A stretch of 64,000 bases of DNA from Candidatus Thiothrix anitrata (GTDB lineage Bacteria; Pseudomonadota; Gammaproteobacteria; Thiotrichales; Thiotrichaceae): assembly GCF_017901155.1 (NCBI RefSeq), contig NZ_CP072800.1, forward strand, positions 1,143,283 through 1,207,282. The letters run 5' to 3'. The notes below the pieces were generated by a model. It did not search any database. It was not told where the DNA came from and saw only the letters and a program-made list of their open reading frames with translations. This document shows, one piece after another, positions 1 to 64,000 of this stretch; position 1 is the first letter of the stretch; every line of letters starts with the position of its first letter. The translations under genes and the position numbers were made by a program.

Positions 1-1341
1 CTTCGACCCCAGCCCCGACACGGGCGAGGCGAAATCCAGATAATCAATCGGCGTATGCTCAATCAACGTGGTATCCCGTGCCGGATCCATCCGCGTCGTC
101 ATCGCCCAAATCACATCCTCCCACTTGCGCGTATTCACATCGTCATCCACCACGATAATAAACTTGGTGTACATGAACTGGCGCAGGAACGACCAAACCC
201 CCATCATCACCCGCTTGGCGTGACCGGGGTATTGCTTCTTGATGCTCACCACCGCCATGCGATACGAACAGCCTTCCGGCGGCAGGTAAAAATCCACAAT
301 CTCAGGAAACTGCTTTTGCAAAATCGGCACGAACACTTCATTCAATGCCAAGCCCAAAATCGCCGGTTCATCCGGCGGTCGCCCCGTATACGTGCTGTGG
401 TAAATCGGGTCTTTGCGGTGCGTAATACGCTCGATAGTGAACACCGGAAAGCTATCAATCTCATTGTAATAGCCGGTATGGTCGCCATAAGGGCCTTCGG
501 GCGCGAAATCGTCGGGGTAAATATGCCCCTCCAACACAAACTCCGCCGACGCAGGCACTTGCAAATCCGAGCCGATGGCTTTCACCAACTCCGTCCGCGA
601 ACCGCGCAACAACCCCGCAAACGCATATTCCGACAGCGTATCCGGCACCGGTGTCACCGCGCCCAAAATCGTCGCCGGGTCAGTGCCAATCGCCACCGCT
701 ACCGGAAACGGCTTACCCGGATTTGCCTGCTGAAACTCGCGAAAATCCAACGCCCCGCCGCGATGCGACAACCAGCGCATAATCACACGGTTCTTGCCCA
801 ACACTTGCTGGCGGTAAATCCCCAAATTCTGGCGTTTCTGATTCGGGCCTTTGGTAATCACCAAGCCCCACGTAATCAGCGGCGCAGCATCCCCCGGCCA
901 GCAATGCTGAATCGGCAGTTTGCTCAAATCTACTTTATCGCCTTCTACCACGACTTGCTGACACGCCGCTTTGCTGACCACTTTCGGTGCCATATCCAGC
1001 ACTTTGCGGAAAATCGGCAGCGCATTCAGTGCATCTTTAAAGCCTTTCGGCGGATCAGGCTGTTTCAGCAATGCCAGCAATTTACCGACTTCACGCAAGG
1101 CTTCGGTGGATTCTTCACCCATCCCCAACGCCACCCGGCGTGGTGTGCCGAACAAGTTGGCGAGTACTGGCGTGTGATGCCCTTTGGGATTTTCAAACAG
1201 CAAGGCAGGGCCGCCAGCACGCAATACGCGGTCGGCGATTTCGGTCATTTCCAGATACGGGTCAACTTCCACGCTAATGCGTTTGAGTTCACCCATTTTT
1301 TCCAGTTGTTGGATAAAGTCGCGTAGGTCATGGTATTTCAT
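1..1341 (-). CDS. ubiD: UbiD-family 4-hydroxy-3-polyprenylbenzoate decarboxylase (3' end outside window)
   Basis: Decarboxylates polyprenyl-hydroxybenzoate in ubiquinone synthesis, a reaction that in this family needs prenylated FMN made by UbiX. The reading frame opens with [19 protein letters not shown] at 1341 and stays open to base 1 (447 codons), ending in PVSGLGSK, which matches a stretch about 50 residues before the end of E. coli UbiD (497 aa), so only the C-terminal tail is missing. Recognisable family stretches include GDHTGYYNE and PEGPYGD in the middle of the protein. The start is the only ATG fitting the family N-terminus. It is divergent from the prenyltransferase gene at 1425, another quinone-pathway type gene. 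Identification is by recognition of the sequence and is firm. Confidence 0.95.
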
Positions 1342-1424
1342 GGCAAGGATAATAACGGAAATCCGCGCCGAGCGGCTATGGGCGTGCGTATAATCCGGTT
1401 TTTTGCAGCGCGATAGGCGACACG

Positions 1425-2360
1425 ATGGCACAAGAACCCGATCTGAGTTTGCGGCAGCAGCCGTTGTTACGTTATTGGCTGGCAACCCGCCCCGCGTTTC
1501 TGGCGGCAAGTGTTGTACCGGCTGTGGTGGGCGCGGCGGCAGCCTGGGCGCAAGGGTATGCCTTGCACGGCTGGTTACTGGCGTGGACAGTGCTGGCGGT
1601 GATGCTGGTACACGCGGGCATGAATGTGCTGAACGATTACTACGACGAGCAAAACGGCACGGATCGGCGCAATATCCAACGCTTGTTTCCGTTTACCGGC
1701 GGCAGTCGCTTTATCCAAAACGGCGTATTGAGCGCGGGTGAAACCTTCGTGTTCGGCGCGTGCTTGCTTTCGGTAGCGATGCTGATCGGGGTGGGATTGG
1801 CATGGCAAAGCGGGATGGATTTGCTGTGGATTGGTGTGGCGGGTTTGGTGATTGGTTGGGGTTATTCCGCACCGCCGTTGAGTTTGAATAGTCGCGGCTT
1901 GGGCGAACCGACGATTGCCTTGAGTTTTGGGATTCTGACCCCGTTGGGCGCGTGGTTTGTACAAACCGGCACGCTGGCGTGGTATCCGATCGTGATCAGT
2001 TTTCCCTTATCGTTGTTAATCATGAATATTTTGCTGATTAACCAGTTTCCCGATCGTGAAGCCGATGCTGCCAGCGGTAAACACCATTGGGTAGTGCGCT
2101 TTGGGGCGGATGCGGCGGCGAAGGTTTATGTGGCGGCGGTCTTGCTGGCAACGTTGTTGCTAGTGTTGTGGGTAATGTTAGATGTATTGCCACCGATGGC
2201 GTTGCTAAGTGCTTTGCCGTTGGGGATTGCGTTGCGGGCAGGTTTGCAATTGGTGGAACACGCGCACGCGCCGCACCAACTCGAACCGGCGATTAAAATG
2301 ACCATTGGCAGTGCCATTTTGCACGGAATGCTATTAAGCCTAGCACTGTGGTTGGTATAG
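1425..2360 (+). CDS. UbiA/MenA-type prenyltransferase
   Basis: Integral membrane enzyme (311 aa, about eight hydrophobic segments) of the UbiA superfamily, which transfers a polyprenyl chain onto an aromatic acceptor. Both Asp-rich motifs are present: [11 protein letters not shown] near residue 70 and [12 protein letters not shown] near 205, the sites that bind Mg2+ and prenyl diphosphate. The overall pattern (N-terminal [15 protein letters not shown], then the [13 protein letters not shown] block) resembles MenA, the 1,4-dihydroxy-2-naphthoate prenyltransferase, more than UbiA. No other menaquinone gene is visible here, so the acceptor is unsettled. It ends 7 bp before truD and probably shares its transcript. 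Confidence 0.82.
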
Positions 2361-2367
2361 TCCGCGC

Positions 2368-3450
2368 ATGAATATGACAACCTTTGCGACCAGCGGTTTT
2401 GCCCGCGCTTATGCCGCGCCTTTGTGCGGTCAGTTTCGGGTATTGCCGGAAGATTTTATCGTTGATGAACAGATGGACATCGCCTTGTCGGGTGTCGGTG
2501 AACATTTGTGGCTGCAAATCCGTAAAACCAGCTCTAACACCGACTGGGTGGCGATTCAGCTTGCCAATATTGCCGGGATTGCGGCGAAAGATGTGGGTTA
2601 CGCGGGGCAAAAAGACCGTCATGCGGTGACGACGCAATGGTACAGCGTGCAATTACCTGGCAAAGCCGACCCAGATTTTTCCGCATTGCCGCCGGAAATC
2701 GAAATCCTCCAGCAGTGCCGCCATGATAAAAAACTGCGGCGCGGCGCACTTAGCAGCAACCGTTTTGTACTGACCTTGCGTGAATGCAGCGGTGATTTTG
2801 CGCAAGCGCAGGCAATTTGCGAACAAATTTCCCAGCACGGTATTCCCAATTATTACGGCGAACAGCGTTTCGGGCATGAAGGCGGTAATGTTGATAAAGC
2901 CACTCGCTGGTTTCAGGGGGAATTACGCCCCAAAACCCGTAATCAGTGCAGTATGTATTTATCAGCAGCGCGGTCGTGGATTTTTAACCATATCCTCGCG
3001 CAGCGGGTGCAGGATGGCACTTGGAATCAGCGTTTACCCGGTGATGTTTTTATGCTGGATGGCAGCAATGCGTGGTTTGCGGATGATGCGGCTGAAAACT
3101 TGCCGGAACGCTTGAGTAGTTTGGATATTCACCCCAGCGGTGTGCTGTGGGGCAAGGGCGAACTCGATACCCAAGCGCAAGCGCGTGAGCTGGAATTAAC
3201 CCAAGCGGCGCGGTTTCCGGCGTTGTGTGCGGGCTTAGAAAAGCAGGGCTTGAAAGCAGAGCGTCGTGCGTTGCGGATCAAAGTTAGTGAGTTGCAGTGT
3301 GAGGTGTTGGATGCGTCTACGTTGCGCTTGGCGTTTGCATTACCACCGGGGGCGTTTGCTACGGTGTTGTTGGAACAGTTGGGTGAATTTGTTGCAGCGC
3401 ATCCAGCAACCGCGCCACGTCCGCTGTTGAATGAGCCGCTGACAGCGTAA
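2368..3450 (+). CDS. truD: tRNA pseudouridine(13) synthase TruD
   Basis: Converts U13 of tRNA-Glu to pseudouridine. The 360-residue protein has the TruD signature [18 protein letters not shown] near residues 83-100, which includes the catalytic Asp of KDR, the N-terminal PEDFIVDE block, and the later NYYGEQRFG motif. Length is normal for the family. It follows the prenyltransferase by 7 bp. Its last 92 bp overlap, tail to tail, the 3' end of bioF on the other strand, so the C-termini of both proteins share DNA. Confidence 0.95.
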
Positions 3451-4555
3451 TCCGTAAGCGTGCGGTATTCGCTGGAACCGTAGGCGGGCGAATTGCCGTG
3501 ACTAATAACCCGCGCTGCGCTAATTGCTGGCTAATGGCTAAGGTTTGCTCGCTGCTACCAATCAATAACGGCTGAATCGCGGTATCAGACGGCATTAACG
3601 GTAAACCCAGTTGTGCTGCACCCTGCCGAAATTGCTGAATCAGGTCGTGTAAATGCTCACGTCGCCAGCTTTCTGTTTCCAGCAATTGCAGGCTTGCCAG
3701 TGTCGCAGCGGCAACGGCGGGTGGTTGTGCGGTGGTGTAAATCCAAGTACGTGCGCTTTGCTTGAGGTATTCGATCAAGTCCTGACTACCTGCCACAAAC
3801 GCACCAGCAGTGCCAAGGGCTTTGCCGAGGGTTGCCATTAAAATGGGCACTGAATCCTGATCTAAATCATGTGCTTCCAGCAAGCCCGCGCCGGTTTTCC
3901 CCAATACGCCAAAGCCGTGTGCATCATCCACCATTAACCACGCCTGATGCGCTTGTGCCACCCGTGCTAAATCGGTGACGGGGGCAATATCGCCATCCAT
4001 ACTAAACACGCCATCAGTCACAATCAGTTGTGTAACGCTGGGGTCGGTTTGTGTTTGTAAACGCGCTTGCAATTGTGTGGTGTCATTGTGCGCATAACGC
4101 ACCCGTTTTGCCCCAGACAATAACCCCGCATCCACCAGCGAGGCATGATTTAAGCGGTCTTGGTAAATCACATCGTGACGACTGGTCAGTAGCGCGTTAG
4201 CCACTCCTAAATTCGCCATATAACCTGTGGAAAACAGCAATGCACTGTCGCGTCCGGTAAAAGCGGCGAGAGCTTCTTCGAGTTGCTGGTGGGGGCGGGA
4301 ATGTCCATTGACTAAATGTGCAGCACCACTGCCTACGCCGTAAGTATTGGCGGCTTGCTGAAAAGTACGGATAACGTCAGGGTGATTCACAAGACCGAGG
4401 TAATCGTTGCTGCAAAAAGTCAGCATTGCCTGACCATTGATGATCATGTGCGGTTGTTGCGGGGAATCAGCGAGTAAGGTGCGGCGGTAAAGGTGTTGGC
4501 TGCGACGTGCGTCGAGTGCGGCGCGAATTTTGGCAAATTTGGGATCAGATGGCAT
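3359..4555 (-). CDS. bioF: 8-amino-7-oxononanoate synthase BioF
   Basis: PLP-dependent condensation of pimeloyl thioester with L-alanine, the first step of biotin ring assembly. The protein (398 aa from this start) shows the AON synthase pattern: CSNDYLGL near residue 50, [11 protein letters not shown], the cofactor Asp in [12 protein letters not shown], and the PLP lysine in [12 protein letters not shown]. The ATG at 4555 ([14 protein letters not shown]) matches the family N-terminus; a GTG at 4597 in the same frame would add 14 unlikely residues. It follows tusA by 48 bp in the same direction. Its 3' end overlaps truD by 92 bp in antisense. No other bio gene is in the window. Confidence 0.93.
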
Positions 4556-4603
4556 GGATGTGGGATTGATGCAGGGGCGAAAAACTTCCGCCCCCACCAG
4601 CTA

Positions 4604-4834
4604 TTACGCTTTCTGAATCATGAAAGTGTATTCGCCGCCTGCTTCAGCCGTGCTGATCATTGCATTGCCAGTTTGCTTGCAGAATGCTTCCATATCTTTA
4701 ACAGAACCGGGGTCTGTAGCGATAACTTTCAGCACTTCGCCAGACGCTAAGCCATTGATGGCTTTCTTGGTGCGTAAAATTGGCAGTGGGCAATTCAAGC
4801 CGCGTGCATCGAGTTCTTGTTTAAAATCAGACAT
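4604..4834 (-). CDS. tusA: TusA-family sulfur carrier protein
   Basis: Small cytosolic persulfide carrier (76 aa). The sulfur-binding cysteine is Cys15 in the CPLP motif (ARGLNCPLPI), with the typical ...LRTKKAINGLASGEVL... continuation and the Gly-Asp-like DPGSVKDM segment. In E. coli TusA hands sulfur from IscS to TusBCD for tRNA thiolation; in sulfur oxidisers TusA homologues also shuttle sulfane sulfur in the oxidation pathway. With sox genes elsewhere in the window either role is possible. A strong ribosome binding site (AGGAGAGG) lies just upstream of the ATG. It precedes bioF on the minus strand. Confidence 0.92.
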   Translation of the reverse strand: MSDFKQELDARGLNCPLPILRTKKAINGLASGEVLKVIATDPGSVKDMEAFCKQTGNAMISTAEAGGEYTFMIQKA

Positions 4835-4956
4835 ATTTCCTCTCCTGATCTATCAATTAATCTAAAGCGATCCGTAAAACTTGCCGCGTAAACATACCAT
4901 CAAAATTGCTAGATCGCTATATCTTTGTATACTAATACTTTGTTCAACGGGGATAG

Positions 4957-5799
4957 ATGATGGCTGATGGCGAATTGTTTTTTACCAAAATGCATGGAAT
5001 CGGCAATGATTTTGTGGTGTTAGACGGCATCAACCAAACGGTGAACTTGAATGCCGAGCAGGTGCGGCGTATTGCTGATCGCCATTTTGGGGTGGGTTGT
5101 GATCAGTTATTGGTGGTGGAAGCGTATGCAGGTGAGGAAGCTGATTTTCGCTACCGCATTTTTAACGCCGACGGGAGTGAGGTCGAACAATGTGGTAATG
5201 GGGCGCGTTGTTTCGCCCGGTTTGTGTATGATCAGGGTTTGACGCAAAAAACCACGATTCCGGTAATGACTGCCAGTGGTTTGATTGTGCTTAATATTCA
5301 GCCCAATGGACAGGTCATGGTGAACATGGGCGTACCAGAATTCTCGCCGGAACGCATCCCTTTCATTTCCGAACGGCAGCAAACGCTTTATAATCGGGAG
5401 ATAGCTGGGGAATGGGTGTCATTTTCCGCCGTGTCGATGGGCAATCCCCATGCCGTGTTGCAAGTCACGGATGTCGATACGGCTCCGGTTGGTGTACTTG
5501 GCCTCGCATTAGAGCAGCATCCGAGTTTTCCTCGGCGCGTCAATGTTGGGTTTATGCAGGTGTTGGGGCGTGATCGTATCCGTTTACGGGTATTCGAGCG
5601 TGGCTCCGGTGAAACCTTGGCGTGCGGTACGGGCGCGTGTGCCGCAGTGGTGGCGGGATGTATCCAAGGTTTGTTGGATACGCAGGTAACGGTGGCGTTG
5701 CCGGGTGGCGATTTGCAGATACGCTGGGATGGCGAAGGTCAGCCCGTTTGGATGACAGGTCCGGCAGAAACGGTATTCAGGGGAACACTCAGACTATGA
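4957..5799 (+). CDS. dapF: diaminopimelate epimerase DapF
   Basis: Interconverts LL- and meso-diaminopimelate in lysine and peptidoglycan synthesis without a cofactor. Both catalytic cysteines are in place: Cys79 in EQCGNGARC and Cys223 in [11 protein letters not shown]. The [16 protein letters not shown]-terminus is diagnostic. Length (280 aa) is normal. Two adjacent ATGs (4957 and 4960) could both serve as start. The stop overlaps the next ATG (ATGA at 5796-5799), so it is translationally coupled to the DUF484 gene and then xerC, the conserved gammaproteobacterial dapF-DUF484-xerC operon. Confidence 0.96.
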
Positions 5800-6512
5800 G
5801 CAAACACGACGGACAGGGTAAGGACATCAGCGCGGCGCAAGTGGCAGCGTGGTTGCGGGAGCATCCCGACTTTTTCCACGACCATGAGGATGTGCTGGAT
5901 GTGTTGCGTATTCCGCATCCGCAAACGGGCGGAACGGTTTCTCTGTTGGAGCGTTTGGTGCAACGTCAGCGTGAGCGTTATCAGGATTTGGAGCAACGCC
6001 AAGGCGATATGCTCAAAGCCGCGCGCGACAGCGAAAATGTGGTGCATCGTTTACACCACATGGCTTTAGAACTGATGATGTGCGACAGTTTGGACGACGT
6101 GGTGGCAACCTGTAATAGTTTGTTACGCGGTGATTTTAAAGCCGATAGCGTGGTGTTGCGTTTGATTGGGCGCGGTGAAGCGCGTGATGGCCTGCATTTT
6201 ATTGACCCCGATGATAAATACCTCAAACAACTAGCCACGGTATTTCGTAAACGCCAGCCGGTGTGTGGGCGGTTGCGTCCGCGTCAGCAAACGTTCCTGT
6301 TTGGTGCGGCGGGGGCGGATATTAAATCGGCAGTGTTGATTCCCTTGTACGAAGCGCGTGAAATCGGGGTTTTGGCACTGGGTAGCGAAAACGAAGCGCG
6401 TTTTTACCCCGGAATGGGGACATTATTTATTACCCAATTAGGGGAGTTGGTGGCACGGGCATTATCGCGTCATTTGGCGATGCCGTTGCACGCCCTCGAA
6501 GCAGGTTCCTGA
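5796..6512 (+). CDS. DUF484 family protein
   Basis: Conserved protein of unknown function (238 aa) found between dapF and xerC in many gammaproteobacteria (E. coli yigA position). The N-terminus [19 protein letters not shown] followed by LRIPHP is the family signature. A helical, probably coiled-coil segment around residues 50-85 ([15 protein letters not shown]) leads into a GAF-like C-terminal half ending in the [11 protein letters not shown] helix. The start is the ATG overlapping the dapF stop. It ends directly at the xerC start codon. Confidence 0.9.
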
Positions 6513-7424
6513 GTGGATACCACCTCTACCGATATTATTCTTGCCCGTTATCATCATCATCTCGTCAGCGAAAAGCGTTATTCGCCACGCACGGTGGTTA
6601 GCTATGAAAGCGATTTAAACGATTTTCTGGCTTGGCTTGAAAAGCAAAAACCGGATACCGAACCCTCCTTACAGCAGGTGCAAACTTGGCAGGTACGCCA
6701 GTGGGTCAGTCAGTTACACCGTAAGGGACTGTCGGGGAAAAGTTTACAGCGTAAATTGTCTTCAATCCGGCGCGTTTACCGTTTTTTATTGCGCGAAAAT
6801 CTGATCGAGCACAATCCGGTGGTCGATGTGCAATCGCCTAAACACGTGCGCAAATTACCCGATACCCTTGATGCGGAAACCCTTGACCGTTTGTTATCAC
6901 TCGAAACCGATGATGTGTTGGCGGTGCGTGATCGTGCGTTGATGGAATTGCTGTATTCCTCCGGGTTGCGTTTGGCGGAATTGGTGGGGTTGGATGTGAC
7001 GCACTTTGATCGCCATCAGCAGCAGGTGCGGGTGTTGGGTAAAGGCAATAAAGAGCGTTATGTGCCGGTTGGGCGGGTTGCGGTCACGGCTTTGCAAGCA
7101 TGGTTGCAACAGCGTGGCGCGTTAGCAGCGCACGGTGAACCAGCGTTGTTTGTGAGTATGCGAGGGACGCGCCTGCACCCACGTAGTGTGCAATTTCGCT
7201 TGAATCATTGGCGGTTGCAGCAAGGGCTGGATCAGCATGTGCATCCGCACAAGTTACGCCATTCGTTTGCCAGTCATATGCTGGAATCATCCGGGGATTT
7301 ACGCGCAGTGCAGGAAATGCTGGGTCATGCCGACATTAGCACAACCCAAATTTATACCCATTTGGACTTTCAGCATTTGGCGAGTGTGTATGATAAAGCC
7401 CATCCACGCGCCCGCAAAAAATAG
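6513..7424 (+). CDS. xerC: site-specific tyrosine recombinase XerC
   Basis: Acts with XerD at dif to resolve chromosome dimers. The 303-residue protein has an N-terminal SAM-like core-binding domain (residues 8-100) and a catalytic domain with the full active site: Arg153 (SGLRLAEL), Lys177 (VLGKGNKER), His246-x-x-Arg249 (HKLRH), His272 (GHADISTTQIY) and the nucleophile Tyr281. The start is a GTG directly abutting the DUF484 stop, consistent with coupled translation in the dapF operon. XerD is excluded mainly by this context. Confidence 0.94.
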   Translation: MDTTSTDIILARYHHHLVSEKRYSPRTVVSYESDLNDFLAWLEKQKPDTEPSLQQVQTWQVRQWVSQLHRKGLSGKSLQRKLSSIRRVYRFLLRENLIEHNPVVDVQSPKHVRKLPDTLDAETLDRLLSLETDDVLAVRDRALMELLYSSGLRLAELVGLDVTHFDRHQQQVRVLGKGNKERYVPVGRVAVTALQAWLQQRGALAAHGEPALFVSMRGTRLHPRSVQFRLNHWRLQQGLDQHVHPHKLRHSFASHMLESSGDLRAVQEMLGHADISTTQIYTHLDFQHLASVYDKAHPRARKK

Positions 7425-7426
7425 CC

Positions 7427-8032
7427 TCAATCTTCGACAATCCAGATGGAGCTAATAGTCGCTGAAGGTGATGCCATCATGGTGGTGGTTGCACCATTGG
7501 CATAGACACCTGCCATCCCTTCCTCACTCATGATTTGAAACTCGGTGTTATCTGGCATGTTTTTGAATTTGGCAAACTCCCGTGATTCAATTTCCGTGAA
7601 ATCAATCTCCGTGAGGCCGCCGAGTTTGTCAGCCGCATCTTGCACTGACATACCAACAGCGACACCTTGCGGGGTGGTAAATTGCGGGCTGAATACGCGT
7701 ATCAGTGCAATCGAGCCTTCTTCATTGAGCAGCACGTTCATGAGGGTGTTTGCGGCGACGTTAATGGCAGTCCATTCAATGCCTTCGCCATCTTCAGCCG
7801 TTTCGCTGGTGGCATTGGGAATGCTGGCAAGGGCTTCATCTAGGTTCATACCCAAGGCAACGCTACCCACCGCAAGACTGGTGATGGCGTTATTTGGTGA
7901 GGGTTGCGTCGTCGTGGTATTGCTGACCGGAGGTGTTGTTTGTGGTGAGGACGGAGCTTTGTCCTCACCACAAGCTGTGATCAGAACACCAGTGCTGAAT
8001 AACAAGCTGGCGGTTAATAATTTGAGCAACAT
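7427..8032 (-). CDS. predicted lipoprotein, function unknown
   Basis: A 201-residue protein with a lipoprotein signal peptide: hydrophobic stretch at residues 2-20 ending in the lipobox ITAC, Cys21 being the likely lipidated residue. A Ser/Thr/Pro/Gln-rich linker (residues 26-47) precedes a globular domain. That domain seems to contain two related halves: GSVALGMNLDEALASIPNA and later GVAVGMSVQDAADKLGG both have the V-x-x-G-M-s-h-x-(D/E)-A-h pattern, so an internal duplication is likely. No function can be assigned. It converges on xerC with only 2 bp between the stops. Confidence 0.75.
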   Translation of the reverse strand: MLLKLLTASLLFSTGVLITACGEDKAPSSPQTTPPVSNTTTTQPSPNNAITSLAVGSVALGMNLDEALASIPNATSETAEDGEGIEWTAINVAANTLMNVLLNEEGSIALIRVFSPQFTTPQGVAVGMSVQDAADKLGGLTEIDFTEIESREFAKFKNMPDNTEFQIMSEEGMAGVYANGATTTMMASPSATISSIWIVED

Positions 8033-8072
8033 AGTTACCTTCCGTGGATGCTGAATAACTCGCTAGTGTAAC

Positions 8073-8414
8073 TTAGACTGGGTTCTCAAAGAATACATAA
8101 GATGTTGAGTAATCACTGAACTCAAAATAGACCTTCTTTTCGTCAGGGTCGGCTACGCCATTGAGATTGGCATCAAGTATGCCGTAGCCGAAACGGAAAG
8201 GCCGGTCTGTGCCATTGTCGGTTCCTAAGGCTGTGGTGAGTTTGTCGACTTTGATAAAGCGTCGTACCAGCTTCTCACCTGCATAAACTTCAAGCACGCC
8301 GTTAACACCTGTCCAGTTATTGATTCCACGCCCGATTTTGTTTTGGGTTTCTTGAGTACACGCGCCTAAGCCGAATAGCAGGCTGGTAGCTAATAAAGTG
8401 TGCGTCAATTTCAT
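8073..8414 (-). CDS. small predicted lipoprotein, function unknown
   Basis: 113 residues with a signal peptide ending in the lipobox LGAC (Cys19), so probably anchored in a membrane facing the periplasm. The mature part has a DANLNGVADPDEKKVYFEF stretch whose D-x-N-x-N-G-x-x-D spacing resembles a Ca2+-binding loop. No family is recognised. It lies between another lipoprotein (8032 start) and the ankyrin gene on the same strand, so the three may form one transcript for envelope proteins. Confidence 0.7.
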   Translation of the reverse strand: MKLTHTLLATSLLFGLGACTQETQNKIGRGINNWTGVNGVLEVYAGEKLVRRFIKVDKLTTALGTDNGTDRPFRFGYGILDANLNGVADPDEKKVYFEFSDYSTSYVFFENPV

Positions 8415-8429
8415 GAGATTTCCTTTGAG

Positions 8430-9107
8430 TTAATAGCCAAGAATTCGGGCAGTCCGTAAATCGCCATTGTCTAAAGCCATTTGGACGGGGGTTTTGCCAA
8501 AATCACTAGTTGGTATATTGGGGTTCAAACCTTGCTGTTTCAAGTAGTTGGCAATATCTGCTTTGCCAAATCGAGCAGCAGTGTGTATGGCAGTCCAGCC
8601 ATTGGTGGTGGTGGTATTGATATTCACCCCACTTCTATGCAGATACATGACTAGCGGCAGTGAGCCGTATTGTGTTGCGCCGTGAATGGCGGTTGCGCCA
8701 TTGTTATTGACCGTATTGGGATTCGCGCCTTGCCGTAACATTTCTGCAACCTCGACAGTGTTTCCCTCTCTGGCGGCTAGCCAGAATCTGGAGTCTTTTT
8801 CTTCTTGTGAAAGTTGTGGGACTTCGGGTTGTGCTGGTGCTGCGGCTGTGGGGTCAGGCATATAGCCGTCTGCATTAGCGACTGGCGCAACAGCAGTTGT
8901 TGGATCCGGCATAAAACCATCAGGGGTGGCCAATGGCATGGTTGCGGTTTCATACGTTGTTATGGGGGCTGCGACGGCTTCTGCCACAGCAGGTGTCGCA
9001 GTGGCATGTGGCGTGAAAATGTCGTCAAAACCTTCCGCTAATAATGCAGGGCTATGGATCAGAGCGACGAGAACCGCTGCTGCTAGGCTAGTTTGTTTGA
9101 TATGCAT
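8430..9107 (-). CDS. secreted ankyrin-repeat protein
   Basis: 225 residues from the ATG at 9107 (MHIKQTSLAAAVLVALIHSPALLAEG), which gives a clean signal peptide; the frame is open further upstream but that part overlaps the preceding ATPase gene. A low-complexity region with two imperfect repeats (ATPDGFMPDPTTAVAP / NADGYMPDPTAAAPA, about residues 58-92) precedes at least three ankyrin repeats from about residue 108 to the C-terminus (DSRFWLAAREGNTVEVAEMLRQG, NNNGATAIHGATQYGSLPLVMYL, TTNGWTAIHTAARFGKADIANYL). Ankyrin repeats bind proteins, so a periplasmic partner is likely but cannot be named. Confidence 0.8.
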   Translation of the reverse strand: MHIKQTSLAAAVLVALIHSPALLAEGFDDIFTPHATATPAVAEAVAAPITTYETATMPLATPDGFMPDPTTAVAPVANADGYMPDPTAAAPAQPEVPQLSQEEKDSRFWLAAREGNTVEVAEMLRQGANPNTVNNNGATAIHGATQYGSLPLVMYLHRSGVNINTTTTNGWTAIHTAARFGKADIANYLKQQGLNPNIPTSDFGKTPVQMALDNGDLRTARILGY

Positions 9108-9150
9108 GGGTATGGCCTTGAGTTTTGCTATTGCGCTACCCCGTTGATCA

Positions 9151-9909
9151 TTACGAGGTGTGGCAATGGTTAAAGAAATGCCGCGCCGCACGTCCGCTAG
9201 GGCCGCCACGTTCAGCCGCAAAGCTGATGGCCTCCTGGTGTAGTAAGTCGGTGTCCTGTACGCGGCCTTTGAAGAGGTTGTCGATGATGCCCAGATAGGT
9301 TTCTTCACTCATTTGGCTAAACGGTAGGGATAACCCAAAACGGTCGGATAGCGACAGCGATTCTTCAAGGTCGCTACTGGGCGACAAAGAACTATCATCC
9401 ACGCTTAACTGTGCAGGGGTTAAACGACGGCATACTGATGTGCCGTAAATCAGCACATTGGCAGGCGGTTTTTCAAGTGTGCCTTCCATCGTGCTTTTGA
9501 GCATTCGATATTCGCCGTTACTTTCTTCAAAAGTCAGGTCATCGCAATAAATGATGAAGCGGTGATGGGAATCGACGATTTCATCCGTAATATCTACCAG
9601 CAAATGCAAGTCTTCTTTAGGAATCTGAATCATGCGCAGCCCGTAAGTATGATAACGGGTCAAAAGTGCTTTGATCAGTGATGATTTACCGACACCCCGT
9701 GCGCCCCACAGCAGGGCATGGCTGGCGGGCTTGCCACGCAAAAAATTTTCGGTATTGCGAAACAGTGCATCCTTTTGCTCATCAATGCCCATCAGAGTAT
9801 CAGGGTTGACTAAATCCACATTGGTAATGGGCTTGAGAAAATGTCGGTTGGAACGCCAGACCGCAGCGATGGTGCTACGCCAATCAATTGTCAATTTGCC
9901 AAAAGCCAT
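9151..9909 (-). CDS. DUF815-family AAA ATPase
   Basis: Cytosolic AAA+ ATPase of 252 residues. The sequence GIDEQKDALFRNTENFLRGKPASHALLWG leads into the Walker A GARGVGKSS (residues 69-77); the Walker B is FIIYCDDLTF and is followed by the DUF815 landmark LKSTMEGTLEKPPANVLIYGTS. Sensor/Arg-finger region RFGLSLPF is present. The substrate of this family is unknown. A good ribosome binding site (AAGGGAG) precedes the ATG. It is divergent from the membrane protein gene at 10146, with 236 bp between. Confidence 0.85.
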   Translation of the reverse strand: MAFGKLTIDWRSTIAAVWRSNRHFLKPITNVDLVNPDTLMGIDEQKDALFRNTENFLRGKPASHALLWGARGVGKSSLIKALLTRYHTYGLRMIQIPKEDLHLLVDITDEIVDSHHRFIIYCDDLTFEESNGEYRMLKSTMEGTLEKPPANVLIYGTSVCRRLTPAQLSVDDSSLSPSSDLEESLSLSDRFGLSLPFSQMSEETYLGIIDNLFKGRVQDTDLLHQEAISFAAERGGPSGRAARHFFNHCHTS

Positions 9910-10145
9910 CGAAACTCAACTCCCTTGCTGATCTGCTACCATTGTCTGATGAAATACAGATTCCAAGTTTAGCTGGTTACGCAAGACTTTTCTGCTGCTT
10001 TCTGATAGTGGGAGCGATTTTTATGATGGGGTAAAATTTACCCGCAAGGTATCTATTTGTTGATGCTTGTGATAAATAGGCTTCAGTGCATTAGAGAATG
10101 CTAATGTTCTTGAAGTGCGGCATGACCGCGAGGATGTTTCAAACG
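9910..10145. promoter_or_regulatory. divergent intergenic region with a short palindrome
   Basis: Noncoding stretch between two divergent starts that must hold promoters for both. It contains the near-perfect inverted repeat GGGTAAAATTTACCC at 10029-10043 (7-bp arms, one central base), suitable for a dimeric regulator. Nothing else is recognisable. Confidence 0.35.
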
Positions 10146-11576
10146 ATGACAAAACAGAATGTGCCTAAACAGGCAACCGCTGGGACAAGTTCCAAATTTA
10201 CGATGATTAATACCACGATTGCGGTGGTAATCCTATTTCTTGCTGCTGCGAATGGTATTTTCACTTATGCAGGGGCATTCCTGTATTTAGAGGAGATGCT
10301 CTACGCGCTATTGTTCGCTGTCGCGGTACAGTTTGCGATTGCAGTGTCGTTGCTAGCATTTCCGTTGGTACACGGTCTGGGGAAAATTGCTTTAGTGGTC
10401 GTCTATGCCGCAGCCTTATTGCTTTCGACCTTAAGTGCTTACACTTACATTTATATCAGCAGCTTGCCGGGTCAAAATACCGTTTACAGTGTCGATACGG
10501 GTATGAAAGCAGCTATTAGCACTGGATTAAGTGATGTTTTAGCAGCGGAACAGCAATTTTTGCGTGATGCTGATGGCAATGTGGTGGAAACCAAACGCTT
10601 GATGGATGAGGAAGGGCGTAGTGGTGGGCGTTCAGGCTTAGGGCCGGGTAAGGGGCCTGCGTATTACGCGAAAGTGGATGATTACGAGCAAGCACGTGTG
10701 CAGCAGCAAATTGCCCAAGACAATTTCAAAAATCTGCGCGAGCAATTGGCAGTGGTGAATCAGCAATTGTCTGCCGGTGGTGATGAGGTGGTGCGTGATG
10801 GTTTGTTGGTGGAGCTTTCCAAGGTGCGTGCTGCCACGAATACCGAAACCAGTAAGCAAGCGTTAACAGGCTTGATTAAAAATGATTTGGGTAATCTGCA
10901 AAATCCGGTGGAGCGTGCCATGGAGACGTTGCTGGAACCCAAGGAGTATTCCCTGCAAGTCATCGTTGGCCTGATTTGGGCGGCGGTATTCGATTTGGTC
11001 GCGCTGTTTTTGGGGATTGTGCGTTATTACTTGATGGTTCCGGGTAAGCCATTTTTCCAATCGGTGTATGACGGGTTGCTGGCTATGGCGATGTTTGTGA
11101 TGCGTTTGTTCCATTTGCGTAAAGATGCGGCTTATCAATTCAGTAAATCGGCAGGTTATCAACAGCATCAGCACGAAATTCCGTTGAATTCCCCGGAAAT
11201 GCAAACCTTTGCCACGCGCTTATTGGTGGGTAGCCAAATGGCTTCAGCGGATGATGAAGACCCAGCAGAGCCATTACGCACCCTGATCAGCTTTATCCAG
11301 CCATTGCATTTAGAAGGCGAAGAACAACAAGTCGGGATTCCGTTTGAGAGCGTTGATGAAGAACCGCGTTTGAAAACTTTGTTGGCAATGCTGATCCAAA
11401 GTGGCGTGTTGCTGTACCGCCGCGACGCAGATTGCTACGTCTTGAATGCGGCGGAAAACATGGCGCAAAAAGTTATGGTGTTCATCCGTATGGGGATGCG
11501 CAACAGTCCGGATAGTTTGCTGGCTCCAGCGGCGTTTTTGCTGGGGCCGGATCAGCGGCACGCGGCGTTGCAGTAA
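10146..11576 (+). CDS. polytopic membrane protein with coiled-coil loop, function unknown
   Basis: 476 residues from the ATG at 10146 (MTKQNVPKQATAG), preceded by GAGG about 12 bases upstream; upstream in-frame starts at 10098, 10122 and 10134 are possible. Three hydrophobic segments lie in the first 105 residues (INTTIAVVILFLAAANGIF, ...MLYALLFAVAVQFAIAV, ...KIALVVVYAAALLLSTLSAYTYIYI). A long polar, helical region (about 150-265) rich in Gln and Glu follows, then another membrane segment (VIVGLIWAAVFDLVALFLGIV) and a cytosolic C-terminal domain of about 150 residues. No family is recognised. The arrangement (membrane, coiled coil, membrane, soluble tail) looks like a scaffold or signalling protein. 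Confidence 0.7.
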   Translation: MTKQNVPKQATAGTSSKFTMINTTIAVVILFLAAANGIFTYAGAFLYLEEMLYALLFAVAVQFAIAVSLLAFPLVHGLGKIALVVVYAAALLLSTLSAYTYIYISSLPGQNTVYSVDTGMKAAISTGLSDVLAAEQQFLRDADGNVVETKRLMDEEGRSGGRSGLGPGKGPAYYAKVDDYEQARVQQQIAQDNFKNLREQLAVVNQQLSAGGDEVVRDGLLVELSKVRAATNTETSKQALTGLIKNDLGNLQNPVERAMETLLEPKEYSLQVIVGLIWAAVFDLVALFLGIVRYYLMVPGKPFFQSVYDGLLAMAMFVMRLFHLRKDAAYQFSKSAGYQQHQHEIPLNSPEMQTFATRLLVGSQMASADDEDPAEPLRTLISFIQPLHLEGEEQQVGIPFESVDEEPRLKTLLAMLIQSGVLLYRRDADCYVLNAAENMAQKVMVFIRMGMRNSPDSLLAPAAFLLGPDQRHAALQ

Positions 11577-11583
11577 GCGTGCG

Positions 11584-12525
11584 TTACAACACGCCTGCTG
11601 CCTGTTGATCCGCATGATACGACGAGCGCACCATCGGGCCACTTGCTACTTGGCTAAAGCCCATTGATTTGGCAATCACCGCCAGCTCTGCAAATTCATC
11701 CGGGGTCACGAAGCGGTCAACCGGTAAATGGTGGCGGCTGGGTTGCAAATATTGCCCCAAAGTCAGCATATCGCAATCGTGATCGCGTAAATCTTGCAGG
11801 GTAACAATCACTTCTTCGTTGGTTTCGCCCAGCCCCAGCATTAAACCGGATTTGCTGGGTATGTGCGGAAACCGCTGTTTAAACGCCTTGATCAGGTTCA
11901 GCGAATACTGGTAATCCGCACCGGGGCGAGATTGTTTGTACAAGCGCGGCACGGTTTCCATATTGTGATTGAACACGTCCGGCGGTGCGCTTTCGAGAAT
12001 GTGCAAAGCGATTTCCATGCGTCCCCGGAAATCAGGGGTGAGGATTTCGATTTTCAGTTCGGGGTTTAATTCGCGTGCGGTTTGAATGCACTTGACGAAA
12101 TGTTCCGCGCCGCCATCGCGCAAATCATCGCGGTCTACCGAGGTAATCACCACGTAACGCAAGCCCATTGCCTGAATGGTTTGCGCCATATTGAGCGGTT
12201 CGTCAGTATCCAGCGGTAACGGTTTGCCGTGGGAAACATCGCAAAACGGGCAGCGGCGTGTGCAAATATCGCCCATAATCATAAAGGTTGCCGTACCGTG
12301 GGTGAAGCATTCGCCTAAATTCGGGCAGTTCGCTTCCTCGCACACGGTATGCAATTTTTGTTCACGCAATACCGCTTTGAGGCGTTTGACTTCCGGGGTG
12401 GATGGAGCTTTAGCCTTGATCCATGCAGGTTTGCGGCGAAATTCGGTGGTCGGCTCAATTTTAATCGGAATACGCGCAACTTTGTCTGCACCGCGTTCTT
12501 TATGACCGGGTTCCTTGCGTTCCAT
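11584..12525 (-). CDS. lipA: lipoyl synthase LipA
   Basis: Radical SAM enzyme that inserts two sulfurs into octanoyl-protein to make lipoate. Both [4Fe-4S] cluster motifs are intact: the auxiliary cluster Cys62, Cys67, Cys73 ([12 protein letters not shown]) and the SAM cluster Cys88, Cys92, Cys95 (CTRRCPFC). The C-terminal RSSYHAD serine, the third-site ligand of the auxiliary cluster, is present. Length (313 aa) is typical. No lipB is adjacent. It ends 7 bp from the stop of the convergent membrane protein gene. Confidence 0.96.
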
Positions 12526-12671
12526 AGTAATTCTTGTCTCAGTTGGTGGATTGTCGACACATTATAAGCCGGAATGCCCGTTTGTGCGCAAACCATTGCG
12601 TTTGTCGGTGATATGCGGATGCCAGCATAGGGGTTTTGCTAAACTCCGTTAAAACCTTGGATTGTGCGACT

Positions 12672-13094
12672 ATGATAAAAATTACCCCTAATATTGATTA
12701 TGTTTTTGCCTTAGAACTATCACGTAGCAATATGGCTGACTATTACACGCGCCACGAGTTGGTTTGGGATGATCCCTGTTATGAGCGATTGTGGGCTGGA
12801 TCGGAGAATTTCGGGCTGTACCATGAGGATCGTTGTGTGGGGCTGGTGCGTTTGAATGCGACAGATGAGATTTGTCATCTTGCTGATTTGCAAGTTATTC
12901 CCGGGATGCAAGGGCAGGGTGTGGGCAGTTATGCTTTGGACTACATGCGCAAACTTGCCAAAATCCGAGGTAAACAGCAGATGCGTTTGCTGGTGTTTAT
13001 TGATAATCCGGTAAGGGAGTTTTATCAACGGTGTGGTTTTCGTATCCTTGAACAGGAAGGGGTATTTTATCAGATGGAATGCACGTTGCTGTAA
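12672..13094 (+). CDS. GNAT-family N-acetyltransferase
   Basis: Acetyl-CoA dependent N-acetyltransferase fold of 140 residues. Motif A, which binds the CoA pyrophosphate, is LADLQVIPGMQGQGVGSYAL (Q-x-x-G-x-G); the C-terminal NPVREFYQRCGFRIL is motif B with the usual FY-x-x-x-GF pattern. The start at MIKITPNID was preferred over an upstream in-frame ATG at 12636 because it starts the fold directly. The substrate cannot be predicted. The gene is monocistronic and convergent with soxB, with a terminator between them. Confidence 0.8.
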   Translation: MIKITPNIDYVFALELSRSNMADYYTRHELVWDDPCYERLWAGSENFGLYHEDRCVGLVRLNATDEICHLADLQVIPGMQGQGVGSYALDYMRKLAKIRGKQQMRLLVFIDNPVREFYQRCGFRILEQEGVFYQMECTLL

Positions 13095-13096
13095 AC

Positions 13097-13121
13097 AAAA
13101 AGGCGAATCCGAAGATTCGCC
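13097..13121 (-). terminator. rho-independent terminator of soxB
   Basis: Read on the minus strand: 8-bp stem GGCGAATC, UUCG tetraloop, GATTCGCC, then TTTTT. The stem is at 13102-13121 and the T run at 13097-13101. It lies 50 bp after the soxB stop and can also act on the convergent acetyltransferase gene. Confidence 0.8.
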
Positions 13122-13125
13122 CAAG

Positions 13126-13148
13126 CTGCTGAAACGGGAATTCAGCAG
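13126..13148. terminator. second hairpin between GNAT gene and soxB
   Basis: Perfect 8-bp inverted repeat CTGCTGAA / TTCAGCAG with a 7-base loop, just beside the terminator at 13097-13121. There is no T run on either side, so its role is less clear; it may strengthen termination or protect the RNA end. Confidence 0.45.
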
Positions 13149-13171
13149 TAGTTAGGACACGTTGTTAACGG

Positions 13172-14917
13172 TTACGCTAAACCTTCGTTGCCATCCACAT
13201 TTTTTAGTTTCGGCGTATTCAGCTCAATCTTGCCAATGGTCTTTTTGTCGCGCAGGTAATCAGCGACTACTTCCCATATTTGCTTGTTCTTGGGTACTTC
13301 TTCCTGAACGCTTGCCCAGCCTGCCACGGGGTAGGTTTTTGCCGCATCCAGTGGTTTGCCATCCAGCATCATATCGGATACCCGCTCGCCCATTTTGGCA
13401 GTCGGGTCAAAGGTGAATTTCAAGCCACCGACGCGCACCATGTCGCCGCCTTGCTGGTAATAAGGGTCTTCGTTGAAGAGGTTATCTGCCACGTCTTCAA
13501 GGATGGTTTTTACCATTTCACCGGTCATTTCGTTACGTGTTACCGTGCCGTAAGTGATTGCGGTTTGGTCAGCAACGTGTTCAAACGTGATTGGCTGCCC
13601 CGGCAGGACGCTTGTGCCCCAACGGAAGCCCGGTGAAAACGCCATCGGTGCATCCAGCTCTTGCATCAGCGCGTCGCAGATCAATTGGTCGAAAGTACCG
13701 TTGAAATTGCCACGGCGGTATAGTACGTCATCACAGACCGCGAGTTCTTCCGCCAATTCTTTCTGGTACGGTTCACGGATTTTGTCGATGAGTGCCTGCA
13801 TGTCCTTGTTGGCTTCCAACAAGTTAGAGAATACCGGCAGTAATTTGTAACGGAAATCCGCGACTTTGCCGTCTTTGACATCCAGATCGAGTACGCCGAG
13901 GAATTTGCCGTTAGAGCCAGCATTCGTGACCAGCGTTTTGCCGCCTGCATTTTCTACCACTACCGGTTGGAATACGCCATCGTGGGTATGACCGCCCATA
14001 ATCGCGTCAATGCCAGTGACTTTGCTGGCCATTTTCAGGTCAACGTCCATGCCGTTGTGCGACAGCACGATAACTACTTTCGCGCCTTTGCTACGCGCAT
14101 CGTCAACCGCTTGTTGCATGTCAGAATCACGGATACCGAAGCTCCAATCAGCCACCATGTGACGTGGGTTGGCAACGGGTACGTAAGGGAATGCCTGCCC
14201 AACAATGGCCACTGGCACGCCGTTGATTTCTTTGATCACGAACGGTTCAAATACGCGCTCGTCAAAGTCATTGCTGAAAACGTTTTGCGCGACGAAATCA
14301 ATTTTGCCTGCGAAATCTTTCTCAACGATTTCTTTGACACGATCCGCGCCGAAGGTCATTTCCCAGTGCGGGGTCATGACATCTACGCCGAGGGCAAGCT
14401 GTGCGTCTACCATGTCTTGCGCGTTGGTTTTCAACGCTGTCCACGAACCTTGCCAAGTATCACCGCCGTCCAGCAGCAATGAGCCAGGGCGTTGCGCACG
14501 TACTTGGTCAACCAAGGTTTTCAGGTGGGCAAAACCGCCGACTTTGCCGTATTTTTTTGCGGCTTCAACGTAATCAATGTAGGTGAAAGCGTGCGCATCC
14601 ATCGTACCGGCTTCGATGCCGTACTTTTTCAGGAAGTGTTCGCCGACCAAGTGCGGCACTGCACCTTTCATGCTGCCGATACCCAGATTCACGTTCGGCT
14701 CGCGGAAGTAAATCGGTAATAATTGCGCGTGGCAGTCGGTGTAATGCATCAAGGATACATTGCCGAAGGCGGGCAGTTCATACGGGTTGTTGGGGGCTTT
14801 GACAGACGTTTTGTCGCCTTCTTTGGCGGCATCATCGGCGAAGGCGTTATTCAGGCTGAAACCGGCAACGCTGGCAGCCGCCAACATTTGCATAAATTCA
14901 CGACGGGTTAAACTCAC
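13172..14917 (-). CDS. soxB: thiosulfohydrolase SoxB
   Basis: Periplasmic dimanganese enzyme that hydrolyses the sulfonate from SoxY-bound S-thiosulfonate, releasing sulfate. The chosen start is a GTG at 14917 with a near-perfect ribosome binding site (GAGGAGAG, 6-7 bases upstream); it gives 581 residues starting MSLTRREFMQMLAAASVAG, a Tat signal with the twin arginine, as expected for a folded metalloprotein. The ATG at 14992 would bury the Tat motif. Metal-binding motifs of the 5'-nucleotidase-like fold are present: YTDCHAQL, LDGGDTWQGS, LSHNGMDVD and GGHTHD. It stands alone, divergent from the ECF sigma gene, with the rest of the sox genes 6 kb away. Confidence 0.95.
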   Translation of the reverse strand: MSLTRREFMQMLAAASVAGFSLNNAFADDAAKEGDKTSVKAPNNPYELPAFGNVSLMHYTDCHAQLLPIYFREPNVNLGIGSMKGAVPHLVGEHFLKKYGIEAGTMDAHAFTYIDYVEAAKKYGKVGGFAHLKTLVDQVRAQRPGSLLLDGGDTWQGSWTALKTNAQDMVDAQLALGVDVMTPHWEMTFGADRVKEIVEKDFAGKIDFVAQNVFSNDFDERVFEPFVIKEINGVPVAIVGQAFPYVPVANPRHMVADWSFGIRDSDMQQAVDDARSKGAKVVIVLSHNGMDVDLKMASKVTGIDAIMGGHTHDGVFQPVVVENAGGKTLVTNAGSNGKFLGVLDLDVKDGKVADFRYKLLPVFSNLLEANKDMQALIDKIREPYQKELAEELAVCDDVLYRRGNFNGTFDQLICDALMQELDAPMAFSPGFRWGTSVLPGQPITFEHVADQTAITYGTVTRNEMTGEMVKTILEDVADNLFNEDPYYQQGGDMVRVGGLKFTFDPTAKMGERVSDMMLDGKPLDAAKTYPVAGWASVQEEVPKNKQIWEVVADYLRDKKTIGKIELNTPKLKNVDGNEGLA

Positions 14918-14964
14918 GTTTTCTCTCCTCAAACGGACTGAAGTTGTTCTTGCTACAGGGGTAG

Positions 14965-14990
14965 TGACGGGGTACAGGTAAAAATATTCC
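14965..14990 (-). promoter_or_regulatory. ECF-type promoter candidate for soxB
   Basis: On the minus strand GGAAT (14986-14990), a 16-base spacer, then CGTCA (14965-14969). This fits the general ECF sigma pattern of a GGAA-type -35 and a CGTC-type -10. Transcription would start about 40 bases before the soxB GTG. A very similar sequence precedes the second soxY. The assignment to the adjacent ECF sigma is inference. Confidence 0.4.
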
Positions 14991-15007
14991 ATCTTTTTTG
15001 GAATATT
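14983..15007. promoter_or_regulatory. inverted repeat in the soxB / ECF sigma divergent promoter
   Basis: Perfect 9-bp arms AATATTCCA and TGGAATATT separated by TCTTTTT, in the 146-bp gap between the divergent soxB and sigma genes. Each arm presents GGAATATT outward, so it could be two back-to-back -35 elements or an operator for a dimeric regulator. Confidence 0.45.
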
Positions 15008-15063
15008 ACGGCGTTTTTCGGCATCATGTGCAATAGAACTGCTAGGAGACTTTAATACATAAC

Positions 15064-15603
15064 ATGTTTAGTCAGTATTTTCGCTTTAACCGTCTTGATC
15101 ATCAGTTGTCGGAACACCGCGCTAGGCTGCATCGTATGGCAGTGGCATGGTGTGGTGACAGTACGTTAGCGGACGATTTGGTGCAAGACACCCTTGCAAA
15201 AGCCTTGGAAAAACAAGAGCAGCTTAAAGATGAAGCGCGTTTGGGTGCGTGGTTGTACAAAATCCTGCACAACTGTTGGATGGAGCATTTACGCACCCAA
15301 AAGCCGACGCTGGACATTGACGAGATGGAGTTAACGTGTACGGATTGCCCCGAAAAACACTTCGCCGCTGATCAATTGGCAACGCAAGTGCGCATGGCGG
15401 TGGAGTCGCTGCCCATTAATCAATGCCAAGTGATGACTTTAGTGGATTTGGAAGGGTGCAGCTACGAACAAGTTGCTGCTATTCTCGACATTCCGGTAGG
15501 AACGGTGATGAGTCGCCTCAGCCGCGCCCGCGAAGCTATGAAAAAACGCCTGCAAGGCATACGCCAAACTGACAACGTTCACTATTTACGGAGAGTGAAA
15601 TGA
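15064..15603 (+). CDS. ECF-family RNA polymerase sigma factor
   Basis: 179-residue sigma-70 factor of the extracytoplasmic function type. Region 2 spans about residues 18-85 (LHRMAVAWCGDSTLADDLVQDTLAKAL, then LGAWLYKILHNCWMEHLR, the core-binding and -10 recognising parts) and region 4 about residues 118-165 (ALL ECF-like VESLPINQCQVM, YEQVAAILDIPVGTVMSRLSRAREAM, the helix-turn-helix for -35 recognition). A GGAG ribosome site precedes the ATG. Its stop overlaps the anti-sigma start (ATGA at 15600). It is divergent from soxB. The probable target set is itself and sox genes, judged from shared upstream motifs. Confidence 0.92.
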   Translation: MFSQYFRFNRLDHQLSEHRARLHRMAVAWCGDSTLADDLVQDTLAKALEKQEQLKDEARLGAWLYKILHNCWMEHLRTQKPTLDIDEMELTCTDCPEKHFAADQLATQVRMAVESLPINQCQVMTLVDLEGCSYEQVAAILDIPVGTVMSRLSRAREAMKKRLQGIRQTDNVHYLRRVK

Positions 15604-16292
15604 ACCTAGATCAGCTAACCATTCACGATCGCCTGCACGCCCTCGCAGACGGGCAATTGGATGCTGAACAAGCCAGCCTCGTGTTAGCTCAGGTGGAAAC
15701 TGACCAAGGGCTGCAAAAACAGTTGTGTGAAATCCAACGCATCAAACATCTGGTGAAATCGGCTTACCCTTTACCTGTTTTGCGTCAACCCGTGCGTCGC
15801 CCATCAGTATGGCAACAGGCAGCGATGGTCATGCTGACCTTCGGTCTCGTTTTTGTTGCCGGTGCAGGGAGCAGCCATTACGCGCCGAAATTCTGGCAAC
15901 CAGAAGGTTTGACGTTGGAAAATGCGGCAGCACACGACGACCGTTTCATCGTGTTTCTGGATTCACACGAGCCTGCCAAATTGGAAAAAGCCTTGGTGAA
16001 GGCTGAAAAACTGGCGCAACAAGTCGAGTCTAAAGATGGCAGTGTGTATGTTGTTACTAGTGCGGAAGGCATTGACTTATTGCGTCTGGGTGAAACTCGG
16101 CATGAAGGTCGTATTTTGCACATGAGCGAGCAATACCCGCACCTGAAATTTGTGGCGTGCAGTAATACGCTGTATTCCTTCAAACAACGTAACGAATTGG
16201 TCGAACTGGTCAATGACACCGAAGTTGCCCCATCCGCCGTGGAATTTGTGGTAAACCACATGCGCGATGGGTGGCGTTATATTGCGATTTGA
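15600..16292 (+). CDS. membrane anti-sigma factor fused to a DsrE-like domain
   Basis: 230 residues, coupled to the ECF sigma by a 4-bp overlap. Residues 1-55 (IHDRLHALADGQLDAEQASLVLAQ...) have the look of an anti-sigma domain without the zinc motif. One membrane segment lies at about 73-90 (AAMVMLTFGLVFVAGAG), putting the rest in the periplasm. Residues 114-230 fit the DsrE/DsrF/TusD-like fold: RFIVFLDSHEPAKLEKAL, VYVVTSAEGIDLL, LKFVACSNTL (Cys187) and the terminal VAPSAVEFVVNHMRDGWRYIAI, which aligns with VIPSGVAEAGRLQSQGYQLLKP of the secreted DsrE-like protein encoded at 17814. A sulfur-sensing role is inference. Its 3' end overlaps vapC by 16 bp. Confidence 0.8.
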   Translation: MNLDQLTIHDRLHALADGQLDAEQASLVLAQVETDQGLQKQLCEIQRIKHLVKSAYPLPVLRQPVRRPSVWQQAAMVMLTFGLVFVAGAGSSHYAPKFWQPEGLTLENAAAHDDRFIVFLDSHEPAKLEKALVKAEKLAQQVESKDGSVYVVTSAEGIDLLRLGETRHEGRILHMSEQYPHLKFVACSNTLYSFKQRNELVELVNDTEVAPSAVEFVVNHMRDGWRYIAI

Positions 16293-16711
16293 ATAGACTG
16301 CATTCCCAGCATTTTGGCGGCTAAGTTCAGACGTTTGTCGAAACAAGCAAACAATAGCGGTAATGGCGTTTGTTGCTGCAAATGCCGTGCTGCTGCGAGA
16401 TGCACGCTGTCATAGGCACGCAGGGAAAAGGCTTCCGCCAATTCTGCGGCACTTTGCAGTAAGCTCAGGTCAGTTTCGACTTGCAAATAATCGACCCAAT
16501 CCTCTGCGAATGCTTGTTTTAAGGCTTCAAAGGTGGGCGTGTCGACATCATTTTCACGGTGACGGCGTGCTAATGCTGCATGAAATTCAACAAAGGCAAT
16601 TTGGTGCGAGGCGATAACGTCCGCTTGCTGTTGAAGTTCGTTAACCACATCAGAATAGGCTTCCTGCACATACAACTTCACGAGGGCGGAAGTGTCCAGA
16701 TAGAGCAGCAT
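16277..16711 (-). CDS. vapC: PIN-domain ribonuclease toxin (VapC type)
   Basis: 144 residues with the PIN fold. The acidic metal-binding residues are visible: Asp6 in LLYLDTSALVKLY, a Glu in the AFVEFHAAL helix, and Asp in LRAYDSVHLAAA, with a further Asp in ACFDKRL near the C-terminus. VapC toxins cleave tRNA or rRNA when the antitoxin is lost. The start ATG overlaps the antitoxin stop (TAATG), the standard antitoxin-first arrangement. The 3' end overlaps the anti-sigma gene on the other strand by 16 bp, which suggests the pair was inserted or eroded up to that point. Confidence 0.88.
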   Translation of the reverse strand: MLLYLDTSALVKLYVQEAYSDVVNELQQQADVIASHQIAFVEFHAALARRHRENDVDTPTFEALKQAFAEDWVDYLQVETDLSLLQSAAELAEAFSLRAYDSVHLAAARHLQQQTPLPLLFACFDKRLNLAAKMLGMQSIQIAI

Positions 16712-16965
16712 TAGCGCATTTCCAACACAGTATCGGCAAGGGATTTGCCGCGTAATGTGGGGCGTGGTCGATTCAGAGTGGGTTTTTTACCCAGCCAATG
16801 CACATTGGGAATATTGCCCAGCAATGTTTGAGAAGCAGGAGCGGGGACCGAGATGAGACGTGCTACCACCTGTTTGTAGGAAGTCAGCCATACGGTATGC
16901 CCCGCCTGTGCTTGTCGGATGTAATGGGAGGGGTTTACTTTTAGTTCACGAATAGAGATTTGCAT
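16711..16965 (-). CDS. antitoxin of the Phd/YefM type (VapB partner)
   Basis: 84 residues. The N-terminus MQISIRELKVNPSHYIRQAQAGHTVWLTSYKQVVARL is the Phd/YefM DNA-binding fold; the C-terminal tail with NRPRPTLRGKSLADTVLEMR is the disordered toxin-binding part (the RGKSLADTVLEMR ending is common in antitoxins of PIN toxins). Such antitoxins repress their own operon. The stop overlaps the vapC start. Confidence 0.88.
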   Translation of the reverse strand: MQISIRELKVNPSHYIRQAQAGHTVWLTSYKQVVARLISVPAPASQTLLGNIPNVHWLGKKPTLNRPRPTLRGKSLADTVLEMR

Positions 16966-17022
16966 GATATACCTAATGAGACTACGTTTTTCAGATAATT
17001 ATAGTCTCAAGTAGGATTTTTA

Positions 17023-17745
17023 CTAGAGCTTTTTACTGGTGGACTCACCCCAATCCAAATTGTTGCAAGCCTCGCACTCTTCTTTTAGCACGCCCATCCA
17101 GACTAACAAGGAGTGCACTTTGCAACCCGCGCAGAAACCCAATACAGTTTCCATCCACATAAATCCAAAACAGACCCACACCATTACCAGTGGAATCCAG
17201 GACGGCATGTAGTTGTAGGTTTCAGGAAGTATTTCGCTGCCCGCAACTGCATTCACCCAGCCCGCGAAGATTTCGGGGTTAAAGAAAATCAAACAAGTAA
17301 TGATAAAACTTGCGCCAATCGACCAAGCAAAACGTTTGGGCAATAACGGCTTCCACACCGGGCGTAGATTTTTAGCCAGAAAGCTGCTGAGCAAAATGGT
17401 GGGGGAAAGCCGTGAAGTGCTTACAAACATGCCGGAAATCATTTCAAACAGCGCGTAAAGCAGCACCAACGTTTGTGTACTGTAGTCAAAGGTGCGCTTG
17501 ATCGCTTCGACATTATACAAAATATGCCCATCAAAATCGGTTTCGAGCGTGTCGGTAATTACCGCGCCCGTGATTACCCAATCTGAACCGAAGATAGCAT
17601 CAAACAGCGTGAACGCCATGTAGATGGGAATCGCAAGCAATAGCCCCGCGCGGATGCGCACAGCGGTGTCGTTAATGTAGGGGCTGACTTCGTTGCGGTC
17701 ACGAAACCACAGATCCTTGCAGCAAGTGATGATCCAATTGACCAT
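17023..17745 (-). CDS. DUF4395 membrane protein
   Basis: 240 residues with about four membrane segments. Family landmarks are INDTAVRIRAGLLL near residue 24, LPKRFAWSIGASF in the middle and METVLGFCAGCKVHSLLVW near the end. The CxxC (FCAGC) and a second CEAC close to the C-terminus (EECEACNNLD) are conserved-looking cysteine pairs near the membrane surface. DUF4395 proteins have no established function; they often sit beside thiol or sulfur genes, and here the gene follows the DsrE-like gene by 68 bp. A part in moving sulfur or reductant across the membrane is a guess. Confidence 0.75.
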   Translation of the reverse strand: MVNWIITCCKDLWFRDRNEVSPYINDTAVRIRAGLLLAIPIYMAFTLFDAIFGSDWVITGAVITDTLETDFDGHILYNVEAIKRTFDYSTQTLVLLYALFEMISGMFVSTSRLSPTILLSSFLAKNLRPVWKPLLPKRFAWSIGASFIITCLIFFNPEIFAGWVNAVAGSEILPETYNYMPSWIPLVMVWVCFGFMWMETVLGFCAGCKVHSLLVWMGVLKEECEACNNLDWGESTSKKL

Positions 17746-17813
17746 GAGGGTAATTCCTAGCTTGATAAAGCAGAATGGAGCCGAATGAATTCAGCCCCAT
17801 GCTTGTGCTGCGA

Positions 17814-18389
17814 TTACGGCTTCAGTAACTGATAGCCTTGCGATTGCAAACGGCCTGCTTCCGCTACGCCAGAGGGAATCACGTCTTCTGGTTTGGCATC
17901 GTACAAGTCAGCAAACTTGATTTTGCGCCCGGTCAACGTGTTGTAGCAGATTTGGAATTTCACGCCTTTTTCTTTCAATTCCGCGATTTTAGCGGGCAAT
18001 TTAGAATCAGCATTCATTTCAACCTGCTTGGCAGTAGTCAGCAAGCCTAAACCATCGCCATTCATCACGACAATTGCGTCGGTTTTCTTGCCGGTTTGCT
18101 CCAGTGCTTTGATGTAATTACTGACATTGCCCAGCACGCCGAGGTATTTCTTCTCGTCACCTTCCATTGTGACGTGAACTACCACTTTTTCAGCACCGGC
18201 GTAATAGTCGTCAGCGACTTTGGGCGCAGGCACGCCGGGGTCAAACTTGGCTTCGGCGGGCTTAGCATCCGCAGCCGGGGCAGCGGCGGCTTCTGCTTTC
18301 GGTTCAGCCGGTTTGGCATCGTCAGCGATTGCAAGACCAGCAACGCTGCTGGCAGTCATCAATAAACCCAGTATGATTGGTTTTAACAT
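17814..18389 (-). CDS. periplasmic DsrE-like protein
   Basis: 191 residues. A signal peptide (about residues 1-22, LGLLMTASSVAGLAIA) is followed by an Ala/Pro/Lys-rich linker (residues 23-60, repeats of AKPAE) and a DsrE/DsrF-like domain at 66-191: EKVVVHVTMEGDEKKYLGVLGNVSNYIKAL, IVVMNGDGLGLL, VKFQICYNTL with Cys148, and VIPSGVAEAGRLQSQGYQLLKP. Family members bind or relay sulfane sulfur through this Cys; for the secreted subgroup the function is not established. It is transcribed with the SoxH-like genes upstream and DUF4395 downstream. The same domain is fused to the anti-sigma factor at 15600. Confidence 0.85.
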   Translation of the reverse strand: MLKPIILGLLMTASSVAGLAIADDAKPAEPKAEAAAAPAADAKPAEAKFDPGVPAPKVADDYYAGAEKVVVHVTMEGDEKKYLGVLGNVSNYIKALEQTGKKTDAIVVMNGDGLGLLTTAKQVEMNADSKLPAKIAELKEKGVKFQICYNTLTGRKIKFADLYDAKPEDVIPSGVAEAGRLQSQGYQLLKP

Positions 18390-18438
18390 GGGTCGTCTCC
18401 TCCTACGGTTGATAAAATTGTTCTAATTCAAATTTTGT

Positions 18439-19389
18439 TTATTGCATTCCTTCCTGTTCCAGCGACAGGTAGACCTGATAAGCATTGCGGCGGTTGGCTT
18501 CTTCAAATGCAGGCAGGTGGATGAAATCGCCCCAGTCGGTGGCGGCATAAGCTTCGTCAAACGGGGTCATGTCTTCGACGGCTTTGCCCATGGTTTCACG
18601 CAGGAATTCGATGTATTGCACCGTGGTTTTAATCACTTCCTGCGGTTTTTTGGACATCGGGCCGTGACCCGGAACCATCGCAGTGAGCTTGCCTTGCGCC
18701 ATGTCTTTTAAGCGTTCCAGCCAGATTTTGGTATTGGCATCGCCAACGAAAGGCACGCGCCCTTCAAAAATCAAATCACCAATTAGCAACACGCCATCCG
18801 GCTCGACCAGCACACTTTGGTCGCCATCAGAATGCGCTTTGCCATTGAAAATGAGTTTGAGGGTGACACCACCAAGGGTGATTTCTTCATTGCCATCGAC
18901 GTAACGGTCGGGTTTAACCAAGCGGGTGTCAGCATTGACCCACGGGGCAAGGTCTGCGCGCCGCGAAGCCAGCAAGGTTTCGGCGTTTTCAGAATTGAGA
19001 TATTCCTCAGCACCGGCAGGGGCGATAATTTCCGCGCCTAAGTCTTTGAATACTTGTAAGCCGTAAATATGGTCGGCGTGATAATGGCTGACAATGACCT
19101 TTTTCACCGGCTTGTCGGTCACTTTTTTGAGCTTTTTCAGGAATAATTGCGCCAAGGCTGGTGTGCCAAGGGTATCGAATAAAATTACGCCTTCGTCAGT
19201 GACAATCACCGCAGCGTTGGAAATGAAACCGTGGTTTTGGGTGGCAGCACCCGGTGCGCCTTGCACATAGTAAACGTGTTCGGAAACTTTGATCAGCTCC
19301 ATCACGACGGGGGGCAGTTTGTCATCAGCATGGGCATTCAGCCCGATGGTTAAACAGAGAAGGGTAAAGAATGCGGCGATAACGCGCAT
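18439..19389 (-). CDS. SoxH-like periplasmic metallo-beta-lactamase-fold hydrolase, downstream copy
   Basis: 316 residues. Signal peptide MRVIAAFFTLLCLTIGLNAHA, then a metallo-beta-lactamase fold with zinc-binding HYHADH (after VSHY), GKAHSDGD, LIGDLIFEG and PGHGPMS. Similar proteins near sox genes are called SoxH or quinoprotein-relay zinc hydrolases; the substrate is not known. The ribosome site GGAGG precedes the ATG. It is about 90 percent identical in DNA to the gene just upstream (19350-20429), a tandem duplication. This copy has the normal end, ...SLEQEGMQ and TAA. Confidence 0.85.
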   Translation of the reverse strand: MRVIAAFFTLLCLTIGLNAHADDKLPPVVMELIKVSEHVYYVQGAPGAATQNHGFISNAAVIVTDEGVILFDTLGTPALAQLFLKKLKKVTDKPVKKVIVSHYHADHIYGLQVFKDLGAEIIAPAGAEEYLNSENAETLLASRRADLAPWVNADTRLVKPDRYVDGNEEITLGGVTLKLIFNGKAHSDGDQSVLVEPDGVLLIGDLIFEGRVPFVGDANTKIWLERLKDMAQGKLTAMVPGHGPMSKKPQEVIKTTVQYIEFLRETMGKAVEDMTPFDEAYAATDWGDFIHLPAFEEANRRNAYQVYLSLEQEGMQ

Positions 19390-20429
19390 GAGTCCTCCGG
19401 TAAAGCGTGACAGTTGGGGGCGTGTGTGGGGCAGTGATCAGTGGTTATGGTTGTGGTAGAGACGCAAAATTTTGCGTCGGGTCTCATTCCTTCCTGTTCC
19501 AGCGACAAGTAAACCTGATAGGCATTGCGGCGGTTGGCTTCGTCAAAAGCGGGCAGATGGATGAAATCACCCCAGTCGGTGGCGGCATACGCTTCGTCAA
19601 ACGAGGTCATGTCTTCAACCGCCTTGCCCATGGTTTCACGCAGGAATTCGATGTATTGGACAGTGGTTTTAATCACTTCCTGCGGGTTTTTGGACATGGG
19701 GCCGTGACCGGGAACCATTGCGGTGAGTTTGCCTTGTGCCATGTCTTTTAAGCGTTCCAGCCATATTTTGGTATTGGCATCGCCAACGAAGGGGACGCGC
19801 CCTTCAAAAATCAGATCGCCAATCAGCAATACGCCATCCGGCTCAACCAGCACGCTTTGATCGCCGTCAGAATGCGCTTTGCCGTTGAAAATCAGTTTGA
19901 TGGTGACACCGCCGAGGGTGATTTCTTCATTGCCATCGACATAACGGTCGGGTTTAACCAAGCGGGTGTCAGCATTCACCCAGGGGGCAAGGTCTTCACG
20001 GCGTGAGGCCAGCAGGGTTTCGGCGTTTTCAGAATTGAGGTATTCCTCAGCACCAGCGGGGGCGATGATTTCCGCCCCCAAATCTTTAAAGACTTGCAAG
20101 CCGTAAATATGGTCGGCGTGGTAGTGGCTGACAATGACCTTTTTCACCGGTTTGTCGGTTATCTTTTTGAGCTTTTGCAGGAATAATTGCGCCAAGGCAG
20201 GCGTGCCAAGGGTGTCGAACAGCACCACGCCTTCGTCAGTGACAATGGCTGCGGCGTTGGAAATGAAACCGTGGTTTTGCGTGGCTGCGCCGGGTGCGCC
20301 TTGCACGTAGTACACGTGTTCGGAAACTTTAAGCAGCTCCATCACGACAGGTGGAAGGTTGTCGTCAGCATGGGCATTCAGCCCCAGTGTTAAACAGAGA
20401 GTGGCGAAAAATGCGGCAATGATGCGCAT
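19350..20429 (-). CDS. SoxH-like periplasmic metallo-beta-lactamase-fold hydrolase, upstream copy with extended tail
   Basis: 359 residues, with the same signal peptide and zinc motifs (HYHADH, GKAHSDGD, PGHGPMS) as its neighbour. Up to SLEQEGM the two proteins are nearly identical, but here the stop codon has been replaced: a palindromic repeat (19456-19478) starts right after that point and the frame runs on for about 43 residues (RPDAKFCVSTT...), through the intergenic space and 40 bp into the next gene. The tail has no relation to the family and contains three extra Cys. A matching palindrome (20482-20509) lies in front of the gene, so the copy is bracketed by the same element. Start ATG has a GGAGG ribosome site. 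Confidence 0.82.
   Translation of the reverse strand: MRIIAAFFATLCLTLGLNAHADDNLPPVVMELLKVSEHVYYVQGAPGAATQNHGFISNAAAIVTDEGVVLFDTLGTPALAQLFLQKLKKITDKPVKKVIVSHYHADHIYGLQVFKDLGAEIIAPAGAEEYLNSENAETLLASRREDLAPWVNADTRLVKPDRYVDGNEEITLGGVTIKLIFNGKAHSDGDQSVLVEPDGVLLIGDLIFEGRVPFVGDANTKIWLERLKDMAQGKLTAMVPGHGPMSKNPQEVIKTTVQYIEFLRETMGKAVEDMTSFDEAYAATDWGDFIHLPAFDEANRRNAYQVYLSLEQEGMRPDAKFCVSTTTITTDHCPTHAPNCHALPEDSCALSPHSLPFSV
19456..19485. repeat. palindromic repeat element, copy A
   Basis: Contains the perfect palindrome GACGCAAAATTTTGCGTC (19461-19478) with outer arms GTAGA and GGGTCTC that are now imperfect. It sits exactly where the stop codon of the SoxH-like gene should be. The same core recurs at 20482-20509. 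Confidence 0.75.
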
Positions 20430-20481
20430 GAATCCTCCGTAATGCGTGAGAGGTGGGGCGTGTAGGGGTAAACGGTAAACA

Positions 20482-20509
20482 GTAGAGACGCAAACTTTTG
20501 CGTCTCTAC
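20482..20509. repeat. palindromic repeat element, copy B
   Basis: GTAGAGACGCAA, short loop, TTGCGTCTCTAC: 12-bp arms. It lies between the second soxZ and the upstream SoxH-like gene. Its RNA would form a stable hairpin and could act as a terminator or processing site, though no T run follows on the minus strand. Confidence 0.75.
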
Positions 20510-20529
20510 GGGTAGGTAACAGCAGTGCG

Positions 20530-20838
20530 TTACGCTACATCAGCTTCGGCAGAGTCTTTCTCGCCTTTGTTATCAGTCCAAGCAAGCTTGAGCTTGTCAC
20601 CGGTTTTGCCTTTGTAACTGAATGCGAGGTACGGGTTCTTGGAAACGGAGCCACCCCAGTTGGCGGTGAGTACAGTTTTGTCACCGGCAGTCACGATGAT
20701 TTCTTTAATGAAATGTGCCGGAACCAGTTCGCCAGTTTTTTTATCTTTGCGCTGTCCGGTTTCCATTGGATGGGTCATCAGAGCCTTGACGCTGACGCTA
20801 TCGCCGTCGACTTTGGCTTTAAGTTTAATGCTAGACAT
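20530..20838 (-). CDS. soxZ: sulfur oxidation carrier subunit SoxZ, second copy
   Basis: 102-residue partner of SoxY; the SoxYZ complex carries the sulfur substrate through the periplasmic Sox cycle. The protein begins MSSIKLKAKVDGDSVSVKAL, keeps THPMETG and the ANWGGSVSKNPYLAF block typical of SoxZ, and lacks a signal peptide because it is co-exported with SoxY. It differs from the other SoxZ (22388) by one residue (Thr instead of Ala in YKGKTGDK). It follows soxY by 16 bp. Confidence 0.95.
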   Translation of the reverse strand: MSSIKLKAKVDGDSVSVKALMTHPMETGQRKDKKTGELVPAHFIKEIIVTAGDKTVLTANWGGSVSKNPYLAFSYKGKTGDKLKLAWTDNKGEKDSAEADVA

Positions 20839-20854
20839 ATGTGTTCTCCCCTAA

Positions 20855-21310
20855 TTAACCGCCGCAGCCGCCGATGGTGACTTTGACTTCCTGTTTTGCT
20901 GAATAGGCTTTATCGCCTGCTTTAACCAACGCGATAACGTTGGCAGTCTTACCCATTTTGATACGGGTAGAAGCAGTAGGGTTAGCACCTTCACCGAGGA
21001 TGAAGACAGCAGCCAGTGGTGTTGGGTTGCCGTCGACTAACAGGCTGATTTCTTTCACGTCAGCGATAGTGGTAGTCACTTCAACCGGTACAACCGCACC
21101 GTTTTCAGCGATTTCAGGGGCTTTAATGGTAATGTCTTTCGACTCTTCCGGGGTAACGGCCATTGCTTTGAGTGCGTCGTCCATAGACTTGGCATCAAAT
21201 GCACCGCCGCCTTCAGCCATAACCATACTAGGAGTCAGCAAACCTGCGCTGACCGCAAGACCAGCCGCACCGGCTGCCAATGTGCCTTGCAAAAATGTTC
21301 TGCGTTTCAT
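20855..21310 (-). CDS. soxY: sulfur oxidation carrier subunit SoxY, second copy
   Basis: 151-residue substrate carrier. The twin-arginine signal (KRRTFLQGTLAAGAAGLAVSAG) exports the folded SoxYZ complex, and the C-terminal GGCGG carries Cys149, to which thiosulfate is attached by SoxAX. The protein is identical to the copy at 22713. It has its own upstream region: a terminator (21464-21489) separates it from soxA, and a promoter-like GGAATATT motif lies about 110 bp before the ATG. Confidence 0.95.
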   Translation of the reverse strand: MKRRTFLQGTLAAGAAGLAVSAGLLTPSMVMAEGGGAFDAKSMDDALKAMAVTPEESKDITIKAPEIAENGAVVPVEVTTTIADVKEISLLVDGNPTPLAAVFILGEGANPTASTRIKMGKTANVIALVKAGDKAYSAKQEVKVTIGGCGG

Positions 21311-21400
21311 AATTCCTCTCTACAACGTGTTGTCATACTTACGGTGTTGTTAGTATTGCATAAGCTTTGCGCCTAGCAGATACCAACTCACTCTCGGTTA

Positions 21401-21426
21401 GACGCGTAAACGGCTAAGAATATTCC
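21401..21426 (-). promoter_or_regulatory. ECF-type promoter candidate for the second soxYZ
   Basis: On the minus strand GGAAT (21422-21426), a 17-base spacer, then CGTC (21401-21404). The first 13 bases, GGAATATTCTTAG, closely resemble GGAATATTTTTAC in front of soxB. The predicted transcript would have a leader of about 80 bases. This element is absent from the first soxYZ copy, which is read from soxX. Confidence 0.4.
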
Positions 21427-21463
21427 GTTTTTGTGAAAAATATTTATCAGAATCTGTGGCTCA

Positions 21464-21489
21464 TTAAAAACCCGGCCTCAGCCGGGTTT
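21464..21489 (-). terminator. terminator after soxA
   Basis: On the minus strand AAACCCGGC, loop TGAG, GCCGGGTTT, followed by TTAATG. The stem (21468-21489) is 9 bp and GC-rich. It lies 31 bp beyond the soxA stop and separates soxXYZA from the second soxYZ. Confidence 0.78.
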
Positions 21490-21520
21490 CTTCGATTGTC
21501 AGATCGAACGTAAGGTGAGC

Positions 21521-22375
21521 TTACTTGCGTGAGCCGGGGCCGTTCCATTCTTGACCGTTAGACATATAAGTCAGGAAGTATTCCAGTGCCTTATATTCAT
21601 CCCCTTGGTCTTTGAAACTGGCAGCGCGAACCATGGTGTTACAACCTGCAAAACGATCATGTAGTGTGCGAGTTTCACCCCAAGCCGAACGGTAAGTAGG
21701 CCAGTGAGTTACATGACCCAGTGCAGGACTAAGTAAATCCGCACGGATCATCTTGCCTGCATTGTTGGTGTGGCAATCCGCACAAGACATATTCAACTGA
21801 CCACGCTTAGCGTAGTAGAAGTTTTTGCCTTTCTCGTACCACTCAGCGGCTTTGCCTTCCGGTGTCGCGACTTCGATTTTGCTACCACGATTTTCCATTG
21901 CGATATACGCCATCAACTGTGCGATTTTGCCTTTGTTCAGTAACGGCTTGCCATCTTTGTTGGCAAAGCCTTCACCATCGCCATCCGTTTTGCACGCATT
22001 CAACGCGCCTTCCAGTGTGACAATGGTGTCTTTTTCTGCATCATACATGGGGTACTTGCTGCGCAGCGTTTTGATGTCGCCCATGCAATCAGCATACGTT
22101 TTACCATTTTTGAATGCTGTTTCCCAAATAGTCTTGCCTGCGTCAATATCAGGCTCGTAAGGAGGGAATTCTTCCATTGTCTGCCATTGTTCCTTCAGGT
22201 TCGCATCCAGTGCGTAAGCACCGTCTTTGAAGTCTGCGAACGGAACATCTTTAAAGGCTTCTTTAAAGTGGCCTTGAAAGGCAGTTAAATCCTCTGCCGG
22301 ACCCGCATGTGCTGTGCTGAATGCGGAAACTGCTAAAGCCAGTGCAACCGCTGCTGCTGTCAATACTTTTTTCAT
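21521..22375 (-). CDS. soxA: SoxA, c-type cytochrome subunit of the SoxAX thiosulfate-attaching enzyme
   Basis: Periplasmic subunit that with SoxX joins thiosulfate to the SoxY cysteine. 284 residues; signal peptide AAAVALALAVSAFSTAHA. Only one haem site is present, CADCH at residues 198-202, and the active-site Cys is Cys245 (RFAGCN). The N-terminal half has two cysteines (YADC and NAC) at the positions where dihaem SoxA has its first haem, so this is the single-haem type with a probable disulfide instead. It lies between the two soxYZ copies, 12 bp after the first soxZ. Confidence 0.94.
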   Translation of the reverse strand: MKKVLTAAAVALALAVSAFSTAHAGPAEDLTAFQGHFKEAFKDVPFADFKDGAYALDANLKEQWQTMEEFPPYEPDIDAGKTIWETAFKNGKTYADCMGDIKTLRSKYPMYDAEKDTIVTLEGALNACKTDGDGEGFANKDGKPLLNKGKIAQLMAYIAMENRGSKIEVATPEGKAAEWYEKGKNFYYAKRGQLNMSCADCHTNNAGKMIRADLLSPALGHVTHWPTYRSAWGETRTLHDRFAGCNTMVRAASFKDQGDEYKALEYFLTYMSNGQEWNGPGSRK

Positions 22376-22387
22376 GGAAACCTCCAG

Positions 22388-22696
22388 TTACGCTACATCA
22401 GCTTCGGCAGAGTCTTTCTCGCCTTTGTTGTCAGTCCAAGCAAGCTTGAGCTTGTCACCGGCTTTGCCTTTGTAACTGAATGCGAGGTACGGGTTCTTGG
22501 AAACGGAGCCACCCCAGTTGGCGGTGAGTACAGTTTTGTCACCGGCGGTCACGATGATTTCTTTAATGAAATGTGCCGGAACCAGTTCGCCAGTTTTTTT
22601 ATCTTTGCGCTGTCCGGTTTCCATTGGATGGGTCATCAGAGCCTTGACGCTGACGCTATCGCCGTCGACTTTGGCTTTAAGTTTAATGCTAGACAT
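22388..22696 (-). CDS. soxZ: sulfur oxidation carrier subunit SoxZ, first copy
   Basis: 102-residue SoxZ in the soxX-soxY-soxZ-soxA operon. Same features as the second copy, with Ala in YKGKAGDK. It binds SoxY and positions its flexible Cys arm. It is 16 bp after soxY and 12 bp before soxA, so the four genes are probably one transcript. Confidence 0.95.
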   Translation of the reverse strand: MSSIKLKAKVDGDSVSVKALMTHPMETGQRKDKKTGELVPAHFIKEIIVTAGDKTVLTANWGGSVSKNPYLAFSYKGKAGDKLKLAWTDNKGEKDSAEADVA

Positions 22697-22712
22697 ATGT
22701 GTTCTCCCCTAA

Positions 22713-23168
22713 TTAACCGCCGCAGCCGCCGATGGTGACTTTGACTTCCTGTTTTGCTGAATAGGCTTTATCGCCTGCTTTAACCAACGCGATAACGTTG
22801 GCAGTCTTACCCATTTTGATACGAGTAGAAGCAGTAGGGTTAGCACCTTCACCGAGGATGAAGACAGCAGCCAGTGGTGTTGGGTTGCCGTCGACTAACA
22901 GGCTGATTTCTTTCACGTCAGCGATAGTGGTCGTCACTTCGACCGGTACAACTGCACCGTTTTCAGCGATTTCAGGGGCTTTAATGGTAATGTCTTTGGA
23001 CTCTTCCGGGGTAACGGCCATTGCTTTGAGTGCGTCGTCCATAGACTTGGCATCAAATGCACCGCCGCCTTCAGCCATAACCATACTAGGAGTCAGCAAA
23101 CCTGCGCTGACCGCAAGACCAGCCGCACCGGCTGCCAATGTGCCTTGCAAAAATGTTCTGCGTTTCAT
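22713..23168 (-). CDS. soxY: sulfur oxidation carrier subunit SoxY, first copy
   Basis: 151 residues, identical in protein sequence to the second copy: Tat signal with RRTFLQ, IgSF-like body, and GGCGG end with the substrate Cys149. The start at 23168 was chosen to match the second copy and has a GAGAGGAAT ribosome site; an in-frame ATG at 23183 would add MERGI. It follows soxX by 33 bp. Confidence 0.95.
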   Translation of the reverse strand: MKRRTFLQGTLAAGAAGLAVSAGLLTPSMVMAEGGGAFDAKSMDDALKAMAVTPEESKDITIKAPEIAENGAVVPVEVTTTIADVKEISLLVDGNPTPLAAVFILGEGANPTASTRIKMGKTANVIALVKAGDKAYSAKQEVKVTIGGCGG

Positions 23169-23201
23169 AATTCCTCTCTCCAAAAAATCAGCGGGTTGCC
23201 A

Positions 23202-23612
23202 TTATAGTTCATGAATAAAGTCAACGACTCGATCCAATTCCGCATCAGTCAGAATTCCCATAGGGCCAAACGGGATCATGATGGTATTGGGATTGGCGAC
23301 CCGCGCATCAGCGATTTGTGCCTTGAGCTTTGCCTTATCCGGGAAGCGGGCTTTCATCGCAATCAGCGGTGGACCAATGTTGCCGGGCAGTTCACCGCCA
23401 GCGATCATATGGCACGCCAAGCAGTTGCCTAACCCACGGTCAAATGCCAATTCTTTGCCTGTCATTTCTTTTTTTGCTTCAGCCGGTTTAGCTTCCGCTT
23501 TCGCAGCATCTGCTTTTTTGTCATCGGCTGCATAAACCGATGACATGCTTGCACTCAGAGCCAGAACGGAAACCGCTGCTGACATTGCTAAGGTGCGAAA
23601 TAGTTTTCGCAT
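23202..23612 (-). CDS. soxX: SoxX, small c-type cytochrome subunit of SoxAX
   Basis: 136 residues. Signal peptide to about residue 28 (SASMSSVYA), an Ala/Lys-rich linker (DDKKADAAKAEAKPAEAKK), then a cytochrome c domain with haem site CLACH (GLGNCLACHMIAGGELPGNIGPPL) and a later Met-containing NTIMIPFGPMGIL for the axial ligand. It is the first gene of soxX-soxY-soxZ-soxA; a GGAGGCAATT ribosome site precedes its ATG. Confidence 0.94.
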   Translation of the reverse strand: MRKLFRTLAMSAAVSVLALSASMSSVYAADDKKADAAKAEAKPAEAKKEMTGKELAFDRGLGNCLACHMIAGGELPGNIGPPLIAMKARFPDKAKLKAQIADARVANPNTIMIPFGPMGILTDAELDRVVDFIHEL

Positions 23613-23895
23613 AATTGCCTCCTCTCTAACAGAACGTAAACTATCAAAGCCGAAACTTACTCAAGCTAACGTGGGTGGACGGTGTTTAGACTCACAATCA
23701 GCCCCGTGATGCATTGAGATATATCAAGACTTGGAATCGCAGCTTAACCGATTGTTTCCGGCTAAGCAAAAAAAAGTTAATAAAATGAAGTGATTATAAG
23801 TATATTATTAAATAGTAATTTTCAGATATTTTAAATTTGAGAAATATCATTGATATTTCTCAAATTTTGTCGAAAAATGTAGGCGTGTTCTGGTG
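23613..23895. promoter_or_regulatory. soxX upstream region with a long AT-rich palindrome
   Basis: 283 bp between soxX and the LysM lipoprotein gene, both on the minus strand. It must hold the soxXYZA promoter. The centre is AT-rich. At 23833-23867 there is a perfect inverted repeat: arm AAATTTGAGAAATATCA (17 bases), one central base, and its complement. It starts 29 bp after the LysM gene stop. It may be an operator or, less likely because it is so AT-rich, the LysM gene terminator. No GGAATATT motif was found here. Confidence 0.5.
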
Positions 23896-25011
23896 TTAGG
23901 GGTTGCCAACTTTGTAGCCCGTTTTGACTTCACGGGTTGCGTCAAGGATTAACCCATAACTTACCTTGTCAGTAACTTTGTAGATCACTAAATTGGCGGC
24001 TTTTTCGGGAGGAAGTTGGCTTTCCACTGGAATCATCGCGCCCTCACGGGTTTTACGTAGTGCATACGGGTCGTTAACGGTTTTACCTTGTGTATAAATG
24101 CCAAGTGTGTGGCCAATCTGAATGTTGTCACGTTGCCCTTTATTGATGGTGGCAATCATATAAGTTCCACTCACCGCTTCAGCATCAAACAAGGAAATGA
24201 CATCAGCACGTACTTTAAAATTTGGTGCGTGAATCGGTGCATTGAGATGAGCAGTTTCATCAATCGGTTGGAATACCCTGTCACCTTGGCGAATTTCCCG
24301 AATAGCCTCGACCACAATGGCGGTGGATGGGTCACCGACACGGGTAACGCGGCTATAGCCGTTGTAGGTCACTTCATAACCTAATAGTGCCCCAGTTTGA
24401 GGATCATGCAGGGCTTTTTTTGGGGTAAACAATGCGCATCGGCTACCTTGGGGGGTGTTGCGCAGGTTTTTAATATAAATTTTTTCACCTGAGCCAATTA
24501 AGGTGTGATTGTCTTGGGATGCAAGTAAATACGGCGCATTTTTAATGGTGGCCTCATCCAATACGCGGGGCCATGCCATGAAAGGAGTGAGGCTGGAAAT
24601 GGGTTCGCCTGCGCCTTGACGGTCAATGCGAATGCGTGGCACTAGTTTGTTACCGTTGCTGTGTTTGTATTCCAAGTGCAGCACATCGCCGGGGTAAATC
24701 AGGTGCGGGTTTTTGATGCGCTGGTTTTTATCCCATACTTCAGGCCAATACCAAGGGGTGTTAAGGAACTTACGGGCAATACCCCACAATGTATCGCCTT
24801 TTTGAACGACGTAACTGCGTGGTGCTGCGGGATTAACCACGATGTCCGCGTGTGTGGCAGTATCGTGGGCACTGCTTTCCGGTTGCCCGTAATAGCGGTC
24901 GTAAGGGTCGTTTTTGGATTTGCCGGGCGTAGCACCGCACCCGCTTAACACGGCGGCAGAGGTGGTACTGATCAATAATGCTTTCCAGAAAAAGGAAGAA
25001 GAATGCCTCAT
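23896..25011 (-). CDS. LysM-domain lipoprotein
   Basis: 371 residues from the ATG at 25011 ([13 protein letters not shown]); the open frame continues upstream into the def promoter and is not used. Lipobox LSGC near residue 25 marks a lipoprotein. The LysM domain is at about residues 64-115 ([48 protein letters not shown]) and should bind peptidoglycan. The remaining 250 residues are a conserved domain seen with LysM proteins next to dprA/def in many gammaproteobacteria. It is divergent from def with 98 bp between. Confidence 0.88.
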
Positions 25012-25109
25012 GGTGGTATCCTTGTGGTTATTATGTGTTGGAGGTTGCGGTTTATAATAAACTACACGTTGAAAAACATTCAGAACTTTTAGATTTTCGG
25101 TATTTATCA

Positions 25110-25652
25110 ATGGCAGTGTTAACTATTTTACATCACCCAGATGCACGTTTACGGCGTAAAGCGACTCCCGTGACCGAGGTAGACTCAGCAGTACAACAAT
25201 TCGTGGACGATATGTTTGAAACCATGTACGCCAATCAGGGTATCGGTTTGGCGGCAACTCAAGTCAATAGCTTACGGCGCGTGGTTACCATCGACGTTTC
25301 TGAGAACAAGGATGAACGCTTGTGTTTGATCAACCCTGAAATTATTCATAAAGAAGGTGCGCTTGAACACGAAGAGGGTTGTTTGTCTGTGCCCGATTAC
25401 TACGACAAAGTAACCCGTGCGGAACGTATCCGGGTGCGGGCGTTGAATCGTGCTGGCGAAACTTTTGAGTTGGATGCGGATGGGTTGTTGGCGATTTGTA
25501 TTCAGCATGAGATTGACCATTTGGATGGCAAATTGTTTGTTGATTACTTATCCACCTTGAAGCAGCAACGGGTGCGTAAAAAAATGGAAAAGTGGGAAAA
25601 AGAACACGCAGGCAAACCCCCTAAAGCGACGGCACAGGCGGCAGTTGAATGA
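25110..25652 (+). CDS. def: peptide deformylase
   Basis: Removes the formyl group from nascent proteins; metal-dependent. 180 residues from [11 protein letters not shown]. All three motifs are intact: [17 protein letters not shown] (metal ligand Cys) and HEIDHLDG (two His and catalytic Glu). The longer open frame upstream lies in the region divergent from the LysM gene and is not expected to be coding. The stop overlaps the fmt start (ATGA), beginning the def-fmt-rsmB operon. Confidence 0.97.
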
Positions 25653-26611
25653 GTCTGCGGATTGTTTATGCGGGAACCCCGGAGTTTGCGGTTCCTGCTT
25701 TAAAAGCCTTGTTGTCATCCGTGCATGAGGTCGTGGCTGTGTATTGTCAGCCGGATCGTCCGGCGGGTCGTGGACGTAAGTTGGCTTTTGGCGCGGTTAA
25801 ACAGGTGGCAGTCGATGCCGGGATTCCGGTGGAGCAGCCATTGTCATTAAAACCGTTGGAGGCGCAGGAAACTTTACGTGCGTATGTCCCGGATGTGATG
25901 GTGGTGGCGGCGTATGGTTTGATTTTGCCGCAAACTGTCTTGGATATACCGCGTTACGGTTGCTTGAATATTCACGGTTCGTTGTTACCACGTTGGCGTG
26001 GGGCTGCACCGATTCAGCGGGCGATTCATGCCGGTGATGTGGAAACCGGCGTTACCATTATGCAGATGGCAGCGGGCTTGGATACCGGCGATATGTTACA
26101 TACGGTGGTTTGCCCGATCACGCCGCAAGACGGTGGGCAAAGCATTCACGATCAATTGGCGAAACTGGGGGCAAGTGCGCTGCTGGAAACGCTGGATGTG
26201 TTAATGGCGGGACAGCTACAGCCGCAAGTGCAAGACGATGCCTTAGCCAATTACGCGCATAAATTGCAAAAAAGCGAAGCGGAAATTGACTGGACACAGC
26301 CAGCGGTTGAAATTGACCGGATGATTCGAGCGTTTGATGCGTATCCGACGGCTTACACCTTGTATCACGGGCAACCGTTGCGGTTTTTCGGGGCTGTAAT
26401 TCCCCCCCATCCCCAGCCCTTCCCCCGCAAGGGGGGAAGGGAGCAAGAAACCATTGTCCCCGGTACGGTCATTGCTGAAAGCAAAGCGGGGATTGATATT
26501 GCCACGGGTGACGGGGTAGTGCGAGTGACGAGTTTGCAATTGCCGGGTGGTAAGCGTTTATCAGCGGCGGAATTTCTCAATGGACGTTCATTGTTAGGGG
26601 AATGCTTTTGA
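25649..26611 (+). CDS. fmt: methionyl-tRNA formyltransferase with an in-frame repeat insertion
   Basis: Formylates initiator Met-tRNA. 320 residues with the formyl-folate binding and catalytic motif [21 protein letters not shown] (Asn107, His109) and Asp145 in AAGLDTGDM. In the C-terminal tRNA-binding domain residues 252-267 ([16 protein letters not shown]) are not part of the family: they come from a 48-bp repeat at 26402-26449 that keeps the frame. The position corresponds to a surface loop between FGAVI and VPGTVI, so the enzyme is probably still active. It overlaps def by 4 bp and rsmB by 10 bp. Confidence 0.95.
26402..26449 (+). repeat. C-rich palindromic repeat inserted in fmt
   Basis: Arms CCCTTCCCCC (26417-26426) and GGGGGGAAGGG (26431-26441) around a GCAA loop, preceded by a C-rich stretch. 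Similar G/C-rich hairpin repeats encoding PPHPxPxPxxGxREQE-like peptides are dispersed in many proteobacterial genomes. The insertion is a multiple of three. Confidence 0.75.
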
Positions 26612-27912
26612 GTGCCCGTGCTACTGCTGCGCGTGTGTTGCAACACGTTATTTACGGTGGGGATTCGCTTACCGAGGCGTTGCAACAGCCCTTGGTGCAA
26701 GCGGTTGCAGCAACCGAACAGCCGTTGCTGCGTGATTTGTGTTTTGGCAGTTTGCGTTGGCATGAACGCTTGAGCGCGGTATTAACGCAATTGCTCGCCA
26801 AGCCCTTGAAGCCTGCTGATAAAGACTTGGAATGCTTGTTACGGGTTGGTTTGTATCAGTTGCTTTACCAGCGTACCCCCGATCATGCTGCGGTCAATGA
26901 AACGGTTAAAGCCGTAAAAAAACTCGGTAAAGGTTGGGCGGAAAAACTGGTTAACGGGGTATTGCGGCGGTTTTTACGCGAACGCGAGGCTTTGTTGAGT
27001 GCGGCCGACCAGCAGGAAACGGCGTTGTATGCGTTTCCGGCGTGGCTATTGGCGCGAGTGCAAGTTGCTTGGCCTGCGGATTGGCAAGCCATTTTACAAG
27101 CCAGTAATACCCATGCGGCAATGACTTTGCGAGTGAATCAACGCCAATCCACAGCACTTGATTACCAAGCGCAGTTGGCGGCACAAGGGTTGGCTGCGGA
27201 TACGGTTGCGGGTGTGGCGAGTGCTTTGAGCTTGCACAAGGCAGTGGGCGTGGAATTGTTGCCGGGGTTTGCGCAAGGGGTGGTGTCAGTACAGGATGCG
27301 GCGGCGCAATTGGCGGCATTTTTACTGGATTGCCAACCAGGAATGCGAGTATTGGATGCGTGTGCGGCTCCGGGTGGTAAAACCGGGCATTTATTGGAGC
27401 ATACGGCTGAGTTGCAGCTTACGGCATTGGATAGTAGTGCGTCGCGTTTGTTACGGGTCACTGAAAATCTTCAGCGGTTGCAATTGTGTGCACATAGCAT
27501 CGTTGCGGATGCGGGTGAATTGGCAAGTTGGTGGGATGGGCAGGCGTTTGAGCGTATTTTGTTGGATGCACCGTGTTCAGCAACCGGGGTGATTCGTCGT
27601 CACCCTGACATTAAGGTATTGCGGCGTGATGCGGATATTGGTGTGTTGCAGCAGGAGCAGGCGCGGTTATTGCGGGCGTTGTGGCAAACCTTAAAGCCGG
27701 GTGGTCGGTTATTGTATGCAACCTGTTCGATTTTGCCGGAAGAAAACAGCCAGCAAGTGGCGGCGTTTGTAGCTGAATACCCGGATGCTCAGGTGTTGCC
27801 GCTGATGGGGTTGTGGGGGCGCGATATGGATTTTGGGCGGCAAATTTTACCGGGGGAAATGGGCATGGATGGTTTTTACTACGCTTTGTTACGTAAGCAA
27901 CATCAGGAGTGA
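26602..27912 (+). CDS. rsmB: 16S rRNA m5C967 methyltransferase RsmB
   Basis: 436 residues. The N-terminal NusB-like domain (residues 1-140) includes RATAARVLQHVIYGGDSL and DHAAVNETVKAVK; the C-terminal SAM methyltransferase has DACAAPGGKTGHLLE (motif I), LLDAPCSATGVIRRHPDIK (motif IV with Cys) and YATCSILPEEN (motif VI with the catalytic Cys). The start overlaps fmt by 10 bp. The end overlaps the DUF4390 gene (GTGA). Confidence 0.96.
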   Translation: MLLSARATAARVLQHVIYGGDSLTEALQQPLVQAVAATEQPLLRDLCFGSLRWHERLSAVLTQLLAKPLKPADKDLECLLRVGLYQLLYQRTPDHAAVNETVKAVKKLGKGWAEKLVNGVLRRFLREREALLSAADQQETALYAFPAWLLARVQVAWPADWQAILQASNTHAAMTLRVNQRQSTALDYQAQLAAQGLAADTVAGVASALSLHKAVGVELLPGFAQGVVSVQDAAAQLAAFLLDCQPGMRVLDACAAPGGKTGHLLEHTAELQLTALDSSASRLLRVTENLQRLQLCAHSIVADAGELASWWDGQAFERILLDAPCSATGVIRRHPDIKVLRRDADIGVLQQEQARLLRALWQTLKPGGRLLYATCSILPEENSQQVAAFVAEYPDAQVLPLMGLWGRDMDFGRQILPGEMGMDGFYYALLRKQHQE

Positions 27913-28490
27913 ACCGCGTGATCAATAGCATCAAGTGGCGATGGTTATTGAGCTTTTGGCTGGTTTTGTGGTTAGGCACGGCGGTGGCTGAGGTAATGCC
28001 GGGGGTTAATTTCCGTGGGTTTGCGGTGAATGAGGGTGAATCGCCGCGCACGCTGGTAACACAGGTGCAATTGGATTATCAGTTGAGCCAATATTTGCGC
28101 GATGGCCTGCTTAATGGCATGACCTTGGAGCATTCCATTAATTTTGGTTTGGAGTGGCATCAGTCTTGGTGGTGGAATACCCGGCGGCATTTGGCGAGTG
28201 TGAAAGCAGAGTTGAAATATCATCCTTTAAGCAAGCAATATCAGTTGGTGCGCTTGGATACGGGGGAGGATTGGAGTTTTTCTACGTTAATCGCCGCCTT
28301 GGAGCAAATGGGGCGTTTGGAGGATTATACATTGCCCCAGTTGCCTGAAAGTGCCTTTGGTAATGATGCGTCGTTGGTGGTGGTGGCGCGTTTGGTACCG
28401 AAAGCCTTGCATTTGCCGTTGAAGATTCAGGCATTGTTTTCTGACCGTGCCGCTTTGGATAGCGAAGGAGTGATGTGGCCGATTCCCTGA
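27909..28490 (+). CDS. DUF4390 secreted protein
   Basis: 193 residues, GTG start overlapping the rsmB stop. Signal peptide RWLLSFWLVLWLGTAVAE, then the conserved DUF4390 body (LDYQLSQYLRDGLLNGMTLEHSINFGLEW, LVRLDTGEDWSFSTLIAALEQMGRL, ending LDSEGVMWPIP). The family is almost always encoded directly before an NtrY-like sensor kinase, as here, which suggests a role in signal input; this is inference. It overlaps the kinase gene by 16 bp. Confidence 0.85.
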   Translation: MNRVINSIKWRWLLSFWLVLWLGTAVAEVMPGVNFRGFAVNEGESPRTLVTQVQLDYQLSQYLRDGLLNGMTLEHSINFGLEWHQSWWWNTRRHLASVKAELKYHPLSKQYQLVRLDTGEDWSFSTLIAALEQMGRLEDYTLPQLPESAFGNDASLVVVARLVPKALHLPLKIQALFSDRAALDSEGVMWPIP

Positions 28491-30682
28491 AAAGCCGGTT
28501 GTGGCAATGGTTGCCGGTGGCATTGATTTTTTTGCTGCTGTTGGCGACCTTGGCTTTGTTAAATATGGCGACCATCAGTCCCAGCAATGCGGCTGGTTAT
28601 GGCAATTGGCACTTTTATTTGAGTGCGTTCATTTTATTGCTGTTAAGCCTAATTATTTTGGGCAATTTGGTGCGGGTATTTTATCAATGGCGCACCCATC
28701 AGGCGGGTTCGCGTTTTACCTTGCGTTTGATGAGTGGTTTTTTGATATTGAGTTTATTGCCGGTGCTGGTAGTTTCGTCGTTTTCCATTAATTTGATTGG
28801 GGAACGCATTGACCGTTGGTTTTCGGTATCGGTGGAGCGTGCTTTGGATGACTCTATCGAGTTAAGTGAAATGGCTCTGAATACGCATAACCGCCAGCAT
28901 TTGGCGGAATTACAACGCCTGAAGCTGGCGATTGCGGGTTTGGATCGACAGTCGCTTGCGCCGTTATTGGATCAATTTCTGTTATTGGGGGCGCGTGAGG
29001 TGTTTTTATTGGATAACTCGCACACGATAGTGGCGGTGGCCTTGGCGGATAACAGCGCGTTAATTCCGCGCTCGCCGGATCGCAGCGTGTTTCAAACGCT
29101 GAAGGTGCGTGATTATTATGCAAAGTTGGAGCCGCAGGGGACAAAGGTTATCTTCTCGCGGGTGGCAATGCGGGTGCGTTATGGCCTTGAGAATGAGCGG
29201 GAAGGTATTTTAACCGCATTGTTTCCGATTTCCGAGCGTGAGCAGAGTTTGGCGAATAGTGTGAGCAGTGCGCGTAATGAATACAAAGAGCTGAATTTTC
29301 AGCGTAATGTCATTAAAGATGCGTTTCGGTTAATGATTGTGGTGATTATGGTGCTGACGGTGTTATTCGCACTGTGGGCGGCGTTTATTTTCTCACGGCG
29401 GTTAACTCGCCCAGTACGTACTTTGGTGGAGGGCACGTTAGCGGTAGCTGCCGGGGATTTGCAAAAGAAATTGCCGGTGTCGGAAAAAGACGATTTCAGT
29501 TTGTTGGCACGTTCGTTTAATACCATGACTAAACGCTTGTCGGATGCGCAACAGGAACGCGAACAAACCCGCCGTCAACTTCAACAGGAACACGATTATT
29601 TACACGTGGTGCTGGAACATTTGTCTTCCGGGGTTATTACACTGGATGAGGCCGGGGTCATTCGGCGGGTAAATAGCGCGGCGGGTAGTATTTTGCGGCA
29701 TCCCTTATTGGCGTATGTGGGCAAGCCGTTGGCTGAGGTGTTAAGTAATATGCCTGCGTTACATCCGTTTTTGCAGGTGGTGCAACCGCGTTTGGCAGAG
29801 CAAGGCGGAACGGAATGGCAGTCTGAAATTACCTTGACTGCGGAAAGCGGGCGGCAATTGTTGGTATGTCGTGGTGCACCTTTGCCGGTGGATGCTACCG
29901 GACAACGTGGTTCGGTGCTGGTGTTTGACGATGTAACCGATTTGATTCAGGCTGAGCATGATGCGGCATGGGGCGAAGTGGCGCGGCGTTTAGCTCATGA
30001 AATCAAAAATCCGCTGACCCCGATTCAACTTTCCGCTGAACGGTTGGCGCGTAAATTAGCGGATGAATTGGGCGAGGATTCGGCGAATTTCCTTAAGCGC
30101 ATGACTAATACCATTGTGCAACAGGTCGATAACCTCAAGTTAATGGTGAATGCTTTCAGTGAGTATGCGCGTGCCCCCGCGTTGTATTTACAGCGCGTTG
30201 ATTTAAACGTGTTGGTGCAGGAAGTGGTGGAATTGTACCGAGTCAATGATTCTAAAGTGGCACTTAAACTGGAGTTAGATAGTGCGGTTCCGATATTAAA
30301 ACTCGATATGAACCGCATTCGTCAATTACTGGTGAATTTGATTAAAAACGCTTTAGAAGCGTTGGAAGAAAATCCGGTTGTTGATCCTAGTGTGATTTTA
30401 CGCACCACTTACCATGCTGACACGCGGCAGGTATCGCTGTGCGTACATGATAACGGCTCCGGTATTCCGGCGGAATTATTGCCGCGTTTGTTTGAGCCGT
30501 ATGTCACCAGTAAACACAAAGGCACAGGATTGGGTCTAGCGATTGTGAAAAAAATTGTGGAAGAACACGCCGGACATCTAAGTGCCCGTAATCATGAAAG
30601 CGGAGGTGCTATGCTTAGTATCAGGTTTTCAACAGGATCACTTGAGAATCACCTCACCTCAACCCCGAAGGAGCAGGGATAA
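28475..30682 (+). CDS. NtrY-like sensor histidine kinase
   Basis: 735 residues, GTG start with a GAAGGAG site. Membrane segments at about 13-33, 48-66 and 86-106, a periplasmic loop to about 285, a fourth segment (VIVVIMVLTVLFALWAAFIF region), HAMP domain, PAS domain around 370-480, then the kinase core: phospho-acceptor His in ARRLAHEIKNPLTPIQL, N-box LVNLIKNALEALEE, G1 DNGSGIP and G2 GTGLGLAIVKKIVEEH. It forms a coupled operon with the regulator gene that starts within its stop codon. The signal is unknown; NtrY/NtrX systems have been tied to nitrogen, redox and envelope control. Confidence 0.9.
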   Translation: MADSLKSRLWQWLPVALIFLLLLATLALLNMATISPSNAAGYGNWHFYLSAFILLLLSLIILGNLVRVFYQWRTHQAGSRFTLRLMSGFLILSLLPVLVVSSFSINLIGERIDRWFSVSVERALDDSIELSEMALNTHNRQHLAELQRLKLAIAGLDRQSLAPLLDQFLLLGAREVFLLDNSHTIVAVALADNSALIPRSPDRSVFQTLKVRDYYAKLEPQGTKVIFSRVAMRVRYGLENEREGILTALFPISEREQSLANSVSSARNEYKELNFQRNVIKDAFRLMIVVIMVLTVLFALWAAFIFSRRLTRPVRTLVEGTLAVAAGDLQKKLPVSEKDDFSLLARSFNTMTKRLSDAQQEREQTRRQLQQEHDYLHVVLEHLSSGVITLDEAGVIRRVNSAAGSILRHPLLAYVGKPLAEVLSNMPALHPFLQVVQPRLAEQGGTEWQSEITLTAESGRQLLVCRGAPLPVDATGQRGSVLVFDDVTDLIQAEHDAAWGEVARRLAHEIKNPLTPIQLSAERLARKLADELGEDSANFLKRMTNTIVQQVDNLKLMVNAFSEYARAPALYLQRVDLNVLVQEVVELYRVNDSKVALKLELDSAVPILKLDMNRIRQLLVNLIKNALEALEENPVVDPSVILRTTYHADTRQVSLCVHDNGSGIPAELLPRLFEPYVTSKHKGTGLGLAIVKKIVEEHAGHLSARNHESGGAMLSIRFSTGSLENHLTSTPKEQG

Positions 30683-32067
30683 TGACAGCACAATACATCA
30701 TGGTGGTGGATGACGAACCCGACATTCGCCAGCTCGTTGGTGAAATCCTCGAAGACGAGGGTTATCGAGTCGTCGTCGCCGAAAACGCGATTAAAGCGCG
30801 TGAATTACACCGCAGCCGCAAACCCGATTTGATCTTGCTCGACATTTGGATGCCGGGGCAGGATGGCATTTCCTTGCTCAAGGAATGGCGCGAAAGCGAA
30901 GTTTTGTGTTGCCCGGTGATTATGATGTCAGGGCACGGTACGATTGAAACGGCAGTGGAAGCCACCAAGTTAGGAGCTTACGATTTCATTGAAAAGCCGT
31001 TGTCGATGGCGAAAATGTTGCTGACGATTAGTAATGCCTTGCGCGTGAGTCAGTTGGAGCAGGAAAACCGGGGGTTACGCAAACAGGTAACAACCTCACC
31101 CGATCCGGTCGGTTCCAGTCAGGTAATGCAACGCTTGCGTGAACAAGCCAAGCGTATTGCCCAGCATGATCCGCGTGTGCTGCTTTACGGTGAACCGGGG
31201 GTGGGTAAGGAATCGTTTGCGCGTTACATCCATTCACGCAGTGTGCGTAAAGATCGCCCGTTTATACGTACCGCATTATCGGTGAGTAGTAGTGCCGGAG
31301 CCGTTGTCGGCAAACTGTTATTTGGCTCGGAAGATAATGGCAAGGTGCAATACGGTTTGCTTGATGAGGCGAATGGTGGGGTGCTGTATTTAGCAGAAAT
31401 CTTTGAATTGGACAGCGATACCCAAGTGCGCTTGTTAAATGCCTTGAAAGAGAGGCGTTTTATGCGCAGTGGTGGTAGTGAGTGGGTGGATTTGGATGTG
31501 AGCTTAATGGCTTCATCTACCCACGATTTGCAGGATGATGTCGGCGGAGGCAAGTTTAATGAGGAGTTATATTACCTGCTGAATGTAGTCCCGTTGATGA
31601 TCCCATCGCTGCGTGATCATCCCGAAGATGTCCCGGAATTATTGAATCATTACGTGGATGTGTTAACCGCACAAGATGGTTTGCCTTACCGTCATATTTC
31701 GTTGTCAGCGCAAAATTTTCTACGTAATCATACTTGGCACGGCAATATTCGCGAATTGCGTAATCTGGTGCAACGCTTATTGATTTTAGGTACAGAAACC
31801 GAAGTGTCGCTGGAAGAGGTGGAGGAGTCCATCGGTCCGCGTATTCCGGTATTTACCGAAGCCCTAGGCAAAATTCCTGAGAGCTTATTTGAAATGCCGT
31901 TGCGTCAGGCGCGGGAACAATTTGAACACGATTATTTGATTTACCAATTGAAGCAAGCCGACGGTAATGTCAGTAAATTAGCGGATCAGGTGAAAATGGA
32001 GCGTACCCATTTATACCGTAAAATGCGTTCGTTAAACGTTGATCCGAAAAAATACGGCTTGCGATAG
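30682..32067 (+). CDS. NtrX-like response regulator with a degenerate sigma54-type AAA domain
   Basis: 461 residues. Receiver domain with phospho-acceptor Asp54 (LILLDIWMPG) and Lys in FIEKPLS; AAA+ domain with Walker A GEPGVGKES near 170; C-terminal Fis-type helix-turn-helix (GNVSKLADQVKMERTHLYRKMRSL). The GAFTGA loop that contacts sigma54 is missing: LFGSEDNGKVQYGLLDEANGG replaces it. The Walker B reads GVLYLAEIFE, with Ala where the key Asp should be. So it probably cannot remodel sigma54 polymerase and may act as an ordinary activator or repressor. It starts on the last base of the kinase gene. Confidence 0.9.
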   Translation: MTAQYIMVVDDEPDIRQLVGEILEDEGYRVVVAENAIKARELHRSRKPDLILLDIWMPGQDGISLLKEWRESEVLCCPVIMMSGHGTIETAVEATKLGAYDFIEKPLSMAKMLLTISNALRVSQLEQENRGLRKQVTTSPDPVGSSQVMQRLREQAKRIAQHDPRVLLYGEPGVGKESFARYIHSRSVRKDRPFIRTALSVSSSAGAVVGKLLFGSEDNGKVQYGLLDEANGGVLYLAEIFELDSDTQVRLLNALKERRFMRSGGSEWVDLDVSLMASSTHDLQDDVGGGKFNEELYYLLNVVPLMIPSLRDHPEDVPELLNHYVDVLTAQDGLPYRHISLSAQNFLRNHTWHGNIRELRNLVQRLLILGTETEVSLEEVEESIGPRIPVFTEALGKIPESLFEMPLRQAREQFEHDYLIYQLKQADGNVSKLADQVKMERTHLYRKMRSLNVDPKKYGLR

Positions 32068-32071
32068 TGCC

Positions 32072-33445
32072 ATGAAAATCCTGATCCTAGGGGCGGGGCA
32101 AGTGGGGCGTTCAGTCGCCGAAGCGTTGGAACACGAAGATAACGACATTACCATCGTTGATACTAATGCGTCGGCACTACGGGCGTTGCGTGAAAAGCTT
32201 GATGTGCGGGTTGAGGTTGGGCAAGCCTCTTACCCGCGTGTGTTGGAACGCGCAGGGATTGAGGATGCAGATTTATTGATTGCGGTCACAAACAGTGATG
32301 AAATCAATATGGTAGCCTGCCAAGTGGCGCAAACTTTGTACCGTACTCCGAAGAAAATTGCTCGTATCCGTTCTTCGCATTATTTGGCCAAGGGGGCATT
32401 ATTCGCACCCCATGCAGTGCCGATTGATGTGCTAATCAGCCCGGAACAGTTGGTGACGGAATACATTTTTAATCTGATTTCGCATCCCGGCGCGTCGCAT
32501 GTGTTAAATTTCGCCGATGGTACGGTGCAAATGGTCGGGGTAAAAGCTTTACACGATGGCCCAATGGTCGGGCATGAATTACGCGAAATGCACGAACACA
32601 TGCCGGGATTGAAAGCGCAGGTCGCTGCGATTTTTCGTAAAGGCAAGGCGATTAGTGCCAATGACACCACCTCGATTGAAGTGGACGATGAGTTATTTTT
32701 TATTGCCAGCCCCAAACATATTCGTTCCATTATCAGTGAATTACGTAAACTCGACAAGCCTTATAAGCGCATTATATTAGCCGGAGGTGGTAATATCGGT
32801 AATCGTTTAGCACGCTTATTGGAAGATTCGCGTTATCAAGTTAAAATCATTGAAAAAGACCCGGAACGCGCCACTAAATTGGCGGAGCGATTAGATAAAA
32901 CCATTGTGTTAGAGGGCGATGTTGCTGACGAAGATTTGCTGCTGGAAGAAAATATCGAAAACACCGATGTTTTTATTGCGATTACCAATGATGATGAAGC
33001 GAATATTCTGTCGTCGATGTTAGCTAAGCGTTTGGGTGCAAGGCGTGTGATGTGTTTGATTAATCGCCTTAGTTACGTGGATTTGGTGGAAAGTAATATC
33101 GACATTGCGATTTCCCCGCAGCAAATTACCATTGGCTCGTTATTAACGCATGTGCGGCGTGGCGATATTGTCGCGGTTCATGCATTACGGCGTGGTTCGG
33201 CGGAGGTGGTTGAAACCATTGTCCATGGTGATTATAAAACTTCGCGGGTAGTGGGGCGGCGTTTGGAGGAAATTAACTTGCCGCCGGGAGCAAGTATTTG
33301 TGCGGTATTACGTGATGGCGTATTGCAACTTGTGTCTGCCAATTTAGTCATTGCAGCCAATGATCATGTGGTGGTGTTTGTAACTGATAAACGCTATGTA
33401 CCGGCGGTGGAAAAGTTATTCCAAGTCGGTATTCATTTCTTTTAA
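32072..33445 (+). CDS. trkA: Trk system potassium uptake protein TrkA
   Basis: Peripheral NAD(H)-binding subunit that gates the TrkH channel. 457 residues from MKILILGAGQVG; two RCK repeats, each with a Rossmann glycine motif (GAGQVG at 7-12 and AGGGNIGNR near 237) and a C-terminal regulatory subdomain. An in-frame ATG at 32039 lies inside the response-regulator gene and is rejected. trkH follows after 3 bp. Confidence 0.95.
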   Translation: MKILILGAGQVGRSVAEALEHEDNDITIVDTNASALRALREKLDVRVEVGQASYPRVLERAGIEDADLLIAVTNSDEINMVACQVAQTLYRTPKKIARIRSSHYLAKGALFAPHAVPIDVLISPEQLVTEYIFNLISHPGASHVLNFADGTVQMVGVKALHDGPMVGHELREMHEHMPGLKAQVAAIFRKGKAISANDTTSIEVDDELFFIASPKHIRSIISELRKLDKPYKRIILAGGGNIGNRLARLLEDSRYQVKIIEKDPERATKLAERLDKTIVLEGDVADEDLLLEENIENTDVFIAITNDDEANILSSMLAKRLGARRVMCLINRLSYVDLVESNIDIAISPQQITIGSLLTHVRRGDIVAVHALRRGSAEVVETIVHGDYKTSRVVGRRLEEINLPPGASICAVLRDGVLQLVSANLVIAANDHVVVFVTDKRYVPAVEKLFQVGIHFF

Positions 33446-33448
33446 ACC

Positions 33449-34900
33449 ATGCAGTACCAAGTTATTCAGCGGATTTTAGGCTTACTGTTAATGGTGTTTA
33501 GCCTGACTATGCTGCCACCGGCCTTAGTGGGTTGGTTGATGGGGGATATTGATCTTTCACCATTTTGGCGAAGTTTTTTGGTATTGGTTACGGTAGGTAC
33601 ATTTTTGTGGTTACCGGTGCGCCGTAGTAAGCGAGATTTGCGTTTACGTGATGGTTTTTTGGTAGTTACCTTGTTTTGGGCAGTGTTGGGTCTGTCGGGT
33701 TCTCTGCCTCTGATTTTATCTGAACAATTGAATATTTCGGTGACTGATGCTGTTTTTGAATCATTATCCGGTTTGACAACTACCGGGGCAACGGTGATGA
33801 CGGGTTTGGAAAGCCTGCCTTATTCCATCCTGTTTTATCGTCAGCAGTTGCAATGGTTGGGTGGTATGGGGATTATCGTTTTGGCGGTGGCTATTTTGCC
33901 GATGTTGGGTGTTGGAGGAATGCAATTATATCGTGCGGAAACTCCGGGGCCATTAAAAGATGCTAAGCTTACCCCACGTATTACCGGGACGGCAAAATTA
34001 CTATGGTATATTTATTTGTTACTGACAATAGCTTGTATTTTAGCTTATTGGATTGCGGGGATGTCGCCCTTTGATGCCATTAGTCATGCATTTTCTACAG
34101 TATCTATAGGTGGGTTTTCTACACATGATGCCAGTCTTGGTTACTTCGATAGTGCCTTAATTGAGTCTATTGCTATTTTATTTATGTTGCTGTCAGGAAT
34201 TAATTTCGGCTTGCATTTTTTGGTATGGCGTAAGATGAATCCGTTGGTGTATTTACGTGATTCTGAGTTTCGATTTTATATTGGCATGGTTTTTGTACTA
34301 ACCTTGGTTAGTGCAGTTTATTTGCTGCAATTAGATAAATATCACACCTTTTCAGAAGCCATACGCCATGCATTATTTCATGTGGTTTCTATTGCAACCA
34401 CAACCGGCTTTACCACAACGGATTATAGTTTGTGGCCGGGTTTTTTACCGGTATTGTTGTTGTTTTCGAGTTTTGTTGGTGGTTGTGCTGCATCAACCGC
34501 AGGAGGCATGAAGGTAATTCGGTTTTTATTGCTCTTAAAACAGGGAATGCGGGAGGTAAATAGCCTTGTGCACCCTAATGCCCGATTTAATATCAAGGTG
34601 AATGGGCAACCTGTCCGTGAGGATGTTGTGCAGGCCGTATGGGGATTCTTTGCGGTTTATATTGGCGTGTTTGCTTTTGTTATGTTGATTTTACTCGCCA
34701 GAGGTCATGATCAAGTGACCGCTTTTTCAGCTGTGGCTGCGACTTTAAATAATTTGGGACCGGGGCTAGGTAATGTGGCAACAAGCTTTGTCAGTATTGA
34801 TGATTTTTCTAAATGGTGGTTGTGTTTGGCGATGCTGATGGGACGGTTGGAGTTGTTTACGGTTTTGGTACTGCTGACACCAGCATTCTGGCGCAAATGA
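33449..34900 (+). CDS. trkH: Trk system potassium channel subunit TrkH
   Basis: 483-residue membrane protein with the four selectivity-filter loops of the Trk/Ktr family: SLSGLTTTGATVM, AFSTVSIGGFSTHD, SIATTTGFTTTDY and ATLNNLGPGLGN. The signature SSFVGGCAASTAGGMKVIRFLLLLKQ is present. It is translated directly after trkA. The DNA here is more AT-rich in codon choice than the genes before it but nothing suggests foreign origin. Confidence 0.95.
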   Translation: MQYQVIQRILGLLLMVFSLTMLPPALVGWLMGDIDLSPFWRSFLVLVTVGTFLWLPVRRSKRDLRLRDGFLVVTLFWAVLGLSGSLPLILSEQLNISVTDAVFESLSGLTTTGATVMTGLESLPYSILFYRQQLQWLGGMGIIVLAVAILPMLGVGGMQLYRAETPGPLKDAKLTPRITGTAKLLWYIYLLLTIACILAYWIAGMSPFDAISHAFSTVSIGGFSTHDASLGYFDSALIESIAILFMLLSGINFGLHFLVWRKMNPLVYLRDSEFRFYIGMVFVLTLVSAVYLLQLDKYHTFSEAIRHALFHVVSIATTTGFTTTDYSLWPGFLPVLLLFSSFVGGCAASTAGGMKVIRFLLLLKQGMREVNSLVHPNARFNIKVNGQPVREDVVQAVWGFFAVYIGVFAFVMLILLARGHDQVTAFSAVAATLNNLGPGLGNVATSFVSIDDFSKWWLCLAMLMGRLELFTVLVLLTPAFWRK

Positions 34901-35052
34901 TGGCGGTTGTCTGCTAGGTATAGCCGTTTGTCGACCTACCCCCCGTTTGAGTGTATGGCTCTCGTATACTGTGGCCTCAAGGATGTACGTGCATGGCATG
35001 GAAGCCTTTGCTTTCTAAGAATTTAACAATAATAGCAGTGGAACGGAAAAGC

Positions 35053-35622
35053 ATGATGAACCTTAAACAGCAAGGTATGACGCTGGTTGAACTCATGGTG
35101 ACACTCGCTGTTGCCGCGATACTGGTATCTGCCGCACTCCCCTCGTTAAGCGATATGGCAGCAAATAATCGCCTGACGGCTCTCAATAATCAGTTGGTGT
35201 CCTCGTTGAATTACGCCCGTAGTGAGGCGATCAAACGCCGTTATGAAGTGGGAATGTGTGTGCGTAACGGCACGGGCACAGGTTGTGCCAACAGCGGTGG
35301 TTTTGAAAGTGGCTGGATTATTTTTACCGACTGTAATGGTGATGGTTTGGTGACCGCGACGAATGTGTGTGATCTTGATGGCAATGGTGTCAATGAGTCA
35401 GCAGAAGTGGTGATACAAGACCATGTGCCTAACGCTGATGCGGTGACGATTAGCAGTAACTTTACGTCCTCGCGTCAGATTCGTTATCGTTCCAATGGCA
35501 CAGTGATCGGTGCAGGTAAGTTAACGCTGGTAAAGGGTAGTACCAATGCTCACGATGTTATGGTTGCACTTACTGGCCGGGTCAAATCTTGTAAATACGG
35601 TGCGACTTACGGCGGATGCTAA
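35053..35622 (+). CDS. FimT/GspH-type minor pseudopilin
   Basis: 189 residues. The start at 35053 gives a short leader and the prepilin cleavage site QQG/MTLVELMVTLAVAAIL with Glu at +5, the type IV pilin methylation motif. The remainder (NNRLTALNNQLVSSLNYARSEAIKRRYEVGMCVR...GWIIFTD) is the GspH/FimT fold, with Cys pairs that may form disulfides. FimT proteins are minor pilins, in some bacteria DNA receptors for uptake. The processing peptidase PilD and PilB/PilC are encoded at the right end of the window. Upstream in-frame starts lack the leader form. Confidence 0.87.
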   Translation: MMNLKQQGMTLVELMVTLAVAAILVSAALPSLSDMAANNRLTALNNQLVSSLNYARSEAIKRRYEVGMCVRNGTGTGCANSGGFESGWIIFTDCNGDGLVTATNVCDLDGNGVNESAEVVIQDHVPNADAVTISSNFTSSRQIRYRSNGTVIGAGKLTLVKGSTNAHDVMVALTGRVKSCKYGATYGGC

Positions 35623-35632
35623 TTGCACACGT

Positions 35633-36571
35633 TTAACTCTTACGTAACTCTTTGGGTAACACGAACGCAACATTTTCGGTAATGCCTGAGTCTTGCGCTC
35701 GCACGTTCATGCCTTTTGCCTGAAGGTAAGCTATGACTCCCTCTACCAGTACTTCCGGGGCAGATGCTCCCGCCGTTACTCCGACGGCTTGCTTGCCGAA
35801 AAGCCAATGCGCTTGGATGTCTGCGGCATCGTCTATTAAATGTGCAGGCGTGCCGCGCTTTTCAGCAATTTCACGTAGGCGATTGGAATTAGAGCTATTG
35901 GGTGAGCCGACCACTAAAATTAAGTCACATTCATCCGCGAGTTGTTTCAACGCATCCTGACGATTTTGGGTGGCGTAGCAAATGTCGTCTTTCTTGGGAC
36001 CGATAATCGCCGGGTATTTCTGGCGCAAGGCATCAATCACAATGGATGCATCATCTACTGAGAGTGTGGTTTGGGTCACAAAAGCCAATTTTTCAGGATT
36101 CTTCACCTGTAATTGTGCCACTTCATCCGGGCAATCAACCCGATAAATCGCGCCACCAAAACTGGGGTTATATTGCCCCATTGTGCCTTCAACTTCCGGG
36201 TGGTTTTTGTGTCCGATTAGGATGGTTTCGCGTCCTTCGCGGCTGTAGCGCATGACTTCGATGTGCACTTTCGTCACCAGTGGGCAGGTGGCATCGAATA
36301 TTTTTAAACCACGGCACTTGGCCTCTTGTTGGACTGCGAGTGACACACCGTGAGCACTAAAAATAACAGTGGCATCGTCTGGCACTTCGTCGAGTTCTTG
36401 TACAAAAATCGCACCTTTTTCACGTAAATTATTGACTACAAAGCGGTTGTGTACGACTTCGTGCCGCACGTAAACAGGTGCACCTAGCACTTCTAGGGCG
36501 CGATCAACGATTTCAATAGCGCGGTCAACACCGGCACAAAAGCCGCGTGGATTGGCGAGAATGGCTTGCAT
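35633..36571 (-). CDS. ispH: 4-hydroxy-3-methylbut-2-enyl diphosphate reductase IspH
   Basis: Last step of the MEP isoprenoid pathway; iron-sulfur enzyme. 312 residues from [19 protein letters not shown]. The three cluster cysteines are in [15 protein letters not shown] and DDICYATQ, and the active-site TQTTLS and NSSNSNRL motifs are intact. Upstream in-frame ATGs (to 36667) would add an unrelated stretch. It converges on the FimT gene with a 10-bp gap. Confidence 0.95.
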
Positions 36572-36707
36572 GGAGGAGTCTCGTGTCTTTTGAAAGTGGT
36601 TCAAGCTGGTAACTGTAAACCAACTTACCGTTTGTTGGCTAATAATACCCATATAACACATCTGCACTATACTACGGCATAAACTAGGCTTTAGGAGGAA
36701 ATAAATA

Positions 36708-37241
36708 ATGACAATTAATGTTTATGCCAAAACCCCAAAAGGTATCCAGGAAGTTGAAACGAAAGCCAATGGCCTTTCTATGCGTGATCGCTGGGTGCTC
36801 ATTTACATTGATGGAAAACGTACCTTAGACGATCTGAAAACCTTACCCCGAGTCGATAATCTGGCGGATATTCTGAGTCAGCTAGAAACAGGTGGTTATA
36901 TTGAGCCACTCAAAACCACGGCTAAGCAAAATACGGTATCTGCTACCAATAGCCATGTATCGGTCGTGTCGCCTGCTAGTGTAAACGTGTTAACCTTCCG
37001 TCCACTACCGGTAAGATTTGATTCTGACAAGTTTGCGATGGCGAAAAATTTCATGATAAACACCCTGAATGCCTTCAAAGGCATGTATGGTGCTACCAGT
37101 TTGGTGCGTGACATTGACCGTTGCCAAACGCATGAAGCATTACGTGGCCTGTTTGATCGTTGGGATGAGGTTATTTCCGGTACGGTACAGGGCAAAAAGC
37201 AGGGTGCTGATCTACGGAAGAAACTGCTGGATGTCATTTAA
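36708..37241 (+). CDS. conserved hypothetical protein
   Basis: 177 residues, with a good AGGAGG ribosome site. The N-terminal part ([62 protein letters not shown]) looks like a small winged-helix-type domain; a variable linker follows (about residues 68-100), then a helical C-terminal domain ([48 protein letters not shown]). Similar two-part proteins occur in beta- and gammaproteobacteria without known function. It is 27 bp before the ABC transporter gene and may share its transcript. Confidence 0.75.
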
Positions 37242-37268
37242 TCCGCTAGTCCGCTAGGATATGAGACT

Positions 37269-39053
37269 ATGATGCCGAATCGCACTGAACGCCCCACCGA
37301 TAATCGCCGTGATTGGCACAATTTACGCTCTATGTTGCCGTTTTTGTGGGAATACCGGGGCAGGGCGTTGTTTGCGCTGGCGTGCTTAGTGTTGTCGAAG
37401 GTGGCGAATGTCGGTGTGCCAGTGGTGCTCAAGGACATTGTGGATGCACTTCAAGGTAAGCCGGAGCAAGTGTTAATTCTGCCAGTGGTGCTATTGCTGG
37501 GTTATGGTGCGTTGCGCTTGGCAAGTGCGCTGTTTAATGAGTTGCGCGATACGGTATTTGCGCGGGTGCGTTACCACGCTATGCGTCAAATGTCGGTGCG
37601 GGTGCTGGAGCATTTACACAATTTGTCGTTGCGCTTTCATCTCGAAAGAAAAACCGGTGCAATCAGTCGTGATCTAGAGCGTGGCACAGCCTCGGTAAGT
37701 ACCCTGATGAACTTCATGGTATTCAGTATTATTCCGATTGCGGTGGAATTTACCTTGGTTGCGGTGATTTTGCTGGGCAGTTATTCGCCGGTATTTGCTT
37801 TGGTGACGTTTGCTACGGTGGCGGTGTATGTCATTTTTACTGTGAAAATTACCGAGTGGCGCATGGATCATCGCCATCAAATGAATCGCTTAGATTCGCA
37901 GTCGAGCAATCAGGCGGTGGATAGCTTGATCAATTACGAAACAGTCAAATACTTCAATAACGAAAAGCTGGAATTAAAACATTACGACCAAACTCTCGGT
38001 GAATGGGAAGAGACTGCGGTGAAAAGCCAGACTTCCATGTCCATTTTGAATTTCGGGCAATCGTCCATTATCGCCATCGGTGTCACGTTTATTATGGTTT
38101 TTGCGGCTGATGCCGTCGTGCAAGGTGAAATGAGTATTGGTGATCTGGTGATGGTTAATGCTTTTTTACTGCAATTATTTCTACCACTGGGGACACTGGG
38201 CATTGTTTACCGTCAAGTGAAATACACGTTAGCGGATATGGATATGGTGTTCCGTTTATTGGAAACCCCGCAGGAAGTGAAAGACAGTGCGACAGCAGGT
38301 GAGTTGCAAGTGCCTCGTGGAGAAATCCGTTTTGAGTCGGTTGATTTTGGCTATCAGGCAGAACGCCCGATTTTACGCGGTGTGTCTTTCAGTGTGCCCG
38401 CAGGAAGTAAGTTGGCGGTGGTCGGTCACAGCGGTGCGGGAAAATCTACCTTATCGCGATTGTTATACCGCTTTTACGATGTAACGGGTGGGCGTATTTT
38501 GATCGACGATCAAGATATTGCTCAGGTAAGCCAAGCTAGTTTGCGCCGTGCGATCGGAATTGTGCCGCAAGATACCGTGCTGTTTAACAACAGTATTCGT
38601 TACAACCTGCAATACGGTAATCCGCAGGCTAGCCATGCCGATATTGAACGCGCGGCGGCAATGGCACATATCCGTGAGTTTATTGAAAGTTTGCCTGATG
38701 GATGGGAAACGGTGGTGGGCGAGCGTGGTTTGAAACTATCGGGCGGTGAAAAACAGCGCGTGGCCATTGCGCGGGCGATTTTGAAACAACCGCCGATTTT
38801 AATTTTTGATGAAGCCACCTCGTCACTCGATAGTGCGACAGAGCAGGCGATTCAGCATACCTTGCACGAAGTTGCAGGTAATTATACCACCTTGATGATT
38901 GCACACCGTTTATCCACGGTTGTCGATGCGGATCAAATTTTGGTGCTGGATAAAGGGCAGGTGGTTGAACAGGGCAGTCATACAGATTTGTTGGCACTAC
39001 AAGGACAGTATGCGCGAATGTGGGAACTGCAATTGCATGACGATTCGCAGTAG
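37269..39053 (+). CDS. Atm1/HMT1-type ABC exporter (fused permease-ATPase)
   Basis: 594 residues: N-terminal six-segment membrane domain (about 30-320) and C-terminal ATPase with Walker A GHSGAGKST, signature LSGGEKQRVAIARAI, Walker B ILIFDEATSSLD and the H-loop MIAHRLSTV. The membrane domain has NYETVKYFNNEKLE, the glutathione-site motif of the Atm1/HMT1 group, which exports glutathione- or sulfur-containing compounds or metal complexes. In a sulfur oxidiser a persulfide or metal-thiol substrate is plausible. Confidence 0.88.
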   Translation: MMPNRTERPTDNRRDWHNLRSMLPFLWEYRGRALFALACLVLSKVANVGVPVVLKDIVDALQGKPEQVLILPVVLLLGYGALRLASALFNELRDTVFARVRYHAMRQMSVRVLEHLHNLSLRFHLERKTGAISRDLERGTASVSTLMNFMVFSIIPIAVEFTLVAVILLGSYSPVFALVTFATVAVYVIFTVKITEWRMDHRHQMNRLDSQSSNQAVDSLINYETVKYFNNEKLELKHYDQTLGEWEETAVKSQTSMSILNFGQSSIIAIGVTFIMVFAADAVVQGEMSIGDLVMVNAFLLQLFLPLGTLGIVYRQVKYTLADMDMVFRLLETPQEVKDSATAGELQVPRGEIRFESVDFGYQAERPILRGVSFSVPAGSKLAVVGHSGAGKSTLSRLLYRFYDVTGGRILIDDQDIAQVSQASLRRAIGIVPQDTVLFNNSIRYNLQYGNPQASHADIERAAAMAHIREFIESLPDGWETVVGERGLKLSGGEKQRVAIARAILKQPPILIFDEATSSLDSATEQAIQHTLHEVAGNYTTLMIAHRLSTVVDADQILVLDKGQVVEQGSHTDLLALQGQYARMWELQLHDDSQ

Positions 39054-39094
39054 AATGCTGAAAATGTTAGAAAATGGCTAGGAGGAGTGGTGGT

Positions 39095-40969
39095 ATGTTA
39101 AAGCGAACCTGGATTTTTAGTTGCTTGGTGTGGTTTTTGGCATTGCTGTTCTCAAGCAGCGTGGTCATGGCTGAACCTCCGGCGGCTGGTGCAAAACCTG
39201 CTACGGCAGATGCAGCGGCGTTTGATTTTGGTGATGAGGGTTTGTCGCCGGAAGAGGCTTTTGCATTCGGTAAGCCACGTTGGGACGGTGAAAAGCTCTA
39301 TTTGTCATGGGTTGCTGCGCCCAATCATTACCTCTACAAAGACCGTTTTATTGTAAAGCTGCATCAGGTGGATGGCGTTGCCGTTGGTGAGGCGCAATTG
39401 CCAGATGGCAAGAAAAAAGTGGATGAGTTTTTCGGGAATATTGAAGCCTTATACGGCCTTTCAGAAGTCGTGATTCCCCTCAAGCTGAGCGATGCGACTC
39501 AAGCAGGCAGTTTTGTGCTGGAGTTAGGGTGGCGCGGTTGTGAAGAAGGGCGCATTTGTTACCCAGAGGAATTGCACGCATTCAAAGTGGGCGTAACTGC
39601 ACCGTCGGCTTTGACTTGGGAAGCAACGACAGTGCCAGCCGCAGCCACTACTGCAACGGTAGCAAGTGAGCCATTGGCCGAGCAGGATGAAATTGCACAA
39701 CGTCTTGCCAGTGGCGATACCATGCTGACGTTGCTGGGCTTTTTGGGTTTAGGTTTGTTATTGGCGTTTACCCCGTGTGTTTTTCCGATGATTCCGATTT
39801 TATCCGGGATTATTGTCGGTCAAAAAGATTTAACCTCTCGCAAAGCCTTTATGCTGTCTTTGGTTTATGTGTTGGCAATGGCGGTGACTTATACCATTGC
39901 CGGGGTCTTGGCAGGGATGTTCGGGCAAAATTTGCAGGCCATGTTCCAGAATGTCTGGGTGTTGGCGGGATTTAGTGCGATTTTCGTGTTGTTGGCTTTG
40001 TCTATGTTCGGATTTTATGAATTGCAAATGCCCAGCTCCATTCAAAGCCGTTTGAATAATCTGAGCAATCGTCAAGAGGGAGGCAATTTGCTGGGTGTTG
40101 CGGTAATGGGTGTGCTGTCTGCCTTGATTGTCGGGCCGTGTGTGGCAGCACCATTGGCTGGAGCCTTGATTTATATTGGAAATACCGGTGATGCCTTGTT
40201 GGGTGGCATGGCTTTGTTTGCGCTGAGTATCGGTATGGGTATTCCTTTGTTGTTGGTAGGTACCTCTGCGGGTAAATGGTTGCCACGTGCGGGCGGCTGG
40301 ATGGAGGCGATTAAAGCAGTCTTCGGGGTGATGTTGTTAGCGGTGGCAATTTGGCTGTTGGAGCGGGTGTTGCCAACTTCCGTGAGTTTGTTGTTGTGGG
40401 CGGCGTTGCTAGTGTTGTCTTCGATTTTCTTAGGGGCTTTGACACCGTTAACCGCTGAAAGCACCGGTTGGAGCAAGTTTTGGAAAGGTGTGGGAGTCTT
40501 GGTGCTGATTTACGGTTGTTTACTCTTGGTAGGTAGTGCTACCGGTAAAGGTGATTTGTGGCAGCCGTTACGGGGTTTGGGTGGTGGTAGTGCCGCCACA
40601 GAGTCTGCGGCATTACCGTTTCGCACGGTAAACTCGCTGGAGGCGGTGAACGAAGCCATCGCCGATGCTAAAGGCCAAACGGTGATGCTGGATTTTTATG
40701 CTGACTGGTGTGTTACTTGCAAGGAGATGGAGAAGTACACTTTCTCCGATCCGGCGGTTCAGGCGAAGTTGCGCACGGCGGTGTTGCTAAAAGCTGATGT
40801 CACCAAAAATACGCCGGAATCTAAAGCGTTGTTGAAGCACTTTAAGATTTCCGGCCCGCCTGCGATTGCATTTTTCGATAAGAACGGGCAGGAATTGCGC
40901 CAATACCGCCAAGTGGGATTTATGCCAGCGGCGGCATTTGCGGCGCATTTGGATAAAGTGGTGAAGTAA
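39095..40969 (+). CDS. dsbD: thiol:disulfide interchange protein DsbD
   Basis: Carries electrons from cytosolic thioredoxin to periplasmic thiol proteins. 624 residues from MLKRTWIF, chosen because GGAGGAG lies just upstream; an in-frame ATG at 39074 is possible. Signal peptide, then the N-terminal immunoglobulin-like domain with Cys149 and Cys155 (GCEEGRICYPE), eight membrane segments with the conserved FTPCVFPM and GPCVAAPLAG cysteines, and a C-terminal thioredoxin domain with ADWCVTCKEM. It converges with the SoxW-like gene (5-bp gap), its likely periplasmic partner. Confidence 0.94.
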   Translation: MLKRTWIFSCLVWFLALLFSSSVVMAEPPAAGAKPATADAAAFDFGDEGLSPEEAFAFGKPRWDGEKLYLSWVAAPNHYLYKDRFIVKLHQVDGVAVGEAQLPDGKKKVDEFFGNIEALYGLSEVVIPLKLSDATQAGSFVLELGWRGCEEGRICYPEELHAFKVGVTAPSALTWEATTVPAAATTATVASEPLAEQDEIAQRLASGDTMLTLLGFLGLGLLLAFTPCVFPMIPILSGIIVGQKDLTSRKAFMLSLVYVLAMAVTYTIAGVLAGMFGQNLQAMFQNVWVLAGFSAIFVLLALSMFGFYELQMPSSIQSRLNNLSNRQEGGNLLGVAVMGVLSALIVGPCVAAPLAGALIYIGNTGDALLGGMALFALSIGMGIPLLLVGTSAGKWLPRAGGWMEAIKAVFGVMLLAVAIWLLERVLPTSVSLLLWAALLVLSSIFLGALTPLTAESTGWSKFWKGVGVLVLIYGCLLLVGSATGKGDLWQPLRGLGGGSAATESAALPFRTVNSLEAVNEAIADAKGQTVMLDFYADWCVTCKEMEKYTFSDPAVQAKLRTAVLLKADVTKNTPESKALLKHFKISGPPAIAFFDKNGQELRQYRQVGFMPAAAFAAHLDKVVK

Positions 40970-40974
40970 CCCGC

Positions 40975-42030
40975 TTACTTCATTAAGTCCACGTTGAAAC
41001 CGTGGGCTGCCAACACTTCACGGCGGTGTTGCAGGTAACGTTGGAATTCTGGTTGGGCGCGATAAGCACCAGTCGCCACGTAATCCAACGCTCCGTGAAT
41101 GTGGAAGGCTTTGAAGTAGGCTTCAGTGCGGAACACTTCCTTACCATCGGTATCGAAAAAGACCAAACTGGGGCTGTACTTAATCTCTAGGGATTTTGCC
41201 CATTCATTGAGTTTCATGTCTTTGCCATCTGGGGTTTGGATCGTGGTATCCGCGTCCGGGTCGGCTTGTGCTACGTCGAGGCCACTCAGGGAATAGGCCA
41301 GATATTCGCGCTTGAAGATGTCGTCGTATAATTCCGCGCAACTGTCGCATTCATCGGGTTTCGCGAATAATACCATCAACGGTCGGCCTGTGTCTTTGCG
41401 TGCATCTTGCAGACGCAGTGGTTGCGCTAAACTGCCCGGTAAGGTGTATTCCTTGCTGGATGTGGTGACTTTTCCTTCGGCTTTGAGTTTGGCGAAATAA
41501 TCGCGGAAGCTACCAGCTTGATCGTGTTTACCAGCGACAAAATCCAGTGCAAGCTTGAATTTATCGGGTGCATAATAGCCGTTGACACGCAACACGACTT
41601 TGCCGGATTCATCTAAAAATAGCAGTGATGGGGTATATTGCACTTGTTGTGCGGCGGAAAAGGCTTTTTCATTGGTAGTTTTGCCATCAAGATCCGTGAC
41701 TTCGCGGTCACCCCACATATTGATGGAAACCACTTCAAAGTGCTGGCGGGTTTTCTCAGTAATTTCAGCATTGCCAAAATTGTCTTGCAAAAGTTTAGTG
41801 CAATAAGGGCAACCGTCTTGGTAAAAATATAAAATGACGCGCTTATTCGCGGTTTTGGCTTCCTCAATATCATCTCGTAAATTAAGGAATGACTCCTTAA
41901 ACCATTCCGGTTTTTCCTGATAGCCGGGGTTTACGAGTCCGGTTTCCAGTTGTGTGGGTTGTCCGGGTGCTGTTGCTGCGTGTGCCGTGCTAAATAATAG
42001 CAGGCTGAGTGCGATTATCAGTGTTTTCAT
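40975..42030 (-). CDS. periplasmic double-thioredoxin protein (SoxW-like)
   Basis: 351 residues. Signal peptide MKTLIIALSLLLFSTAHA; two thioredoxin-fold domains in tandem: residues 42-175 with DGCPYC (Cys74, Cys77) and residues 195-335 with DECDSC (Cys228, Cys231), each followed by a cis-proline block (YTPSLLFLD and YSPSLVFFD). Thioredoxins of the SoxW group keep Sox components reduced in the periplasm. It would be recharged by DsbD, encoded convergently next to it. Two active sites in one chain are unusual for SoxW, which normally has one. Confidence 0.85.
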   Translation of the reverse strand: MKTLIIALSLLLFSTAHAATAPGQPTQLETGLVNPGYQEKPEWFKESFLNLRDDIEEAKTANKRVILYFYQDGCPYCTKLLQDNFGNAEITEKTRQHFEVVSINMWGDREVTDLDGKTTNEKAFSAAQQVQYTPSLLFLDESGKVVLRVNGYYAPDKFKLALDFVAGKHDQAGSFRDYFAKLKAEGKVTTSSKEYTLPGSLAQPLRLQDARKDTGRPLMVLFAKPDECDSCAELYDDIFKREYLAYSLSGLDVAQADPDADTTIQTPDGKDMKLNEWAKSLEIKYSPSLVFFDTDGKEVFRTEAYFKAFHIHGALDYVATGAYRAQPEFQRYLQHRREVLAAHGFNVDLMK

Positions 42031-42117
42031 TGCTGTCCTCCTCGTCGTTATGCGTCATAACAGAAAATACAAGGCTGACAAAAGGTTGGCAACTAACTTT
42101 ATGAAAGTAGGGAGAAG

Positions 42118-42141
42118 GAGGTTGCCGGATAAGGCAACCTC
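42118..42141 (-). terminator. hairpin after the HvfA-like gene
   Basis: 9-bp arms GAGGTTGCC / GGCAACCTC around a 6-base loop, 10 bp beyond the stop of the Cys-rich EF-hand gene on the minus strand. The following bases are pyrimidine-rich (CTTCTCCC) rather than a T run, so termination is probable but not certain. Confidence 0.55.
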
Positions 42142-42150
42142 TAGGCGAGC

Positions 42151-42621
42151 TTACTTCGCTGTTTCAGCCGGTTTAGCTGCTTCAGGAGCTGCTTCGGTTT
42201 TTGCCCCGCAAGAGCCTTCTTTGCCACCGCATTTGCCTTCACGCATTTTGGCATGTAAGGCTTTACGCTCGTCGGCATCCAAGGAACCATCTTTGTTCGC
42301 ATCAGCTTCGGTAAACATCTTTTCGTGGTGAGTCATGAACTCTTCTTTGGTGACTTTGCCGTCTTTGTCGGTATCGGCAGGGCATTCATCACTTTTTGCA
42401 CCGCCGCATTTACCTTCTGCGTCTTTTTTCATGTTTGCGCCGCACATGCCAGCACCGCATTTCATTTCGCCGCCTGCTTTATTCTCAGCCAACTGCATGT
42501 AACCGCTGCTGAGTTTATCGGCGGAGAACGGGTTTTCTGCTAAAGCTTGGGTCGCACCGAATGCGATACCTGCTGCGAAAGTCGTGCCTAAAGCTAATTT
42601 CAGTGATGATTTTGCATTCAT
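42151..42621 (-). CDS. secreted Cys-rich EF-hand protein resembling HvfA-type (EGKCGG) precursors
   Basis: 156 residues from the ATG at 42621 (GGAGAG site 7 bases upstream). Signal peptide to about residue 28 (FGATQALA), then ENPFSADKLSSGYMQLAE, which is the usual opening of mature HvfA-type proteins. Cys-Gly motifs follow: KCGAGMCG, EGKCGG (69-74) and, near the end, EGKCGG (128-133) and GSCG. Between them sit two EF-hand loops, DTDKDGKVTKEE (83-94) and DANKDGSLDADE (107-118). HvfA-like peptides are modified on EGKCG cysteines by MNIO (DUF692) enzymes; none is encoded in this window. It could equally be only a metal-binding periplasmic protein. Confidence 0.72.
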   Translation of the reverse strand: MNAKSSLKLALGTTFAAGIAFGATQALAENPFSADKLSSGYMQLAENKAGGEMKCGAGMCGANMKKDAEGKCGGAKSDECPADTDKDGKVTKEEFMTHHEKMFTEADANKDGSLDADERKALHAKMREGKCGGKEGSCGAKTEAAPEAAKPAETAK

Positions 42622-42932
42622 GAGAGTACTCTCCATACATCTAATAAGGTTGTTTTGTAATCAGTCGTGCTGATTCATTGCATTGTACGCAAACCGTTGC
42701 CGGTTAGATGCACTAAATCGAAATTTTTTCACGATACAAGGGGGCAGTGCAACACCGTATCGGTACAGGCGTGCGAGAGTTATCCACAGGCTTTACACAC
42801 GTTTTTGACAATATGTTGTGCTTGACCACTCACTAACACACATCCTATAGTATTTCCTGAAAAGAAATCCACTATTGGGCTAAATCAAAACTACATTGTA
42901 TTGTCAAGCCATACCTGACACCGAGGACTCAT
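42622..42932. promoter_or_regulatory. regulatory region of nrdA with DnaA box
   Basis: 311 bp between divergent starts. A perfect DnaA box TTATCCACA is at 42780-42788. A sequence resembling an NrdR half (TGACAATATGTTGTGC, 42806-42821) follows, but a convincing second NrdR box was not found. A sigma70-like promoter is listed separately. The remaining 140 bp near the HvfA-like gene show nothing recognisable. DnaA control of class Ia reductase genes is known from E. coli. Confidence 0.5.
42822..42851 (+). promoter_or_regulatory. nrdA: sigma70-like promoter of nrdA
   Basis: -35 TTGACC (42822-42827), 18-bp spacer, -10 TATAGT (42846-42851). It leaves a leader of about 75 bases before the nrdA ATG. 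Confidence 0.5.
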
Positions 42933-45809
<2,877 letters not shown>

Positions 45810-45812
45810 CTT

Positions 45813-46928
45813 ATGAAAGTAATGGTGCGGCCTCTGACTTTAACTCAGCAGCTATCAGTTGGCGGTGGGATTTTTTCCCATCATGACAGGGATGGGGTTG
45901 CACTATACGAAATGAATGCGTCGGTTGTTCCTTTGCTTTTTCATGGTGATGCTTTGCACGTTTTATGTGGGCTAGCATCTGCCAGCATCGACTGCGTGAT
46001 GACCTCTCCCCCCTACTGGGGCAAACGTGAATACGAGAATGGTGGTATTGGTCAAGAAGCCGATTACCGCGATTACGTGAAAAATCTGGCTGCTATCTGT
46101 GCCGAAATCAAGCGGGTGTTGAAGCCGGAAGGTTCTTTCTGGCTAAATCTCGGCGATAGCTATAGCGATAAAGGGTTGGTCGGTATCCCTTGGCGAGTTG
46201 TCTTTGAGTTGGTGGATAACCAAGGCTGGATTCTGCGCAACGAAGTTATTTGGAACAAGCTGAAAGGCGGTATGGATAACAGCAAAGACCGCCTCGCCAA
46301 TACGCATGAAAACGTCTTTCATTTCGTCAAACAGGCTAAAGGTTACTACTACAACGCTGACGCTATTCGTTCCAAACCGCGTGAAACCAAAGTGGTCAAC
46401 GGCGCAATTGTGTCTGCTACGGGTGTATCAGGCGTGCGTTATAAGCGTCAATTGGAGCTTTCCACCGCACTTTCTGCTACTGAAAAAGCCGCAGCATTTA
46501 CCGCGCTCGACACTATGCTGCGAGAAGTCCGTGCCGGTCGTTTAGCAGACTTCAGAATGGTGATTCGTGGGCAGCAACGTACCACCCATTCAGACAGTGA
46601 AAAACTATCAGGTCGTGCCAAAGAGTTGCGTGACAAAGGTTTCTATTTCCTCAAATACCACCCCAATGGCAGCAAACCCAGTGATGTGTGGGACATCCTC
46701 CCCGAAGACACCCAAAACAGGGAAACACACTTCGCGCCCTATCCGGTGGATTTGTGCCGAATCCCGCTATTGGCAACTTGCCCTGAAGGGGGTATCGTGC
46801 TCGACCCGTTTTGCGGGACAGGCACAACCCTCGTGGCAGCGCAAAGCCTGAATCGTAAATCCATCGGTATCGACATATCGCGGCGTTACCTTGAATTGGC
46901 TCAAGAAAGGTGTGGAAGGCTGTTATGA
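45813..46928 (+). CDS. DNA methyltransferase of a type II restriction-modification system (N4-cytosine or N6-adenine)
   Basis: 371 residues. Catalytic motif TSPPYW at 64-69 comes first, the SAM-binding DPFCGTGTT near 335 last: the beta-class order. SPPY favours N4-cytosine methylation but does not prove it. The middle (about 180-300) is the likely target-recognition part. It begins 3 bp after the nrdA stop; an internal ATG at 45912 (MNASVVPLLFHGDAL) could be the true start. The stop overlaps the endonuclease start (ATGA). Methylation protects the host DNA from the partner enzyme. Confidence 0.88.
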   Translation: MKVMVRPLTLTQQLSVGGGIFSHHDRDGVALYEMNASVVPLLFHGDALHVLCGLASASIDCVMTSPPYWGKREYENGGIGQEADYRDYVKNLAAICAEIKRVLKPEGSFWLNLGDSYSDKGLVGIPWRVVFELVDNQGWILRNEVIWNKLKGGMDNSKDRLANTHENVFHFVKQAKGYYYNADAIRSKPRETKVVNGAIVSATGVSGVRYKRQLELSTALSATEKAAAFTALDTMLREVRAGRLADFRMVIRGQQRTTHSDSEKLSGRAKELRDKGFYFLKYHPNGSKPSDVWDILPEDTQNRETHFAPYPVDLCRIPLLATCPEGGIVLDPFCGTGTTLVAAQSLNRKSIGIDISRRYLELAQERCGRLL

Positions 46929-47776
46929 GTAAAGTGGTCGAATTATTTGGTCAATCAGTCTCCAAGCCTGAAGTGGATTGGAACGCGGTGGTTGTCGGAC
47001 AGCAATGCGTGTATGCAGGCAAAAAGTGCTACAAAATTCGCAAAAGCGATCCAAGCACAGCCATCGGTTCTTGTACGGTTTTATATGGAAAAGAGCCAGC
47101 CCCCATCATTATTTGCCCCAGCCGTCTGCTGGAACGTCGCCAGATATTCACTGATTGTCTGCACTTGCTAACATTGCATGAGCCGGGAAATGAGTTGCAC
47201 ATTGTTTCCGAAGTTGCTATCCCCGGTGGCAGTGTCGATTATTTTCTTGTTTCAGTGAAAAGCGGCAAAGTTAAGGATTTCGTCGGAATTGAACTGCAAA
47301 CGTTGGATACGACGGGTACGGTATGGCCTGAGCGTCAGCGTTTGCTGAGAACATTGGGTGTAACTCGTACCGATGATGGCGAAACTTCTGACAAGTCATT
47401 TGGCATGAACTGGAAAATGACTGCCAAAACGATCCTTGTGCAGATGCACCATAAGATTCAGACGTTCGAGCATGTAAACAAGAAACTGGTATTGGTCGTG
47501 CAAGATAAACTACTGGATTACATGGGGCGTGAGTTCAGGTTTGACCACCTTCATAACCCCGCAGCCATTGGTGATTCCATGCACTTGCACGCTTACCGGA
47601 TGAAGGGGCAGGCTGACCAGTCGTATAAGCTGGTGATGCAATCACGTTTAAGTACGGATACCGATGGTATTGGCCTTTGTCTTGGCTTACAGGCAGAAGC
47701 GATGGTTGAATTGGAACAGATTATGCAAACGCTGCAAGCGAAATTATCTCCAACAACTCTGTTCGCTCCGGTGTAA
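46925..47776 (+). CDS. NotI-like type II restriction endonuclease
   Basis: 283 residues, ATG overlapping the methyltransferase stop. Four cysteines (Cys28, Cys35, Cys50, Cys64) in the N-terminal part could form the metal site known from NotI, and ICPSRLLERRQIFTDCLHLL resembles the NotI family. The nuclease core has Asp105 (GGSVDYFLVS) and Glu123-x-Gln125 (GIELQTLD), the D-ExQ variant of the PD-(D/E)xK site found in NotI. The recognition sequence cannot be read from the gene. Together with the methyltransferase it is a complete two-gene system lying between nrdA and nrdB. Confidence 0.75.
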   Translation: MSKVVELFGQSVSKPEVDWNAVVVGQQCVYAGKKCYKIRKSDPSTAIGSCTVLYGKEPAPIIICPSRLLERRQIFTDCLHLLTLHEPGNELHIVSEVAIPGGSVDYFLVSVKSGKVKDFVGIELQTLDTTGTVWPERQRLLRTLGVTRTDDGETSDKSFGMNWKMTAKTILVQMHHKIQTFEHVNKKLVLVVQDKLLDYMGREFRFDHLHNPAAIGDSMHLHAYRMKGQADQSYKLVMQSRLSTDTDGIGLCLGLQAEAMVELEQIMQTLQAKLSPTTLFAPV

Positions 47777-47863
47777 CGGCAAATATATTAGTAGATTCAT
47801 CTACCCAAAATAAGGGAATTAGATGGGTTTAGTTGGCATTAAGCATTCAGGAGAGTAAAATAC

Positions 47864-49156
47864 ATGTTGAACTGGGACAACCCCCTTGCCGCTTCCGTGC
47901 CGCGCACGAACGGCTACAGACCGTCATTGAATTTAGTTGATGAATCGTTTGTTGATGAACCTACTGTGGAGGTAGTTGAAAGTGAGCGCAGTGCAAAAAC
48001 CCAAGTTGCAATTGAATCGCCAACGGAGTCGGCGACGCTTGCAACGTCGGTAATTGGTGCGGCTTCCGGCTCGGAGTCAATGGAAGCCGCTTCAACAGCA
48101 CACGCCTTGCGTACCGAACGTAAAACGTTTACGCAAGAACCTTTCAAACCTCAGCAGCCGGTTCGTGCCGAAGACAAGCGCGTTATTAACGGCAGTGGCG
48201 ACATTAATCAGCTCGCACCCTTCAAATACCCTTGGGCATGGGAATTCTTCCTCAATGCCAACAAAAACCATTGGACACCGCTCGACATCAATATGGCGCA
48301 GGATGTGCATGACTACCATCACAACCTCAGCACCGCCGAACGCCATGTTTACGAAAACGTGCTTGCTTACTTAACCACGTCTGACATTCTGGCGATGCGT
48401 AATATCGGTTTGGCTGTCATGGAAAAAATGACCGCGCCGGAGTTACAAATCTACCAAGCCCGCCAAGTTTACGAAGAAGCGTTGCATACTTGGACATACC
48501 AGCATTGCATCGAAACCATCGGTCTGGATCAGGCGGAAATCTATAACCGTTACCGCGTTGTGCCGGAAATCAACGGTAAAATCCAGCTTGCTAATCGGCG
48601 TTTAAACGATGCCTTGCGCCATGATATTGACCTGAAAAATCGTGATGATCTGCATAATTTCGTAATGTCGTACACGTTTTTTGCGGGAATTTTTGAGGGT
48701 TGTTGGTTTTATAACGGTTTCTCGCCGATTTTTGCGTTGCAGCGTCGTGGTTTGATGAAAGGTACGGGTGAGCAATTGCAATACATTATGCGTGACGAAG
48801 TGTTGCACTGCTCATTCGGCATTCGTGTGGTGCGCCAGATTATGCAAGAAGAGAACGTCAAGCTCGACCCGCAAGCGGTGCGTGACATGTGGGATGAGGC
48901 AGAGGCGGCGGAAGTGAATTACGCTAAATTCTTATTGCCTACGCCAATTTTGGGTTACAGCCAGCAAGATCACCACGAGCAATTCCGCTTTACTGCGAAT
49001 CGTCGGGCGCGTCAGTTAGGCATGGATGAACCGTTCCCCGGTGCGCAAAACGCTTTACCTTGGTTGGACGAGCAATCCAATATGCGCAAGGAAAAGAACT
49101 TCTTTGAAACCCGCGTGACCGAATACCAAACGGGCGGGGCGTTGAACTGGGACTAA
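47864..49156 (+). CDS. nrdB: class Ia ribonucleotide reductase beta subunit NrdB
   Basis: Houses the diiron-tyrosyl radical cofactor. 430 residues with an unusually long N-terminal extension (about residues 1-95, Ser/Thr/Glu-rich and probably disordered) before the usual start of the fold at PFKYPWAWEFFLNANKNHWTP. Iron ligands are seen in MAQDVHDYHH, EEALHTWTYQH and DEVLHCSFG. A GGAGAG ribosome site precedes the ATG. It is separated from nrdA by 2 kb of restriction-modification genes; the 87-bp gap before it may hold its own promoter. Confidence 0.95.
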   Translation: MLNWDNPLAASVPRTNGYRPSLNLVDESFVDEPTVEVVESERSAKTQVAIESPTESATLATSVIGAASGSESMEAASTAHALRTERKTFTQEPFKPQQPVRAEDKRVINGSGDINQLAPFKYPWAWEFFLNANKNHWTPLDINMAQDVHDYHHNLSTAERHVYENVLAYLTTSDILAMRNIGLAVMEKMTAPELQIYQARQVYEEALHTWTYQHCIETIGLDQAEIYNRYRVVPEINGKIQLANRRLNDALRHDIDLKNRDDLHNFVMSYTFFAGIFEGCWFYNGFSPIFALQRRGLMKGTGEQLQYIMRDEVLHCSFGIRVVRQIMQEENVKLDPQAVRDMWDEAEAAEVNYAKFLLPTPILGYSQQDHHEQFRFTANRRARQLGMDEPFPGAQNALPWLDEQSNMRKEKNFFETRVTEYQTGGALNWD

Positions 49157-49177
49157 CCCACTAACTTTCTTCTCTTG

Positions 49178-49215
49178 CCCCCTCCTTTGAAAAAGGAGGG
49201 GTTGGGGGAGGATTT
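49178..49215. repeat. G/C-rich hairpin repeat between nrdB and tolC
   Basis: CCCCTCCTTT (49179-49188), loop GAA, AAAGGAGGGG (49192-49201), then GTTGGGGGAGGATTT. It looks like the dispersed repeat type also seen in fmt. It lies between convergent genes and may help end both transcripts, though no clean T run follows. Confidence 0.6.
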
Positions 49216-49232
49216 CTTTCGCCGCCAGTGGC

Positions 49233-50738
49233 TTACTTAGACGTTCCCGGCATCACGTAATATTCAAAACTTTCCGCGCCCGTTTCCGGTGCAGGTTCCG
49301 CCGCTGTCGGAGCATCTTCTACAGGTTCAGATGCCGTTTTAGATTGCTTTGGCGTTACCGCGATGTTATCCGCTGCGGGTGCACTGGCTACATCGGCTTG
49401 CGGTTTGCTCACTACGGCCTTGGGGCTTTCAGTTAAGAACGCGTTGATAGCCACCACGTCTTTTTCACTCAAAGTACCCGCTGCTTGGCGCAACGCTAAG
49501 TTGTTTTGCAGGTAACTGTAACGCGCACTCGCATAATCACGTTGCGCACGGAATACACTGCGCAAGGAGTTCAGCACGTCTACAGCAGTACGTGTGCCAA
49601 CTTCAAACCCGGCTTGGGTAGCTTCTGCGGCAGTTTCAGCCGAAGACAACGCTTGTTGATTGGCTTTGACTTGGCTAATGCTCGATTGCACACTGAGGAA
49701 TGCGGAACGCGCTTGTTGCTCAGTCATACGGGCTTGTAAATCGCCTTCTTGCTGCGATTGCTGCAATTTGTGGCGGGCTTCACGGATTCTGGAGGAGGTT
49801 GCACCACCCGTGTATAGCGGTACACTCATGTTCAAACCCACTGCCGCGCCATTGATTTTACGGCTATTAACGATGTCATCATCTAAGTATGAGCCGGAGT
49901 GATTAGCGTATAAATCGACACGCGGGAATTTCTCGGCGCGTTGTGTTTCGACTTCCTTTTGGGCGGCGGTGACCGCGTGTTTGCTGGCACGTAATAGGTG
50001 ATTATTTTGCTTGGCGGTATTTACCCAAGCTTCGATGCTGTTGGGTGCAGGCATTGTTAGTGGCATATTGCTGCGTGGCGCATTCAGGCTCTGGTAAAAG
50101 CCGCCAGTGATCACCCGCAATTGTTCGCGTGCCACGTCTAATTGTTGTGTTGCGGTTATTTCTTGAGCAATTGCGGCAGCGTAGCTGGATTCAGCCTCTT
50201 TGACATCGGTAATGGCGGAGCGTCCGGCTTCAAAGTAAGCGGTGGTTTGTTCCAGTTGGCGGCTGATTGCTGCCTTTTCGGCACTGGCAAAGTTGAGGCT
50301 GTCTTGTGCCATTAACGCGTTAAAATAAGCATCCGCGACGCGCATAATTAAGTCTTGGCGTGAAGACTCCAGTGCGGCTTTGGATTGTCCTAACAATGCA
50401 TCTGTTTTTGCAATATTGGCATTAATGCTTTTGTTAAATAAGGATTTGTTTAATTGCAGCGTGTAGTTAGCACTTTCGCCATCGTTGGTGTTATCGGTTA
50501 CACTGTTTCGCGAAGCACTATATTCAGCTTTGCCGGATAAGTTGACTTGCGGTTTGTTAGCGGCGAGGGCTTGCTGTTTTTTCTCCAAAATAGCTAGGTG
50601 ACCGCTTTCCTGCGCTTTGAACTGGGCATCATAGCTTTTCGCACGTTGGTAAACTTGCAGCAAGTTTTCCGCTGCTGCGTTATGGCTAATGCCTGCCAAC
50701 GAAGCGGCAATCAGCAAGGCCAAAATCTGCTTGTTCAT
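49233..50738 (-). CDS. tolC: TolC-family outer membrane efflux protein
   Basis: 501 residues. Signal peptide to about residue 23 (GISHNAAAE), then ENLLQVYQRAKSYDAQFKAQES, and two homologous helical halves that build the trimeric tunnel, with VPLYTGGATSSRIREARHKL in the second half. The C-terminal 75 residues are a Pro/Ala/Glu-rich tail beyond the usual fold. The gene follows the rhodanese and methyltransferase genes, a common gammaproteobacterial order (pcm-rhodanese-tolC). Confidence 0.92.
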   Translation of the reverse strand: MNKQILALLIAASLAGISHNAAAENLLQVYQRAKSYDAQFKAQESGHLAILEKKQQALAANKPQVNLSGKAEYSASRNSVTDNTNDGESANYTLQLNKSLFNKSINANIAKTDALLGQSKAALESSRQDLIMRVADAYFNALMAQDSLNFASAEKAAISRQLEQTTAYFEAGRSAITDVKEAESSYAAAIAQEITATQQLDVAREQLRVITGGFYQSLNAPRSNMPLTMPAPNSIEAWVNTAKQNNHLLRASKHAVTAAQKEVETQRAEKFPRVDLYANHSGSYLDDDIVNSRKINGAAVGLNMSVPLYTGGATSSRIREARHKLQQSQQEGDLQARMTEQQARSAFLSVQSSISQVKANQQALSSAETAAEATQAGFEVGTRTAVDVLNSLRSVFRAQRDYASARYSYLQNNLALRQAAGTLSEKDVVAINAFLTESPKAVVSKPQADVASAPAADNIAVTPKQSKTASEPVEDAPTAAEPAPETGAESFEYYVMPGTSK

Positions 50739-50754
50739 AAGTTATTCCGATACG

Positions 50755-51072
50755 TTAGTAAAGTGGCATGGTATGGTCAATATCTCTTGCCCATCGCTCA
50801 ATACCGCCTGTTAAATTGATCGTATGAAAACCATGGTGCTCCAGAAAAAGACCTGCATGAGCACTACGAATACCATGATGGCACAAGATTAGGACATCAC
50901 GCGTCTTATCGAGTTCGTCCATTTTCTGTGCCAGTTTGCCTAATGGGATTAAAGTAGACCCTTTGAGATGGGCAATATCGTATTCCCACGATTCCCGCAC
51001 ATCCAGTATCTGTAATGATACTGAGGAATTCGTCAGTTGCAAGGCCAGCTCGTGTGGTGTCCAGTGACGCAT
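50755..51072 (-). CDS. single-domain rhodanese
   Basis: 105 residues from MRHWTPHELALQL. The active-site loop is LCHHGIRSAH with the persulfide-carrying Cys, and LQILDVRESWEYDIAHLKGSTLIPLG is the conserved N-terminal half. It can move sulfane sulfur in the cytosol. It starts 1 bp after the methyltransferase stop and ends 16 bp before tolC; this placement is conserved in many relatives, for unknown reasons. Confidence 0.9.
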   Translation of the reverse strand: MRHWTPHELALQLTNSSVSLQILDVRESWEYDIAHLKGSTLIPLGKLAQKMDELDKTRDVLILCHHGIRSAHAGLFLEHHGFHTINLTGGIERWARDIDHTMPLY

Positions 51073-51073
51073 T

Positions 51074-51727
51074 TTAGAATATGAAACGGTTCTCGGTAGT
51101 CGCACCGAGCAAAGGTTTTAATCCCGTTTCAAACAGTGTCTTGCGGGTAAATTCACCATCTGCTTGGCGTGTAACCAGTATTGCCTGCTGTGCTGGTGCA
51201 GTACCGATAACGATAAATAAACGCCCACCTATGGCGAGTTGCTCTTCAAACCGGGGTAAATAGCTGGGTAATGCACCAGTTACGGCAATAACATCGTATA
51301 ACTGGCCTGAACTCCAGCTACGTAGCGCGTCGCCAGTATGTAAGCTGTAGTTTTTCAGACCGCTATCTAATAAGTTTTGTTCCGCCTGTCGGGTAAAGTC
51401 TTCGTGAATGTCTACACTGTCCACATGTTTGCTAAGATGAGCCAAACACGCGGTCACAAACCCGCTACCGGTGCCAATTTCCAGACAATTATCGTCAGGC
51501 GTCACGTTGAGTGCTTGTAACAAACGCGCCTCTACCTTCGGTGGCATCATGCTTTCGTTGTGACCCAGAGGGATTTCCACGTCAGCGAAGGCCAGCTTTT
51601 GCCAAGCATCCGGCACAAAAGTTTCCCGTGGAATAAAACCAAATGTGGTTAGCACGGTCTGATCAAGTACGTCCCACGGGCGTATTTGCTGTTCGATCAT
51701 GTTAAAACGGGCTTGTTCAATATTCAT
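51074..51727 (-). CDS. protein-L-isoaspartate O-methyltransferase family protein
   Basis: 217 residues from MNIEQARFNMIEQQIRPWDVLD. SAM-binding motif LEIGTGSGFVTACLA, with upstream HNESMMPPKVEARLLQAL and downstream AVTGALPSYLP matching the Pcm group encoded before tolC. True repair methyltransferases have a Ser/Thr-rich GQT(I/V)S block where this protein has LGHNESMMPP, so isoaspartate repair is uncertain. The start at 51727 was chosen over 51757 by comparison with the family N-terminus. Confidence 0.87.
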   Translation of the reverse strand: MNIEQARFNMIEQQIRPWDVLDQTVLTTFGFIPRETFVPDAWQKLAFADVEIPLGHNESMMPPKVEARLLQALNVTPDDNCLEIGTGSGFVTACLAHLSKHVDSVDIHEDFTRQAEQNLLDSGLKNYSLHTGDALRSWSSGQLYDVIAVTGALPSYLPRFEEQLAIGGRLFIVIGTAPAQQAILVTRQADGEFTRKTLFETGLKPLLGATTENRFIF

Positions 51728-51828
51728 GTGCAGGCTCCAAGCAAAAGATAGCGACAAGAGTACGTATAACGCTCGGTTGTCGCAAGCTATTGAGTGTTAT
51801 CAAAACAAAACCTTTGCGAGGTCATTGT

Positions 51829-52137
51829 ATGAAAGTGTCAAAAATGCTGCTATTTGGCAGTTTCCTGAGTCTGTTTATTTTGTTGTCCGGGTGTAGTCGT
51901 TCCGATGCGCAAGAAGCCATTGCTACGCCTGTCATAGATACTGCTTTTACTGCGTGTCGTGAGCCACGCCCGGAAATTTGTTACGAAATTTATGCCCCGG
52001 TATGCGCTACTCGCGATACGGGCATTCGCTGTGTAACTACGCCCTGCCCATCACAAGAGCAGGCGGTGTATTCCAACGATTGTGCCGCGTGTGCGGATTC
52101 ACGGGTTACGGGCTACATTGCCGGGGAGTGCCGCTGA
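51829..52137 (+). CDS. small Cys-rich lipoprotein
   Basis: 102 residues from MKVSKMLLFGSFLSLF, lipobox LSGC. The mature part has eight further cysteines in a compact pattern (CREPRPEICYEIYAPVCATRDTGIRC...PCPSQEQAVYSNDCAACADS...GEC). The YAPVCA and YSNDCAAC phrases look like a Kazal-type protease inhibitor fold with an added insertion; this is a weak resemblance. Role unknown. Divergent from the pcm gene. Confidence 0.72.
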   Translation: MKVSKMLLFGSFLSLFILLSGCSRSDAQEAIATPVIDTAFTACREPRPEICYEIYAPVCATRDTGIRCVTTPCPSQEQAVYSNDCAACADSRVTGYIAGECR

Positions 52138-52144
52138 AAACTTT

Positions 52145-52540
52145 TCAGGGTTTCAGGTAGGCAAATTTCCAGCGACACGCCGTAGCCGTTTCCAGCAAGC
52201 TCAATAAAGTTGCGTCGGGAACGGCCTCGGCTTCGTGAACATTGCCAATTACCAGCCATTGTCTGAGATGTAATAGCGGTTTGCGGATGGGTTGAAACGT
52301 GATTTCAGTGTTGTCCGTGGGTAATTGCACGTAGCAAAACGCCCGGTCAACGCACGGTTTCAGCTCGATGTGTGGCGAACACCCCAAAAAACACAGGTGA
52401 TCAAGAAAAGCTTCACCCGTTGCGAATATGCCCTCAGCTAAAGGTGTGCCCAATAGTCCGCAGGTTTTTAGCGTGGGTGAAATCTCCGCATTAGTGGCTT
52501 GCAGCGGGTAAAGTAATAAACGGTAAGCCGATAATTGCAT
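52145..52540 (-). CDS. conserved hypothetical protein
   Basis: 131 residues, no signal peptide. Five cysteines, with HLCFLGCSPHIELKPCVDRAFCYVQLP in the middle. No family is recognised and no function can be inferred. It is adjacent to the IalB-like gene on the same strand (2-bp gap), so they are probably co-transcribed. Confidence 0.6.
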   Translation of the reverse strand: MQLSAYRLLLYPLQATNAEISPTLKTCGLLGTPLAEGIFATGEAFLDHLCFLGCSPHIELKPCVDRAFCYVQLPTDNTEITFQPIRKPLLHLRQWLVIGNVHEAEAVPDATLLSLLETATACRWKFAYLKP

Positions 52541-52542
52541 GG

Positions 52543-53016
52543 TTAGCGCAACATGCTTAAGCCTTTGGTCACGCCCATGAGCGAGAGTGGCAAGGCTGTC
52601 GGTTTTTTCTTAGGCGCAGGGGTAAAACTAAGGTTTGCGGCGCGTCCCCGTTTAATTTGTTGAATGACAGTTTGATCCAAGGCAAAGCCTGCACGACAAT
52701 AATCTTTGTCGCAACTGCCAGTGAATTTTATCGGTGGATTATTGTCCACCTGTAATTGTACTCCAGCCTTGATATGGATGCCCGGTGGCAGCTCAAAAAT
52801 GATAGTGGGATCAGGTTTGCCGGGAGCATAGCCAATCACTGTTACCATTAGTGGGGCATCACCATGACTCAGTACTTGTTGGATATAGCACACTTGCGCG
52901 TCGCAATTGCCGCCCCAGTCACCAAAGCGCATTCCCTGAATGTTGCCTGCGGCGTGGGTGGGCAATGTGCCGCACAACAAGCCTGCCAATACCAGCCCTT
53001 TTATGCCAAGATGCAT
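52543..53016 (-). CDS. IalB-family periplasmic protein
   Basis: 157 residues with a signal peptide (GLVLAGLLCGTLPTHA). The FGDWGGNCDAQVCYIQQ opening and TGSCDKDYCRAGFALDQTVIQQIKRG block fit the invasion-associated locus B family, with cysteine pairs that should be disulfide bonded. Despite the name the family is widespread in free-living bacteria and its role is unclear. A Lys/Pro-rich C-terminal tail follows. Confidence 0.78.
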   Translation of the reverse strand: MHLGIKGLVLAGLLCGTLPTHAAGNIQGMRFGDWGGNCDAQVCYIQQVLSHGDAPLMVTVIGYAPGKPDPTIIFELPPGIHIKAGVQLQVDNNPPIKFTGSCDKDYCRAGFALDQTVIQQIKRGRAANLSFTPAPKKKPTALPLSLMGVTKGLSMLR

Positions 53017-53054
53017 CTTGAAATCCTCTTTTGTACCTATTTGATCAGTTTACC

Positions 53055-53624
53055 ATGAAATACAACAATGCTACTTATATTGCCCAGACTCGCTGCTGGC
53101 TAGAAAATGTCGTCCTGAAACACAATTTATGCCCGTTTGCGCATAAGCCGTTTAACGGTGGGCAAATCCGCTATGTTGTGACCGATTCCGCACGGGTAGA
53201 GTTCCTGTTAGAAGATTTACAGCAGGAATTAGCTTGTCTGCGCTCTGTGCCGGTGACTGAAGTGGAAACAACTTTGTTAATTCACCCCGGTGTATTGGAA
53301 GATTTTTACGATTACAACGACTTTTTCGATTTGGTGGAAGGTTTGTTGGTGCAGGAAGGTTACGAAGGTGAGTTTCAGGTGGCAAGTTTTCACCCTGATT
53401 ATCAGTTTGAGGGGACGCGCCCTGAAGATGCAGAAAACTATACTAATCGCTCGCCTTACCCGATGCTGCATTTGATTCGTGAAGATTCTCTGGAACAGGC
53501 AGTGGCGCATTACCCGGATGTGGATGCAATTCCGCAACGTAATATCGACACCATGAACGCGCTGGGTGCACCACACCATCAGGCGGTGTTGGCGGGGTGT
53601 TTACAGCAGACAGATGAGGCGTAA
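53055..53624 (+). CDS. DUF1415 family protein
   Basis: 189 residues from MKYNNATYIAQTRCWLENVVLKHNLCPFAHKP, the family opening. Also typical are TTLLIHPGVLEDFYDYNDF, FQVASFHPDYQFEGT and the NRSPYPMLHLIREDSLEQAV block. Conserved Cys and His residues suggest a metal or redox site but no function is known. It is followed after 2 bp by the rhomboid gene. Confidence 0.88.
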   Translation: MKYNNATYIAQTRCWLENVVLKHNLCPFAHKPFNGGQIRYVVTDSARVEFLLEDLQQELACLRSVPVTEVETTLLIHPGVLEDFYDYNDFFDLVEGLLVQEGYEGEFQVASFHPDYQFEGTRPEDAENYTNRSPYPMLHLIREDSLEQAVAHYPDVDAIPQRNIDTMNALGAPHHQAVLAGCLQQTDEA

Positions 53625-53626
53625 TT

Positions 53627-54193
53627 ATGCAAAGTCATGTGCATCGTATTCGTGAAGAGTTACCAGCGGTAGCGTTGTTCTTGCTGGCAATCTGGGGCGT
53701 GTTTTTACTGGACTTGATTTTGCCGCTGGAGCGTTTTGGTTTGGTGCCGCGTGATTTTGGCGGTTTACTGGGTGTGGTAACGATGCCGTTTTTGCACGGT
53801 AGCTTTACGCATTTGTTGAATAACAGTGTGCCGTTGGCGGTGTTATTAACCTTGCTGGCAGGGTCACGGGCGGATTCGCGTTTGGCGGTGTTGGTAGTAG
53901 CTATATTGGGGGGGGTGTTGTTGTGGTTGTTTGGGCGCGGTAATGCAATACATATTGGCGCGAGTGGCTTGGTTTTCGGTTTGGCGGTATTTTTGATTGT
54001 TTCAGGGATTCGTGAACGGCGGTTTGTGCCCTTGCTGGTCAGTGGTTTTGTGGTATTTACCTACGGAACGACCTTGTTGGCAGGGATTTTACCTTGGCAA
54101 CAAGGGGTGTCGTGGGACGGGCATTTGTTCGGCGGCATTGCCGGAGCGATTGCCGCATTCGTATTGGTGCGCAAAGTAGCGTTACAAACGTGA
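53627..54193 (+). CDS. rhomboid-family intramembrane serine protease
   Basis: 188 residues with six hydrophobic segments. Catalytic Ser113 lies in HIGASGLVFG and His166 in SWDGHLFGGIAGA; the HLLNN motif in the second segment (residues 62-66) is also conserved. Substrates are not known. Its 3' end overlaps opgH on the other strand by 12 bp. Confidence 0.88.
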   Translation: MQSHVHRIREELPAVALFLLAIWGVFLLDLILPLERFGLVPRDFGGLLGVVTMPFLHGSFTHLLNNSVPLAVLLTLLAGSRADSRLAVLVVAILGGVLLWLFGRGNAIHIGASGLVFGLAVFLIVSGIRERRFVPLLVSGFVVFTYGTTLLAGILPWQQGVSWDGHLFGGIAGAIAAFVLVRKVALQT

Positions 54194-56203
54194 ACGCCAT
54201 TGTTCGTTAAATTGCGCCTCCGGCAACTGCCAGACTTGGGTGTGTAATTGCGTCAACATGTCGGCATCTTCCAAAATCACTAAGCGTTCACTATTGGAAA
54301 TCGCGGTCGGGCCTTGGGCAAGCAAGCGTTCCAACCATTCTGCACGTTGTTGGCGCGTGGAGGCGGGTACATTGGTACGCTGCGGGATGTAACTCATGTG
54401 CTGGCGGAAAGCCAATGGGTCAACCGCGATCCGAATAAACAAGTCACGGGTGGAAATGCACGGATGGGTTTGCAATTCGGCGTAGTTTTGCTCGAATTTT
54501 TGCAAAATGAAATCCGGTGCGGCTTCATCCGGGGTGCGGAATAGCGGATTTTTCAGACTGGTTTGCATACTGGTGAGTATTCCCAATGGTACGGCAAGCA
54601 ATAACCCTGCCAATACTGGGGACATCCACCAAAATGCCATTGGGTTGAAGGTGAATAACAGTGAACCCCAGCCTAGGCCGGTTAAGCTGACCCAGCCAAA
54701 TTCACGTACTGAGTCTATCCATTGCAAGCCGCCGCCAGTACGTTGTTGTGTGCCCCAAACCGCTCGTTTGCCGCGTAAAATTTCCACCACGAATTTGCTG
54801 TAGTACATCATGCGTACTGGCGCGGTCAGCATTGATAATAAGGTTTCTACCAAAATACTGGTGGTGAGTGCTGTATTCCCCCCGAAGTGCGCGACATTGG
54901 CACGACGTGCGGATAACGCAACTCCAAAGCTTTTGTAGAAAAACAGCAGAATCAATGTCATTACCAACAGCGCGGTATTCCCCGCCGTTAACGGAATCAG
55001 TGTCAGTTTGGGGTAAAAAACCGCGATGACGGTTAATATCAACAACCAACCCAACCAAATCAGTGAGCTGAGGTAGGACATAATGCCGCCCAGTAATAAA
55101 AACCGATGCAGGTTGGAAATGCCGTGTGACCAAATAATCATCCAGTGCTGCAAGTTACCCTGGCACCAGCGGCGGTCACGTTTTAATGCGTCGGTTAACG
55201 TCGGTGGCGGGCGTTCAAAGCTGCCTTCTAGGTCGTAAGCCAGCCAAGTTTCCCAGCCTGCACGATTTAGGAGTGCTGCTTCTACGAAATCATGGCTGAG
55301 AATTTCCCCGCCTAACGAGCCGCCTTCTTCCAGTTTTGGTAGGTGGCAGTGCGCCATAAACGCTTGGGTGCGGATAATGACGTTATGTCCCCAATATTGG
55401 CTTTCGCCTAACCACCAAAAATGCAGCCCTGCGAAAAATATTGGCCCGTACAAGCGGTTAACAAATTGTTGCCCACGCGCATACAAGGTGTCTAAACCAA
55501 TGGTGTACAGCGGTGCTTGCACCAAACCCACACGCGGGTTGCGATCCATTGCATCGACCATGCGCACTAAAGCATCGCCGGTAATTAAACTGTCAGCATC
55601 CAGCACCACCATGTAGGGGTGACGACGACCCCAGCGGCGGCAGAAATCCATGACATTACCGCTTTTTTTCTTGGTGCGATGTTTGCGGCGACGGTAATGA
55701 ATGCGAGTGGTTTGTCCAAGATCACGACATAAGGCTGACCATGCGGCTTCCTCACGTAACCAATTACTTGCATCATCCGAGTCGGAGAGGATGTAAAACT
55801 CGAAATGTTGCAAATTACCGCTGCGTTCCAGCGATTGATAAATGCTTTTTAAGCCCGCGTAAACGTAGGCAATGTCTTCGTTATAGATCGGCAATAAAAT
55901 CGCGGTAGTATCTACCGTATACAGCTCTGGTAACGGTGTGCCAAGAGCACTGGCGATCCGATAACGGTCGTCGTGCCGTAATACCCACCAACCTGCTAAA
56001 GCTGTGACGAAGCCTAATGCTAACCAAAAGAACAGCACCGCAAACGGTATTATGACTAAAAGTTTCCAGATCAAAGACAAGCCGTTGGGCAGGTTGATAC
56101 CTAACCAGAAACTAGCCAATCCGGTTAGCAGAGCGATGACTGCAAAGAAACCTTGCCGTCGTTGTTTGGCAGCATCACGCCATTGCGATGGCTTTGCTTC
56201 CAT
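54182..56203 (-). CDS. opgH: glucans biosynthesis glucosyltransferase OpgH (short form)
   Basis: Inner membrane processive enzyme that builds the backbone of osmoregulated periplasmic glucans from UDP-glucose. 673 residues against 847 in E. coli: the cytosolic N-terminal region before the first membrane segment is missing. Glycosyltransferase-2 motifs are present: VVLDADSLITGD, GESQYWGHNVIIRTQAF, LSHDFVEAALL and the QxxRW-type RDRRWCQGNLQHW. Downstream in the operon of opgG, with a small separate gene between that lies where the missing N-terminal part would be encoded. Confidence 0.93.
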   Translation of the reverse strand: MEAKPSQWRDAAKQRRQGFFAVIALLTGLASFWLGINLPNGLSLIWKLLVIIPFAVLFFWLALGFVTALAGWWVLRHDDRYRIASALGTPLPELYTVDTTAILLPIYNEDIAYVYAGLKSIYQSLERSGNLQHFEFYILSDSDDASNWLREEAAWSALCRDLGQTTRIHYRRRKHRTKKKSGNVMDFCRRWGRRHPYMVVLDADSLITGDALVRMVDAMDRNPRVGLVQAPLYTIGLDTLYARGQQFVNRLYGPIFFAGLHFWWLGESQYWGHNVIIRTQAFMAHCHLPKLEEGGSLGGEILSHDFVEAALLNRAGWETWLAYDLEGSFERPPPTLTDALKRDRRWCQGNLQHWMIIWSHGISNLHRFLLLGGIMSYLSSLIWLGWLLILTVIAVFYPKLTLIPLTAGNTALLVMTLILLFFYKSFGVALSARRANVAHFGGNTALTTSILVETLLSMLTAPVRMMYYSKFVVEILRGKRAVWGTQQRTGGGLQWIDSVREFGWVSLTGLGWGSLLFTFNPMAFWWMSPVLAGLLLAVPLGILTSMQTSLKNPLFRTPDEAAPDFILQKFEQNYAELQTHPCISTRDLFIRIAVDPLAFRQHMSYIPQRTNVPASTRQQRAEWLERLLAQGPTAISNSERLVILEDADMLTQLHTQVWQLPEAQFNEQWRSRL

Positions 56204-56208
56204 TACGC

Positions 56209-56556
56209 TTAGGCTGGATGAGTGCGTGGTAACAATTGAATCGTCCGCAATGGAGCAACCCGAATGCTGCTGCGTTCAAAACGTGGGCCGGTTTGGGTAC
56301 GTGCTTGCGCTTGTTGTGCGGCGAGTTCCTGTTGCACGGTGCTGATGAATAATTGAATTAACTCCTGTTCGCTGCACGGGGTTGCACGGGTGAGCTTTTG
56401 TGCTACCTGAGTCAGTAATTGTTCGTGTTCAGCCGACGGCAAACGGTGCAGTTTCAAGTAATCGTCTGCACGTTTACGTGCGTGCGCCCATGCTTCATGG
56501 CATTTGCTGGTGTTGGCAACATATTGGTTAGAGGTTGGGGTGATTATTTCTTTCAT
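56209..56556 (-). CDS. small protein between opgG and opgH
   Basis: 115 residues from MKEIITPTSNQYVANTSKCHEAWAHAR. Helical, soluble, no signal peptide; the middle reads RLPSAEHEQLLTQVAQKLTRATPCSEQELIQLFISTVQQEL and the end is basic and Pro-rich. No family recognised. It ends 5 bp before the opgH start and may be a detached N-terminal regulatory piece of OpgH, or an unrelated protein. Longer starts to 56607 are possible but add an odd Leu-rich stretch. Confidence 0.6.
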   Translation of the reverse strand: MKEIITPTSNQYVANTSKCHEAWAHARKRADDYLKLHRLPSAEHEQLLTQVAQKLTRATPCSEQELIQLFISTVQQELAAQQAQARTQTGPRFERSSIRVAPLRTIQLLPRTHPA

Positions 56557-56631
56557 TGCTTGGTATTTCTGCCTAAGTAGAGATCGTAAGAGCAAGGCAA
56601 GTAACATGCCAGTATTTTGGGTTAATCATAT

Positions 56632-58173
56632 CTATTGTGCGTTGCACAATGATTGTGGTATCGGGTAAGACCACGTTTCGCTTACGGGGTTTCCGCCGTT
56701 TGTCAGTTCAATATCTAATTCTAGCGGTGTTTCACAGTTTTGCGGGATAATTTGAGCGATAACACGCCAGCCTTTAATGTAAGGGTTCTCTTGAACTATT
56801 GCCATTTTGACTTTGCCAGAGCCTCGTAGCGCGGTTTTCGCTTTGGGTGCGGTTTTTAATTTTGGTAACTCATTGAAATCGACGATAAAGCGAATAATTC
56901 CTTCATGCCCCGGTAAGGAGTCTACCGCACGGTTCGTGACTCGCGTTGCATGGACTTTGCCGAGTTGGTGTGTATCAGGGGCTGCGCTGCGCCATGACAG
57001 GCGGTAGTGCAGGCGTTGTGGCACTTTGCCAGTTTCGCCTTTCCAGTAGGCTACAACATTATCCACGGTGTCAGAATTGGTGTGTAAGCGCATGAGCTGT
57101 ACATGACCGTTACCCCACGCGTTTAATGGCTCAACCCACACACTAGGGCGTGCGTGATACCACGCTTCCAAGTCTTGGTAGCTGTTAAAGTTGCGGTCAC
57201 GTTGCATCAGGCCAAAACCTTGCAGGTTGTCAGCGGCAATTGATTGCACGTTGAAATAAGCTACTTCTACTAGTGGTTGCCACTTCCAAGTGTCATCGTT
57301 GTGAATTAATAAGCCATCAGAATCGTGCACTTCCGGGCGATAATCACCGTATTGGTGCGGCGAGTTTTCACCGTGGAAGAACATACTGGTCAATGGTGCA
57401 ACACCGATTTCGCTGATGCTGTCCTTGCGTGGATACAGTTGTGTTTCGATTTCAATGTCGGTGCTTTTACCCGGCTTAATGACGAAACGACTCGCGCCAC
57501 TGAGTGACGGGCTGTCTAACAAGGCGCAAATCACCAATTCTTGCGCATTTTTAGCCGGTTTTTCCAACCAAAATTGGGTGTAGTCGGGAAATTCTTCTTG
57601 GCCTTCGAGTGAGGTGTTAATGCTGAGGCCACGTGCAGATAAACCGTAACGCTGATCTTGCCCCAATGCTCGAAAATAGCTCGCACCTTGGAAAACCACG
57701 GTTTCATTATAAGGTGCGTTGGCTTCGCTTCGACCGAGTTTGGAGAGAATGCGGAATCCAGTAAAATCCATATTGGGTTCGTCATTTTCGAGTTTCAAAT
57801 CCTTAACTTCGGTGTAGTCGAAATATTTTTTGGAAAATGTGATGGGTTTTGCGGTGTTGTCTTCCCACGTGAACAGCTTGACCGGGCGGATGAAGTGCAT
57901 TCCCGGATGCATGAATTCCAGTTGGAAAGGTAGGTTTTCGCTGCGCCAGAAGGTTTGATTGCCAAGGAACTTGATACGTTGGTAATGGTCGTAGGTGATG
58001 CGTCCGGTATTCACTTTCATCATGGGTGTTTTGACGAAGGCTTCGCCCGCTTTTTGTGCGGCGATCTGTTGGACATGCGGGAAGCACCCTGTATCCTTGG
58101 CGTTTGCAGGCAATGCCAGCACCAGTAGTGCGAAGGTCAAGCTGAGTGAGATGGAATGGATGGCTGATTTCAT
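56632..58173 (-). CDS. opgG: glucan biosynthesis protein OpgG
   Basis: Periplasmic protein needed with OpgH to make and branch periplasmic glucans. 513 residues from MKSAIHSISLSLTFALLVLALPANA, a Sec signal. Family blocks include AYNETVVFQGASYFRALG-like PYNETVVFQGASYFRALG, STDIEIETQLYPRK, APLTSMFFHGEN, YRPEVHDSDGL and VWVEPLNAWGNGHVQL. OpgD is a close relative but has a Tat signal, absent here. It is the first gene of the opgG-small gene-opgH group. Confidence 0.92.
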   Translation of the reverse strand: MKSAIHSISLSLTFALLVLALPANAKDTGCFPHVQQIAAQKAGEAFVKTPMMKVNTGRITYDHYQRIKFLGNQTFWRSENLPFQLEFMHPGMHFIRPVKLFTWEDNTAKPITFSKKYFDYTEVKDLKLENDEPNMDFTGFRILSKLGRSEANAPYNETVVFQGASYFRALGQDQRYGLSARGLSINTSLEGQEEFPDYTQFWLEKPAKNAQELVICALLDSPSLSGASRFVIKPGKSTDIEIETQLYPRKDSISEIGVAPLTSMFFHGENSPHQYGDYRPEVHDSDGLLIHNDDTWKWQPLVEVAYFNVQSIAADNLQGFGLMQRDRNFNSYQDLEAWYHARPSVWVEPLNAWGNGHVQLMRLHTNSDTVDNVVAYWKGETGKVPQRLHYRLSWRSAAPDTHQLGKVHATRVTNRAVDSLPGHEGIIRFIVDFNELPKLKTAPKAKTALRGSGKVKMAIVQENPYIKGWRVIAQIIPQNCETPLELDIELTNGGNPVSETWSYPIPQSLCNAQ

Positions 58174-58313
58174 GCTGTCGGGAGTCCGAAACGGTTGAAT
58201 ACCGAAATAGGCCAAGGGTATGGCGCGGGAATTGTAGAGTAGAATACGTTACACGTACAGCGTTACGTGCAGATTATTGATAAAACAGCGTTAGGCAAGG
58301 GAAAAATATTTCG

Positions 58314-59498
58314 ATGAATCGTGATCTGTCGTTGGATGTATTGAGAGGCATCATGCTGGTTATTATGGCCGCCGATCATTTTGGTGAGCCAATTTTTCAG
58401 TATTTGTACGAGTTTGCTGGTTACGTGAGTGCGGCAGAGGGATTTGTATTTTTGTCGGGAATGCTGGTGGCATTGGTGTACAGCCGGTATCACAGTGCGG
58501 GTGGTTATGTGCTGGAGCAACGTGTGTGGCATCGTGCCGGAGTGATCTATCTGTATCACTTAATAGTGTTGCTAGCGGTATTTGTGTTCACAGTGGTGAC
58601 GGATTTGTCGGGTGCGTATTGGAAAAGTTTTGCCACGGAAATGCAGGCTGAGCCGATTCGGGGTTTGCTATCGGGCATGGCACTGAGTTATAAACCGCCG
58701 ATGCTGGATGTGTTGCCGTTATACGTTATCTTGATGTTATCCGCGCCGTTTGCGTTGCGTTGGATGACGCAATACCGCACGGTCGGAGTGGCAATGGTCT
58801 TGGCTGGCAGCGTGGGTTTGTGGTGGTGGGCGCAATACGGTTTGGGGAATGCGTTTGAGCGTTTGTTGCCGGACGCGCTGATGCTGCGTAATGGTGCGTT
58901 CCATGTATTCGCTTGGCAATTAGTTTTTGTGCTGGGTATGGTACTGGGCTTTTTACGCTTTGATAGTAAAGATGCTACGCCGCGTGTTAATCCGTGGTTG
59001 TTTGGTGGGAGTGTTGCGATTGTGGCGTATTTGTTTTTGCAACGTCATGGTTACATTAATGCTTGGATAGGCGATACAGCGGTGGTGTCTTGGTTGCAGG
59101 AATACCGTCACATTGCCCGTGATAATATGGCGTGGATGCGTTTGTTGAATTTCCTTGCGATGGTATATGTGATCTCTGGTTTGATTGCATGGCATAAACG
59201 TTTCGATTTATTTAAGCTGCTGGCGTTGCCGGGGCGTTGGCTGGCGTTTTTAGGGCAGCATTCCTTGCAAGTGTTTGCGTTTCATTTGGTGGTGCTGTAT
59301 TGCTACATTCCGTTCCGTTGGGGTGATTGGGCGTTTACGGATAATCAGAAATGGTTTGTGCTGGTGGCGTTTCTGGCGAGTTTGACGCTACCTGCGCTGT
59401 GGCACAAAGCCTATTTACAGCGCAAGAAACAGCAACAAAATTGTAGGTCGGACTTTAGTCCGACAACCTCTGGTGCTTTGACACCAATGTCGGGTTGA
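58314..59498 (+). CDS. opgC: OpgC protein (glucan succinyl transfer), with repeat-derived C-terminus
   Basis: 394-residue membrane protein with about ten segments, opening MNRDLSLDVLRGIMLVIMAADHFG, the OpgC/acyltransferase-3-like signature. It substitutes periplasmic glucans with succinyl or similar groups. The last 18 residues (CRSDFSPTTSGALTPMSG) and the stop codon come from a palindromic repeat at 59444-59509, so the native end is lost. It is divergent from opgG. Confidence 0.9.
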   Translation: MNRDLSLDVLRGIMLVIMAADHFGEPIFQYLYEFAGYVSAAEGFVFLSGMLVALVYSRYHSAGGYVLEQRVWHRAGVIYLYHLIVLLAVFVFTVVTDLSGAYWKSFATEMQAEPIRGLLSGMALSYKPPMLDVLPLYVILMLSAPFALRWMTQYRTVGVAMVLAGSVGLWWWAQYGLGNAFERLLPDALMLRNGAFHVFAWQLVFVLGMVLGFLRFDSKDATPRVNPWLFGGSVAIVAYLFLQRHGYINAWIGDTAVVSWLQEYRHIARDNMAWMRLLNFLAMVYVISGLIAWHKRFDLFKLLALPGRWLAFLGQHSLQVFAFHLVVLYCYIPFRWGDWAFTDNQKWFVLVAFLASLTLPALWHKAYLQRKKQQQNCRSDFSPTTSGALTPMSG

Positions 59499-59509
59499 AG
59501 TCTGACCTA
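59444..59509. repeat. 66-bp palindromic repeat element at the end of opgC
   Basis: Outer inverted arms TAGGTCGGACTTTAGTCCGACA (59444-59465) and TGTCGGGTTGAAGTCTGACCTA (59488-59509) match at about 18 of 22 positions; the left arm itself holds the palindrome CGGACT/AGTCCG. It resembles small nonautonomous mobile repeats. It ends 6 bp before the ubiE stop. Confidence 0.75.
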
Positions 59510-59515
59510 TAGGGG

Positions 59516-60268
59516 TTAGAACTTGTAGCCTTTGTGTAAGGCCACGATGCCCCCCGTCATGTTGTTATAGGTGACACGCTCGAATCCTGCCGTTTCCATC
59601 ATGCCTTTGAGGGTTGGTTGATCCGGGTGCATCCGAATGGATTCTGCCAGATAACGGTAGCTTTCGGCATCATTGGCAATCAGTTTGCCCATCATCGGCA
59701 GGAATTTAAACGAATACTGGTCGTAGATCGGTGCTAAACCGGGTACGGCAGGCTTGGAAAATTCCAGCACTAATAAGCGTCCACCCGGTTTCAATACACG
59801 GTACATGGAGCGCAGGGCTTTATCTTTATCCGTCACATTCCGCAGCCCAAATGCCATGGTGATAATGTCGAAATGATTGTCAGCAAACGGCAAGCACTCG
59901 GCATTTGCCTGCACATAGCGCACATTGCCGCCAATCCCCATATCCGTTAAACGTTCCCGCCCGTTTTCTAGCATGGATGCGTTAATGTCAGAAAGAATCA
60001 CTTCGCCATCATCACCGACGATGCGGGCAAACTTTGCTGCCAAGTCACCGGTGCCGCCTGCAAGGTCGAGTACCCGGTTGCCGCGTTTCGCCCCGGCGGC
60101 ATCAATTGTGTAACGTTTCCACAAGCGATGTATCCCGAATGACATTACGTCGTTCATTATGTCGTACTTGTCGGCTACTGAGTGAAATACCTCGGCAACC
60201 CGACTAGCTTTTTCAGTAACGGGTACTTGTTGGAACCCGAAATGAGTGGTTTTTTCCTGTTCTGTCAT
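59516..60268 (-). CDS. ubiE: ubiquinone/menaquinone C-methyltransferase UbiE
   Basis: SAM-dependent methyltransferase in quinone synthesis. 250 residues; [31 protein letters not shown] is the family opening, [16 protein letters not shown] the SAM site, and [38 protein letters not shown] the core. It converges on opgC across the 66-bp palindromic repeat. Confidence 0.96.
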
Positions 60269-60344
60269 GCGGCATGGTTTCCGAAAGTAGTAAGCATTGT
60301 CAGCATTGTAACAGGGTGTTGTTATTTCTTCATGGAGTTGAATT

Positions 60345-60731
60345 ATGAAAAAGTTAATCGCGGGTTTCGCACTGGCATTTATCGCATCCCCAGCCGCTCA
60401 GGCTTGGACAGGTGGTGGCGTGGAGACTATGCGCACCATGAAAGCCAATCAAACAGGCCCGGTAGTTCGTATTAAAGGCACGCAAATGCCGGTGCATGGA
60501 TGCTGTGGGATCAGTTGTGCGCCACGTCATGCCATGAAACGGCATCAACCCGTTGCTCGTTGCCCACAACCGGCGGCACATCGTTCAGCAAAACAGCAAG
60601 TGCGCTATCATCATGCTGCACCGGTACAGCGTCCTGCACCCGTTTATCAGCGCACGCAAAGCGTCGTGAGTGAGAAAACCTATTCACAACGTGTATACAG
60701 AAAGCCTGCTCACATTTGTCCAACGCGTTAA
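60345..60731 (+). CDS. small secreted His/Arg/Pro-rich protein
   Basis: 128 residues. Signal peptide [20 protein letters not shown], then a short mature protein with [19 protein letters not shown] and many His, Arg, Gln and Pro, which suggests metal binding or interaction with nucleic acid or polymer. No family recognised. A GGAG ribosome site precedes the ATG and a strong terminator follows. Confidence 0.65.
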
Positions 60732-60736
60732 GCACG

Positions 60737-60774
60737 AAATGGGGCAAATAGTATTTGATTTGCCCCATTTTGTT
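60737..60774 (+). terminator. rho-independent terminator
   Basis: Perfect 13-bp stem AAATGGGGCAAAT (60737-60749) / ATTTGCCCCATTT (60758-60770), 8-base loop, followed by TGTTGTATTTTG. It ends the transcript of the secreted protein at 60345. Confidence 0.82.
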
Positions 60775-60826
60775 GTATTTTGTGCTATCAAAACAGGATG
60801 TATTGTTGTGTACAAGGAGTACCGTT

Positions 60827-61126
60827 ATGAAATCATCATTATTGTTTGCACCGATCTTGTTAGTCGCTGGTTTGGGTGCTGTTACGAATGTGTTGGCACA
60901 AGAGACGGCTGTTGATCCAATGGCAGCTTATCGTTATCAAGCACCAGCTAATTCGTGGTATGCGGCTAAGATTAAACCGAAATTTGCGGTGCGAGCTAAA
61001 GCACGCGAAGAACAGCCCGCAGCAGCCGTTACGCCGCCCGCTGATCCCATGAATACTCCGGCAGCACGAAATATTGACCCACCACGCGCCTTACCGTTTT
61101 GGCGTGAGATTCCAGCAGCACAGTAG
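60827..61126 (+). CDS. small secreted protein, function unknown
   Basis: 99 residues from MKSSLLFAPILLVAGLGAVTNVLAQ (AAGGAG site upstream). The mature part is Ala/Pro-rich with two similar YxxxxxNSWYAAKIKPKFAVRAKA and Pro-Met segments and ends DPPRALPFWREIPAAQ. No family recognised. It is transcribed separately from the previous gene because of the terminator. Confidence 0.6.
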   Translation: MKSSLLFAPILLVAGLGAVTNVLAQETAVDPMAAYRYQAPANSWYAAKIKPKFAVRAKAREEQPAAAVTPPADPMNTPAARNIDPPRALPFWREIPAAQ

Positions 61127-61144
61127 CCGGTTGCCGTAGATCAT

Positions 61145-62020
61145 TTAAAATGGCATAAACATCTGGGTCATGTAAGCAAGGATTTCATCGTGCCAAATCA
61201 GCGCGATAAATCCGGCACTGGCGAGCCAAGGGCCAAAAGGCATGGGTACGCTTTGGTTTTGGCGTTTGATGATCATCCAAGCAATGCCAAAAACCGCACC
61301 TAGCATTGAAGCGGCAAAAATGACAAAAGGTAATATTTGCCAGCCGCCCCAAGCACCGAGGGCGGCGAGCAGCTTGAAATCGCCGTAGCCCATGCCTTCC
61401 TTGCCGGTTAATAGCCGGAACAGATGGAATACTAGCCATAACGATAAATAACCCCATACTGCACCCAGCACAGCATGGTGCAAGTTGGTAAATAAACCAT
61501 CTATGTTTAGCAATAAGCCAGCCCATAACAATGGGTAGACCAGCAGATCGGGCAATAACATCGTTTTTGCATCAATGACGCTTAATGCCACCAGTGCCCA
61601 AGTAAAGACGAGTAATGCAGGTAACGCGGCACTGTAACCGACTTTCCAAGCCACCAGTACCGACAACAAGGCGGTTGCCAGCTCAACTAGGGGGTATTGC
61701 ATGGAAATGGGGGTTTTGCACCCGGCGCATTTACCCCGCAGAAATAAGTAGCTGATGACCGGAATGTTTTCCCATGCACTGATGCGATGCCCACAGGTGG
61801 GGCATTCGGAGCGTGGCACTACCAAGTTAAAATGACCGCTTGCGTCTTCCGCAGGTGCATCGCCTTGCCATTCGAGGCAATCTTGCTTCCATTGGCGTTC
61901 CAGCATAATCGGCAGGCGGTAAATAACTACGTTTAAAAAACTACCGACCAATAAGGAGAGTAGCCCGACCATGCTTAATAGCCAAGTTTGGCTAATGCTT
62001 AATAAATTTATCAGTTCCAT
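61145..62020 (-). CDS. pilD: prepilin peptidase PilD
   Basis: Bifunctional membrane aspartic protease and N-methyltransferase that processes type IV pilins. 291 residues; the two catalytic Asp are in SVIDAKTMLLPD and MGYGDFKLLAALG. The cytosolic loop has the two cysteine pairs CPTC and CAGC of the zinc-binding form. It is the last gene of pilB-pilC-pilD and would process the FimT-like protein at 35053. Confidence 0.95.
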   Translation of the reverse strand: MELINLLSISQTWLLSMVGLLSLLVGSFLNVVIYRLPIMLERQWKQDCLEWQGDAPAEDASGHFNLVVPRSECPTCGHRISAWENIPVISYLFLRGKCAGCKTPISMQYPLVELATALLSVLVAWKVGYSAALPALLVFTWALVALSVIDAKTMLLPDLLVYPLLWAGLLLNIDGLFTNLHHAVLGAVWGYLSLWLVFHLFRLLTGKEGMGYGDFKLLAALGAWGGWQILPFVIFAASMLGAVFGIAWMIIKRQNQSVPMPFGPWLASAGFIALIWHDEILAYMTQMFMPF

Positions 62021-62039
62021 TGTTATCGCTTGTTATGGG

Positions 62040-63302
62040 TTAAACCACAGCACCCAATTTGAAAATAGGCAGGTACATCGCAATGACCAACCCTCCGACG
62101 ATTACCCCTAATACTGCCATAATCAGCGGCTCTATTTGTTTGGACAAGGTATCCACTAAGTTGTCCACTTGTTCTTCATAATAATCCGCGACCTTGGCAA
62201 GCATTTCCTCGACGCGCCCAGATTCTTCGCCGATACGAGTCATTTGAATGATGAAATTGGGGAATGCCTGCGTAGTTTGCATTGCCGTGTTTAATTGTAC
62301 ACCACGTGAGATGTCTTCTTGCATCCGTAATGTTGCTTCTTCGTAAACGGCATTGCCAGTTGCCCCAGCGACCGAATCCATCGACTCCACCAACGGCACA
62401 CCTGCTGCAAACATGGTGGATAACGTGCGTGAAAAGCGTGCAATCGCCGACAGGTTCAGGATGTTGCCAATAATCGGCATCCGCAGTGACATGAGGTCGA
62501 CAAAACGGTCAAAGGCTTTAGATTTACGACGGGCAATGCCGAAACTGTAGCCAACCGCAATCATTCCGATCAGCGGTATCCACCAATAGGCTTTGAGCCA
62601 GTCTGACATGCTAATCACCATTAAGGTGAAAGCGGGTAAATCCGCCCCAAAACTGCTGAAAACTTCCTTAAATTGCGGAATAACCCAGATCAACAAAATG
62701 CTTGAGACGACCACTGCTGCAATAATAACAATCAACGGGTACATCATGGCACTTTTGACTTTGGCCTTGAGTGCTTCACTTTTTTCTTTGTAGGTCGCCA
62801 CTTTGTCGAGCATGGTTTCTAGCGTACCGGCTTGCTCTCCTGCCTTCACCAGATTGACAAATAATTTGTCGAAATAGCGTGGGTGACGTGCCAAGGCATC
62901 GCCAAAACTTGCGCCACCCTCAATATCTGTGGCAATGCGTGTCACCAAATCCCGTACTGAAGGATTGTCACCGCTGCTGGCAATCATGTGCAATGACTGC
63001 ACCATCGGCACACCGGAACGCATCATGGTAGTCACTTGGCGTGCAAAATGGGCGATGTCAGCGGGTTTGATTGCAGGCTTAAACAAAGTACGCGGTTTGC
63101 GGTAAACACGACCGGGATTAATACCTTTGCGGCGCAATTCAGCACGTAACCAGTTGGGGTTGACGGCTTGGGTTTCTCCGCGAATTTTCACACCATTGCG
63201 ATTGACCCCTTCCCATACGTAGGTGGGTTTTTCTACAGGCTTGGGTGCTGCAACGGCAGTGGCACGTGTTAGCTGCTTACGGCTTGGATTAAGGCTTTGC
63301 AT
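62040..63302 (-). CDS. pilC: type IV pilus inner membrane platform protein PilC
   Basis: 420 residues with two GspF domains (about 85-210 and 290-410) and membrane segments after each. Opening TYVWEGVNRNGVKIRGETQA and the block FARQVTTMMRSGVPMVQSLHMIA, repeated as RFSRTLSTMFAAGVPLVESMDSV in the second half, are typical. It anchors the pilus and works with PilB. Confidence 0.95.
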   Translation of the reverse strand: MQSLNPSRKQLTRATAVAAPKPVEKPTYVWEGVNRNGVKIRGETQAVNPNWLRAELRRKGINPGRVYRKPRTLFKPAIKPADIAHFARQVTTMMRSGVPMVQSLHMIASSGDNPSVRDLVTRIATDIEGGASFGDALARHPRYFDKLFVNLVKAGEQAGTLETMLDKVATYKEKSEALKAKVKSAMMYPLIVIIAAVVVSSILLIWVIPQFKEVFSSFGADLPAFTLMVISMSDWLKAYWWIPLIGMIAVGYSFGIARRKSKAFDRFVDLMSLRMPIIGNILNLSAIARFSRTLSTMFAAGVPLVESMDSVAGATGNAVYEEATLRMQEDISRGVQLNTAMQTTQAFPNFIIQMTRIGEESGRVEEMLAKVADYYEEQVDNLVDTLSKQIEPLIMAVLGVIVGGLVIAMYLPIFKLGAVV

Positions 63303-63392
63303 GGGTTGTGTTCTGCATTATTTTTATAATCGTGGCCTTGAGTCTAGCATGAGGGTAACGCGCCCGTGGATTCTTTATGGATAACTGGTGGG

Positions 63393-64000
63393 CTAATCGG
63401 TGGTGACGCGTGCTAGCTCCGCTAAAGAGGTGATGCCCTGACGTACTTTTTCCAAGCCCGATTGGCGTAAATCGAAAATACCTTCTTTGAGTGCCTGATC
63501 CGCTAATTCTATCGAGTTACAACCATTCATTACCATGCGTCCCATTTCCGCCGAAATTGGCATGACTTGGTAAAGCCCAACACGACCTTTGTAGCCGTGG
63601 GAACATGCCTCACAGCCGCAGGGTTCGTAAATTGTGAGGCTGGGAATTTCTGCGGCCTTAAATCCTAATTCAAGCAATGCTTCGGAGGGAATATTGGTGG
63701 CCGGACGTTTGCACTTTTCACAGAGTCGTCGCGCCAGACGTTGCGCTACAATCAAATGTACGGATGAAGCAATGTTAAACGGTGGTACGCCCATATTGAG
63801 CAAGCGCGTCAGCGTTTCCGGTGCGCTATTGGTGTGTAACGTTGAGAGTACCAAGTGACCGGTTTGCGCGGCTTTAATGGCAATTTCTGCGGTTTCAAGG
63901 TCGCGAATTTCCCCGACCATAATGACATCCGGGTCTTGACGTAAGAATGAGCGCAGCGCGTCCGCGAAAGTTAACCCAACTTTGGCATTAACATTGACTT
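63393..64000 (-). CDS. pilB: type IV pilus assembly ATPase PilB (5' part outside window)
   Basis: Hexameric ATPase driving pilus extension. The frame is open from base 64000 ([24 protein letters not shown]) to the stop at 63393, giving the C-terminal 202 codons. The Walker B / Asp box [19 protein letters not shown] and the His box [10 protein letters not shown] are present, as is the four-Cys zinc motif (CEKCKRP and [15 protein letters not shown]). The N-terminal domain and Walker A lie beyond the right edge. Confidence 0.95.

Follow-up and report, generated by a model that had tools for sequence, protein, structure and literature searches.

Our results identify a two-gene regulatory pair beside soxB in Candidatus Thiothrix anitrata that, judged from sequence comparison, is an ECF26-like signalling variant that is real, widespread, and strongly tied to sulfur oxidation. 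In this pair, an ECF sigma factor is accompanied by a membrane anti-sigma factor whose predicted periplasmic part is a DsrE-fold domain, and this DsrE-type sensor, together with the conserved gene module around it, appears to be new as far as the searched papers go. Promoter-like sites and gene neighborhoods make it very likely that the pair controls sulfur-oxidation genes. We consider the whole explanation, a sulfur switch that acts across the envelope, to be probable, and the chances that the DsrE domain itself reacts directly with sulfur species to be evenly balanced. To our knowledge, how sulfur oxidizers sense external reduced sulfur and induce sox is poorly known, and the pair provides a widespread two-gene candidate for sulfur sensing, along with its promoter motif, the genes that it is predicted to control, and a single residue as a target for mutation. 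Secreted DsrE proteins and an uncharacterized porin would also gain a sulfur-linked role, and the pair might serve as a genetic sulfur biosensor.

In the mechanism that we propose, the N-terminal domain of the anti-sigma factor would keep the ECF26-like sigma factor at the membrane in the resting state, and the periplasmic DsrE-like domain would detect reduced or sulfane-sulfur species, most likely through Cys187. Candidate ligands are polysulfide, sulfur derived from thiosulfate, and a carrier in persulfide form, for example the secreted DsrE protein that is often encoded nearby. Detection would weaken the anti-sigma factor or expose it to proteolysis, and the freed sigma factor would read GGAATA-N15/16-C(A/G)TC promoters, raising expression of its own operon and of sulfur-oxidation genes. 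The regulon would differ by group, with soxB and soxYZ in Thiothrix, the secreted DsrE protein and porin in many carriers, and the soxX and soxB operons in some. Binding of the sigma factor by the anti-sigma factor would be expected from the domain family and from the practice of ECF systems, and a sulfur species as the signal is suggested by the DsrE fold, its cysteine, and the predicted targets. We infer that a periplasmic signal would release the sigma factor, that transcription would start from the motif sites, and that Cys187 would have a sensing role, and the motifs before both operons point to positive feedback. A more ambitious version, which we put forward only tentatively, is a new class of envelope sulfur receptor in which a sulfur-relay domain would have been recruited as the sensor of an anti-sigma factor and the path of the sulfur would lead from a dedicated porin through a secreted DsrE carrier to Cys187 and the sigma factor, and from there back to the porin, the carrier, and sox in positive feedback; it would be found in at least 41 families, mostly of sulfur oxidizers, and would have been rewired onto soxB and soxYZ in Thiothrix.

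Results and Discussion

The pair and its surroundings

The window, as we call the whole stretch of 64,000 nucleotides that was analyzed, belongs to a genome (G000) assembled as a single contig of 3.55 Mb, and the named close relatives are Thiothrix caldifontis, T. fructosivorans, T. lacustris, and Ca. T. singaporensis. The features that bear on the argument are as follows, in window positions.

13172-14917, minus strand: soxB (TIGR04486, E 7e-261), likely GTG start at 14917 behind GAGGAG
14966-14990, minus strand: divergent promoter-like site of soxB, GGAATA-N15-CGTC (motif scan; 9/9 Thiothrix-type regions)
15000-15025, plus strand: promoter-like site of the sigma/anti-sigma operon, GGAATA-N16-CATC (motif scan)
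15064-15603, plus strand: ECF sigma factor gene, ECF26-like, 179 aa (Pfam regions 2 and 4; RpoE6 profile score)
15600-16292, plus strand: anti-sigma factor gene with predicted periplasmic DsrE-like domain, 230 aa (ORF, model, profile, and fold)
15600-15764, plus strand: N-terminal cytosolic domain of the anti-sigma factor, residues 1-55, three helices (Foldseek, EcfR6 match)
15807-15866, plus strand: membrane helix of the anti-sigma factor, residues 70-89 (model helix, hydrophobic window, K/R bias)
15936-16289, plus strand: predicted periplasmic DsrE-fold domain, residues 113-230 (profile and fold comparison)
16158-16160, plus strand: codon of the invariant Cys187 (60/60 fused proteins)
17023-17745, minus strand: DUF4395 membrane protein gene adjoining the secreted DsrE gene (Pfam PF14340, E 2.6e-13)
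17814-18389, minus strand: secreted DsrE-like protein, possible partner (Pfam DsrE, E 1.1e-8)
20530-21310, minus strand: soxY (20855-21310) and soxZ (20530-20838), predicted targets (Pfam SoxY, SoxZ)
21401-21426, minus strand: promoter-like site 5' of one soxYZ copy, GGAATA-N16-CGTC (motif scan)

The sigma factor matches Pfam Sigma70_r2 (E 7.6e-13, residues 17-80) and Sigma70_r4_2 (E 1.6e-15, residues 108-159) in a protein of 179 aa and has regions 2 and 4 only at the length of about 180 aa that marks ECF (group 4) factors. RpoE6 of Sinorhizobium meliloti scores 148 bits against the profile of the sigma cluster, which was built from 41 loci and was used without other ECF groups as a control. 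The sigma and anti-sigma ORFs share 4 nt. A sequence-only reading of the window had proposed an ECF sigma factor and a membrane anti-sigma factor beside soxB, and this is what the Pfam matches, the structural model, and 15 loci of the genus (the window genome included) agree on, as in all of these the fusion gene is intact and adjoined by the sigma gene and soxB. The mechanically called soxB ORF starts at 14992, which would make it overlap the promoter-like site; this start is probably wrong, as the soxB site ends 48 bases before the GTG at 14917 and a GAGGAG ribosome site precedes that codon.

Architecture of the anti-sigma factor

An AlphaFold2 model from a 33-row alignment (mean pLDDT 82.3, pTM 0.54) has helices at residues 8-16, 22-34, 36-55, and 70-89, followed by an alpha/beta domain at about 113-230. 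Pfam and NCBIfam gave no match above cut-off in the anti-sigma protein, and Pfam gave three sub-threshold matches, including zf-HC2 at E 0.071. When the N-terminal 66 residues were modeled separately and compared with the PDB by Foldseek, 14 of the 17 matches came from sigma/anti-sigma complexes, with partners of the ChrR, RsiW, MucA, SigK, and SigL types at probabilities up to 0.98; the E-values are weak (1.1 and up), and the list is coherent nonetheless. EcfR6 of S. meliloti matches the anti-sigma profile at residues 5-55 only (E 7e-6), and two Methylobacterium-type anti-sigma proteins match it only in the N-terminal and membrane part, from which it seems that the holding domain is common and the sensing domain exchanged. 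Lysine and arginine residues before the membrane helix outnumber those after it in 59 of the 60 fused proteins, which by the positive-inside rule should place the DsrE domain in the periplasm, and the helix itself is weakly hydrophobic in 13/60 (mean Kyte-Doolittle under 1.6). Sequence and model together thus describe a membrane anti-sigma factor with a cytosolic domain, a single helix, and a gene adjoining that of its sigma factor.

The assignment of the C-terminal domain rests on profile and fold comparison, as no Pfam or NCBIfam name was obtained above cut-off, and PF02635 (Pfam DsrE) did not match the window protein at E up to 1. VIA-align gave Z scores of 16.4 to MTH1491 (1l1s), 11.9 to DsrEFH (2hy5 chain A), and 11.5 to TusBCD (2d1p chain B); the 33-row profile found 1l1s at E 1.1e-14 with the cysteine aligned, and phmmer found MTH1491 from the anti-sigma sequence at E 2e-4, so that by both Z scores and profile the domain belongs to the DsrE/DsrF-like superfamily fold. 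Cys187 and Trp225 are present in 60/60 and Gly224 in 58/60 fused proteins, and the column of Cys187 is the sole invariant cysteine column. A second cysteine column, Cys43, lies on the cytosolic side and is occupied in 42/60.

These results bear out most of what the sequence-only reading had said of the protein. Its cytosolic N-terminal part and single membrane segment, put at 73-90, reappear as the anti-sigma-type N-terminus and the helix at 70-89, its DsrE-like domain at 114-230 is upheld by the comparison with 1l1s, and the structural comparison that it suggested for the C-terminal domain and for residues 1-60 returned the DsrE fold and sigma/anti-sigma complexes, respectively. The domain has the DsrE fold and is predicted to lie outside the cytoplasm, and hence neither the lack of such a fold nor the cytosolic C-terminus that had been named as grounds for abandoning the proposal was found. 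Its claim of likeness to the secreted DsrE protein at 17814 is upheld for the aligned cysteine; overall similarity is weak (BLASTP E 0.006, 25% over 71 aa), and the end motif of the secreted protein, QGYQLLKP, resembles the GWRYIAI of the anti-sigma factor only loosely. A tree was built from 98 domains, 60 of them fused and 38 standalone (few columns, midpoint root). In it, the fused domains part from the standalone ones with a single label change (support 99/97), which fits a single origin of the fusion, and the secreted DsrE protein of the window falls outside the fused group. On the basis of this separation, we rejected a recent duplication of the neighboring secreted DsrE as the source of the fused domain.

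A conserved gene module

Across the 86 distinct fusion loci (the census omits L118, L119, and L131, which are without a full fusion), each fusion is directly preceded by the sigma gene, which was detected in 83 by ORF profile search and in 3 by tblastn (L108, L144, L152). Most fusion loci outside Thiothrix are not adjacent to sox. At least 58/86 loci have a standalone DsrE gene within 4 kb, divergent upstream in at least 42 and downstream in the same direction in at least 13, and a Porin_O_P-like gene is divergent upstream in at least 35/86, with DsrE in at least 32; these are lower bounds, as the DsrE gene of L135, for instance, was found by tblastn and missed by the profile. The usual layout is therefore porin and DsrE genes reading away on one side and sigma followed by anti-sigma on the other (porin <- DsrE | sigma -> anti-sigma). 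In Thiothrix, soxB occupies the divergent place, and the window genome and several relatives have a secreted DsrE gene with DUF4395 on the other side of the pair. A hydrophobic N-terminal stretch is present in 37 of 38 standalone neighborhood DsrE proteins, and all 38 have a cysteine in the matching region.

This arrangement lends itself to a second reading, which we regard as rather unlikely, namely that the DsrE domain is a docking site for a periplasmic partner, either the secreted DsrE protein or SoxYZ, and reads the sulfur loading or the presence of that partner. DsrE-type proteins form oligomers, a habit also reflected in how the structures 2hy5 (DsrEFH) and 2d1p ("heterohexameric TusBCD") are titled, and the frequency of a neighboring standalone DsrE gene and the cysteine in all 38 of its products would suit such a partnership. 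Against it, up to 28/86 loci are without a standalone DsrE gene within 4 kb, an upper bound given that five loci have under 2 kb upstream and that the profile misses some tblastn finds (L135), and a cysteine retained in all 60 fused domains exceeds what docking needs.

A promoter-like motif before the pair and its predicted targets

The pattern GGAATA-N14..18-C(A/G)TC was sought in the last 200 bp 5' of the sigma gene in 83 distinct regions, with shuffled controls. It occurs in the sigma direction in 71/83 regions (shuffle mean 0.12, maximum 2) and in the divergent direction in 46/83 (shuffle mean 0.14, maximum 2), the reversed pattern occurs in 0/83, and 12/83 regions are without the motif before sigma. 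Among the 71 sigma sites, the spacing is 16 in 62, 15 in 8, and 14 in 1, and the second half is CGTC in 44 and CATC in 27, a motif in keeping with the GGAATA / GT promoter consensus of ECF26. When 300 bp were scanned, the loci with divergent DsrE/porin genes had the motif in 37/43 in the sigma direction and 31/43 in the divergent direction, the Thiothrix-type soxB-divergent loci in 9/9 and 9/9, and the other fusion loci in 26/31 and 8/31.

The window contains 7 matches against 0.65 expected, 3 of which are the sigma, soxB, and soxYZ sites and 4 of which lie inside ORFs; no site directly precedes the window's secreted DsrE gene. The soxYZ site recurs in L134, L135, L138, L139, and L120, which are all the soxY-bearing loci among the nine other Thiothrix-type loci scanned. 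The link to sox that the sequence-only reading had drawn is strengthened by these putative promoters, which precede sigma, soxB, and soxYZ both in the window and in its relatives. Across the G000 genome, there are 25 matches versus 6 for the reversed pattern, and the motif alone is not specific, as 22 of the 25 are off the sox and sigma sites and 20 of these 22 lie inside ORFs over 150 aa; of the other two, one precedes a gene for a secreted SH3-domain protein and one only a 70-aa ORF. A genome-wide regulon drawn from the motif alone was dropped for this reason.

The promoter also brings to the fore a third reading, somewhat less probable than docking, in which the signal is sulfite, as proposed for the ECF26 factors RpoE1 and RpoE4, and the DsrE domain binds or reacts with it. 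The ECF26 consensus is common to both systems, and a response to sulfite and thiosulfate is described for ECF26 factors (PMC3511301, PMC6180224); a related sigma gene also lies near a sulfite oxidase gene in Methylobacterium. However, the match of EcfR6 to residues 5-55 only indicates that the sensor half differs, and the targets predicted here are sox genes, DsrE, and the porin (sulfite dehydrogenase genes lay outside the search).

The motif near soxB in other genomes

Surroundings of soxB were compared between 40 of the 62 genomes with the fusion and 40 of the 86 without it, chosen approximately by soxB score (G217, G247, G036, G097, and lower-ranked genomes were passed over, and G151 was omitted as a partial fusion), using stretches of 5.6 to 11.8 kb, several of which end at contig ends, and exact sites with a spacing of 15-16. 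Sites were found in 16/40 fusion-positive versus 2/40 fusion-negative loci (p 0.0003), and 12/40 versus 2/40 have a site no more than about 410 nt in front of soxB or soxX (p 0.006), where the genomes and rows counted are related rather than independent. In total, there are 25 sites in 408 kb for the positive set versus 5 in 444 kb for the negative set, and the reversed pattern occurs in 1 positive versus 2 negative loci. In both fusion-negative loci with sites, one lies before soxX, and one of these two genomes (G426) is fragmented and comes from a family (f10) that has the fusion. Among the 16 positive loci, L214 has only the sigma gene's own site, and in L223, L226, and L235, the sites are not before soxB or soxX. 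The 24/40 fusion-positive soxB loci without a site suggest that some carriers do not control sox directly. In L235, a motif site precedes a Sulf_transp (PF04143) gene.

These counts weigh on a fourth reading, which we hold to be improbable, that the protein is a general envelope sensor of thiol-redox state or oxidants and that its link to sox reflects lifestyle and not the signal. A single invariant cysteine would be compatible with such a role, for which the ECF16 anti-sigma factor NrsF, described as responding via cysteines (PMC6180224), is a precedent, and shared ancestry could lie behind the association with soxB. What tells against it are the motif sites that 12 of the 40 fusion genomes have before soxB or soxX and that Thiothrix has before soxB and soxYZ, as well as the fact that only one cysteine column is invariant, with Cys43 both cytosolic and confined to 42/60 proteins. 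Zinc anti-sigma (ZAS) factors have the motif HxxxCxxC, and RsrA is an example of cytosolic zinc-thiol redox sensing. This motif is absent from the 60 fused proteins, where column 39 is variable, column 43 is the cysteine just mentioned, and column 46 is mostly arginine, which makes sensing of the RsrA kind unlikely.

Distribution and co-occurrence with soxB

Within the genus, the fusion was found in 14 of 15 relatives, and in a sample of the class, full-length fusions were found in at least 66/369 genomes from 41 families. Named carriers, from an alignment drawn from the window's clade, include Thiothrix, Thiolapillus, Sedimenticola, Thiobacillus, and several bins; the Thiobacillus carriers are T. 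thioparus DSM 505 and an assembled genome labeled T. denitrificans. soxB exceeds its curated cut-off in 62/66 fusion genomes versus 86/303 others (odds ratio 39, Fisher p 3e-24, a p-value that overstates independence given that the families are related), with the matches listed covering 144 of the 148 genomes over the cut-off. Among the fusion genomes, four entered this count as soxB-negative: G192 and G351, which have strong matches outside those listed, G160, with a partial match below cut-off, and G117, for which there was no soxB match. In a sample of the phylum, comprising 398 genomes searched at E up to 1e-20, 3 genomes had full-length fusions, all of the same class and including the window genome, and the matches outside this class start only at position 62 of the profile or beyond, without the anti-sigma domain. 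The Campylobacterota, including Arcobacter butzleri, lay outside the fusion search, and plasmid records gave no anti-sigma match at E up to 1e-3. This breadth, together with the near-complete conservation of Cys187, Trp225, and Gly224 and the fit of the fused domains to a single origin, leaves very little room for the view that the domain is a degenerate relic and that the signal comes in by another route, such as general proteolysis of the anti-sigma factor, a view that the failure of Pfam DsrE to reach the window protein might otherwise encourage.

Relation to known systems

The published ECF26 consensus is GGAATA/GT, and the mapped S. meliloti rpoE4 promoter is GGAATA-N16-CGTC (PMC6180224). 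Thiosulfate and taurine elicit a response from RpoE1 and RpoE4, for which sulfite has been suggested as the signal (PMC3511301), and A. butzleri sigma2, an ECF factor, activates sox genes (PMC3445524). Control of sulfur metabolism by ECF factors is therefore already known, given that the motif found here fits the sulfite- and thiosulfate-linked ECF26 group and that an ECF factor of Arcobacter activates sox. A literature search, conducted mostly without subscription titles and hence not establishing absence from print, found no paper on a DsrE-type anti-sigma factor. The remark in the sequence-only reading that it knew of no described system of this kind holds, as far as it appears, for the DsrE-type sensor, but not for ECF control of sulfur oxidation.

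The RpoE1, RpoE4, and RpoE6-EcfR systems share with the present pair the promoter motif, the order of sigma then anti-sigma, the N-terminal domain, the membrane segment, and the periplasmic C-terminus. They differ in that the C-termini of EcfR proteins are described as somewhat RsiW-like (PMC6180224), whereas that of the window protein is DsrE-like, and in that the targets of RpoE4 include the sulfite oxidase operon, with neither sox nor DsrE/porin among the reported targets that we found in the accessible portions of the sources. The pSymA stretch that was compared carries a sigma gene, two published RpoE6-type promoter sequences, and a divergent gene that by eye resembles a subtilase, and we took this sigma gene to be rpoE6 from those promoter sequences and that neighbor. 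The sigma2/anti-sigma2 pair of A. butzleri is likewise an ECF pair linked to sox activation, but by its locus numbers, it is not beside sox, and that paper does not mention DsrE (PMC3445524).

Other regulators of sulfur-oxidation or detoxification genes are built differently. SqrR/SoxR are known regulators of this kind. Sulfur-oxidation genes are also switched by the sigma54-dependent TspS/TspR system (PMC12194929), and MarR- and OxyR-type sensors switch sulfur-oxidation or detoxification genes; all of these are two-component or DNA-binding systems, in contrast to the membrane anti-sigma factor described here.

The closest solved relatives of the sensor domain are MTH1491 and ST0148 (1l1s, 2pd2), which have the aligned cysteine and a GW.Y end but stand alone at a length of about 110 residues, are deposited as hypothetical proteins, and have neither a membrane helix nor an anti-sigma domain. 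DsrEFH and TusBCD are cytoplasmic hetero-oligomeric sulfur relays that have the fold of the sensor domain without a regulatory fusion.

Promoter-like motif sites at sox genes and elsewhere

The promoter-like motif shared by the sigma factor gene and the sox genes precedes just one of the two soxYZ copies in the window, namely the copy behind soxA. The two copies are near-identical and lie one on each side of soxA (20530-23183, minus strand), and the sox genes are adjoined by a tandem of two near-identical genes for secreted proteins that appear by eye to be metallo-beta-lactamase-like (18439-20429, minus strand). For soxB, the start given by the mechanical ORF call overlaps the gene's own predicted promoter (14917-14992, minus strand), and the actual start is likely the GTG at 14917, with GAGGAG upstream.

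The same motif precedes a Sulf_transp (PF04143) gene at position 2023 of L235, a soxB neighborhood from a fusion-positive genome, and the encoded protein may be a sulfur-compound importer belonging to the regulon. In the window's own genome, the motif also precedes a gene for a secreted SH3-domain protein (L174 1501-2029; G000 C1:1131843).

Gene order around the sigma/anti-sigma pair

In the window, the anti-sigma gene and the DUF4395 gene are separated by two genes:

16277-16965, minus strand: PIN protein (Pfam, E 3e-8) and Phd/YefM-type partner (below the Pfam cut-off)

These probably constitute a toxin-antitoxin pair. In Thiothrix caldifontis (L134) and T. fructosivorans (L135), there is hardly any gap between the anti-sigma gene and the DUF4395 gene downstream of it.

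Elsewhere, the whole sigma/anti-sigma pair is tandemly duplicated (L091 8081-12536 and L096 7559-11948), and in both loci a DsrE gene is found at each end of the duplicated pairs. Related sigma genes on Methylorubrum/Methylobacterium plasmids (L204 and L205) are neighbored by genes for an anti-sigma factor and a DUF305 protein, with a sulfite oxidase gene also nearby in L205.
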